Of a stretch of DNA of 40,079 nt, positions 1 through 40,079 are shown piece after piece. The notes below the pieces were generated by a model. It made no database searches. It was not told the DNA's origin and saw nothing but the letters and a program-made list of their open reading frames with translations. The stretch is from an uncultured Bacteroidales bacterium. GTDB taxonomy: Bacteria; Bacteroidota; Bacteroidia; Bacteroidales; UBA932. The position numbers and the translations under genes were made by a program. The stretch spans positions 1 to 40,079 of the forward strand of contig CASFSL010000025.1 of NCBI GenBank assembly GCA_949297365.1. Reading direction: 5' to 3'. The stretch's first letter is position 1. Each line of letters starts with the position of its first letter.

Positions 1-1
1 A

Positions 2-94
2 GAGGACGGTACTTTGGGGCTGGACCTTCTGGAGCAATTCAGGACGGTGATACTGAACTTGGAGGAAATGTATCTGAACGGGATACCGTATTAG
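2..94 (+). CDS. 3' end of an unidentified protein gene (partial)
   Basis: One frame is open from the window edge to TAG at 92-94 and encodes about 30 residues ending in MYLNGIPY. Third codon positions are G/C-rich as in the neighbouring genes, and the sequence is leucine-rich and hydrophilic like a normal protein tail. A second frame is also open through TAG at 108-110 but is glycine-rich and looks less like real coding sequence. Too little is visible to name a family. Confidence 0.4.
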   Translation, partial: EDGTLGLDLLEQFRTVILNLEEMYLNGIPY

Positions 95-369
95 CTCGAT
101 AGCAGGCAATGCAGGCCAATCTTCACGTTGCTTTTTAGTTGCGACTGATGTGGCTAAAAATTAAAATGTTAGCAAAATCACAGAATTTAATTGCTGCACT
201 TGAAAATATCTGTACCGCAACGTCACCGAATCGCGGGATTTGCTGCCGTTGTGGCAGGGGCGCGGCGGGTTGATGCTGTCCAGAGTAAAAGTACTCCAGG
301 GGTGTTGGCAATGTGTCCGGATTTAAGGTAAAGGGGCAGGCTTGCGGATAATGATAATCATTAAATCTG
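95..369. other. Intergenic stretch with no recognised gene
   Basis: About 275 bases separate the partial gene at the edge from the promoter of the next gene. I see no convincing reading frame, tRNA, repeat or strong hairpin with a T tract. Part of it (about 120-200) is AT-rich and the rest (about 215-310) is GC-rich. Confidence 0.5.
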
Positions 370-377
370 TATATTTG
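370..377 (+). promoter_or_regulatory. -7 promoter box of the 408-1421 gene
   Basis: TATATTTG matches the Bacteroidota -7 consensus TAnnTTTG and lies 30 bases before the ATG at 408. Its position argues against the upstream in-frame start at 342, which would precede the promoter. Confidence 0.65.
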
Positions 378-407
378 CAGAATGTCGGATATAAACAGAA
401 ACTGACG

Positions 408-1421
408 ATGGAGAACGAACGCAAGTATTTTTTCAACTATTTTTCATCTTTGATTGATGTCTGTAAGGACGGGCATGAGCCTGTGCTGGATATGAAGTAC
501 AAGAGTTTTTTGTGGGATGAGGATGTCAAAGGCATAACCCTGCAGCAGGAGGTACACAGCATCGGAAATCCGGATGAGGCCAGGACCGTCAGGATAAGGC
601 TGGCAATCATCAAGGACGAGGACTGCCGGGCCTTTATGGAGGTGATGAACAGGTATAATCAATGGGAGTTCGCCAAGGGCCAGGTCTCGTCGTCCATAAA
701 GGTGGACGGTCAGTCGTATCGGAAGATACTGGACTACTACGGCGAGGATTGCCGGAAGGCAGAGGAGGAAATCCTCGGTAAGATCGTCAGCATGACCGAG
801 GTGGAATATTCCATGCCTGCGGGACAGATTGAGGACACTCTGACACTGACCCTTCCTGTCAGCTGCGATATGCTGGAGGCGAATACCGTCTACTGTATCG
901 GCACATTTGAATGCGGCGGACTTCCCATGTACTGTCGTGAGTGGGCCAGGTTTGAGTTCATCCGTCCTGCGGTGCCTGTAGAGGAGATGTTCGTCCCTTA
1001 TTCGGCCTATCTGAAGGTCAGGAAGCCGGTCGGCCGGTATCTGTATTTCGACAAGTCGGTCGATTATCGTCATTACACCGGATTCCATTCGGATATACAT
1101 TACGATAAATTATGCGATGAGGTGGAGGTCAATCCGGCTCTTGTGTGCTTTGAGATGGAGGTGAGATGCGATATAAAGGACCTTCCGATATTCAGCATGG
1201 AGATCGGTTCCGGGGATAAGGTGCTCCGCCGGTTCTACTGTCAGTTGCTGGAGGCAGGGAACAAAAACTGTATAGTCGCCTTCTGTCCGCTGTCGGTCGA
1301 GGACATTCCGGTGACGAGTTACCGGGAGCTTACGGCCTCTCTTCGGGTATTTGACCGCACAATCGCCACATTCCGGTTCCTTACGGATAGAAAGGAGGAG
1401 GGCAGACTCCGGCTAAAGTAG
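408..1421 (+). CDS. Hypothetical protein, 337 residues
   Basis: I do not recognise this protein. The start is placed at ATG 408 (MENERKYFF) because a good -7 box lies at 370-377; the frame stays open upstream to 342. The product is soluble, with no signal peptide or membrane segment, rich in acidic and aromatic residues, and carries several cysteines (for example in CFEMEVRCD and FYCQLL) without a clear metal-binding spacing. Alternating hydrophobic segments suggest a mostly beta fold. Codon use matches the housekeeping genes around it. It converges with trmD, whose stop is 47 bases away, so no operon partner suggests a role. Confidence 0.75.
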   Translation: MENERKYFFNYFSSLIDVCKDGHEPVLDMKYKSFLWDEDVKGITLQQEVHSIGNPDEARTVRIRLAIIKDEDCRAFMEVMNRYNQWEFAKGQVSSSIKVDGQSYRKILDYYGEDCRKAEEEILGKIVSMTEVEYSMPAGQIEDTLTLTLPVSCDMLEANTVYCIGTFECGGLPMYCREWARFEFIRPAVPVEEMFVPYSAYLKVRKPVGRYLYFDKSVDYRHYTGFHSDIHYDKLCDEVEVNPALVCFEMEVRCDIKDLPIFSMEIGSGDKVLRRFYCQLLEAGNKNCIVAFCPLSVEDIPVTSYRELTASLRVFDRTIATFRFLTDRKEEGRLRLK

Positions 1422-1468
1422 TGATGCCCCCGGTAGTGTGGAAGAATCAATGAAGATGAATCAGTGCA

Positions 1469-2161
1469 TCAGTCGGTCTGGTCGGCACCGGCGAGGAGGT
1501 CGGGACGGAGGAGGCGGGTGCGCTCCAGGGCCTGCTCTTCCTGCCACTGGCGGATGAGCCTGGGGTTGCCGGACAGGAGCACTTCGGGCACTTTCCAGCC
1601 CATGAAGTCGGCCGGGCGGGTGTAGATGGGCGGGGCCAGCAGCCCGTCCTGGAAGGAGTCGGACAGGGCCGAGGTCTCGTCTGTCAGGGCTCCGGGGATG
1701 AGGCGGATGATCGAGTCGCAGATGACGCAGGCGGCCAGCTCCCCTCCGCTGAGCACATAGCTGCCTATGGAGATTTCCTTGGTGATGAGATGCTCCCTTA
1801 TGCGGTGGTCGATTCCCTTGTAGTGGCCGCAGAGGATGATGATGTTGTCGCAGGTGGACAGGCTGTTGCACATGCTCTGGTCGAGTGTCTCGCCGTCGGG
1901 AGAGGTGTAGATGACCTGGTCGTAGTCGCGCTGGGAGGTCAGGTCGGTGATGGCCCTGTACAGAGGCTCCGGCTTGATGACCATCCCCGCGTCACCGCCG
2001 AATCCGTAGTCGTCGATCTGCTTGTAATTGCCTTTGCCATAGTCGTGCAGGTTGACGATATGTATCTCCACCAGACCCTTTTCCCTGGCCCGTCTGATGA
2101 TGGAGTGGTTGAGCGGACTTTCGAGCAGGTCCGGCACTGCGCTGATAATGTCTATCCTCAT
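1469..2161 (-). CDS. trmD: tRNA (guanine37-N1)-methyltransferase
   Basis: The 230-residue protein has the TrmD layout. It starts [13 protein letters not shown], carries the [14 protein letters not shown] segment, and has the SPOUT trefoil-knot region with [12 protein letters not shown] and [15 protein letters not shown]. The C-terminal half contains the [16 protein letters not shown] segment. It transfers a methyl group from SAM to N1 of G37 in tRNAs reading CUN, CCN and CGG, which prevents frameshifting. The ATG at 2161 is chosen because the family begins here and a -7 box lies only 8 bases upstream. The frame continues far upstream, but that extension is antisense to the DUF349 gene and is low-complexity. 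It is expressed divergently from the DUF349-yidC operon. Confidence 0.96.
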
Positions 2162-2169
2162 AACGGCTG

Positions 2170-2177
2170 CAAATTTA
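2170..2177 (-). promoter_or_regulatory. -7 promoter box of trmD
   Basis: On the minus strand this reads TAAATTTG, matching TAnnTTTG. Only 8 bases separate it from the trmD ATG, so transcription should start at or within a few bases of the start codon. That implies a leaderless or nearly leaderless mRNA. Confidence 0.6.
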
Positions 2178-2208
2178 CTTAAAACAGCGGTTCTTTTAAA
2201 AAATAATG

Positions 2209-2216
2209 TATATTTG
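2209..2216 (+). promoter_or_regulatory. -7 promoter box of the DUF349-yidC-yggS operon
   Basis: TATATTTG lies 24 bases before the ATG at 2241, in AT-rich sequence. It is back to back with the trmD promoter, the two boxes being about 30 bases apart. Confidence 0.65.
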
Positions 2217-2240
2217 CGAGTTGATTTTAATATATTGAAT

Positions 2241-4304
2241 ATGATTGACGAGACCTTGAATCCTTCTGTAGAGAAGAGTACTGCTGAAAATTCCGTAGAG
2301 AATTCTGAAACACTGAATGTTAACCCTACCGAGAATGCTCCTGCCGCGGAGGAGACCACGGCTGCCGGTGCATCTGTCGAGGCTGCCGGAGAGATTGCGG
2401 ATGCCGCTGCTTCCGTGGCGGCTGAGACTCCAGTGGCTGCTGAGACAGAGGCGGAGACTGCCGTTGAGGAGATGCGCGGAGCGGTCATCAGTGATGAGGA
2501 ACTTAAGAAACTGTCCTCAAAGAGCCTGAAAGAGATAGTGGAGACATTCCGCAATCTCGTGGAGAACGGGGACATCATGGAGTTGAACAGGCAGGCTGAG
2601 TATATCAAGGCCACTTTCTATAAAGTTCTGAAAGAGGAGAAGATCGCTTCGGGATATCATGCACTTCCCGGTTCGGCCGACTATGTGGAGATGCCGGAGA
2701 GCGAGACTGATGCGGAGCCCGCACCGGAGGCTGCTTCCGAGCCCGAAGAGGCTGCCGGAGAGCCGGAAGCCGCTCCAGCAAAAGAAGACGAGGAGGTGTC
2801 AGTCAATCCGTTCGTAGAGATAGAGCGTGCGTTCAAAGACCTGTACGCCAATTATAAAGCCCGTCGCGCCGTGTATTTCCAGAATCTGGAGCGCGAGAAA
2901 CAGCTCAATCTGGAGAAGAAGCTGGAAGTCATAGAGGAACTGAAGAAACTGCTGGAGAGCACGGAGGACATCAATAAGATCTTCCCCGAATTCAGGGCCC
3001 TCCAGACAAGGTGGCGTGAGATCGGCCCGGTGCCCCAGGCCAGAATCAAGGACGTGTACGACACCTATCAGCACAATGTCGAGAATTTCTATGACCTGGT
3101 CAAGATAAACAATGAGCTCCGCGATCTGGATTTCAAGAAGAATCTGGAGTTGAAGACAGAGCTTTGCGAGCGTGCAGAGGCTATGGAGAACAATCCGAAT
3201 GTAGTCGAGGCGTTCAACCTGCTTCAGAAACTGCATGAGGAGTGGAAGGAGTGCGGTCCCGTGGCCAAGGAGTTCCGCGAGGAGATATGGGAGAGATTCC
3301 GCGCCGCCACTTCCCGTATCAACAAGATGCACCAGGCTTACTTCGAGGGTCTGAAGGTGCAGCAGAAGGAGAACCTGGCGGCCAAGACCGTTCTCTGCGA
3401 GAAGGCAGAGGCTCTGGCTGACAAGGATATCAAGGATTCCAACGGCTGGAATTCAGTGACCAAGGAGTTCGAGGAGATACAGAAGGAGTGGAGGAAGATC
3501 GGTTTCGCCTCCAAGAAGGACAATCAGAAGATATACGACCGTTTCAGGGCTGCCTGCGATAAGTTCTATAACCGCAAGAGAGAATTCTATGCGGAGTTCA
3601 AGGAGCAGATGAGCGGCAATATGGAGAAGAAGATCGCTCTCTGCGAGCAGGCTGAGGCAGTGCAGGACAGTACTGACTGGAAGAAGACTACCGACTATCT
3701 GATCTCGCTTCAGAAACAGTGGAAGGAGGTAGGCCCTGTATCCCGCAAGAAGTCCGACCAGATCTGGGCAAGGTTCCGTGCAGCCTGCGATCATTTCTTC
3801 GACAACAAGGAGAAGAATTACGGCGGTGTGGATCCTCAGTATGTGGACAATCTGAGGGCAAAGCAGGCGATCATAGAGGAAATAGGCGCTTATGTGTCCA
3901 CAGGCGATATCAATGCTGACAATAAGGCGGCCAGGGAATTTTCCGAGAGATGGAATGCGGTAGGCTTCGTGCCTTTCAAGGAGAAGGAGAGGATTGCGGA
4001 GCAGTACCGTGCGGCCATGTCCGACAAGTTCCCTGATTTCAGAGTTGCAGGAGGCAGAGGCCGTGCGCAGAGGTCCCGCGGCAGGATGGAGGTGAGTCCG
4101 GCCCGTCAGGAAAGGGAGCGTCTGCTGCAGAAGTTCCGCAAGCTGGAAAGCGAGATAGCCACATACGAGAACAATATCGGATTCTTCGCAAGTTCCAAGA
4201 AGGCCGAGTCGCTGGTAAGGGAATTCCAGAAGAAGATTGACGCTGCAAAGAGTGAACTTGCTGAACTTGAAGAGAAAATACACAATCTGGACGCTCAGGA
4301 ATAA
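2241..4304 (+). CDS. DUF349 repeat protein
   Basis: The 687-residue protein starts at ATG 2241 ([12 protein letters not shown]), 24 bases after a -7 box. Its first roughly 200 residues contain acidic, Ala/Glu-rich low-complexity stretches. After that come at least five DUF349 units, each recognisable by a W-x-x-[IVC]-G-[PF] core ([55 protein letters not shown]) followed by a helix of the type RFRAACDxF. The C-terminus is a coiled coil. It is probably cytoplasmic and helical. The function of DUF349 proteins is not established. It lies three bases upstream of yidC in the same operon, a hint of a link to envelope or membrane-protein biogenesis, but that is inference. Confidence 0.9.
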
Positions 4305-4307
4305 GGC

Positions 4308-6203
4308 ATGAACAAGAATACTGTTATCGGCATCACGCTGATAGGACTCCTGCTTATAGGCTTTTCGGTTTTCAATGCAAGGATGGCCAGGGAGCAGGCC
4401 GAGGTTAAGAGAGTACAGGACTCGATAGCTGCCGCAAAGGCATTTGAGTACGCGGAGCAGATGGCTCAGGCGCAGACCGACAGCACGGGGGCTCCCGTTG
4501 CGGACCAGGATGGTCAGCAGACATACCGGAGCACGTATGCCAATCCTTTCATCGAGGCGGCTTACAACGGCGGTGAGGAGTTCTACTATCTGGAAAACAA
4601 TAAACTGAAGATCAGGTATACGACTAAGGGCGGTCAGGCCGAGAACGTGCTGATCAAGGATTACTACACCAGTGACAGCACCGACCTGTATCTGATGAAG
4701 GACGGATACAGCGACTTCGGTCTGCAGCTGTACACCAGCCAGTATATCAACACCGGCGACCTTACCTACGAGAAGGTGGTCAGCACGGACTCCACCCTCG
4801 TCATGAGGCTGTATTTCGCCGAGGACTCGTACATAGAGCACAGTTATTATCTGCCTGCGGACAGTTATATGGTGGACTTTGACGTACACATGGTCAATAT
4901 GGACGCCCATATTCCCCGCAACGCATCCCAGTTCGAGATAGCCTGGAACATGGATGTGCCCCGTCTGGAGAGGGGGTACAAGAACGAGCAGATGTACTCC
5001 ACCGTTGATTACAAGTATCCCGGAAAGGTGAAGAAGGTGGAGAATCTGGGCATGATGCGCGGAGCCCGTTCCGGCGGTCAGCATAAGGAAGTGACCACCC
5101 GTATCGAGTGGCTGGCCTTCCAGCAGCAGTACTTCTCGGCCATACTCAGGGCAAAGGATAACTTCGAGTCGGGCAACCTCTCGCTGAATTTCTATCCTGA
5201 GACCGATCCGGACCGCCGCCTGATGAACTGCTCGGCGCTGGCTCTCGTGCAGTACGACCCAGGTGCCGATGTCACCGTGCCCTTTGAGTTCTACTACGGT
5301 CCCAACCATTTCCGTACCCTCAAGAGCTACGATTACGATTTTGAGAAGATAGTACCCCTCGGAGGCTGGCTCGTAAGATGGATCAACAGGGGTGTCATCA
5401 TCCCCGTATTTGACCTCTTCGGCCGCTTCATCAGCAACTACGGTATCATCATCCTGCTGCTGACCCTGCTTATCAAGCTGGTCATCTCGCCGCTGACTCT
5501 CAAGTCCTATATGTCCTCGGCCAAGATGAATGTCCTCAGGCCCGAGCTGGACAAGATCAACGCCAAGTATCCCCGTCAGGAGGATGCCCTGAAGAAACAG
5601 CAGGAGACCATGGACCTGTACCGCAAGGCCGGTGTGAGCATGTTCGGAGGCTGTCTCCCCATGCTGCTCCAGTTCCCGGTGCTCTTCGCGATGTTCCGCT
5701 TCTTCCCGGCTTCTTTCGAGCTCCGTCAGAAAGGCTTCCTGTGGGCGGACGACCTGAGTACCTACGACTCTATCCTCGATTTCGGATTCAACATACCGCT
5801 GTACGGTGACCACGTCAGTCTCTTCGCCATCCTCTGCGCCCTGAGTATGTACTTCTCGGCCAGGATGACCCAGGGCAGCAGCGCGGACAACAATCCCCAG
5901 ATGAAGAGTATGCGCAACATGACCCTCTACTTCATGCCCATCTTCATGCTGTTCATCTGCAACAACCTCTCCAGCGGTCTGACATACTACTATCTGCTCT
6001 CCAACCTCATAATGATGCTCCAGACCTGGATCATCCGCCGTTTCTTCGTGGACGAGGAGAAGATCATGGCCAGGGTGCGCGCCGCATCCGTAAAAGGCGC
6101 GGCCAAGCCCAAGTCCAAGTTCCAGCAGCGTCTCGAGGCCATCCAGAAGGCCCAGCAGGAGGCCATCCGCGAGCAGCAGAGGCAGCAGCAAAGACGAAGA
6201 TAA
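4308..6203 (+). CDS. yidC: Membrane protein insertase YidC
   Basis: The 631-residue protein inserts and folds inner-membrane proteins, alone or with the Sec translocon. It has the form typical of Gram-negative bacteria. A first transmembrane helix lies at residues 4-22, a large beta-rich periplasmic domain covers about residues 50-350, and the conserved Oxa1-like core of membrane helices follows from about residue 370 (IIILLLTLLIKLVISPLT, then the amphipathic loop ending in QKQQETMDLYRKAGV-like sequence, then MFGGCLPMLLQFPVLFAMF). The C-terminal tail is highly basic and Gln/Arg-rich, as expected for ribosome contact. It begins three bases after the DUF349 stop, so the two are almost certainly cotranscribed and perhaps translationally coupled. 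Confidence 0.97.
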   Translation: MNKNTVIGITLIGLLLIGFSVFNARMAREQAEVKRVQDSIAAAKAFEYAEQMAQAQTDSTGAPVADQDGQQTYRSTYANPFIEAAYNGGEEFYYLENNKLKIRYTTKGGQAENVLIKDYYTSDSTDLYLMKDGYSDFGLQLYTSQYINTGDLTYEKVVSTDSTLVMRLYFAEDSYIEHSYYLPADSYMVDFDVHMVNMDAHIPRNASQFEIAWNMDVPRLERGYKNEQMYSTVDYKYPGKVKKVENLGMMRGARSGGQHKEVTTRIEWLAFQQQYFSAILRAKDNFESGNLSLNFYPETDPDRRLMNCSALALVQYDPGADVTVPFEFYYGPNHFRTLKSYDYDFEKIVPLGGWLVRWINRGVIIPVFDLFGRFISNYGIIILLLTLLIKLVISPLTLKSYMSSAKMNVLRPELDKINAKYPRQEDALKKQQETMDLYRKAGVSMFGGCLPMLLQFPVLFAMFRFFPASFELRQKGFLWADDLSTYDSILDFGFNIPLYGDHVSLFAILCALSMYFSARMTQGSSADNNPQMKSMRNMTLYFMPIFMLFICNNLSSGLTYYYLLSNLIMMLQTWIIRRFFVDEEKIMARVRAASVKGAAKPKSKFQQRLEAIQKAQQEAIREQQRQQQRRR

Positions 6204-6222
6204 TATATAAGGAGGAAATATA

Positions 6223-6927
6223 ATGGGACACATAAGTGAGAATATCCTGTCGCTGAGGCAGGAACTGCCCTCCGGGGTCGAGCTCGTGGCAGTGTCCAAA
6301 TTCAAGTCGGGGGAGGAGATTCTCGAGGCCTATGAAGCGGGCCAGAGGGTCTTCGGCGAGAGCCGTCCCCAGGAACTCAAGGAAAAGGCCCTCTCCCTGC
6401 CCAAGGACATAGAGTGGCATTTCATCGGTCATCTGCAGAGCAACAAGATCAAGATGACCGTGCCTTACGTGAAGCTGATCCATTCGGTGGACACCCCCAA
6501 GCTCTTCTTCGAGATAGAGCGCTGGTGCCGGCAGAACGGCTTCAGCATCGACGTCCTTCTCGAGATGCACATCGCTTCCGAGGAGAGCAAGCAGGGCTTC
6601 TCCGATGAGGAGGTCATGGACTTCCTTGCAGGGATAGAGAAAGCCCGTCAGTCCTGGGACAATGAGGGATATCCCTCTCAGGTCCGCATCCGCGGGGTCA
6701 TGGGCATGGCCTCCCTCACGGAGGACGAGGCGCTCATCCGCAGGGAGTTCGCTCATCTGAATTCAATTTTTGACCAGATCAAGGCCACGGATTATCCTTT
6801 TCTGGGACAGTTTGACCTGAAGTCGTTCGGGATGACGCACGACTATCATATCGCGGTGGAGATGGGTAGCAATATGGTTCGCGTCGGCACTAAGATTTTC
6901 GGTCCCCGGGGAGTCCGTTTATCATAG
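6223..6927 (+). CDS. yggS: YggS/PLPBP family pyridoxal-phosphate homeostasis protein
   Basis: The 234-residue protein matches the PLP-binding homeostasis family, which binds PLP on a lysine but has no known enzymatic activity and buffers vitamin B6 and amino-acid pools. Visible family motifs are LVAVSKFKS with the PLP lysine, the FGESRPQELKEK segment, WHFIGHLQSNK, the short HIASEESKQGF loop, and the C-terminal phosphate-binding region FGMTHDYHIAVEMGSNMVRVG followed by KIFGPR. Length is normal for the family. It starts 19 bases after yidC and has an unusually strong Shine-Dalgarno site for this group (AAGGAGG about 8 bases before ATG), so it is probably the last gene of that operon. Confidence 0.93.
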   Translation: MGHISENILSLRQELPSGVELVAVSKFKSGEEILEAYEAGQRVFGESRPQELKEKALSLPKDIEWHFIGHLQSNKIKMTVPYVKLIHSVDTPKLFFEIERWCRQNGFSIDVLLEMHIASEESKQGFSDEEVMDFLAGIEKARQSWDNEGYPSQVRIRGVMGMASLTEDEALIRREFAHLNSIFDQIKATDYPFLGQFDLKSFGMTHDYHIAVEMGSNMVRVGTKIFGPRGVRLS

Positions 6928-7044
6928 CAGGCGAAATACCGTGCCGTATTCGGCTGGCGATTCGCGATTCTTGATTCAGCCATTTAAGTTCAGTAAACTC
7001 TCTCGCCGTCCGTCTCAGTTGCCTTGTTCTCTCAACGCCGGTCG

Positions 7045-7082
7045 GAGAGTGTACCGAATCTGTGGAAAAAGGGTACACTCTC
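7045..7082. repeat. Palindromic intergenic element, copy 1
   Basis: GAGAGTGTACC (7045-7055) is matched by its exact reverse complement GGTACACTCTC (7072-7082) around a 16-base loop. It lies between the convergent genes yggS and dapF. Copy 2 is 105 bases downstream and shares the arms, most of the loop (GAATCTG, GG, AAAA) and the following GGGCGG. A short T run (7092-7096) follows this copy only. See the findings for the four-copy family. Confidence 0.85.
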
Positions 7083-7149
7083 GTGGGCGGTTTTTCGGGA
7101 ATGTGGCTCTGGAAGCTATTATGGCGTGGATGGTCTGTGGATGTCCAAG

Positions 7150-7187
7150 GAGGGTGTACCGAATCTGCGGGAAAATGGTACACTCTC
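7150..7187. repeat. Palindromic intergenic element, copy 2
   Basis: GAGGGTGTACC (7150-7160) and GGTACACTCTC (7177-7187) form an 11-base inverted repeat with one G-T position and a 16-base loop. The loop begins GAATCTGCGGG, nearly identical to copy 1. It is in the same orientation as copy 1, within the yggS-dapF convergent intergenic region. The rest of that region (6928-7265) shows no gene. Confidence 0.85.
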
Positions 7188-7265
7188 GCGGGCGGGCGGG
7201 GGTGGGATGTCGGACGGTATGCTGAGGCAAGTCTGTTTGATGTGGACGGGAGAAGCTGCGGAAGG

Positions 7266-8096
7266 TCAGTTGGGTGTGGACGGGGTACAGCGGAATGTCT
7301 GTTCGGCGGGTCCTTCGATGGTTACATCCTGAAAGATTCCGCAGCGGTGGCTGAACGACACCGTGAAGGTGTCCGAGGTTGACCGGAGCGTGTATTTTTC
7401 CCGGCGGTCGCCTTTCATCCATGCCGCGACGGCCGAGGCTATGATGCCGGTGCCGCAGGACAGCGTCTCGTATTCCACTCCCTTTTCGTATGTACGTACT
7501 CTCAGAGCCTCCTCCTGGCCGGAATATTGTACGAAATTGACATTTACGCCTTTGGGTGCGAACCGGCTGTCGTACCTCCATCTGCGGCCCTCTTTCAGGA
7601 CATCCAGACTGTTCAGGTCATTCCTGAACATTACCAGATGGTCTGTACCGGTGTTCATCCGCCATGCTTTGCTGTCCTGACCGTCCGTCTCCGGCAGCTC
7701 TACGGGCTCAACGGAAGTGATGTCGTTCATGCTCAGACAGACGATGCTCTTATTGCCCTCGGAGGTGACAATCCTGCCGCAGTGAATGCCGTCCGGGGCT
7801 TCGAAGACCCAGCTGCCGTCCTTTCCCGAAGCCGGTATGCCGGTACGCCCGGCCATATCCACTATGCAGCGGCCTCCGTTGCCGCACATCATGCCACCAG
7901 AGCCGTCATTGTTGAAGAACCGCATGGCGAAGTCATAGTCCCTGCTGCCTTCCAGGATGATGAGCCCGTCGGCTCCGATGCCGTAACGCCTGTCGCACAG
8001 TCTGATTACCTCATCTGTGGAAATATCCGCCCTGCTTTCCAGGGAAGTTACCAGCACGAAGTCGTTGCCGGCTGCCTGATATTTGTAGAAGTCCAT
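7266..8096 (-). CDS. dapF: Diaminopimelate epimerase
   Basis: This 276-residue enzyme converts LL- to meso-diaminopimelate for lysine and peptidoglycan synthesis, using a two-cysteine acid/base mechanism without PLP. The start MDFYKYQAAGNDFV is typical. The first catalytic cysteine is in MMCGNGGRCIVDMA and the second in LSCGTGIIASAVAAW, and both are intact. It is the last gene of the minus-strand run surE-lpxB-dapF: two bases separate it from lpxB, so cotranscription is very likely. A lysine exporter gene lies elsewhere in the window but is not linked to it. Confidence 0.96.
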   Translation of the reverse strand: MDFYKYQAAGNDFVLVTSLESRADISTDEVIRLCDRRYGIGADGLIILEGSRDYDFAMRFFNNDGSGGMMCGNGGRCIVDMAGRTGIPASGKDGSWVFEAPDGIHCGRIVTSEGNKSIVCLSMNDITSVEPVELPETDGQDSKAWRMNTGTDHLVMFRNDLNSLDVLKEGRRWRYDSRFAPKGVNVNFVQYSGQEEALRVRTYEKGVEYETLSCGTGIIASAVAAWMKGDRREKYTLRSTSDTFTVSFSHRCGIFQDVTIEGPAEQTFRCTPSTPN

Positions 8097-8098
8097 GA

Positions 8099-9244
8099 TC
8101 AGAGTCCTTTTATAAACTGTTCGATATCGGCTGCAGTGCGCTCGGCGGAGCCTCTTTCCCCGAGCATGGCCCGCATGTCGTCGTAGTCCTTTATCATGCG
8201 GCTGCGGTATGCCCTGTCATCCGTCATGCGGAGCACCTCGTCCGCGATATGCTCCGGAGTGCAGTCGCCCTGCAGCAGTTCCTTGAAAATATGCCTGCCT
8301 AGAATCATGTTGGCCAGCGAGATGGTGTCCAGCCTGACCACCAGCCTGGCCAGAAAGTAAGTTATGGGATTCATCCCGTAGCAGACTACCTGGGGCGTGC
8401 CGATAATCGCGGCCTCCAGGCTTGCCGTCCCGGAGGAGATCACAGCCGCCTCGGAATGGCTCAGGACTCCGTAGGTGTCGTTCTGTATGATTTCGATGCC
8501 GCTGTCTCCTATGTATTTGCCGTAGTATTCCGGGTCTATGGACGGGGCTGCCGCCAGCAGGAAGCGGAACCTGCCGCCCATCCTTTCCTTCAGTATGGCG
8601 GCGGTGCGGACTATTCTGGGCATCAGGTAGTCCACTTCCATCCTGCGGCTGCCGGCCAGAAATGCCAGCAGCGGCCGTCCGTCGTCCGTCATGGAGTGGG
8701 AGCGGAGGAAGTCTTCCCGCGACATGTGTACTGACGGTGTGCTGCCGATATTGTCCACCAGCGGATTGCCGTTGTAGACGGCATCCACGCCTTTTGCTTT
8801 GAAATATCCCACTTCGAACGGGAAGATGATGAAGACTTTGTCCACGTACCTTTTCAGCAGCTGGATCCTGGACTCTCCCCGGGCCCATACCTTCGGAGGG
8901 ATGTAGTAGAAGACCTTGAATCCTCTTTCATGGGCGAAGCGGGCTATCTTGAGATTGAATCCCGGATAGTCAATCAGGATCACTGCGTCCGGCCTGTACT
9001 GCAGGATGTCCTCCTTGCAGAAGCGGAGATTGCGCAGGATGCTGCCAAGGTGGCTGAGCACCTCCACGAAGCCCATGACGGCATTGTCCCGGTAGTCCTT
9101 GACCAGAGTGCCGCCGACGGCCGCCATTTTCCCTCCGCCCCAGAACCTTATCCCGCAGGACGGGTCGTGCCGCAGCAGGCCTTTCATCAGGTTGGCCCCA
9201 TGCAGGTCGCCTGATGCCTCGCCGGCTATGATGTAGTATCTCAT
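8099..9244 (-). CDS. lpxB: Lipid-A-disaccharide synthase
   Basis: The 381-residue GT19-family glycosyltransferase condenses UDP-diacylglucosamine with lipid X to form the lipid A disaccharide. It opens with the diagnostic MRYYIIAGEASGDLHGANL motif and carries FWGGGKMAAVGG, DYPGFNLKIARFAHERG, YYIPPKVWARGESR and the C-terminal donor-binding region SSGTASLEAAIIGTPQVVCYGMNP. Length is normal. It acts at the inner face of the cytoplasmic membrane. It is separated from surE by three bases and from dapF by two, and shows that the organism has an LPS-type outer membrane. Confidence 0.97.
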   Translation of the reverse strand: MRYYIIAGEASGDLHGANLMKGLLRHDPSCGIRFWGGGKMAAVGGTLVKDYRDNAVMGFVEVLSHLGSILRNLRFCKEDILQYRPDAVILIDYPGFNLKIARFAHERGFKVFYYIPPKVWARGESRIQLLKRYVDKVFIIFPFEVGYFKAKGVDAVYNGNPLVDNIGSTPSVHMSREDFLRSHSMTDDGRPLLAFLAGSRRMEVDYLMPRIVRTAAILKERMGGRFRFLLAAAPSIDPEYYGKYIGDSGIEIIQNDTYGVLSHSEAAVISSGTASLEAAIIGTPQVVCYGMNPITYFLARLVVRLDTISLANMILGRHIFKELLQGDCTPEHIADEVLRMTDDRAYRSRMIKDYDDMRAMLGERGSAERTAADIEQFIKGL

Positions 9245-9247
9245 GGC

Positions 9248-10027
9248 TTACAGATTCCAGGCCCGGCCCAGCCGCTCCATCTCCGCATAGTCCGTGGTAT
9301 CCACGCGGTGCGGAACGACAGTGATGTATTTATGGTATACCAGCCAGTGGTCTCCGTCCGAGCCCTCTTTCTCATGATTCTCGAAGTGTCCGGCCATCAT
9401 GAAATACTTGCCTCCGTTCTCATCGTAATGGGTGTCGAACTCCTCTACCCAGCGTCCACGGCCTCTGCGGGCCATGCGTATGCCGAGAATCTCGTCCGCC
9501 GGGATGGCCGGGAAATTGACATTGAGATAGGTGTCCTTGTCCGGAGGAAACTCCAGGAACTTCTCGATGATGGTGCCGGCGTACCGGAGTACCGGGCTGA
9601 AGTCCGGATGTGGCTTGTGTGTACACAGGGAAAATCCTATCGAAGGTATCTCATAGACGGTCCCTTCGATGCAGGCTCCGAGGGTACCGGAATACAGGGA
9701 GGCTACTGAGCAGTTGGCTCCGTGGTTGATGCCCGAGACGACTATGTCGGGAAGCTCGCCTTTTGGGAAGCACTCGTTGATGCCTATCTTGACGCAGTCC
9801 ACCGGTGTGCCGTTGAATGTGTATTCACGAAGGCCCGGCTCGTCCTTGACCTGCTTCAGGTACAGGGGGGTGTCCATGGACAGGGCAGCGGACTTTCCGG
9901 ACTGCGGATGCAGGGGCGCCACGACCGTGACATTGCCGTATCCGGCCATGATTCCGGCCAGTACGTGGATGCCCTCAGCGTCTATTCCGTCGTCGTTTGT
10001 GATAAGGATTTCTCTGGTAGATCTCAT
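9248..10027 (-). CDS. surE: 5'/3'-nucleotidase SurE
   Basis: This 259-residue metal-dependent phosphatase hydrolyses nucleoside 5'- and 3'-monophosphates. The metal-binding ITNDDGIDAEGI motif opens the protein. The family segments PLHPQSGKSAALS, VSGINHGANCSVASLYSGTLGA and GIPSIGFSL-like sequence follow. I place the start at ATG 10027. An in-frame TTG at 10048 overlaps the -7 box (10046-10053) and would be untranscribed. It heads the operon surE-lpxB-dapF and is divergent from gapA. Confidence 0.94.
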   Translation of the reverse strand: MRSTREILITNDDGIDAEGIHVLAGIMAGYGNVTVVAPLHPQSGKSAALSMDTPLYLKQVKDEPGLREYTFNGTPVDCVKIGINECFPKGELPDIVVSGINHGANCSVASLYSGTLGACIEGTVYEIPSIGFSLCTHKPHPDFSPVLRYAGTIIEKFLEFPPDKDTYLNVNFPAIPADEILGIRMARRGRGRWVEEFDTHYDENGGKYFMMAGHFENHEKEGSDGDHWLVYHKYITVVPHRVDTTDYAEMERLGRAWNL

Positions 10028-10045
10028 ATTGTAAAATATTGTCCG

Positions 10046-10053
10046 CAAATATA
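10046..10053 (-). promoter_or_regulatory. -7 promoter box of the surE-lpxB-dapF operon
   Basis: On the minus strand this reads TATATTTG, 18 bases before the surE ATG. It is only 22 bases from the gapA -7 box on the other strand, so the two polymerase footprints overlap. Confidence 0.65.
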
Positions 10054-10074
10054 GGTTATTTCTGCCGGAAATGA

Positions 10075-11118
<1,044 letters not shown>

Positions 11119-11172
11119 ACGGCAGATAAAGTATTTATTCGCAAGCCATCAGATTTTCTGGTGGTTTTTTTG

Positions 11173-11180
11173 TACATTTG
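11173..11180 (+). promoter_or_regulatory. -7 promoter box of the TPR/HTH regulator, overlapping a TTGTACA motif
   Basis: TACATTTG matches TAnnTTTG and lies 22 bases before ATG 11203. The bases just before it complete TTTTTTGTACATTTG, which resembles the TTGTACAA palindromes found downstream of the same gene. Confidence 0.6.
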
Positions 11181-11202
11181 TCCGCACAAAGGAACTTGTC
11201 TT

Positions 11203-12855
11203 ATGAGATATCTGCGTTTGTGTCTGCTTGTGGTCCTGTCATTTCTGTCCGGAACGGTGAAAGTCTCAGCCGAGAGCCGGGACTCGGTATTGCTAGGTCT
11301 GTACGAGAACTCCTTGGAGAAAGGGGATATTCCCGACGCGATGGATGCTGCGGCCGTAATTCTGTCCAGAATAGATTCTGCCTCGGTGGACGTGCAGACA
11401 GCCGCAATGGCGGAGGACCTGGCGGAGTATCTGGACAAGTCCTTCCGTTATTCCGAGGCACTCAGATGGCGTAGCCTGGCTTCTGCCGGATATGGCAAGA
11501 GTCCGGAGCACAGGCGGGACTATGCCAGGAATGAACTGGAGCTTGCCAAGCTGTATTACAGGACAGGTACGTTTCACAAGTCTTTCGTACATGTCAACAA
11601 TGCGATGGATGTGTATTCGGAAGGCAGGGAGAGTAAGGAACATCTGGAATGTGTGAATCTTCTCGGTGCGTTATACTACGCCTGCCGGGATTATGACAGG
11701 TCCAAGGAATATTTCAGCAGGTGTGTCAAAGGAGCCGAATCCATGAGGGATACATCCATGCTGGTGCTGGCTCTCAACAATATCGCCGTGTACATATACA
11801 GTCAGTCGGACTCACTCCAGACCCGCAGGCTTCTGACGGAATGTGCCGAACTGTGCCGTGAGTCCGGCAATACCTCGATGCTGGCCAGGGTGTATATAAA
11901 CATGAGCCTTATGTCCATCCGCGCCAAGTCATATGACACGGCACGTGAATATCTGGAGAAGGCCAGGCCGATATTGACTGATGTGGGAGAGAACGGGCAG
12001 TATTATTACTATTCGGGACTCCTGAGCTACAATCAGGGCAATATGGACGCTGCGGTTGTCTCACTGCGCAAGGCCGTCGATCTGTACAGCCTGGGAGAGT
12101 TCGGAGAGAGACGGCAGGCCTGCCTGGAACTGCTTCAGGAGATATATGCGGAAGAGGGAGACTATGAGAATGCCTACAATTCGCTGTATGAGTATTATCA
12201 GGCCTCCAGGCAATATGACCGGGAAGGTGCGGTCATCGAACTCTTCAAAGTCCAGAATGACAGGTTGCTCAGCGAGCAGAGGGCTGAGGAAATCTCGCGG
12301 AGGAGGACTCTTACGCTATGGCTCTCCATAAGTATTCTGCTTCTTGCCCTGATCTCGGTCTTTGCGGTGATGATGTACAAGAGGCGCGAATATGATATAA
12401 AACGCCGGGAACAGGAACTGGCGGCTAAGAAAGAGATAGAGGACCTCAAGCAGATGCAGCAGTATAAGACGGACTGTCTGGTGAACGACACCATAGAGAA
12501 TCTCAATAAACTCGGAGCAGGTATTGAGGATGCGGGACAGAAGGAGCAGCTTGCCCGTATATGCAGCGATCTGAAAGATACGAAAAAGCGGGATGAGTGG
12601 ATGGAGATAAAGTCGTTCGTTCCCAAGTTTGACTCGGATTTCTACCGAAATCTGATACAGGCGTATCCTTCGCTCACTCTTAACGAGAGGAGGCTCTGCG
12701 TCTTTCTCAATATGAGCCTTACGACGAAAGAGATATCCGATATCACCCGCCAGTCGGTGCAGAGTATCAATACCGCACGAGGGAGACTGCGCAGGAAACT
12801 GGGTATAAACGGAGACAATGTCTCGATGCAGGAATTTCTGTCAAAGTTCAACTAG
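11203..12855 (+). CDS. Membrane-anchored TPR transcriptional regulator with C-terminal LuxR-like HTH
   Basis: The 550-residue protein starts with a signal peptide (MRYLRLCLLVVLSFLSG, cleaved near VSA). About 340 residues of tetratricopeptide-like helical repeats follow (ALNNIAVYIYSQSDS, ARVYINMSLMSIRAKSYDTAREYLEKA), then one transmembrane helix (LTLWLSISILLLALISVFAV, about residues 370-392). A cytoplasmic coiled coil ends in a LuxR/GerE-type helix-turn-helix (SLTLNERRLCVFLNMSLTTKEISDI, RGRLRRKLGI). The layout suggests a periplasmic sensor domain coupled directly to a cytoplasmic DNA-binding domain. Such proteins are common in Bacteroidota; the ligand and targets are not known from sequence. 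The GTG at 11161 is rejected because it precedes the promoter. Confidence 0.88.
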   Translation: MRYLRLCLLVVLSFLSGTVKVSAESRDSVLLGLYENSLEKGDIPDAMDAAAVILSRIDSASVDVQTAAMAEDLAEYLDKSFRYSEALRWRSLASAGYGKSPEHRRDYARNELELAKLYYRTGTFHKSFVHVNNAMDVYSEGRESKEHLECVNLLGALYYACRDYDRSKEYFSRCVKGAESMRDTSMLVLALNNIAVYIYSQSDSLQTRRLLTECAELCRESGNTSMLARVYINMSLMSIRAKSYDTAREYLEKARPILTDVGENGQYYYYSGLLSYNQGNMDAAVVSLRKAVDLYSLGEFGERRQACLELLQEIYAEEGDYENAYNSLYEYYQASRQYDREGAVIELFKVQNDRLLSEQRAEEISRRRTLTLWLSISILLLALISVFAVMMYKRREYDIKRREQELAAKKEIEDLKQMQQYKTDCLVNDTIENLNKLGAGIEDAGQKEQLARICSDLKDTKKRDEWMEIKSFVPKFDSDFYRNLIQAYPSLTLNERRLCVFLNMSLTTKEISDITRQSVQSINTARGRLRRKLGINGDNVSMQEFLSKFN

Positions 12856-12873
12856 AGGCCCTGTAAAAGGCTT

Positions 12874-12914
12874 TTGTACAACAATTGATATGTGTCATGG
12901 CTGTGTTTGTACAA
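12874..12914. promoter_or_regulatory. Two TTGTACAA palindromes spaced 33 bases apart
   Basis: The perfect palindrome TTGTACAA occurs at 12874-12881 and 12907-12914, so equivalent positions are 33 bases apart, about three helical turns. Both lie between the TPR/HTH regulator stop and the next promoter. Their function is unknown; an operator for a dimeric DNA-binding protein is one reading. Confidence 0.45.
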
Positions 12915-12957
12915 ATAATGTATATATGATTTTCTTCGAGGAAAAGCAATCAAGACG

Positions 12958-12965
12958 TATTTTTG
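12958..12965 (+). promoter_or_regulatory. -7 promoter box in the intergenic region, possible small RNA promoter
   Basis: TATTTTTG matches TAnnTTTG. No coding frame starts within the next 200 bases, and a terminator-like hairpin with a T tract follows at 13122-13158. A second -7 box directly before the next gene makes this one unnecessary for that gene. Confidence 0.45.
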
Positions 12966-12971
12966 CTATGT

Positions 12972-13158
12972 GAATTAATGAATATGTCCCTCGTAAGGAA
13001 CAGGTGCGGCAAAAAAGTTGTTTCATAAGAGTTGGGGGCCATATGCCGCGGATAGATTGAAAAGGTGCAGTTTGTCCACGCTGTATTATCTAGGGTTCTA
13101 TACGGCGATTTACCTGTTTGAAAGGAAGGAACGGAGTCTTCTGTTCTTTCCTTTTTTT
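12972..13158 (+). ncRNA. Candidate structured small RNA
   Basis: The stretch between the -7 box at 12958 and the terminator at 13122-13158 would give a transcript of roughly 185 bases. It can form a GCGGCA/TGCCGC stem (13006-13011 with 13044-13049) and an 8-pair CGCTGTAT/ATACGGCG hairpin (13079-13086 with 13100-13107, one G-U pair), followed by the terminator. No reading frame of note runs through it, and I could not match it to 6S, SRP, tmRNA or RNase P landmarks. This is inferred from the promoter, hairpin and terminator arrangement only; it could equally be a structured untranslated region. Confidence 0.35.
13122..13158 (+). terminator. Rho-independent terminator
   Basis: AAGGAAGGAAC (13122-13132) pairs with GTTCTTTCCTT (13143-13153, one G-U) around a 10-base loop, and the right arm runs into seven T's (13152-13158). 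It ends whatever is transcribed from 12958, or from the TPR/HTH gene, before the next promoter at 13190. Confidence 0.8.
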
Positions 13159-13189
13159 AGTTTCTCAATCCGTATTTGAATAGATTGAC

Positions 13190-13197
13190 TATCTTTG
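13190..13197 (+). promoter_or_regulatory. -7 promoter box of the sensor-trkH-helicase operon
   Basis: TATCTTTG lies 23 bases before ATG 13221 and just downstream of a strong terminator, so it is the likely start of an independent transcript. Confidence 0.65.
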
Positions 13198-13220
13198 TCC
13201 GATAAAGTGTTATTTGCTGT

Positions 13221-14018
13221 ATGTCAATGTTCGGAAAAGTCAAGCTGGGTATCAGGAGCAAGATATATGTGGCGTCTCTGGTCATCGTGATGATGCTTCT
13301 GCTTTCGGGGGTCATGGCCTTTTTTGAATTCGGCCGTATGAGCCGTTATATCTCCAACCTCATATCAAGCAGCATCATGACGGTGGACCTGACCAGGAAC
13401 CTGATCAATACCTGTGACAGATATCATTCGGACCTGTTCCGACAGATAGGTGACGACGGACTTCTGGCCCAGCCGGAGACTATCCCTACGGAAGAGTTCG
13501 AGTCCAGTATCGACAGGCTCTATTCCGTGATGACCTCGAAGGAAGAGAGGCAGATGACTGATTCGGTCCGCTATGCCTATTCGGCCTATATGCAGGTGTC
13601 CCGCGAGATAGAGTCGGTCTGGCTGCGTCCCCAGGAAGAGCGCACTGACTGGTATTTCAACCGCCTGCAGGTAGTGTACGAGAAGTTCCGCAACTATCTT
13701 CAGAGACTGTCGGACAGCTCGCAGACTATCCTGACGGACAACTACAACAGCCTCCAGGACAGTTATTACCGCTCCATCATGCCAGGAGTGGTGGCCAACG
13801 CGGCCAGCATCATCCTCATAATCCTCTTCGTCTACCTGCTCAGCCTCTATGTGATAAAGCCGGTGGTCAAAATGTCGAGAGGACTGAGGGACTACAGGCA
13901 GTCGGGCAAGAGTTACAATGTCACTTTCGATTACGGCGGAGACCAGATACAGTCCATGAATGAGGAGATTAAGGAGATAGTGGACGAGAACAAATCCTTC
14001 AAGAACAGGAAGTCATGA
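13221..14018 (+). CDS. Membrane sensor with four-helix-bundle domain and no output domain
   Basis: The 265-residue protein has two transmembrane helices, at about residues 14-34 (IYVASLVIVMMLLLSGVMAFF) and about 190-212 (VVANAASIILIILFVYLLSLYVI). They flank a roughly 150-residue helical periplasmic domain like the 4HB sensors of chemoreceptors and histidine kinases. After the second helix comes a HAMP-like piece (KPVVKMSRGLRDYRQSGKSY) and a short basic tail; there is no kinase, cyclase or methyl-accepting domain. The gene overlaps trkH by four bases (ATGA), which suggests the product acts with or on the potassium channel. Residues 1 and 3 are both possible starts. Confidence 0.8.
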   Translation: MSMFGKVKLGIRSKIYVASLVIVMMLLLSGVMAFFEFGRMSRYISNLISSSIMTVDLTRNLINTCDRYHSDLFRQIGDDGLLAQPETIPTEEFESSIDRLYSVMTSKEERQMTDSVRYAYSAYMQVSREIESVWLRPQEERTDWYFNRLQVVYEKFRNYLQRLSDSSQTILTDNYNSLQDSYYRSIMPGVVANAASIILIILFVYLLSLYVIKPVVKMSRGLRDYRQSGKSYNVTFDYGGDQIQSMNEEIKEIVDENKSFKNRKS

Positions 14019-15460
14019 ATATCAAACTGGTAGCGCGGTATATCGGTATAGCCTTGGTCTTCAACGCTATCTTTATGTTCATCTCGCTCGCGGTATCGGC
14101 TGTGAACGGATTTGACTCAGCGTTCTCCCCCTTGCTTCTGAGTGCGCTGATTACGGCCATGGTGGGCTGTTTTCCCCTTATATTTGTCAGGGGGCAGGAC
14201 AATGTCAATCTCCGTGAGGGTTTCGCGATTACGATTTTCTCCTGGTTCCTGAGCTGCATCTTCGGTATGCTTCCGTATGTGCTCTGGGGCGGAGAGTTCA
14301 CGCTGTCAAATGCCTGGTTTGAGTCAGTGTCCGGATATACTACGACGGGAGGAACTGTGCTGACGGATGTAGAGATTCTTCCGAAGGGACTGCTTTTCTG
14401 GCGGTCTTCCACGCATTTCATCGGCGGTATGGGAGTCATGGTCTTCATGCTGCTGGTGCTTCCGTCGATGAGTATGTTCCGCATGAGGATATCCAGGATA
14501 GAGATATCGTCCCTGTCCAAGGACAATTACCGTCTGCGCTCTAAGGAGACGGTCAAGGTGATAGCCATTACTTATGTTGGTATTACGGTGATTACGACTG
14601 TAGCCCTGATGCTGGCCGGGATGTCGTTTTTCGATGCGGTGAATCATGCGATGAGCATAGTCTCCACAGGCGGTTTCAGTACCAAGAATCTGTCTATCAT
14701 GCACTATGATTCTCTGGCTATAGAGATTGTGTGCATAGTTACGATGTATGTCTCCACCCTGCATTTCGGAATGGTCTACGCGCTGTTTGTGAAGCGTTCC
14801 AAGGCACTGCTCAAGTCCCCGGTATTCAGGTATTTCATGGCTTTCTGCCTGGTTATGTCCATTCTGATCGGCCTGGACCTGAAGATAAGCGGGGATGCGG
14901 CGACATACGGGGAGGCCATGCGTCTGTCGTTCTTCCAGTTCTCGTCCATCGTGAGCTCGACCGGATTCGCAACGGCGGATACGTCCGTGTGGCCGCTGCT
15001 GTCCATCTTCCTGCTGCTGTTCGCCATGTATCACGGCGGCTGCAGCGGCTCCACCTGCGGCGGTATCAAGGCGGACAGGATATGGATATTCTACAAGGTG
15101 CTGAAGTCCAATGTATACAAGCAGCTGCATCCCAATGCCGTGATTCCGGTCAAGGTCGGGGACAATGTCATAGATCCGTCGATAATCCGCTCGGCTGTCA
15201 TGTACATCGTGGCGTTTACGTTTCTCTTTATACTGGGAGCGATGCTGATAGGTATGACAGGCCCTACATTTGAAGAGGCATTGTCGGCCTCCATGACTTC
15301 TCTGGGCAATGTCGGCCCCGGGTTCGGCTCATGCGGCTCTCTGGGCAATTTCTCTCATTTTACCCCGTTCGCAAAGTTTGTCATGACGGTGGAGATGCTG
15401 CTCGGCCGTCTGGAGATATACACTCTTTTAATGCTGTTCTTCATATTCAAGAAGGTGTGA
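14015..15460 (+). CDS. trkH: TrkH/KtrB-family potassium uptake channel subunit
   Basis: The 481-residue multi-spanning protein has the four pore-loop repeats of the superfamily of K+ transporters, seen as SGYTTTGGTVL, VSTGGFSTKN, VSSTGFATAD and GNVGPGFGS near the C-terminus. The helices between them are strongly hydrophobic. A long HGGCSGSTCGGIKADR segment precedes the fourth repeat, as in TrkH. It would form the K+-conducting dimer in the inner membrane. The usual cytoplasmic regulator TrkA/KtrA (RCK domain) is not next to it in this window. It overlaps the upstream sensor gene by four bases and is followed four bases later by a helicase gene. Confidence 0.92.
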   Translation: MNIKLVARYIGIALVFNAIFMFISLAVSAVNGFDSAFSPLLLSALITAMVGCFPLIFVRGQDNVNLREGFAITIFSWFLSCIFGMLPYVLWGGEFTLSNAWFESVSGYTTTGGTVLTDVEILPKGLLFWRSSTHFIGGMGVMVFMLLVLPSMSMFRMRISRIEISSLSKDNYRLRSKETVKVIAITYVGITVITTVALMLAGMSFFDAVNHAMSIVSTGGFSTKNLSIMHYDSLAIEIVCIVTMYVSTLHFGMVYALFVKRSKALLKSPVFRYFMAFCLVMSILIGLDLKISGDAATYGEAMRLSFFQFSSIVSSTGFATADTSVWPLLSIFLLLFAMYHGGCSGSTCGGIKADRIWIFYKVLKSNVYKQLHPNAVIPVKVGDNVIDPSIIRSAVMYIVAFTFLFILGAMLIGMTGPTFEEALSASMTSLGNVGPGFGSCGSLGNFSHFTPFAKFVMTVEMLLGRLEIYTLLMLFFIFKKV

Positions 15461-15464
15461 TGCT

Positions 15465-16871
15465 ATGGCCGTGCGGGAGTTTCTGTTGCAGAGGATACTG
15501 GATGACTTTCCATTTGAACCCACTGACTGTCAGAGACGTCTTTTCGGGATGTTCTCCGACTTTGTCTGCGGTGACGGGGTGATAATGATAGTAAACGGTT
15601 ATGCCGGTACAGGCAAGACCGAGGCTGTCGGTGCGGTTGTGCGGGCCATGAAGTCATGCGGGATGCGTTACCGTCTCATGGCTCCGACAGGCAGGGCGGC
15701 CAAGGTGCTGTCAGGCTATACCGGCGAGAAAGCCACCACGATACACAAGCAGATATACAGGCAGAAATCGATGGATGCCGGTGGCGGCAAGTTTGTCCTG
15801 GACCTGAATAAGGACAGGAGGACATGCTACTTCGTGGACGAGGCCTCGCTTATAACCGTGATGTCGGACAACTCCATGTTCGGCAGCGGCAATCTGCTGG
15901 AGGACCTGATTGACTATATCCGGCAGGGCGAAGGCAACAGGCTGGTGCTGATAGGGGACAGGGCTCAGTTGCCTCCGGTCTCTCTGGACACCAGTCCGGC
16001 TCTGGATCCCGATTATGTCGGTATGTATGCCCATGTGGATTATGCGGAGCTGGACCGGGTGGTGCGTCAGGCCGACTCGTCCGGAATACTCTTCAATGCT
16101 ACTCAGGTGCGTCAGGCGATAGTCGCAGGAGACTGCACGCAATATCCGCATCTGGTCACCCGGGGCTTTGACGATGTGGACAGTATCGGCGGGGGGGACT
16201 TGATAGAGGCGCTGGATGACGCCATTAGCCGTTACGGTATAGAGGAGACGGTGGTGCTCTGCCGTTCCAACAAGCGGGCCAACCGCTACAATCAGGGTAT
16301 CCGAGGCTCCGTGCTTTCCCGCGAGGAGACTCTTTCCAGAGGCGACCGGCTGATGGTGGTCAAGAACTGCTATCAGTTTCTGGACAAGATAGAGGAACTG
16401 GACTTTATAGCCAACGGAGATATAGCCGAGCTGATCAGGATATCGCATTACGAGGAGCGTTATGGCCTGCAGTTCGCCGAGGCGGTGCTGGCCTTTCCGG
16501 ATTACGGCGACGTGGAGATTACGGCCAAGGTCATCCTGGACACACTTGCATCCGAGACGGCCTCGCTTCCGGCTGACAAGCAGACGCTTCTGTATGAAGG
16601 GGTGTATGCCGATTACGACAATATCTCCCAGAAGCGCAAGCGCAATGCCGCCGTGCGCGAGGATCCGTATTACAATGCCCTGCAGATAAAGTACTCCACT
16701 GCCATCACCTGCCACAAGTCCCAGGGCGGCCAGTGGAAGTGCGTCTTCGTGGACAATGCTTTCTGGCAGGACACACTCTCTCTCGAAGACCTCAAGTGGC
16801 TCTACACGGCCCTCACCCGCGCCACCGACAAACTCTACCTGGTCAACTTCAACAAGAGATTCTTTCAGTAA
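15465..16871 (+). CDS. SF1B DNA helicase (RecD/Dda-like)
   Basis: The 468-residue ATPase carries the SF1 helicase motifs: Walker A GYAGTGKTEA (about residues 45-54), motif Ia APTGRAAKVL, Walker B CYFVDEASL, motif III GDRAQLPPV, and near the C-terminus the UvrD-like CHKSQGGQW and YTALTRATDKLYLV (motif VI with the arginine finger). It lacks a nuclease domain and the N-terminal extension of full RecD2. It most likely moves 5'-3' on single-stranded DNA in repair or replication restart, but the exact role is inference. It starts four bases after trkH, so it is cotranscribed with two ion-transport genes, an odd partnership. Confidence 0.88.
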   Translation: MAVREFLLQRILDDFPFEPTDCQRRLFGMFSDFVCGDGVIMIVNGYAGTGKTEAVGAVVRAMKSCGMRYRLMAPTGRAAKVLSGYTGEKATTIHKQIYRQKSMDAGGGKFVLDLNKDRRTCYFVDEASLITVMSDNSMFGSGNLLEDLIDYIRQGEGNRLVLIGDRAQLPPVSLDTSPALDPDYVGMYAHVDYAELDRVVRQADSSGILFNATQVRQAIVAGDCTQYPHLVTRGFDDVDSIGGGDLIEALDDAISRYGIEETVVLCRSNKRANRYNQGIRGSVLSREETLSRGDRLMVVKNCYQFLDKIEELDFIANGDIAELIRISHYEERYGLQFAEAVLAFPDYGDVEITAKVILDTLASETASLPADKQTLLYEGVYADYDNISQKRKRNAAVREDPYYNALQIKYSTAITCHKSQGGQWKCVFVDNAFWQDTLSLEDLKWLYTALTRATDKLYLVNFNKRFFQ

Positions 16872-16928
16872 CAGTCAAAGCCGGAATCACCATCCTGTTC
16901 GCCCGGCTACTGCTGTCTGCTGCCCTGC

Positions 16929-16966
16929 GAGAGTGTACCGTTTTTATCGTTATGCAGTACACCCTC
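16929..16966. repeat. Palindromic intergenic element, copy 3
   Basis: GAGAGTGTACC (16929-16939) and GTACACCCTC (16957-16966) form an inverted repeat with one mismatch around a loop containing TATGCA. It lies between the convergent helicase and THUMP-like methyltransferase genes and belongs to the same family as the copies at 7045 and 7150. Confidence 0.8.
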
Positions 16967-17033
16967 CATGCAGGCGTTTTGCAACACCTCCCCTACAGCG
17001 CATTCTTATGGGTTTTGAGGTTCTTCACTTTTT

Positions 17034-17071
17034 GAGGGTGTACCGAGTATGCAGATTTTTCGTACACCCTT
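17034..17071. repeat. Palindromic intergenic element, copy 4
   Basis: GAGGGTGTACC (17034-17044) and GTACACCCTT (17062-17071) pair with one G-T position; the loop contains TATGCAG and a T run. It is 105 bases downstream of copy 3, exactly the spacing between copies 1 and 2, and ends seven bases before the stop of the converging methyltransferase gene. Confidence 0.8.
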
Positions 17072-17077
17072 GCAGTA

Positions 17078-18283
17078 TTAAATTGTGGTGATGATGAGGA
17101 GGAGGGAGCTGTCGGAGGCGGTGGTGGCCAGGACGCGGAGGGTGTCGCTCTCAGAGGTGCCGAGGCGGCGGCGCAACTCCTCGGAGGTCATCGGAAAGTT
17201 GCGGGCGGTGACGGAGCAGGACGGGTATTTCTTCCGGAAATCGCGGATGGCGGCTTTGTTGAACGGCAGTACCTCCACGATGCGGCGTATCTTACCAGGG
17301 AAATCCTTATAAACAGAGTTTCCGACATAGAAGTGGGTGGAGGCGGAGATTTTCCGCAGACCGAAGCGGACGGCAGGAAGTTTGAATGCTCCGCTTTTGA
17401 GCAGGGCGGGGGACGGCTCGTAAAGGAAGCCGGTGATTTCCGATGGGGCAGCAAGTTCTGCAACAGCCTCCGTTTCTTCTCGGAGGGAGAAATGGAATAC
17501 TGCTGTCTGCGAGGCACTGTCATCGAGGATTTCCACTGCCGTAATAGGAATGTCCTCCGGAGAGGCGCTATGACCCCGTTGCATCAGGAGCAGGACCTCC
17601 TTGCATTCATTGTTGTGGGAGACAATGCGCACTTCTGCGGCCTCGGGCAGTTCCGACAGCAGGACACGGATGTCGGCCATGGGAGAGGCTTTGAGCAGGA
17701 TGCGGGGGGCGATGCGCAGCAGCTCGGGGCATAGGGCGGTGATGTCCGGTTCGCAGTCCCTGAGGGAATATACCCTGCCGCCGTCCTTGCCCCTGCGGGC
17801 CGGGTCGAGGTAGATGAGGCTATATGAGTCGGACGGGATGTTGCCGAGCATTTCCGGGGTCGTCTCTGCGTGGCAGACCGTGATATTGCTCCTGCCGAGT
17901 GCGGAGAAGTTGTGCCGGGCACAGGCGCAGAGTTCTTCCGAACGCTCGAAGTAGTCTACGGATGCGGCTGCCTGCGAGAGGCTCCACGAATCCACGCCGA
18001 GGCCTCCGGTGAGGTCGGCCACCCTGTCCCCGCTGCTCACGAAACGCTGCTTGTAGAGGGCGGTGGCCTGTGAGCTGCACTGTTCCAGAGACAGGGACTG
18101 CGGGTAGATCAGCCCGGGCTCGGCGTACCACAGCGGCAGCTTGTGCCTTGCGGTCTGTCTGCCCCGTATGCATCGGACAGCCAGCCCCATGTCAATGTCC
18201 GGCCACCTCTCTTTACGCATCATCAGTCCGACAGTATCATCTGTTCCATGCGCCAGTATAAATTCTTGTAATTTTCTATCCAT
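17078..18283 (-). CDS. Class I SAM-dependent methyltransferase with THUMP-like C-terminal domain
   Basis: The 401-residue protein has a Rossmann methyltransferase core from about residue 85. Motif I is VADLTGGLGVDSWSL, the acidic turn is VDYFERSEELCACARHN, and the motif IV-like segment is YLDPARRGKDGGR. A C-terminal region (about residues 290-370) resembles the THUMP-like domain annotated in Bacteroidota members of this family. The substrate is unproven; a structured RNA is likely from the THUMP connection. The start is ATG 18283, only 8 bases from its -7 box, which suggests a leaderless message. It is divergent from the phosphohexomutase gene and convergent with the helicase gene. Confidence 0.85.
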   Translation of the reverse strand: MDRKLQEFILAHGTDDTVGLMMRKERWPDIDMGLAVRCIRGRQTARHKLPLWYAEPGLIYPQSLSLEQCSSQATALYKQRFVSSGDRVADLTGGLGVDSWSLSQAAASVDYFERSEELCACARHNFSALGRSNITVCHAETTPEMLGNIPSDSYSLIYLDPARRGKDGGRVYSLRDCEPDITALCPELLRIAPRILLKASPMADIRVLLSELPEAAEVRIVSHNNECKEVLLLMQRGHSASPEDIPITAVEILDDSASQTAVFHFSLREETEAVAELAAPSEITGFLYEPSPALLKSGAFKLPAVRFGLRKISASTHFYVGNSVYKDFPGKIRRIVEVLPFNKAAIRDFRKKYPSCSVTARNFPMTSEELRRRLGTSESDTLRVLATTASDSSLLLIITTI

Positions 18284-18290
18284 TATTTTG

Positions 18291-18298
18291 CAAAGTTA
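18291..18298 (-). promoter_or_regulatory. -7 promoter box of the THUMP-like methyltransferase gene
   Basis: On the minus strand this reads TAACTTTG, 8 bases from the ATG at 18283, so transcription should begin close to the start codon. It lies 2 bases from the -7 box of the gene on the other strand. Confidence 0.6.
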
Positions 18299-18300
18299 AG

Positions 18301-18308
18301 TATTTTTG
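18301..18308 (+). promoter_or_regulatory. -7 promoter box of the phosphohexomutase gene
   Basis: TATTTTTG is 22 bases before ATG 18331. It abuts the divergent -7 box at 18291-18298, so the two promoters should exclude each other sterically. Confidence 0.65.
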
Positions 18309-18330
18309 TAAGGAACTAAATCATCGGAAT

Positions 18331-19986
18331 ATGAATTACAGAGAAGTCGCAATGCAGTGGACGGGTCCGGCTTATGACGAGGAGACCAGGACCGGGGTCA
18401 ATGCTCTCTTTCACGGAGACGAGAAAGAATTGGAGGATGCCTTTTACCGCAATCTGGAGTTCGGTACGGGCGGACTGCGCGGAATAATGGGCGTGGGAAC
18501 CAACCGCATGAACAAGTACACTGTGGGTATGGCCACTCAGGGATTCGCCAATTACATCGCCAAGGCTTTCCCCGGGGAGGAGATCAGGGTGGCCGTCTCC
18601 TATGACTCAAGGAACAACAGCCGCGATTTCGCCAGGATAACCGCCGAGGTATTCGCCAACAACGGCTTCCTCGTATGTCTGTTCGACAACATCCGGCCTA
18701 CCCCTGAGCTCAGCTTCGCCATACGTCACTATCACTGCCATGCCGGCGTGATGGTCACGGCCTCGCACAATCCCAAGGAGTACAACGGCTACAAGGCGTA
18801 CTGGCAGGACGGTGCCCAGCTTACTGCACCTCACGATACCGCTGTGATAGAGGAGGTCAATAGGATAGCGGATCCTTCTATGGTCAGGTTCGGGGAGGAG
18901 GGTGCCTCAAGGATTCAGATGATGGGAGAGGAGACCGACAAGGTGTATCTGGATTCGGTGCTGTCGCTGATGCTCTCGCCCGAGTCCATCGCACGTCACA
19001 AGGATATCAAGCTTGTCTATACTCCTCTGCACGGTACCGGCGTGCGTCTGGTGCCCAGAGCCTTGAAGCAGATAGGCTTCACCGAGGTGCTCCCCGTAGC
19101 GGACCAGATGGTAAGCGACGGCAATTTCCCGACGGTCGTCTCGCCCAATCCCGAGGAGCCTTCGGCCCTGAAGATGGCCGTAGAGCTGGCTGAGGCCAAG
19201 TGTGCCGACATAGTGCTGGCTACCGACCCTGACGCTGACCGCGTGGGTGTGGCCGTCCGTGACGACAAGGGTAAGATGGTGCTGCTGACCGGCAATCAGA
19301 CCGCGGCGGTGCTTACCTATTATATACTGACCCGCTGGAAAGAACTTGGTAAACTTAACAAGGATACGTATTGCGTAAAGACCATTGTGACCACAGAGCT
19401 GCTGACAGCCATCGCCGACAAGTTTGGAGTACAGATGTACGACGTTCTTACTGGCTTCAAGTATATTGCCCAGATAGTCCGCGAGAACGAGGGCTGCAGG
19501 ACTTTCATCTGCGGAGGCGAGGAAAGCTACGGCTTCAATGTGGGCGAGTTCGTCAGGGACAAGGATGCCGTGATTACCTGTTCGTTCGTAGCCGAGTGCG
19601 CCGCCTGGGCCGCTGATCAGGGCCTGACACTGTACGGCCTGCTGCAGAAGATATACGCCGAGTTCGGTATCTACCGTGAGAAGCTGGTGTCGCTGACCAA
19701 GAAAGGCATAGACGGTACGCAGCAGATAGCGGCCATGATGAAGAACTACCGTGAGAATCCCCCCACCAGGCTGGGAGACTCACCTGTCATGAAGGTCATA
19801 GACTATACCGAGCCCGATAAGACAGGTCTGCCCAAGTCCAACGTGCTCAGGTTCTTCTCCGAGGACGGTTCAGTGGTGACAGTGCGTCCCTCGGGTACGG
19901 AGCCGAAGATAAAGTTCTATTTCGGAGCGAAGGGAGACAGTGCTGACAGGACGATAGAGTTACTTGTCAGACAGTTTTCGGAATAA
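18331..19986 (+). CDS. Phosphoglucomutase/phosphomannomutase
   Basis: The 551-residue alpha-D-phosphohexomutase interconverts hexose 1- and 6-phosphates for glycogen, nucleotide-sugar and cell-surface synthesis. Family motifs are all present: GTGGLRGIMGVGTNRMN, the catalytic phosphoserine loop VMVTASHNPKEYNGYKAY, the metal loop ATDPDADRVGVAV, the sugar-binding FICGGEESYGF, and the phosphate-binding RPSGTEPKIKFY. Which hexose it prefers cannot be told from sequence; the length fits the PgcA-like group. Its 3' end overlaps the converging pssA gene by 27 bases. Confidence 0.94.
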   Translation: MNYREVAMQWTGPAYDEETRTGVNALFHGDEKELEDAFYRNLEFGTGGLRGIMGVGTNRMNKYTVGMATQGFANYIAKAFPGEEIRVAVSYDSRNNSRDFARITAEVFANNGFLVCLFDNIRPTPELSFAIRHYHCHAGVMVTASHNPKEYNGYKAYWQDGAQLTAPHDTAVIEEVNRIADPSMVRFGEEGASRIQMMGEETDKVYLDSVLSLMLSPESIARHKDIKLVYTPLHGTGVRLVPRALKQIGFTEVLPVADQMVSDGNFPTVVSPNPEEPSALKMAVELAEAKCADIVLATDPDADRVGVAVRDDKGKMVLLTGNQTAAVLTYYILTRWKELGKLNKDTYCVKTIVTTELLTAIADKFGVQMYDVLTGFKYIAQIVRENEGCRTFICGGEESYGFNVGEFVRDKDAVITCSFVAECAAWAADQGLTLYGLLQKIYAEFGIYREKLVSLTKKGIDGTQQIAAMMKNYRENPPTRLGDSPVMKVIDYTEPDKTGLPKSNVLRFFSEDGSVVTVRPSGTEPKIKFYFGAKGDSADRTIELLVRQFSE

Positions 19987-20688
19987 TGCCGCTGCCGCGT
20001 TCCAGATGATGTAGAACGCGAAGATGAAGAATACGATGCCCGTCCAGTGAATCTTCAGGACAAGAAGAACGGCTGCGGCGGGTATTGTTATGCACAGGAA
20101 TGTGTACCGCTGTGCATTGGCCTTCCATTTCAGGGATTTGAATTTCAGGGAGAACATGGGAATCTCGCTGATCATCAGGAAAGACAGTATGAGAGTGATG
20201 GCCGGGATGGCGAAATTGTTGGCCAGGAAAGTATTGGCGGTCTGCTCGTAGTGAGCGGCGAAGGCGGCCAGGGATGCGGCGCAGAGCCCGGAAGCCGGTA
20301 CCGGCAGACCGAGGAAGCTCTCGCTCTGGCGGGTGTCCAGATTGAACTTGGCCAGCCTGAGGGCGGAAAATGCCGCGAGTATAAGGGGAAAATAGCGGAT
20401 ATATGGATGTATTCCGGCAGTGAAGCCGTTCAGATAGTTGTAAAGTATAAGGGAAGGAGCCAGTCCGAAACTCACGGTGTCCGAGAGGGAGTCCAGCTCC
20501 TTTCCTATGTCGGAGTAAGCATTGAGGGCACGGGCTGTCAGACCGTCCAGAAAATCAAATACGGCGGCCAGGATTACAAATCCAAGGGCCGCGTCCAGTC
20601 TGTCCTGAAAGGCCATGATAACCGCCACCGCCCCGGATATGAGGTTGAGGCAGGTGACGGTATTCGGTATGTGTTTCCTGATGCCCAT
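19960..20688 (-). CDS. pssA: CDP-diacylglycerol-serine O-phosphatidyltransferase
   Basis: This 242-residue integral membrane enzyme makes phosphatidylserine from CDP-diacylglycerol and serine, the first step to phosphatidylethanolamine. The CDP-alcohol phosphotransferase signature D-G-x2-A-R-x8-G-x3-D-x3-D is complete in DGLTARALNAYSDIGKELD followed by SLSD, and several hydrophobic helices follow. I use ATG 20688 (MGIRKHIPNTVTCLNL); an in-frame TTG lies two codons upstream. It begins 15 bases after the peptidase stop, as the last gene of the queE operon. No phosphatidylserine decarboxylase gene is visible here. Confidence 0.93.
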   Translation of the reverse strand: MGIRKHIPNTVTCLNLISGAVAVIMAFQDRLDAALGFVILAAVFDFLDGLTARALNAYSDIGKELDSLSDTVSFGLAPSLILYNYLNGFTAGIHPYIRYFPLILAAFSALRLAKFNLDTRQSESFLGLPVPASGLCAASLAAFAAHYEQTANTFLANNFAIPAITLILSFLMISEIPMFSLKFKSLKWKANAQRYTFLCITIPAAAVLLVLKIHWTGIVFFIFAFYIIWNAAAALFRKLSDK

Positions 20689-20703
20689 GCTCAAAGCAGA
20701 TGC

Positions 20704-21918
20704 TTAGAGGTTCATCTTGGCTCTGATCTCCTCGGGGATGGCGTTCTTGTTGACCAGTACGTCCATGGTCTTGTACCTTACGAAAGCCTCGGATACGTAC
20801 CAGATGCCGTCATACTTTCCGGCATCGCCCCATGAGTTCTTCACCATGTAGTATTTCTTGCCGGTCTGGTCCTTGGCGATACCGAAGATCTGCATACCGT
20901 GATCATCGGTGGTCTGATAGTTGTCGTAGCCTTCCTGACGCATCTCCTGGGTAATCTCCAGTTCGGGGCAGGGAGCCTCGAAAGCCTTCTTGTAGAGGTC
21001 GTTCTTGGAACTTCCGATCCAGCGGGCCTGGTCGGTGCCGGTCTCCTTCAGCTCTACCTCCATCTTGTCGTAGTCGGGCACGATGCCGAGTCCGTCGCGG
21101 GTGAAGCCTCTCTCGCTTACGTCAGAGGCCCATGCTACGGTGTAGCCGTTCTCAAGAGCGTTGTCGATGATAGCGATCAGATCGTCAAGAGGAACGTTCA
21201 TGGATGACTCCCAGAGCCAGTTGTCGGGCACTTCGATGACCATGTTCTCGTAGAAGGGCCTGTGTGTCCAGGATGTGAGGTCAACGTAGTCGTCGAGGTC
21301 TATGCCGAGGGATTCCATGTAGGTGTGGGGATTGTACTCCTTGCCGTTTACTGTGAACGTCTCGGGGCACTCACCCAGATATGCGTCCAGGATACCTTTG
21401 AAGCCGTCTTTCCAGGCGGTGGAGAGAGTACCGTTGGGATTCTTTACGATTACATCGAGATAAGCCCTGAGCACTCCGTCAAGCTCGTTGTGGCGGTGCT
21501 CGTCAGTGCCGTAGTTGAGGCCCTTCATCTCCCATTCGGGCACGATGCCGTAGTGCTTGAGACCGTAGAGCACGTTGCCGAAAGAGCTGCCCTGGCCGAA
21601 GTTGAGGACTCCGTGGAGCCTTACGAACTTCTCGCCCTTTTCCTGATAGGAGTTGTGTACGATGAACATCTCCGAGAGGTCAAGAGAGTCGGTATAGCCG
21701 TTCTTCAGGATCTCTGACTCGAAGAATGACAGGGCCGAGAAGCACCAGCAGGTGCCTGAGCTGGCCTGGTCCTTGATCGAGGTGATGGGATTCTCGATGA
21801 CGGTTGTGAACTTGTATCCTTCCGGCTCAGCTTCTTTGCTTTTCTTGCTCTTGGCAGAGAGTGCCGGGGTGATCATGCATCCGATGCACAGTACTGTGAT
21901 GATTTGTTTAACAGACAT
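20704..21918 (-). CDS. Exported C1B-family cysteine peptidase (bleomycin hydrolase-like)
   Basis: The 404-residue protein belongs to peptidase family C1B. The catalytic cysteine is in the segment IKDQASSGTCWCFSALSFFESE, the histidine in TTDDHGMQIFGIA, and the asparagine in YMVKNSWGDAG. Unlike cytoplasmic bleomycin hydrolases it begins with a signal peptide (MSVKQIITVLCIGCMITPALSA), so it should act in the periplasm or be surface-exposed, probably as an aminopeptidase. The start at ATG 21918 is fixed by this signal peptide; the longer frame upstream overlaps queE. It lies 17 bases after queE and no -7 box is visible between them, so cotranscription is likely. Confidence 0.9.
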   Translation of the reverse strand: MSVKQIITVLCIGCMITPALSAKSKKSKEAEPEGYKFTTVIENPITSIKDQASSGTCWCFSALSFFESEILKNGYTDSLDLSEMFIVHNSYQEKGEKFVRLHGVLNFGQGSSFGNVLYGLKHYGIVPEWEMKGLNYGTDEHRHNELDGVLRAYLDVIVKNPNGTLSTAWKDGFKGILDAYLGECPETFTVNGKEYNPHTYMESLGIDLDDYVDLTSWTHRPFYENMVIEVPDNWLWESSMNVPLDDLIAIIDNALENGYTVAWASDVSERGFTRDGLGIVPDYDKMEVELKETGTDQARWIGSSKNDLYKKAFEAPCPELEITQEMRQEGYDNYQTTDDHGMQIFGIAKDQTGKKYYMVKNSWGDAGKYDGIWYVSEAFVRYKTMDVLVNKNAIPEEIRAKMNL

Positions 21919-21935
21919 AATGATTATTGAATTAA

Positions 21936-22571
21936 TTAAGGTATATTCATGTATTTGTGGGTCTGGAGCGATATCCTCCAGACTGGGTGGTGCTTCACAT
22001 ACTCTATTATCAGCGGCATCACGGTGTCCCGGCGGCTCCATTCGGCCTGCAGGAACGGCAGGCAGCCGTCCTTGGTCTGCGCCCGGCAGCTCTCGGCCCA
22101 GGCGAAGTCCTCCTCTGAGCTGATCACCGCCTTTATCTCGTCCGCAGCCTTCAGCACTTCAGGTCTTGGAGGAAAGTGTTTCTTGGGAGAGAGGCAGATC
22201 CAGTCGAACTGTCCGCTGAGCGGATGCGTGCCGGAGGTCTCCAGAAATATGCTGTAGCCTCTGTCCTTCAATCCGGAGCAGAGAGCGTCCAGATTGTGCA
22301 TGAGCGGTTCTCCGCCGGTGATTATGACATTGACTGCCGGAGACAGGGCGATCTCCCCGATAATTTCCTGTACGGACTTCAGAGGATGGCTGTCCGGATT
22401 CCATGTGCTCTTCGAGTCGCACCACGGGCAACGTACATCGCAGCCTCCCAGGCGGATGAACCAGACGGCTCTGCCGGTATTGTGCCCTTCTCCCTGCACC
22501 GAGTAGAAAGACTCAGCCAGGGGGAGAAGCAGACCGTCGCCTGCGCTGCGTATGCTGTGGATATCGCTCAT
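21936..22571 (-). CDS. queE: 7-carboxy-7-deazaguanine synthase
   Basis: This 211-residue radical SAM enzyme rearranges carboxy-tetrahydropterin to 7-carboxy-7-deazaguanine in the queuosine pathway. It starts near LPLAESFYSVQGEG. The cluster-binding motif is atypical only in spacing: C-x3-C-x2-C in GGCDVRCPWCDSKSTW, as is usual for QueE. The ITGGEPLMH and LETSGTHPL segments bind SAM and substrate. The ATG at 22571 is preceded by a -7 box at 22601-22608. It heads a minus-strand operon with the C1B peptidase and pssA. Other queuosine genes are not in the window. Confidence 0.94.
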   Translation of the reverse strand: MSDIHSIRSAGDGLLLPLAESFYSVQGEGHNTGRAVWFIRLGGCDVRCPWCDSKSTWNPDSHPLKSVQEIIGEIALSPAVNVIITGGEPLMHNLDALCSGLKDRGYSIFLETSGTHPLSGQFDWICLSPKKHFPPRPEVLKAADEIKAVISSEEDFAWAESCRAQTKDGCLPFLQAEWSRRDTVMPLIIEYVKHHPVWRISLQTHKYMNIP

Positions 22572-22600
22572 AACAGGTGATGCAAATGGATTTAAGCAGA

Positions 22601-22608
22601 CAAAGGTA
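22601..22608 (-). promoter_or_regulatory. -7 promoter box of the queE-peptidase-pssA operon
   Basis: The minus strand reads TACCTTTG, 29 bases before the queE ATG. No comparable box is found for the divergent clpB gene in the same intergenic region. Confidence 0.6.
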
Positions 22609-22685
22609 ATAAAAAACTGCCACAATGACATAAAATAATCGTCGGCAGACTTTTTGAGTGATAATATGTCAAAAGGAGAAAAGTT

Positions 22686-24854
22686 ATGAATAACATGAAT
22701 TACAAAGAGAACAATAACAACAAGGAGTTCCTCGAGCGGTACGCGGTCAATCTGAACCAGCGGGCCCGCGAGGGGAAGCTCGACCCCGTCATCGGCAGGG
22801 ATGAGGAGATCCGGAGGGTGCTCCAGATTCTGAGCCGTAGGACGAAGAACAACCCTATTCTGGTCGGAGAGCCGGGTGTCGGCAAGACGGCTATCTCGGA
22901 GGGCATTGCCGAGAGGATAGTCAGTCAGGACGTGCCGGAGAACTTGAAGACCAAGGAAATCTATTCACTGGACATGGGTGCCCTCGTGGCCGGTGCCAAA
23001 TATCAGGGCGAGTTTGAGGAGAGGCTGAAGGGAGTGGTCAACGCCGTCATAGAAAGTCAGGGCGAGATCATCCTGTTCATCGACGAGATCCACACTCTGG
23101 TGGGTGCCGGACGTTCGTCAGGTGCCATGGATGCGGCCAACATCCTGAAGCCGGCCCTGGCCCGTGGAGAACTGAGGGCCATCGGCTCCACCACCATCGA
23201 GGAGTACCGGAAGTACTTCGAGGAGGACAAGGCCCTGGAACGCCGTTTCCAGATGGTCATGGTCGACGAGCCTACCCCGGCCGAGTCCATTTCCATCCTC
23301 AGGGGACTGAAGGAGAAGTACGAGAACCACCACAAGGTGCACATCGACGATGACGCCATCATCGCCGCCGTGGAACTCTCGCACAGGTACATCACCAACC
23401 GTTTCCTTCCGGACAAGGCCATTGACCTGATAGATGAGGCGGCATCTAAGCTTCGTCTGGAGATGAATTCGGTGCCTGATCCCATCGACGAGCTGAACCG
23501 TAAGATACGGCAGCTGGAGATCGAGAGGGAGGCCATCAAGCGTGAGGGCCGTTCGCCCAAGCTGGACGAGATACAGGCCTCAATCAAGGAGGCAAAGGAA
23601 CAGCTCGATGACCTTAACCGTAAATGGAAGGTGGAGAAGGACCTGCTGTCGCGTATTTCCCAGAAGCGTGCTGACATCGAGCAGTATAAGTTCCAGGCCG
23701 ATGAGGCCGAGCGCAGCGGTGACTACGGTCGGGTGGCCGAACTTCGCTACGGCAAGATAGCCTCGGCTCAGAAGGAGATAGACGAGCTTATGGCTAAGAA
23801 GGCCGCCAATCCGGACCCGCTGATCAATGAGTCTGTGGAGCCGGAGGATATCGCCGAGATTGTGTCCAAATGGACCGGCATACCGGTGACCCGTATGCTC
23901 GAGAGCGAGAAGACCAAGCTGCTGCACATGGAGGACATGCTGCACAAGAGGGTAGTGGGTCAGGACGAGGCCGTCCGCGCCGTGGCCGATGCCGTGCGCA
24001 GAAGCCGTGCCGGACTGCAGAACGAGAAGAGGCCCATCGGCTCGTTCATGTTCCTCGGCACCACCGGTGTGGGTAAGACCGAGCTGGCCAAGGCCCTGGC
24101 CGAGGCCCTGTTCAATGACGAGAACATGATGACCCGTATCGATATGAGCGAGTACCAGGAGAGGCACAGCGTCTCCCGTCTGGTCGGTGCGCCCCCGGGA
24201 TACGTCGGATATGACGAGGGCGGCCAGCTTACAGAGGCCGTGCGGCGCAAGCCCTACTCGGTCATCCTGCTGGACGAGATAGAAAAGGCCCATCCGGATG
24301 TGTTCAACATCCTGCTTCAGGTATTGGACGACGGCCGTCTGACCGACAACAAGGGCCGGACGGTGGACTTCAAGAACACCATCCTGATCATGACCTCCAA
24401 CGTCGGAGCTGAGGTGATACAGGAGTACATGCAGCGCATCGAACACATCGACGACAAGGCTTCGAGGACTGATGTTCTGGAGGAGTGCCGCCGGGCCGTC
24501 ATCGAGATCCTCAAGAAGACCATGCGTCCGGAGTTCATCAACCGTATCGACGAGATCATCATGTTCGAGCCTCTGACCCGCAAGGACATACTCGGCATCC
24601 TGAACCTCCAGCTGAACGCCCTGAGGAAGAAGATGGAGGAGCACGGCATATCGATAGAGTTCAGTCAGAAGTTCATCGACTATATGTCCGAGAAAGGTTA
24701 TGACCCGGCCTACGGTGCCCGTCCCATCAAGCGTATCCTTCAGCGCGAGCTGGTCAATATGCTGGCCAAGGACCTCATCGAAGGCTCCGTCACCAAGGAC
24801 CGCCCCGTGGTGGTAGACATCTCCGGCGACCGGATAGTCATCACCTCGAAGTAA
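22686..24854 (+). CDS. clpB: ClpB-type disaggregase lacking the N-terminal domain
   Basis: The 722-residue Hsp100 ATPase has both AAA modules. D1 carries Walker A GEPGVGKT (residues 61-68), [13 protein letters not shown] and pore loop [13 protein letters not shown]2 carries GTTGVGKT (458-465), pore loop [13 protein letters not shown] and [12 protein letters not shown]. The coiled-coil middle domain between them (about 265-375) is present and marks it as ClpB rather than ClpA. The usual roughly 150-residue N-terminal Clp-N domain is absent: the protein opens with an Asn/Lys-rich tail and reaches [14 protein letters not shown] by residue 32. A good Shine-Dalgarno (AAAGGAG) precedes the ATG, and the upstream DNA is intergenic, so this is the natural start. 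Confidence 0.92.
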
Positions 24855-24873
24855 TGCAGGAATTAGCCGGATT

Positions 24874-24912
24874 AAAGGGTTGGAATCCCATCGTCGGATT
24901 CCAGCCCTTTTT
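24874..24912 (+). terminator. Rho-independent terminator of clpB
   Basis: AAAGGGTTGGAATCC (24874-24888) pairs with GGATTCCAGCCCTTT (24896-24910, one G-U pair) around a 7-base loop, followed by further T's. It begins 20 bases after the clpB stop. Confidence 0.88.
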
Positions 24913-25191
24913 CAATATATCTCCTGCAAGTCTTTTTTAAAACTTCCTGTCCGGGAAGCGGCGGCGCCGAGTGTCCGTCACTCAGAATGGCGTGTTCGGG
25001 GAACGGAAACGGTAAACTGAGTAACACCTGTGAAATGCAATATTGTGATTTACAATGCTTTATGAGTACAACCCGTGTCTCGTGTTGACTTCAGATACGT
25101 CGATAAGAACAGGCGATTTTTATAAATTATTGATTATCATTGAATTGTGAGTGGCGGTCTGCTGCTGTACCAACAGTTACAATAGCAGTGA
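24913..25191. other. Intergenic stretch with no recognised gene
   Basis: About 280 bases lie between the clpB terminator and the stop of the MNT gene. They are less GC-rich than the flanking core genes. I see no coding frame or RNA gene. A CAATAG/CTATTG hairpin (25180-25185 with 25192-25197) overlaps the stop codon of the MNT gene but has no T tract. Confidence 0.5.
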
Positions 25192-25512
25192 CTATTGATC
25201 ATCCTTTTGGTGTTTCCGGTAGATGGTGATGCCGGTGGAGAGTATCTGCGAGACAAGTGCTTCGTTCCTGAGTGAGTTCAGTATCGAGATGTCGAACTGG
25301 TACGGAAGAAGCAGGTCATCTATTGCCAAGGACAGTCGGACAAGATTCTCATGAGTGAGATCATCCCCAGTCAGAGTAATATCGACATCGGAAAACGGCT
25401 TATATGTGCCCTTTGCTCTTGATCCATAAAGGATTACGGTCTCAATATGTCCATCCGCCGCAAAGAGCTGCTTTAGTCGGTCAATCTCTATGTCTTTGAG
25501 TCCGAATGGCAT
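25192..25512 (-). CDS. Minimal nucleotidyltransferase (MNT) of a HEPN/MNT toxin-antitoxin pair
   Basis: This 106-residue Pol-beta-type nucleotidyltransferase carries the MntA signature G-S-x10-D-x-D in GSRAKGTYKPFSDVD, with a third acidic position possible at FDISIL. In characterised type VII systems such proteins neutralise the HEPN toxin by transferring AMP to a tyrosine near its active site. It begins five bases after the HEPN gene stop, so the pair is an operon with the toxin first, the usual order. Assignment to HI0073-like MNTs is by motif and context. Confidence 0.88.
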   Translation of the reverse strand: MPFGLKDIEIDRLKQLFAADGHIETVILYGSRAKGTYKPFSDVDITLTGDDLTHENLVRLSLAIDDLLLPYQFDISILNSLRNEALVSQILSTGITIYRKHQKDDQ

Positions 25513-25517
25513 AGTAA

Positions 25518-25970
25518 TCAGAATAATGTAGGTTCAGTGTCGTGCTCCTTGCTCAGCAGCAGCGACATCCTCTTTTCAAAGTCCTGAAAGAGCGGGAAGT
25601 ATACATTCAATATAGACAGATAGATATTCCCGGATATGTCATCGTCGTACAGATGTGATGTCTGATTACGGTCAATTATTGACTCCATCCAGCGGGAATC
25701 CGAGATCAGCCCTATCTCCAGCGCACGCCTGAAAGCGTCACGGGAACCTTTTATGTCGGAATATCCCTGGTACTCAGCATAGTCTTTCATGACTTTCCAA
25801 GCCAGTTCATGTGTGTATTCAAACCGTTGGATGAGTCCTTCCTTGATAAGGTCGTCCACATCCTCGTCCCATTCCATCTGCCTTTGGACGATGTCCACAG
25901 CCTGGGACAACCGTCCCAAAGCCTTACGGTAATTATTGAATCTCTGTTCCCAGCGGATATCCTCACTCAT
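25518..25970 (-). CDS. HEPN-domain toxin, HI0074-type nucleotidyltransferase partner
   Basis: The 150-residue all-helical protein belongs to the HI0074-like HEPN proteins paired with MNTs. It contains the HEPN ribonuclease signature R-x4-H followed by x-Y, in IIDRNQTSHLYDDD, so both the predicted catalytic residues and the tyrosine modified in type VII systems are present. The helical core includes IQRFEYTHELAWKVMKDY. The start is ATG 25970 (MSEDIRWEQRF), 25 bases from a -7 box; the longer in-frame start at 26039 lies upstream of that promoter. The MNT antitoxin gene follows directly. Confidence 0.87.
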   Translation of the reverse strand: MSEDIRWEQRFNNYRKALGRLSQAVDIVQRQMEWDEDVDDLIKEGLIQRFEYTHELAWKVMKDYAEYQGYSDIKGSRDAFRRALEIGLISDSRWMESIIDRNQTSHLYDDDISGNIYLSILNVYFPLFQDFEKRMSLLLSKEHDTEPTLF

Positions 25971-25995
25971 AATTTGAAGTTTTGTAAACCGAGTA

Positions 25996-26032
25996 CAAAA
26001 ATAGAGAAATCCGGCGATTTCTACTATTTTTG
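25996..26032. promoter_or_regulatory. Inverted repeat carrying two divergent -7 boxes upstream of the HEPN/MNT operon
   Basis: The minus-strand box TATTTTTG (25996-26003) and an identical plus-strand box (26025-26032) are the ends of one imperfect palindrome. The left arm CAAAAATAGAGAAATC (25996-26011) matches the reverse complement of 26016-26032 except for one inserted base. The minus box drives the toxin-antitoxin operon; the plus box has no obvious gene (only a 10-codon frame at 26053). It may be an operator. Confidence 0.6.
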
Positions 26033-26220
26033 TCATCAAAAGAACTGACTCATGAAGTATCCTGTTTCCACGATGCAGGCGTAGTTATAGAGTCGTGGGA
26101 TGCTTTGTCCGCATTCCTGTTGTGCTCCATGATGTCGTCTTGATAATAGAAGAACGCGTCAGAAGAACTGCAGGGGAAGCATCCGCGGGATATTTTTACG
26201 GAAAAAGCGAAACGGATTGT

Positions 26221-26228
26221 TATATTTG
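26221..26228 (+). promoter_or_regulatory. -7 promoter box of the lysine exporter gene
   Basis: TATATTTG lies 20 bases before ATG 26249 in a typical AT-rich leader. Confidence 0.65.
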
Positions 26229-26248
26229 CGCGGCAAAATTTTAAGACG

Positions 26249-27202
26249 ATGTTCGCGGTTTTCGGATTTCTGGCAGGCGGTTTGATTGCCGGATGGTGTC
26301 TCAGGCGCAGAAGGTTCGCATGGACGGGCAGGTTGTCGGTCTTTCTTATATGGCTGCTGCTTTTTCTTCTCGGTCTGGAGGCCGGAGGCAACAGAATGGT
26401 GATGCAGAGTCTGCCGTCACTTGGGCTGGAGGCTTTGGGCGTGGCCGTGGCATGCGCTGCGGGAAGCTGTGTTATGGCCTTGCTGTTGTGGACCTTTGTC
26501 AGGAAACGCGGTGCTTCGGATGATCGTAAAGGTATGCACGGAGAATCCGGCTCCGGAAAATCTACGGCCGGGAGCGATGGCGGCACCGGGTTGAGGGCTG
26601 TGGCAGACAGTATCGTGATCGTGGCATTCTTCGCAGCCGGGATTCTGTGCGGGCTGTATGGACTGCTTCCGTTTGATGTCACCGAAACCGGTATAGCCGT
26701 GTACGCCCTGTATGCCCTGATATTCGTTGTGGGTTTCAGTATCGGCAACAGTCCGGATGTCATAGGCAGTTTCCGCAGACTCAGTCCGGGACTTGCCTTG
26801 CTGCCGTTGTGTACTGTCATCGGGACTCTGGCCGCTTCCGCTCTGATGGGACTGCTGCTTCCGCACCGCAGTGTCCAGGAGACTATGGCAGTCGGCTCCG
26901 GATTTGCCTACTATTCGCTTTCCAGTATCATCATAACGGAGTATAAAGGAGCCGAACTGGGCACTGTCGCGCTCGTTGCCAATATTGTCCGCGAGTTCAT
27001 TACCCTTCTGGCAGCCCCACTGCTGGCACGATGGTTCGGTCCATTGGCTCCCATAGCCGCCGGAGGAGCCACTACTGCGGATGTCACCCTGCCGATAATA
27101 ACCAATACTTGTGGAGAACGGTATGCCGTCCTGTCCATATACCATGGGTTCGTAGTGGATTTTTCCGTCCCTTTTCTGGTGACATTTTTCTGCGTTTTGT
27201 GA
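26249..27202 (+). CDS. lysO: LysO-family (DUF340) lysine exporter
   Basis: The 317-residue inner-membrane protein has about eight to ten hydrophobic helices and the LysO layout. It opens with LAGGLIAGWCLRRRR and an RLSVFLIWLLLFLLGLEAG helix. A hydrophilic loop (about residues 85-110) with Gly/Ser-rich sequence separates the halves. The C-terminal half holds GSGFAYYSLSSIIITEYKGAE, NIVREFITLL and GGATTADVTLPIIT. In E. coli LysO exports L-lysine and its toxic analogue thialysine. It appears monocistronic, with pyrE having its own promoter 19 bases after its stop. Confidence 0.85.
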   Translation: MFAVFGFLAGGLIAGWCLRRRRFAWTGRLSVFLIWLLLFLLGLEAGGNRMVMQSLPSLGLEALGVAVACAAGSCVMALLLWTFVRKRGASDDRKGMHGESGSGKSTAGSDGGTGLRAVADSIVIVAFFAAGILCGLYGLLPFDVTETGIAVYALYALIFVVGFSIGNSPDVIGSFRRLSPGLALLPLCTVIGTLAASALMGLLLPHRSVQETMAVGSGFAYYSLSSIIITEYKGAELGTVALVANIVREFITLLAAPLLARWFGPLAPIAAGGATTADVTLPIITNTCGERYAVLSIYHGFVVDFSVPFLVTFFCVL

Positions 27203-27220
27203 TTTCTGAATAAAAATTAC

Positions 27221-27228
27221 TAACTTTG
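27221..27228 (+). promoter_or_regulatory. -7 promoter box of pyrE
   Basis: TAACTTTG is 17-23 bases before the two possible pyrE ATG codons and excludes the in-frame TTG at 27237 as a comfortable start. Confidence 0.6.
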
Positions 27229-27251
27229 AACGATTTTTGAAGGATATGCGT

Positions 27252-27893
27252 ATGGAAAATCTGGAATATAAGATTGCAAAGGGACTGCTGGATATCGAGG
27301 CAGTCAAGCTCAGTCCTGAAAAGCCTTTTCTCTGGGCATCAGGACTTCACTCACCCATTTATTGCGACAACCGCAAGGCCCTGTCCTATCCCGAGTTCCG
27401 CAAGACTATCTGCGAGTCGATGATCGAGGTCATCAAGGCGGACTTCAAGAAAGTGGACGTGATAGCCGGCGTGGCTACGGGCGCTATCGCTTACGGAGCC
27501 ATCGTCGCAGAGATGCTGGGCAAGCCGTTTGTGTATATCCGCTCCAAGGCCAAGGACCATGGCATGGGCAACCAGGTGGAAGGTGTCCTCCATCAGGGTG
27601 AGAGCGTGGTGGTCATCGAAGACCTTATCTCTACCGGTCAGAGCAGTCTGGCGGCTGTGGACGCGCTTCTCAAGTGTGGGGTACATGTCGCAGGCATGAT
27701 CGCCATCTTCTCCTACAATTTCGACCGTTCGCGCCGCGCTTTCGAGAATGCTGACGTAGAGCTGCACACTCTTTCCAATTATGACACCCTCATAGATGTG
27801 GCCGTCGATACCGGCTATGTGAAGGAAGAGGATGCCAAGATGCTGAAGGAGTGGCGTTACGACCCGGACAAATGGAGCAAGGATCATGAGTGA
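27252..27893 (+). CDS. pyrE: Orotate phosphoribosyltransferase
   Basis: The enzyme of about 213 residues joins orotate to PRPP to give orotidine monophosphate in pyrimidine synthesis. Diagnostic segments are FLWASGLHSPIYCDNRKALS, VIAGVATGAIAYGAIVAE, YIRSKAKDHGMGNQVEG and the PRPP-binding motif VVVIEDLISTGQSS. ATG 27252 is preferred because an AAGG lies about 8 bases upstream; ATG 27246 is also possible and would add two residues. Its 3' end overlaps the following SRPBCC-like gene by eight bases, so the two are cotranscribed and probably coupled. Confidence 0.95.
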   Translation: MENLEYKIAKGLLDIEAVKLSPEKPFLWASGLHSPIYCDNRKALSYPEFRKTICESMIEVIKADFKKVDVIAGVATGAIAYGAIVAEMLGKPFVYIRSKAKDHGMGNQVEGVLHQGESVVVIEDLISTGQSSLAAVDALLKCGVHVAGMIAIFSYNFDRSRRAFENADVELHTLSNYDTLIDVAVDTGYVKEEDAKMLKEWRYDPDKWSKDHE

Positions 27894-28353
27894 GACCAGC
27901 GTTAAGGGCCGGGAGGTGCTGCTCAAGCGGCCTCCTATGACCATCTTCAGTCTGTTCTCCGACCTGAGTCTCCTGGTGCAGAATGTTCCCGAGGAGTACG
28001 GCGGCAAGATACAGGCCGACAAGGACAGTGTGCATATTGAGTACAAGGGCATCAAGTTCGGTATTGTCGTAGACAGGCGCGAACCGTTCTCGCTGGTGGT
28101 GCTCAAGGATGACGGCCAGTCTTTCCTGCCGTTCACGATATCGTTCTTCATGGATCCTGTCGGCATAGACTCGACTCTGTTCCATATAGAGCTTACGGCC
28201 GAACTCAACTTCATGATGAAGATGATGATCGGCAACAAGTTGCAGGAGATGGTGGACAGCATTACCGACCAGATAGAGAAGGCCATCAACAGTTTGGCAG
28301 CCGGTCAGAGTGTGGATTTCTCCGACATCAAGCCGCCGGTCAGTTTCAGCTGA
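27886..28353 (+). CDS. SRPBCC-like (START fold) small protein linked to pyrE
   Basis: The 155-residue cytoplasmic protein has the strand-helix pattern of small SRPBCC/polyketide-cyclase-like proteins. An early amphipathic segment (PMTIFSLFSDLSLLVQNVPEEYGG) is followed by several beta strands and a long C-terminal helix (LNFMMKMMIGNKLQEMVDSITDQIEKAI). The fold assignment is by pattern and is moderate in strength; the ligand is unknown. It overlaps pyrE by eight bases and is followed 14 bases later by the rRNA methyltransferase gene, so all three are probably one transcript. Confidence 0.7.
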   Translation: MSETSVKGREVLLKRPPMTIFSLFSDLSLLVQNVPEEYGGKIQADKDSVHIEYKGIKFGIVVDRREPFSLVVLKDDGQSFLPFTISFFMDPVGIDSTLFHIELTAELNFMMKMMIGNKLQEMVDSITDQIEKAINSLAAGQSVDFSDIKPPVSFS

Positions 28354-28367
28354 CGGCTGTGGATTCG

Positions 28368-29930
28368 ATGCCGATGCTGCCGGAACAGTTTATAGCACAG
28401 CTTACACTCTCCCTCGGTCCCGAAAGAGCGGGGGAGGTGTTTTCTTATATACAGGACTCGCAGCCTTCTGTGGCCGTAAGGGCCAATCCTTTCAAGGTCT
28501 CCGATGCTGAGTCTCTTTCTTTTTTGCCCATTGATGCTGAGCGCAGTACATATTCGCAGTGGGGACGCTTTCTGACCTCCCGTCCGGAATTTGCCCTGGA
28601 TCCGCTCTTTCATGCCGGCACATATTACGTCCAGGAGGCTTCTTCCATGTATCTCGAGAGGATTTTCCCGATTATGAGGCAGATGAGGGAAGACCGTCCT
28701 TCCGGAGCATTTGCCGTGCTGGACTTGTGTGCTGCTCCTGGCGGCAAGACCACGCATCTGCTGTCCATGCTGCGGGATATTCCCACATCGTTTCTGGTGA
28801 GCAACGAAGTCATCCGTTCCCGGGCATCCGTGCTGTGTGAGAACGTCTCCAAGTGGGGGGCCGCCAATGTCATTGTCACCAACAATGATCCGGTGGATTT
28901 TGCAGATATTCCGGGATGTTTCGATGTGATTGTGGCCGATGTGCCGTGCTCCGGGGAAGGGATGTTCCGCAAGGACCCGGAGTCGGTGGCCCAGTGGTCT
29001 GAGGACAATGTGCGGCTGTGTGCGGCCCGTCAGCGCCGAATCCTCTCGGATGTGCTTCCGGCCCTGCGCCCGGGCGGTCTCTTGGTGTATTCGACCTGCA
29101 CCTTCAACCACTATGAGGATGAGGACAATGTCGCCTGGTTAGCCTCCGAATACGGCTTTGAGGTGTTGGAACAGAGGCATTTCTATCCCGGGGATGATAT
29201 GGCCGGGGAGGGATTCTTCTTCTCGCTTCTCCGTAAGGAAGGGGGCAGTGATGTGCCGGCTCGGGACAATGTGACCAGAGGCCGTGGCGGGAAGTCCGGC
29301 GGCAGTGCGCTTTATCGTCCCTTCGGCTCATTGGACTGGGTGAGGGACGGCTTTACCGTATACCGCAAGGGGGCGGTACTCAAGGCTTTTCCGGAGTCGG
29401 TTGCCGATGCGGTGCAGGCGTTCGAGGCCTCATCCGGACTCCGTGTCATGATGTCCGGCTCGGTCGTGGCGGAGGTCAAGGACGGCAGTGCAAGTGGCAG
29501 AAATCTGTATGGTGCTATTGTCGGCAACAAATTTTCCAGTCGTAAAGGATCCGGAGATCTTGACGCTGGCTCATATGTCTCTGGGGCATTCAGAAGTCAA
29601 TCATCCCGGCCACGATCCAGGTCAGCAAAAGGCTCTGATGCTGTAATATTGCCGCAGTATTCCCTGATACAGAGCGAAGTCTATCGGCGCGGCAGTCTGC
29701 CCGAAGTTACGGTACCGCTGGAGACTGCCCTGGCATACCTTCGCCGCGACCCCGTCGTCCTGCACGACGCACCCGCCGGCTACGTGGTGCTCACCTATCT
29801 CGTGGAGCATCCCCTCCGGCAGCCTGATGGAACACTCTCAATGCCAGCCGTTCCATTCGGTCTGGTCAAGAACCTCGGCTCCCGTTGCAACAACCTCCTT
29901 CCCCCCTCCATCGCCCTCCGCAAACGCTGA
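28368..29930 (+). CDS. RsmF-like rRNA (cytosine-C5)-methyltransferase
   Basis: The roughly 520-residue NOL1/NOP2/Sun-family enzyme methylates C5 of cytosine in rRNA. It contains the SAM motif DLCAAPGGKTTHLL, motif IV with ADVPCSGEGMF and motif VI with the nucleophile in VYSTCTFNHYEDEDNVAWL; both catalytic cysteines are intact. The N-terminal NusB-like domain of RsmB is absent. A C-terminal part of about 230 residues (from about 290) carries a PUA-like end, as in RsmF/YebU. The Ser/Arg/Gly-rich stretch near 405-435 looks like a linker. GTG 28359 and ATG 28374 are alternative starts. Confidence 0.9.
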   Translation: MPMLPEQFIAQLTLSLGPERAGEVFSYIQDSQPSVAVRANPFKVSDAESLSFLPIDAERSTYSQWGRFLTSRPEFALDPLFHAGTYYVQEASSMYLERIFPIMRQMREDRPSGAFAVLDLCAAPGGKTTHLLSMLRDIPTSFLVSNEVIRSRASVLCENVSKWGAANVIVTNNDPVDFADIPGCFDVIVADVPCSGEGMFRKDPESVAQWSEDNVRLCAARQRRILSDVLPALRPGGLLVYSTCTFNHYEDEDNVAWLASEYGFEVLEQRHFYPGDDMAGEGFFFSLLRKEGGSDVPARDNVTRGRGGKSGGSALYRPFGSLDWVRDGFTVYRKGAVLKAFPESVADAVQAFEASSGLRVMMSGSVVAEVKDGSASGRNLYGAIVGNKFSSRKGSGDLDAGSYVSGAFRSQSSRPRSRSAKGSDAVILPQYSLIQSEVYRRGSLPEVTVPLETALAYLRRDPVVLHDAPAGYVVLTYLVEHPLRQPDGTLSMPAVPFGLVKNLGSRCNNLLPPSIALRKR

Positions 29931-30146
29931 AACCACTTTGCGCCATAACCATTAGAGGCATCGGAAACCGTCAGTTCCTTTCACCGGATTCTTAGGTAGC
30001 GTGACTTGGAATGCTGTTCCTGCGAAATTTGTGAAGTGTCGGTGCACTCGGTTTTGTAACTATTTGATTTTCAGTGGTGCATTTTCCTTAAACGCACCTT
30101 TAGCCGTTTTAAAAGTCGTCAAAGGTGCAGCGCGTTTTGTATTTGC
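29931..30146. other. Intergenic stretch at the start of the accessory region
   Basis: About 215 bases with clearly lower GC than the preceding gene. No coding frame or RNA gene is evident. CGCACCTTT and AAAGGTGC (about 30095-30127) form a loose inverted repeat around a 15-20 base spacer. Confidence 0.4.
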
Positions 30147-30284
30147 ATGATAATCAGTGCTGATTTGAGCATCCGTGCCCCGCACTTCCTGAATTATTTG
30201 GACAGGATGTCGGCGAATGAGCATGGCAGGATTACGTTGGGTACATGGTTGAGGGATTTCATGTTAAGTATAAAGCACCTCTGA
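30147..30284 (+). pseudogene. Truncated gene fragment at the island boundary
   Basis: A 45-codon frame encodes a protein-like segment containing PHFLNYLDRMSANEHGRITL and GTWLRDFML. It then runs a few codons into the 3' end of the converging primase-helicase gene and stops. The sequence has the look of a conserved enzyme fragment rather than random translation, but I cannot name the family. Its end coincides with the stop codon of the island gene (30264), so it is probably what remains of a host gene cut by insertion. ATG 30147 may not be a real start. Confidence 0.4.
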
Positions 30285-33116
30285 GATATTCTCTGCCAAT
30301 GTCGAGTCATAAATACGTATGGCATTGTTTTCATCAGTATTGTAACCAAGATAGTTGATACTGCCATACCATATCAAAGATTTGTCGATGATTGCAACAT
30401 CAATAACCAATGAATCATTAATCTTAATACTCACTCCTGTTCCTTTTAACTGTTCTTCTTTTCCCGAATTACTTTTGATTAAAGTGACAACTTCAATCCC
30501 ATGCACGGACAAATCTTTCAGTATATCAAGCACAGACGAGTGCTTGGCAAACCAAAGTTTTGTTGTGGAAATGACAACCGAACGCTTTGCCTGACGCAAA
30601 TCCTTGAAAAAATCATTTTGGTATGTATGTCCATTAAAAATAACTCCTTGACTTTCGTTGAACAAGTTCATTGGTGCGTTTGACTTAATCTGATAACCGA
30701 CAGACGCATATCCTCTCAATCTACGCTTGTACATGACATCGCACATCGGTACACGGATATCGATATAATCGTAAATTCGGACTTCTCTTTTGCCCGGATA
30801 TTCCCGGTGCAACCGCCCGGCATATTGCGCTATGATACCTTTCCAAGATATTGGCAAAGCCAAGAATAAGGTGTCCAACCGGGGATAGTCAAAACCTTCA
30901 CCCACATATTTCCCTGTAGCAACTATGACGAGCTGCTCCGAGGATGGTATATTTTGCAGGTATTTCATTTTCTGACGTTTCCCTTTTGCCGATTCAGAAC
31001 CGATAAGGGTTACTACGTGTTCGCAATGTGGTGCCAATGCGCTTGCTAATGTTTCGACATGGGCAGTGAGGTTGGTCAGTACAATGGGGGAACGTCCTTC
31101 TTTCAAAGCCACGCATACATCCTTTATTATAAGTCCGTTCCTATTTTTATCTTCAGCCATTTTCTGAACCATCCGGACATAAGTGGACTTTTCATCCGTT
31201 AATTCTCTGTAAGAAGTAAAGCGTGGAACAAGTAGACGTGTGAATGTCTGGGATGCCATTTGAGTTTTTGCGTCTGCCGAATAGCGGATAGGACCGCATT
31301 GCATAAAAATAATTGGCTGATGTCCGTCTTTCCGGATTGCAGTGGCTGTCAACCCATAGACATAGCAGGCATTGGCATACTTCAATATCCGTTCAAAATT
31401 TACCGCAGAAACATGATGGCATTCGTCCACAATCAGCATTCCGTAATCCCGGACGAAAGGTTTTACCCCACTGTCCTCCAAGCAGGATTGCATCAAGGCT
31501 ATATCTATTTTCCCATGCAGTGAATTTCCTTTGGAATCCAATGTGCCGAACGGCGAAAAGGCTTTCCTGCGACCACGTTTCTTTGGAAGGTCGTCCTCCG
31601 TAAAGTCTATTTGCAGGAATTCTTCCAAACGGGATTTCCATTGGTCCAACAAAGCTTTGGTGTGTACAAGTATCAGCGTGTTCACTTTCCGTTCAGCAAT
31701 TAAACCGATAGCCGTGACCGTCTTGCCAAATGCTGTAGTAGCATTCAATATTCCGTTGCTATGGGCTGTTAAGTTAGCTACGGCCGCTTTCTGTTCTTCA
31801 CGGAGTTCCCCTTTAAACTCTACGGCTATATTCTCTCCATGATTGGTCTTATCCTCTATGCTGTAAGAGACTTGATTATCTTCCAAAAGGGCAATGAGCG
31901 CATCTTCACATCCACGAGGCAGGGCGATATAATCTTCTTCCATATCGGCACACGAGATAATGCGGGGAATATTGTAAGTGGACAGTCGCATACCTTGTCT
32001 GGCATAAAACTCCGGATTCTTGAACGATGCTATTCGTTTCAGATGGTTCACGGCTTTTGCCGAAAATCCCTGCAAAGGAATGTACAGCATATTGGAGCGT
32101 ATAAGGACAAAATTGGCAGGGAAATCAATATGGGTAATCTTTTGAGGTATGGGCGTTTCCCATGGTTTTGATTCACTGGTAGTGGACAACTTACCCAATT
32201 CCGAAGCCGTTTCGTGTCTTGTCAATATTGCGTCAACTGTAGCCTCAGATATCCGTTTTATTTTAAGCAAATAACTCCATTGGTATTCGTATGCTATAAA
32301 GTCTTCATCCACAAACACGCTGTTCCCCTCTTTGCGGGCTTTGCCTTGCAATGGCAATGCAACCAGGTTCCCGAATCCGCCATCGGGCAACCTGTCTTGG
32401 TTAGGGAAGAAACGGTCGTATGATTTGAAAGTCATCCTTCCGTATCTTTCCGTCGCTTCCGTCAATATCGCGTTTCCAAGTCTTCGTGCCTTGGATGCAG
32501 GTAACGGCTGTTCAAAGAATATCCAAACATGTGCGCCGTTCCCGGAACGGGAGCGTTCAATGTAGCAAGGAGCCTCCCAATCTTTGCAGACCCCGACATA
32601 TGCCAACACATCTTTCATATATCCACATTCGCAGGACTTGTCATCAAAATCCGCGCACAGGAAGTTACACGTATTGTCGGTAAGAATGGCATAAGCACCG
32701 ATTACATCCTGCCCGTCCGAACTCTTCCCTTCAAGATGTCGGTATATATCCTCATACTCCAATGGTTTGAACGACCTGTTGGGGCATTCCGTGCATTTAT
32801 ATTTTTTCTTGTCACATAACCGCCTGTCCCATTCGTTCCGACATACAGGCTGATATCCGGACTTTCCGCTTGTCCGGCTGTACCATCTCCGCGCGAAGAT
32901 ATCTTCACGTCCCTTGAACAGATTGCGGAACACATCCACTTTTTCTTCCAAAGACAAATGTTGCTTCATGGCAGGCAATGTAGAAGAAGCACCTTTGCTG
33001 CTTAGCAAAGACTGTAGCCTGTCTACCTCCTTATGAAGATATTCATTTTCCATAAGAAGTTTGTTGTATGCCGCCAACAGTTCTTGGTATGTAGGCTGTT
33101 TTTCCAAATTGTTCAA
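30264..33116 (-). CDS. Primase-helicase conflict protein (AEP primase, SF2 helicase, PLD-like)
   Basis: The 950-residue protein opens with a coiled coil (to about 45) and a cysteine cluster (C92-C111, including CTECPNRSF). A primase-polymerase domain of the archaeo-eukaryotic type follows, with DFDD at 156-159 and SGNGAHVW at 191-198. An SF2 helicase of XPB/DEAD-like type spans about 430-795, with Walker A TAFGKT (461-466), DECHH (564-568), GLTATA, and motif VI QYAGRLHR (764-771). The last 120 residues resemble a PLD domain, but the HxK of HKD is replaced. The order matches proteins annotated as TOTE conflict-system primase-helicases. Its start overlaps the stop of the upstream ATPase gene by four bases. 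Confidence 0.85.
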   Translation of the reverse strand: MNNLEKQPTYQELLAAYNKLLMENEYLHKEVDRLQSLLSSKGASSTLPAMKQHLSLEEKVDVFRNLFKGREDIFARRWYSRTSGKSGYQPVCRNEWDRRLCDKKKYKCTECPNRSFKPLEYEDIYRHLEGKSSDGQDVIGAYAILTDNTCNFLCADFDDKSCECGYMKDVLAYVGVCKDWEAPCYIERSRSGNGAHVWIFFEQPLPASKARRLGNAILTEATERYGRMTFKSYDRFFPNQDRLPDGGFGNLVALPLQGKARKEGNSVFVDEDFIAYEYQWSYLLKIKRISEATVDAILTRHETASELGKLSTTSESKPWETPIPQKITHIDFPANFVLIRSNMLYIPLQGFSAKAVNHLKRIASFKNPEFYARQGMRLSTYNIPRIISCADMEEDYIALPRGCEDALIALLEDNQVSYSIEDKTNHGENIAVEFKGELREEQKAAVANLTAHSNGILNATTAFGKTVTAIGLIAERKVNTLILVHTKALLDQWKSRLEEFLQIDFTEDDLPKKRGRRKAFSPFGTLDSKGNSLHGKIDIALMQSCLEDSGVKPFVRDYGMLIVDECHHVSAVNFERILKYANACYVYGLTATAIRKDGHQPIIFMQCGPIRYSADAKTQMASQTFTRLLVPRFTSYRELTDEKSTYVRMVQKMAEDKNRNGLIIKDVCVALKEGRSPIVLTNLTAHVETLASALAPHCEHVVTLIGSESAKGKRQKMKYLQNIPSSEQLVIVATGKYVGEGFDYPRLDTLFLALPISWKGIIAQYAGRLHREYPGKREVRIYDYIDIRVPMCDVMYKRRLRGYASVGYQIKSNAPMNLFNESQGVIFNGHTYQNDFFKDLRQAKRSVVISTTKLWFAKHSSVLDILKDLSVHGIEVVTLIKSNSGKEEQLKGTGVSIKINDSLVIDVAIIDKSLIWYGSINYLGYNTDENNAIRIYDSTLAENISEVLYT

Positions 33117-34483
33117 AGTAGCGGTGTCATATATAAAGGCAAATATACAATGCCGTTCTCCACTTTCACATCCTTGTCGTGAAGCACATAGGGCGTGGAT
33201 AACTGGGAACTATACTTGGCGATGCACTTTCTCAATGAGTTCAACGTGTAACGTTGTCCGGACTTCACTTCTATCGGTGAGATATTATGCCTGCTGGTCG
33301 TTACGGGTTTAGTTATCAGGAAATCAATCTCCATACGGTCGTCTGCCGATGTGCGGGAACTGTTGCTGAAGAAATACAGTTTGTGCCCTGCCGCCCGAAG
33401 CATTTGCGCTACGATATTTTCAACCAACATTCCCTCGTTCACTTCCAGCTTGTCGAACATCAGTTTCCGGTACAGGTTGGCACTGACAATTCCCCGTTCA
33501 TCGAAGGCATGGTTGATGAGCAGTCCGGTATCGCCCATATAGCATTTTAGCGTGGTACGTTCTTCATTCAGTTTCAGCCCGATACTTGGCTCAGTCGAAT
33601 TATAGCAGCAGTTGATGATTTTGGCATCGCTCAGCCAAAAGAAAGCCTGCGAATAATCACGCATCCTGGCCTCATTTTGCAAGGCAGACAAGACAAACTT
33701 TTTTTCGTGTTTCTGTAATTGTCCCGGTATTTCCTCAAAGATGGCGGCAACTTTAGTCTCTTGATTGTCAGCGTATTTGTGAATATCATTACGGTAAAGA
33801 GCCAATATGTCGCGCTTCACTTTATCCACCTTTTCAAAATCCCGTGTCTCCACATATTTGGCGACAGCCTGTGGCATTCCTCCGACAATCAGGTATTGCC
33901 GGAAATAATCCATTGCCCGGCGGTGGAAAGTCTCCATCGGAAGGCGTTTTTCAAACCGCATCCGGATGTAAGGCATCAGTATCTCGTCTCCCATAGCCCA
34001 CAGAAATTCCTCAAAATCCATCGGAAACATTTCGATGGCATGCTCTTCGGAAGGCAGCATGATGTCCTTGACATTCTTCTTAATCGAAATCAGTGACCCC
34101 GTCTCAATGTAATCATAACGTCGGTCTGCCACCAAATGCTTGATGGCAGCACGGGCACGTGGACAAAACTGCACTTCATCGAATATGACTAAAGATCGGG
34201 CTTCCTCGTCTTTCGTCTGACGAGGGGTGAGTTTCCGCCTGAAGTAAAGCTCCAGATTCATGAAAAGCATGTCAAGGTCATCCAAATAAAGGTTGAAAAA
34301 CTCCATCACCTGCGGATTTACCTTGCTGAAGTCCACCAGAATATAAGACGTGTATTCCTTACGTGCGAATTCCTCCACGATATAGCTCTTTCCTATACGT
34401 CTGGCTCCTTCTATCAAAAGAGCAGTGTCACCCTTATGTTTCTTCTTCCATTCCAAGAGTTTATCGTATATCTTCCTTCTCAT
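33113..34483 (-). CDS. AAA ATPase with DUF4143 domain
   Basis: The 456-residue protein has an N-terminal P-loop domain (AAA_14 type) with Walker A EGARRIGKS (25-33), Walker B SLVIFDEVQFCPRA, and an ETGSLISIKKN sensor segment. This is followed by the C-terminal DUF4143 nuclease-like region, with LVENIVAQMLRAAG, MEIDFLITKP and ISPIEVKSG. These last residues (E, D, E-x-K) resemble a PD-(D/E)xK site. Such proteins are abundant in Bacteroidota and poorly understood. It is the first gene of the operon and overlaps the primase-helicase start by four bases, so the two are made together. Low GC and codon use differ from the core genes. Confidence 0.85.
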   Translation of the reverse strand: MRRKIYDKLLEWKKKHKGDTALLIEGARRIGKSYIVEEFARKEYTSYILVDFSKVNPQVMEFFNLYLDDLDMLFMNLELYFRRKLTPRQTKDEEARSLVIFDEVQFCPRARAAIKHLVADRRYDYIETGSLISIKKNVKDIMLPSEEHAIEMFPMDFEEFLWAMGDEILMPYIRMRFEKRLPMETFHRRAMDYFRQYLIVGGMPQAVAKYVETRDFEKVDKVKRDILALYRNDIHKYADNQETKVAAIFEEIPGQLQKHEKKFVLSALQNEARMRDYSQAFFWLSDAKIINCCYNSTEPSIGLKLNEERTTLKCYMGDTGLLINHAFDERGIVSANLYRKLMFDKLEVNEGMLVENIVAQMLRAAGHKLYFFSNSSRTSADDRMEIDFLITKPVTTSRHNISPIEVKSGQRYTLNSLRKCIAKYSSQLSTPYVLHDKDVKVENGIVYLPLYMTPLL

Positions 34484-34485
34484 AA

Positions 34486-34529
34486 TTCACGTATTCGGTG
34501 TTATTGTCCAGTTAGTATTTCACGTATTC
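34486..34529. promoter_or_regulatory. Two TTCACGTATTC direct repeats in the leader of the ATPase operon
   Basis: Identical 11-base repeats occur at 34486-34496 and 34519-34529, exactly 33 bases apart, about three helical turns. They lie between the -7 box (34546-34553) and the start codon (34483), so a protein bound there could block transcript elongation or translation. The repeat nearest the gene ends two bases from the ATG. Confidence 0.5.
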
Positions 34530-34545
34530 AAGATTATCTCACTTG

Positions 34546-34553
34546 CAAAAATA
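34546..34553 (-). promoter_or_regulatory. -7 promoter box of the ATPase/primase-helicase operon
   Basis: The minus strand reads TATTTTTG. The predicted transcript has a leader of about 55 bases that contains both 11-base repeats. Confidence 0.6.
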
Positions 34554-34588
34554 CACTTTTTCTTGGATTTGGAAGAAATTCGATGAAA

Positions 34589-34626
34589 TATCCCGACTTT
34601 AATCAAACTTTGTCAAAGCCGGGATA
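34589..34626. terminator. Hairpin upstream of the ATPase operon, possible terminator
   Basis: TATCCCGACTTT (34589-34600) pairs with AAAGCCGGGATA (34615-34626), a 12-base stem with one G-U. There is no long T tract on either side, so its role as a terminator is uncertain; it lies just upstream of the operon promoter. The surrounding stretch 34554-34800 has no recognisable gene. Confidence 0.4.
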
Positions 34627-34800
34627 ACTTTATCTACTTCGCAAGATGCATTTCTCCGGAGGCTTACAGATAGTCCCGATGATGCGAATAAGCAAATTAT
34701 CCTCGTCATATTTTGATTAGAATAATATAGGGAGTATCGTGAAAAAGATGATAATTTTCTAACAAATTGATTGATAATGCAATAATAAATTCGGGCCATC

Positions 34801-35956
34801 TGGACATTTAGTAGGATGAAATGAGCCGAAAAAATCTCTAATGGACAAAAAGTAGGATGGGACGGCAAAAGTCAAGCACGGAGCGGGCCGCTCCAACGAG
34901 CTCGGCGCAGTGCTTGATCTTTAGCCGCCGGAGGTCGTATATTCCGGCGGCGGTGCCGGTGTCAATAATGTCTTCTGATGTATTCGTTCAAGAGTTTCTT
35001 CCTGTGTTCTTTGCTGATCCCGCTATGAACCCTGACCTTTGTCTTGAGGTCGGAGAAGAACCCCTCAAGGGCGTTGTTTGTGTTGGGAAGCCCTGTCTCA
35101 GGATGGTCGTAGAAAGTCCACAGGAGAGGCATATTGCGCTTGACGCTCAGGTATGCGCTGCGCAGTCTCGGGCGCATGTACGGAGGCGTTTTCCGCTTGA
35201 TTCTCCCGTCATGAACCCACTCGTTTATCACGTCCCTGTACTTGTCGTACCACTTGCCAAATGCCCCGATGAAACTCTCCTTGTCGGTCGCAGTAATGCC
35301 GTTCACCAACTCCAGCAATTCACGTGAGGCCTCTATCTCAGGGTCTTGCGTGAGATACCTGCGTACGATGAGCATCTGGTGGAACTAGCACATCTGTACG
35401 CGGAGCGGCTTCAGAGCCTGCGGCAACCCCTTCATCCCGTCTATCACGGTGCCGTATATCCTGAACCCGTTGCTTCTTAGCCAGTCAACACCCTCCACAT
35501 ACTGGGCGATGGTTTCATGCCGGACATATTTGTGCCACAGGATATTGCCCCGCAGGGCATCGCGGATCACCATCAGCCCGAAGTCCCGACCCCAGTAGGT
35601 CGTGTCCATCTGAATGGTTACATCCTTGTACCTTGCTATCTTATGGACATAGCGCATGCCCTCCAAATCACGGCGGATTGTCTTCTCATTGACCCCGTAC
35701 TTGACGGCAAGTTGCTCCAGTGTCTGCTTGCCCTCCACGTAATCGGTTATAACCTGCGTTTTATCACGGCGAATGCCGCCGTCAAACGGGGCGTCCGCAA
35801 TCCTTGCATTTGTATCGTTGCGTGCGGTCTCTCAGGCCATTACTGACCACATTCGGAGACCCGCAGAAAAAGCATTTTTTTAACCATTTCAGTAAAAATC
35901 TTCACAAAGATATATAAATCAATTTATTACAACGATTTTATCCTGCTAAATGTCCA
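34801..35956 (-). mobile_element. Decayed insertion sequence with Zn-finger DDE transposase (IS256-like variant)
   Basis: The ends TGGACATTTAGTAGGATGAA (34801-34820) and, reversed, TGGACATTTAGCAGGATAAA (35956-35937) match at 18 of 20 positions and bound a single transposase gene. A related TGGACA-AGTAGGATG sequence lies inside the left end at 34842-34859. The left subterminal region contains stacked hairpins: TCAAGCAC/GTGCTTGA with an inner GGAGCG/CGCTCC (34872-34917), and GCCGCCGGA/TCCGGCGGC (34924-34951). I see no target-site duplication, which suggests an old or rearranged insertion. Confidence 0.7.
34962..35887 (-). pseudogene. Inactivated Zn-finger transposase
   Basis: Joining three pieces gives a transposase of about 300 residues. 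A zinc-finger start (CFFCGSPNVV and YKCKDCG) is followed by an HTH (LEQLAVKYGVNEKTIRRDL). A DDE core comes next, with aspartates in MDTTYWGRDFG and VIDGMKGL and a glutamate in NNALEGFFSDLKTK. The gene is broken by an in-frame TAG at 35385-35387 where CAG (glutamine) would be expected between C and FHQM, and by an extra base in the C run at 35788-35791. A further shift in the A run at 35875-35881 may separate the ATG at 35887 from the finger. It is therefore not functional. Confidence 0.8.
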
Positions 35957-35994
35957 CCTCTCCCTTTTTTTCTAGTATTGACAACGCATATTTA

Positions 35995-36865
35995 GAAGTT
36001 GTTTAAATTTTATTCAAAAATAATTTTATGGCAGCGATATGCATCATGGCTTCGTGCGTGTCCGCCCTGTATTCATAGTCAATGGTCAGCCTCCTGAAGT
36101 TCTCAAACCATGAGAAAGTGCGCTCGACAATCCATCTTTTGGGCAAGGGGACAAATGTGTCCTTCCGTTTGTCAGACCTGAGTACGATATCCAGTTCGCA
36201 ATGTAGCAGTTTCATGAGCGTGTTCCTGACAGCCTCGCCCCTGTAACCTCCGTCCGCCAGAATCCGTTTCAGCCTCGGGAATTTGTATCTCATGGATTCG
36301 AACACCTCTTCCGCCCCGACGCTGTCATGTACGTTCGCAGGATGGGCTCTCACCGACATAGGAAGCCCCAGAGTGTCTACCACTATGTGCTCCTTCCTTC
36401 CCTTTATCTTTTTGTTCCCATCTATCCCCCTTTGACCGTCAGTATGGTGGGAGGTCCTGACACTCCTTGAGTCGATGATTCCCAAGCCGGGACTCTCGAC
36501 CCTGCCCGAAAGACGTCGCACAATGCCGCGGAGGGTGTCGAAGATTTCTTCCAGCAAGCCCTTGTTCTTCCACTTGTTGAAGTAATAATATACTGTCTGC
36601 CACGGAGCGAAATCCGAGGGGTGCATTCTCCACTGCACGCCGGTCTTTACTATGTACAGAATGCCGTCAAATATAGAACGCAGCGAATATTTTCTGAATC
36701 TTTCTTTGGGGTCTAACATATTTTTTATAACTTGCCACTGTTTATCAGTCAGGTTGGTTGGGTATTTACACATAACTTTAATGTCTTGGTAAACATAAAG
36801 TTACGAAAAATATTCCAATCAACCTACTGATTCATAATTAATTATAAATAAATTTAAACGGCTTC
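35995..36865 (-). mobile_element. IS5-family insertion sequence, apparently intact
   Basis: The inverted ends GAAGTTGTTTAAATTT (35995-36010) and, reversed, GAAGCCGTTTAAATTT (36865-36850) match at 14 of 16 positions. The 871-base element is flanked by a three-base TTA duplication (35992-35994 and 36866-36868), typical of IS5. The left end overlaps the transposase stop codon. It has inserted next to a decayed element and a transposase remnant. Confidence 0.82.
36003..36773 (-). CDS. IS5-family transposase
   Basis: The 256-residue DDE transposase has an N-terminal helical domain beginning YPTNLTDKQWQVIKNML, the segment RSIFDGILYIVKTGVQWRMHP, and the catalytic aspartates in GIIDSRSVRTSHH and ILADGGYRG. 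The glutamate is in RWIVERTFSWFENFRRL. It is full length with no internal stop, so the element may be active. The same family includes many single-gene elements of about 870 bases. Its low GC matches the accessory region rather than the core genes. Confidence 0.93.
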   Translation of the reverse strand: MCKYPTNLTDKQWQVIKNMLDPKERFRKYSLRSIFDGILYIVKTGVQWRMHPSDFAPWQTVYYYFNKWKNKGLLEEIFDTLRGIVRRLSGRVESPGLGIIDSRSVRTSHHTDGQRGIDGNKKIKGRKEHIVVDTLGLPMSVRAHPANVHDSVGAEEVFESMRYKFPRLKRILADGGYRGEAVRNTLMKLLHCELDIVLRSDKRKDTFVPLPKRWIVERTFSWFENFRRLTIDYEYRADTHEAMMHIAAIKLFLNKI

Positions 36866-36868
36866 TTA

Positions 36869-36990
36869 AACTATAGCCAATGCCTCAGAACGCATCTTTT
36901 CGTGGCGGAGCTGTTCTTCCAACTCTTCGATGCGTGCGCGAAGAACGTTAACATCATCCGTAGAATTGTTTTGACAATATGGTTTTCTTT
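36869..36990 (-). pseudogene. Remnant of an IS transposase OrfA coiled coil
   Basis: On the minus strand a frame reads through VNVLRARIEELEEQLRHEKM and ends EALAIV at the TTA duplication of the IS5 element. Such coiled coils close the first ORF of IS3-like elements in this phylum. Beyond the IS5 insertion (35957-35994) the sequence continues with an RKKG-like frame that is cut by the older element. The call rests on pattern recognition of a short segment. Confidence 0.35.
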
Positions 36991-37024
36991 CATCTATGCG
37001 AAAATTGACTTCGTGTAGTTGAAA

Positions 37025-37032
37025 TATCTTTG
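37025..37032 (+). promoter_or_regulatory. -7 promoter box upstream of the DUF3825 gene
   Basis: TATCTTTG lies 130 bases before ATG 37162. The resulting leader of about 120 bases contains a perfect GGTTATC/GATAACC hairpin (37120-37126 with 37130-37136, loop GCA) about 25 bases before the start codon. Confidence 0.5.
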
Positions 37033-37119
37033 CATCAAGAAATACAGCACTGTTCTACCCTGACAGACAAAATGGCAGAGTAAAGTGACAGGAACGGTAT
37101 TTGATTTTGAAGTTGCGAA

Positions 37120-37136
37120 GGTTATCGCAGATAACC
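37120..37136 (+). promoter_or_regulatory. Leader hairpin before the DUF3825 gene
   Basis: Perfect seven-base arms GGTTATC and GATAACC enclose GCA. It is AT-rich enough to be marginal as an RNA structure but could also be a DNA operator for the neighbouring WYL regulator. Confidence 0.4.
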
Positions 37137-37161
37137 ATAAACTAATAAAAATTAGAGTTTT

Positions 37162-38733
37162 ATGACAAATTTTGAAATCAAGGCCCTCATCGAAGGTGCC
37201 TATGCTCAGACCCCTACTCTTCCAGGGTTCTGGCTCAAGTATGACGAGTTTCGCGAGAAGTTCAACGAACTCATTGCTTCCCGTAGCGACATCCCCATTG
37301 ATGTCGAAAAAGTTATCTCGGAGTTATATCCGGGTTCTTCCTTCATGGACCAGTATCAGCTGCAAGGCTCGGAAGATGTTTTCCGCGCTTTTCGGATTGC
37401 TCCTAATAAGTTGGTCATCCAGAGAGAACTGAAAAAAAAGATTGAAGCGATCTTACGCGAGGCCTCTGGTGATTCAGATGGTTGGAAGAACTTCGCCGTG
37501 ATTGGAGCTAAGGGGCTCAAGCCAGAGATTCTTGCGATGGGCTTTATTGGCATCCGACAGGCAGTGGAATGTTTGTTCCGCGGTCGTTTTGAATTTCGTT
37601 CAGGAAAGCCGACCAAGCACGAAGCGCCTGTGCTTATCAGAGATAAGAAAGAATTGAGTACACCATCGGATGCCACGTCTACTTTCTCTGGTGTGAAGCA
37701 AGAACGCGTAAGAAAAAACCCGAAACAGGGTTCTTTTATTGGGGATGCCATTGATGCCTTCGCTTATTTCCCTCGCCCCAAGAACTCAATCACCTATGGC
37801 TGGGATGCAGCAATCAACGAATTGGCAACAAACCTCGCCCTTGAGGAAAGGTGGTACTATTCTGAAGATGACAAGCAAAAGAAACCCATCCTCAAGAATT
37901 ATCTAAGCTATACGTTTGAGCGCCTCCAATTTGAGGACGCCGAAGAAACACGTAAAGCCGCCGAGGAGAATCGAGATGCCGTCCTGAAGATACTCGTTAA
38001 TGAAAAGCATGCACTGTTCAATACAGGACTGGTCAACAACATTTATGAGCCCATCTATGCTTTCTTCAAGAAGAACGACGGATCGAATCCAGTTGTATCG
38101 CAGCCCTGGATATTCATCGCGTTCGGAACTGCAAACAGCTACTACCAGAATATTATAACTGATTTCCCCTATCGCCCCAAGAGGGCCCAGTATTTCACGG
38201 ACTCAAGTGATCTCTTCTACGACACGAATGCTGCCATTCCAACGCTCAACTGGGAGCATTTCATCAAGGACAACATAGAGCGGCTACCTCTTGGCTTCGT
38301 GAAAAAGGGCGCACCTGAAGGTTATCCGTTCTGTGATAATCCTGATTCTCTGTCCCGGCCCCAGCGCCAGGCATATTTCAAGAAGATGGCTGATGACATT
38401 TTCGAGGATGATGACTGGATGCAGTTCTTGACCACAAAGTTCAAGAATGCCTTAAATATCACACTCAGCCGTGTTGCTTGGAACTATAAGACAGCAATTC
38501 CTGTGTATTATGTTGAAAAACATCAGCTCTCATTGCTGCTTCCACTGGCACTTGAGAAAAAGGATGTCATTGACGTCGCTCTTGTGGTCGAGCATAAAGT
38601 CAACAAGGAGAAAAAAATCAACAACTACGTTGGTCGGACGATTTTCACCTTGCAGATGGCATATTCGAACGCTCGCTTGATTACACGTCCAGACAGCGAT
38701 TGGCTTATGGCGGATATGAATCCGGGCAAGTAA
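37162..38733 (+). CDS. DUF3825 protein with N-terminal LOTUS-like segment
   Basis: The 523-residue soluble protein has a C-terminal DUF3825 domain (about 210-520). Recognisable segments are LALEERWYYSEDD, PILKNYLSYTFERLQFE, LFNTGLVNNIYEPIYAFF and the closing TIFTLQMAYSNARLITRPDSDWL-like strand-helix pattern. Residues about 88-145 (DGWKNFAVIGAKGLKPEI, GFIGIRQAVECLF) resemble an OST-HTH/LOTUS fold, an RNA-binding winged helix. The biochemical function of DUF3825 is unknown. The gene has lower GC than the core, follows a promoter within a transposon-scarred region, and is immediately upstream of a WYL regulator, a common layout in phage-defence islands. The RNA-related role is inference. Confidence 0.8.
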   Translation: MTNFEIKALIEGAYAQTPTLPGFWLKYDEFREKFNELIASRSDIPIDVEKVISELYPGSSFMDQYQLQGSEDVFRAFRIAPNKLVIQRELKKKIEAILREASGDSDGWKNFAVIGAKGLKPEILAMGFIGIRQAVECLFRGRFEFRSGKPTKHEAPVLIRDKKELSTPSDATSTFSGVKQERVRKNPKQGSFIGDAIDAFAYFPRPKNSITYGWDAAINELATNLALEERWYYSEDDKQKKPILKNYLSYTFERLQFEDAEETRKAAEENRDAVLKILVNEKHALFNTGLVNNIYEPIYAFFKKNDGSNPVVSQPWIFIAFGTANSYYQNIITDFPYRPKRAQYFTDSSDLFYDTNAAIPTLNWEHFIKDNIERLPLGFVKKGAPEGYPFCDNPDSLSRPQRQAYFKKMADDIFEDDDWMQFLTTKFKNALNITLSRVAWNYKTAIPVYYVEKHQLSLLLPLALEKKDVIDVALVVEHKVNKEKKINNYVGRTIFTLQMAYSNARLITRPDSDWLMADMNPGK

Positions 38734-38750
38734 ATCCAGTTGAATACATG

Positions 38751-38780
38751 AGAGCCTCGTCAGGAATGACGGGGCTCTTT
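38751..38780 (+). terminator. Terminator hairpin of the DUF3825 gene
   Basis: AGAGCCTCGTCA (38751-38762) pairs with TGACGGGGCTCT (38767-38778, one G-U) around GGAA, followed by only a few T's. Those T's are also the first bases of the next palindrome (38778-38800). Confidence 0.7.
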
Positions 38781-38800
38781 GCGAAGATACGTTTCGCAAA
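38778..38800. promoter_or_regulatory. Palindrome over the WYL gene promoter, likely operator
   Basis: TTTGCGAA (38778-38785) and TTCGCAAA (38793-38800) are a perfect inverted repeat with a 7-base spacer. It covers the region where the -33 element of the promoter at 38808 should lie, so a bound regulator would block the WYL gene; autoregulation by the WYL protein is the simplest idea. Confidence 0.55.
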
Positions 38801-38807
38801 ATATCCG

Positions 38808-38815
38808 TATCTTTG
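38808..38815 (+). promoter_or_regulatory. -7 promoter box of the WYL regulator gene
   Basis: TATCTTTG lies 24 bases before ATG 38840 and eight bases after the end of a perfect palindrome. Confidence 0.7.
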
Positions 38816-38839
38816 TCTCCGTAACCAATTAGAACAAGT

Positions 38840-39928
38840 ATGCCAGCAAACAAAAACGCCGTCGTAAGATATATTATTCTGGACAGGATGCTGTCGGATC
38901 AGCACCATTACTACACCCGTACTCAGTTGTTGAACTCAGTGAACGATTCTCTGAAAGGCATTGACGAAGCCCTGCAAGTGAGCAAGCGAACGATAGAAAT
39001 GGACTTGAGGGATATGGAGGATATTTTCCAGATTGACCTTGATGAGAGCAAGATTATCAACGGTAAGAAAGTAATCCGGTATGCCGACCAGACGAGATCC
39101 ATTTTCTCAAAGCCTCTATCGGACGATGAGAAAATGCTTCTTAAAGAAGTGTTAAGCACGCTTGGGCAGTTCTCTGGTCTTGATAATTTCATATGGCTGG
39201 ATGACCTGAAAACAAAACTGGGAAACCAACTATCTTTCGGAGGGAGCGAGTTTGACGCCGGGAATGGCGTTCCGCAGAGAAAAGTGATTAGTTTCAGTTC
39301 AAACGAATTCCTTCAGAATAAGGAATACTTGGGCTGGTTCTTCTCTGCCATAACAAACAAGAAAGTCGTTTCCATCTCATACCGGAAGTTTGATGCCGAG
39401 AGTGCGCAGGAAATCATCGCCTACCCCTACATGCTTAAGCAATATAGGGATAGATGGTATCTGCTATGTACCCCTACTTGCGACAAAACACTACCTTACA
39501 ACTCTCATTTCATTGCCAATATCCCACTGGACAGGATTGAGGCCTATGAGGAAGTTCAAAACATTCCTTATGTTGAGTGTCAGGTTGACATCGACGAACT
39601 CTTCGATGACATCGTGGGAGTGACATATTACTGGGACAAACCCGTTGAACACGTTGTGTTCGCCGTTCACAAGTCCTCCGCCAACTATATCCGTACAAAA
39701 CCAATTCATCCATATCAGGCTGAATTGTCGAAAGACAACCAAGCGGAACTACGACTGAAACACCCCCTGTTGAAGGATTTCGCATTCTTCTCCCTGGATT
39801 GCAAATTGAACTACGAACTATTGTCGTTGTTCAGGAGTTATGGCCCCAATCTGGTTGTTCTCTCCCCAGAAAAGTTAAGGGATGAAATGAAAGAATGCGT
39901 CAAGCGACAGTTGGAGTTATACTCTTAG
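38840..39928 (+). CDS. WYL-domain transcriptional regulator
   Basis: The 362-residue protein has an N-terminal winged-helix DNA-binding domain (about 1-75, with the recognition region VSKRTIEMDLRDMEDIF) and a WYL domain (about 170-250) containing the literal WYL in QYRDRWYLLCTP. A C-terminal WCX-like region (about 265-360) follows. WYL proteins sense nucleic acids or nucleotides and often keep defence operons silent until infection. It has its own promoter with a palindrome over it and is followed by another complex promoter for a gene leaving the window. The DUF3825 gene lies 106 bases upstream in the same orientation. Confidence 0.92.
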   Translation: MPANKNAVVRYIILDRMLSDQHHYYTRTQLLNSVNDSLKGIDEALQVSKRTIEMDLRDMEDIFQIDLDESKIINGKKVIRYADQTRSIFSKPLSDDEKMLLKEVLSTLGQFSGLDNFIWLDDLKTKLGNQLSFGGSEFDAGNGVPQRKVISFSSNEFLQNKEYLGWFFSAITNKKVVSISYRKFDAESAQEIIAYPYMLKQYRDRWYLLCTPTCDKTLPYNSHFIANIPLDRIEAYEEVQNIPYVECQVDIDELFDDIVGVTYYWDKPVEHVVFAVHKSSANYIRTKPIHPYQAELSKDNQAELRLKHPLLKDFAFFSLDCKLNYELLSLFRSYGPNLVVLSPEKLRDEMKECVKRQLELYS

Positions 39929-39970
39929 TTCCGCTATTTTAAGCTGTAACTTCCGCTAAACCACGGAATA
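39929..39970. promoter_or_regulatory. Paired TTCCGCTA repeats and left arm of a long-range inverted repeat
   Basis: TTCCGCTA occurs at 39929-39936 and 39951-39958, 22 bases apart (two helical turns). CCACGGAATA (39961-39970) is the exact inverse of TATTCCGTGG at 40026-40035, so the arms bracket a terminator and a promoter. Cooperative repressor binding with DNA looping is one reading. Confidence 0.5.
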
Positions 39971-39988
39971 TTTTTCAAAAATCTAAGC

Positions 39989-40013
39989 CACACTATTGCA
40001 GGTGTGTTTTTTT
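39989..40013 (+). terminator. Terminator of the WYL regulator gene
   Basis: CACAC (39989-39993) pairs with GTGTG (40002-40006), followed by seven T's (40007-40013). The stem is short but the T tract is strong. Confidence 0.65.
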
Positions 40014-40017
40014 GTTC

Positions 40018-40025
40018 TATCTTTG
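40018..40025 (+). promoter_or_regulatory. -7 promoter box of the gene at the right edge
   Basis: TATCTTTG lies immediately before the right arm TATTCCGTGG (40026-40035) of the 10-base inverted repeat and 26 bases before ATG 40052, so a protein on that arm would cover the transcription start. Confidence 0.65.
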
Positions 40026-40051
40026 TATTCCGTGGTACGGTATATATAACT

Positions 40052-40079
40052 ATGGCAGAATCATCATATCCCCAGTGGG
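40052..40079 (+). CDS. Start of an unidentified gene (partial)
   Basis: ATG 40052 opens a frame reading MAESSYPQW up to the window edge. It has a well-placed promoter. Nine residues are too few to name a family; its neighbours suggest it may be the effector or first gene of the operon controlled by the WYL regulator. Confidence 0.5.

Follow-up and report, generated by a model that had tools for sequence, protein, structure and literature searches.

Both halves of the gene pair described here are already listed, separately, as conflict or defence candidates, one as TOTE in Pfam and RefSeq and the other as PDC-S01 in PADLOC. The TOTE conflict system (Pfam PF22548; RefSeq "TOTE conflict system archaeo-eukaryotic primase domain-containing protein") shares with our window (i.e., the whole 40,079-nucleotide stretch of DNA from an uncultured Bacteroidales bacterium that was analysed) a primase fused to an SF2 helicase; the Bacteroidota members studied here differ in their pseudo-PLD tail and in their partners, which are often DUF4143, DUF234 or AlbA_2 proteins. 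Our searches of the open-access literature returned no publication naming TOTE. PDC-S01 (AAA_14-DUF4143) is listed as a single-gene candidate, whereas the window ATPase, which matches this PADLOC model over its full length (E 9e-113), is operonic with TOTE. Excerpts of PMC12988326 describe PDC-S01 and PDC-S27 as ATPases fused to PD-(D/E)XK, rank PDC-S01 fourth in frequency among prokaryotic defences and state that most such candidates await experimental validation. According to an excerpt of PMC13356809, no other individual locus is as frequent in rumen genomes as PDC-S01. PDC-S27 (ATPase_2-DUF234) follows the same architecture plan and fills the same slot before TOTE at other loci, but its ATPase family differs from that of the window, which holds no PDC-S27. 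The window primase domain also matches models of CRISPR-associated primase-polymerases, namely PADLOC PrimPol (E 3e-78) and NF040561, the latter at 102 bits and thus under the NCBIfam cut-off of 200 bits. For the DUF4143-TOTE pair, we found no description in the open-access literature, where some of our searches were broad, and the excerpts of PMC5862659 and PMC12839542 contain nothing on it; DUF4143 itself appears in one paper, as a listed name. Here, we find that DUF4143 is one among several exchangeable TOTE partners, and that a phased, mostly private repeat array before the ATPase gene is a new element.

The gene pair and its surroundings

The features of the locus are as follows.

30264..33116, minus strand: TOTE-type primase-helicase gene, 950 aa (AEP-TOTE primase, SF2 helicase and predicted PLD-fold tail without catalytic HxK)
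33113..34483, minus strand: AAA_14-DUF4143 ATPase gene, PDC-S01 family, 456 aa (PD-(D/E)XK-like E355, E385, D387 and IEVK)
33113..33116, minus strand: TTGA, four-base overlap of the two frames, from ORF coordinates
30267..30734, minus strand: C-terminal region of the TOTE protein, residues 795-950 (PLD fold in the AlphaFold model, degenerate catalytic motif in the alignment)
30263..34581, minus strand: unit of DNA homology to seven named loci, sharply bounded and made up of the leader, the two genes and the stop codon
34962-35738, minus strand: IS256-variant transposase, split over two frames (profile match)
36003-36773: IS5-family transposase frame, 256 aa (profile match)

The two coupled frames lie where the initial annotation placed them, and they overlap by four bases. 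Start codons as called are TTG for the 950-codon TOTE frame and ATG for the 456-codon ATPase frame. The TTG is a predicted start, and the overlap may not be the true start arrangement: a close relative (L166) has an in-frame ATG 9 bases beyond the TTG position, so the genes are tightly spaced, yet their real starts may be arranged differently. This spacing suggests a promoter common to both genes. G+C is 41-46% over 30-35 kb versus 48-59% in the first 30 kb, apart from one block of 45% at 25-26 kb, which agrees with the lower G+C first noted for the pair relative to the core. The insertion sequences said to adjoin the pair are present on its right, as IS256-variant transposase pieces and an IS5-family transposase. 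The neighbouring host gene that had been called truncated is complete: copies of rsmF (28359-29930, left of the pair) from four same-genus genomes align through to the last base of the window gene, ruling out truncation.

DNA shared between the window and seven loci (L032-L035, L038, L061 and L098, in records named Bacteroides, Mediterranea, Caecibacteroides, Phocaeicola and uncultured Bacteroidales) consists of the leader and both genes and nothing more. Its borders fall one or two bases beyond the TOTE stop (30262 or 30263) and at 34569 or 34581. Between the window and L032-L034, the ATPase is 96-97% identical and the adjoining TOTE protein 87-88%, so the two genes differ in their rates of divergence.

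The proposal of a primase domain and a helicase in one protein was confirmed by HMM searches, in which the 950-residue protein (P0001) matched PF22548 AEP-TOTE at residues 58-296 (E 6e-96; 321 bits, above the Pfam cut-off of 27 bits) and a ResIII helicase at residues 437-594 (E 1e-21). The motifs DFD, FGK and DECH are each invariant across 74 aligned TOTE proteins, that of the window among them. The PLD-like end that had also been proposed holds as a fold and not as a catalytic end. While Pfam gave no match to a PLD domain in this protein at 0.001, an AlphaFold model of the C-terminal 156 residues (795-950; mean pLDDT 82, with residues 16-28 low) resembled the PLD fold of Salmonella Nuc (1byr; TM 0.63/0.65) in Foldseek, with Zucchini, TrmBL2 and FAM83 as other PLD-fold neighbours. 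TrmBL2 and FAM83 have a PLD fold but are not known to carry out PLD catalysis; the window tail differs from these in belonging to a helicase. The catalytic motif HxKx4Dx6G was found in 5 of 70 aligned tail-bearing proteins and is missing from the other 65, the window included, and D-x4-WYG[SND] is retained in 67 of the 70. These motif counts rule out an active PLD nuclease end, and the models point to a PLD fold whose catalytic motif is mostly gone.

The smaller gene encodes a DUF4143 ATPase, as first annotated: its 456-residue product (P0002) matches AAA_14 and DUF4143 in Pfam in addition to PDC-S01. The PD-(D/E)XK-like acidic residues E355, E385 and D387 are invariant in 15 aligned ATPase rows; IEVK is present in the window ATPase and lost from L042, L081 and L101. 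A model of the whole ATPase (mean pLDDT 86) had Apaf-1 and ORC/Cdc6 as its nearest chains, at weak TM values of 0.2-0.3, and no PD-(D/E)XK chain was among the 50 Foldseek matches listed for it. DUF4143 genes are abundant, with 2-35 matches per genome in 11 genomes.

Recurrence and exchange of TOTE partners

We assembled 81 TOTE loci, comprising the window and the best 80 of 306 relatives from one genome scan; most are from Bacteroidota, and eight records are named Clostridia, Clostridiales, Ruminococcaceae or Succinatimonas. Where the TOTE frame is broken (as in L037, L090, L098, L115, L118 and L119, among others), the locus was used as found. The gene upstream of TOTE was assigned to classes by protein search. 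DUF4143 lies directly before TOTE at 23 of these 81 loci, which rules out an adjacency confined to the window, disposes of the possibility that the large protein always occurs alone and bears out that ATPase and primase-helicase are paired recurrently in a conflict setting. Three of the paired loci are in Clostridia records (L100, L101 and L103), two of which, L101 and L103, are 99% alike. A DUF4143-TOTE pair is also present in Phocaeicola vulgatus ATCC 8482 (L039). An AlbA_2 and/or 95-residue HTH protein precedes TOTE at 17 of the 81, a DUF234 protein of the DUF234/PDC-S27 kind at 9, and the remaining 32 were classed as "other". The upstream gene was scanned for 18 of these 32 and gave AbiEii (L071, L075), HipA_C (L109), RhuM (L083), BRO-N (L062) and a weak AlbA_2 match (L052), together with ordinary genes (RuvB, LicD, a CLC channel, an oxidoreductase, UvrD-like, RmuC and GNAT). 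At one further locus in this class (L057), we noticed by eye a short stretch like the end of a DUF4143 gene just before TOTE, and this locus may have lost a former DUF4143 partner. By simple ORF calls around the best 80 of 306 relatives, a same-strand gene lies at most 60 bp upstream of TOTE at 49 of 80 loci and downstream at 7 of 70; TOTE is thus usually the final gene of its operon.

In a tree of the TOTE proteins of at least 850 residues (74 of the 81 loci), the DUF4143 label must have been gained or lost at least 7 times, and all labels together require 14 changes, counts that come from a quick tree in which 22 of 71 inner branches are weak. The DUF4143 partners themselves differ in their best-matching PADLOC PDC-S01 model. 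The TOTE genes of L040 and L091 share 89.4% DNA identity and lie behind different DUF4143 subfamilies; the same is true of L049 and L050 (92.6% DNA identity), where the L049 ATPase is in two frames. In both pairs, the DNA match begins at or near the TOTE start.

The pair is not obligatory. TOTE lies beside the ATPase in 1 of 26 close relatives of the window ATPase outside its genome, within about 1.5 kb of downstream DNA that was covered in 24 of the 26; the DUF4143 gene has no internal stop in 24 of the 25 relatives free of TOTE. Conversely, at L036 and L037 the homology to the window is confined to the TOTE part, and a stretch resembling the repeat-bearing leader directly precedes TOTE, an arrangement suggesting that these two close relatives lost the ATPase gene by deletion. 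The TOTE frame is open in L036 (950 aa) and broken in L037, and in another genome (G033, L115) both genes have decayed. The apparent deletion and the single TOTE among 26 ATPase relatives rule out an obligatory pair. Together with the exchangeable partners, they do not support a dedicated, obligatory two-gene system; the two genes are not jointly conserved, as members of such a defence system would be.

A phylum sample had PF22548 in 24 of 296 genomes (window genome counted). At 24 loci of this sample, all from outside the order of the window, nine query proteins detected no DUF4143 upstream of TOTE in at most about 1.3 kb of DNA, and much less than that at some loci; two of the sample's loci (L194, L207) had weak AlbA_2 matches there. 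No DUF4143 is annotated before TOTE in 13 plasmid regions, whose gene tables are incomplete. Upstream genes in these regions include TniQ (in two), HigB with an HTH protein, AbiEii, Xre/MbcA/ParS and inovirus Gp2, and in one region a recombinase lies upstream with a Tn3 transposase on the opposite side. Of 5426 E. coli genomes, 868 gave a match to an E. coli TOTE relative, and in 681 the match spans at least 80% of the gene; in two chromosomal regions of E. coli, genes for an HTH regulator, YfjI and inovirus Gp2 precede it.

Defence genes lie near several TOTE modules. In a PADLOC scan of ten hand-picked proteins from such neighbourhoods, 8 of 10 matched at 1e-5; these are examples without a matched control. 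DruE (L078), TmtA (L048) and IetA (L053) matches lie a few genes upstream of AlbA_2-HTH-TOTE modules, GajB-like and NERD helicase matches lie a few genes before another such module (L056), and a QatA gene precedes a DUF4143-TOTE pair (L042).

A phased repeat array before DUF4143 genes

Three direct repeat copies, identified by a period test, lie between the ATPase gene and the upstream border of the shared DNA.

34484..34497, minus strand: repeat copy 3, CGAATACGTGAATT, abutting the start codon
34515..34530, minus strand: repeat copy 2, TGAATACGTGAAATAC, 33 bp upstream of copy 3
34548..34563, minus strand: repeat copy 1, AGAAAAAGTGTATTTT, 33 bp upstream of copy 2 and more diverged

The copies begin at -80, -47 and -14 relative to the ATPase ATG (i.e., with a period of 33). 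Their three-copy score is 21/26, while other periods from 20 to 45 give at most 14 and 0 of 1000 shuffles reach 21. Copy 2 with its flank (20 bp, at most 3 mismatches) is unique in the window genome. The Bacteroidota -7 consensus is TAnnTTTG, and repeat copy 1 overlaps TATTTTTG, which we take to be a -7 element of this kind. Copies 2 and 3 are probably downstream of the promoter, so the array could act in the RNA leader.

To place the array in a wider context, we collected 86 DUF4143 frames with a profile from an alignment. Discarding near-copies left 71, of which 64 were at least 300 residues long with sufficient sequence upstream; this set includes one DUF234-type gene (L064). As controls we used 333 genes, all from L032-L111; the 64 DUF4143 genes come from those loci plus further genomes. 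At least three copies of a 14-mer (at most 2 mismatches, within 250 bp upstream) precede 33 of the 64 DUF4143 genes, versus 4 of 333 controls and 7 of 640 shuffles. We then scanned all lags from 8 to 70, testing the period on the very 64 genes in which it had first been seen. A lag of 32-34 bp was found before 35 of 64 DUF4143 genes versus 1 of 333 controls, and a lag of 22-23 bp before 7 of 64 versus 4 of 333; at the remaining lags, the means were 0.004 and 0.003, respectively. Neither lag was found in 22 of the 64 upstream regions. The control genes and shuffles rule out that the repeats are a chance product of A+T-rich DNA, and palindromic operators are ruled out because none of the 33 core 14-mers is palindromic. 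A -7 box, scored with this consensus, is present within the final 120 bp before 53 of 64 DUF4143 genes versus 113 of 333 controls. The 14-mer copy test detected no array in the window's own group (L032 has one copy), where it is visible in the period-specific test because the copies there are more diverged. Arrays also precede DUF4143 genes without an adjoining TOTE.

The array period is partly linked to protein subfamily. In the window's protein cluster (37 members), all 25 members scoring at least 20/26 have a best period of 32-34, and in a cluster of six that includes L050 and L091, the period is 23 in five; a cluster of 15 DUF4143 proteins showed no common period. The repeat cores are mostly private to each locus: among 1056 ordered pairs of the 33 array genes, the 14-mer of one locus recurred before the other in 27, and among 10989 pairs with control regions it recurred in 53. 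In 23 upstream regions from six genomes (four named Clostridia), among which L253 is the same gene as L100, a lag of 32 or 33 bp was found in 5, two of them in Phocaeicola vulgatus (L252, L256) and three in Clostridia genomes (L258, L265, L267). Our searches of the open-access literature, which were weak and in part too broad, returned no description of such a phased array.

Two other repeat patterns were seen. At L175 and L191, copies of the repeat in the DUF4143 promoter also occur downstream of the gene. By eye, the DUF234 genes before TOTE at L060, L063, L064, L068 and L104 have their own upstream direct repeat, approximately GAGTTTYRGCTAAAAC, with another spacing.

A possible mechanism and its alternatives

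The pair looks like an exchangeable bacterial defence cassette. We propose, as a reading with about an even chance of being right, a horizontally moved two-gene conflict cassette built of exchangeable modules, in which the ATPase holds the array and TOTE acts on foreign DNA. The first module would be an AAA+ ATPase with a PD-(D/E)XK-like domain and a helical middle region, which the fold matches to ORC and Apaf-1 lead us to take for a winged helix. An oligomer of this ATPase would sit on the phased array of its own promoter, one unit per approximately three helical turns, and would keep operon expression low. If the ATPase itself binds the array, a mostly private core and a period tending to vary with the protein family would be expected. 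The second module, TOTE, would open, prime or copy invading DNA, or block its replication, and the mostly non-catalytic PLD fold could serve in DNA binding or dimer formation. Infection or the entry of foreign DNA would relieve the hold of the ATPase and release both gene products, with TOTE being one exchangeable payload of an ATPase-controlled operon.

More tentatively, and at somewhat less than an even chance, we suggest that PDC-S01 ATPases each read a private address in their own promoter, i.e., a phased array of approximately 33 or 23 bp whose period is set by subfamily and whose core diverges between paralogues, and that TOTE is an exchangeable payload behind some of them. If true, a genome with up to 35 DUF4143 ATPases would run many insulated, self-addressed switches. 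The fixed-period, mostly locus-private array offers a testable handle on the role of PDC-S01 ATPases, and the exchangeable TOTE pairing suggests that conflict operons trade their regulator and effector parts at gene borders.

TOTE may instead be a passenger that tends to come to rest at the end of many mobile or conflict operons simply to be expressed; DUF4143 would then be a functionally unrelated neighbour, frequent because of its abundance. This explanation, which we consider possible though doubtful, is favoured by the many unrelated genes upstream of TOTE on plasmids (TniQ, HigB/HTH, recombinase, AbiEii, Gp2, Xre/MbcA/ParS), by the ordinary genes in that position at some of the best 80 of 306 relatives, by the apparent deletion of DUF4143 in L036 and L037, by the lack of TOTE near 25 of 26 relatives of the window ATPase, and by the match of partner-swapped loci from at or near the TOTE start. 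However, DUF4143 adjoins TOTE at 23 of the 81 loci (window plus best 80 of 306), even though a genome has only 2-35 DUF4143 matches; in two cases one DUF4143 occupies the place that another occupies beside a near-identical TOTE, and the plan of an ATPase with PD-(D/E)XK is common to the DUF234 partners, according to the excerpt of PMC12988326.

Two further explanations are much less probable than a conflict cassette or a passenger gene. The tight operon and the toxin-antitoxin genes among some neighbours would fit a toxin-antidote pair, in which one of the proteins, be it the nuclease-like ATPase or the primase-helicase, would do harm and be held in check by its partner. We consider this very unlikely, as TOTE stands alone in an open frame in L036 (950 aa) and DUF4143 stands alone at 25 of 26 loci and is free of internal stops at 24 of these. 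Least likely is a replication-initiator-like module, in which an ORC/Cdc6-like ATPase, iteron-like repeats and a primase-helicase would together make up a small origin, possibly left over from a former replicon. The proximity of the ATPase model to Apaf-1 and ORC/Cdc6 chains in Foldseek and the likeness of fixed-period direct repeats to iterons speak for it, but the model similarity is weak (TM 0.2-0.3), the repeats also precede DUF4143 genes without TOTE, the window contig has housekeeping genes such as rsmF, and the pair is in none of the 13 plasmid regions viewed.

Two other places in the window hold genes of related kinds. A nucleotidyltransferase substrate-binding-like gene (PF08780), presumably of HEPN type, lies at 25518-26039 on the minus strand, in or beside the low-G+C block (45%). 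Past the insertion sequences, at 37162-39928 on the plus strand, a DUF3825 gene is followed by a gene for a WYL-domain regulator, and these two possibly form a second conflict-type operon.
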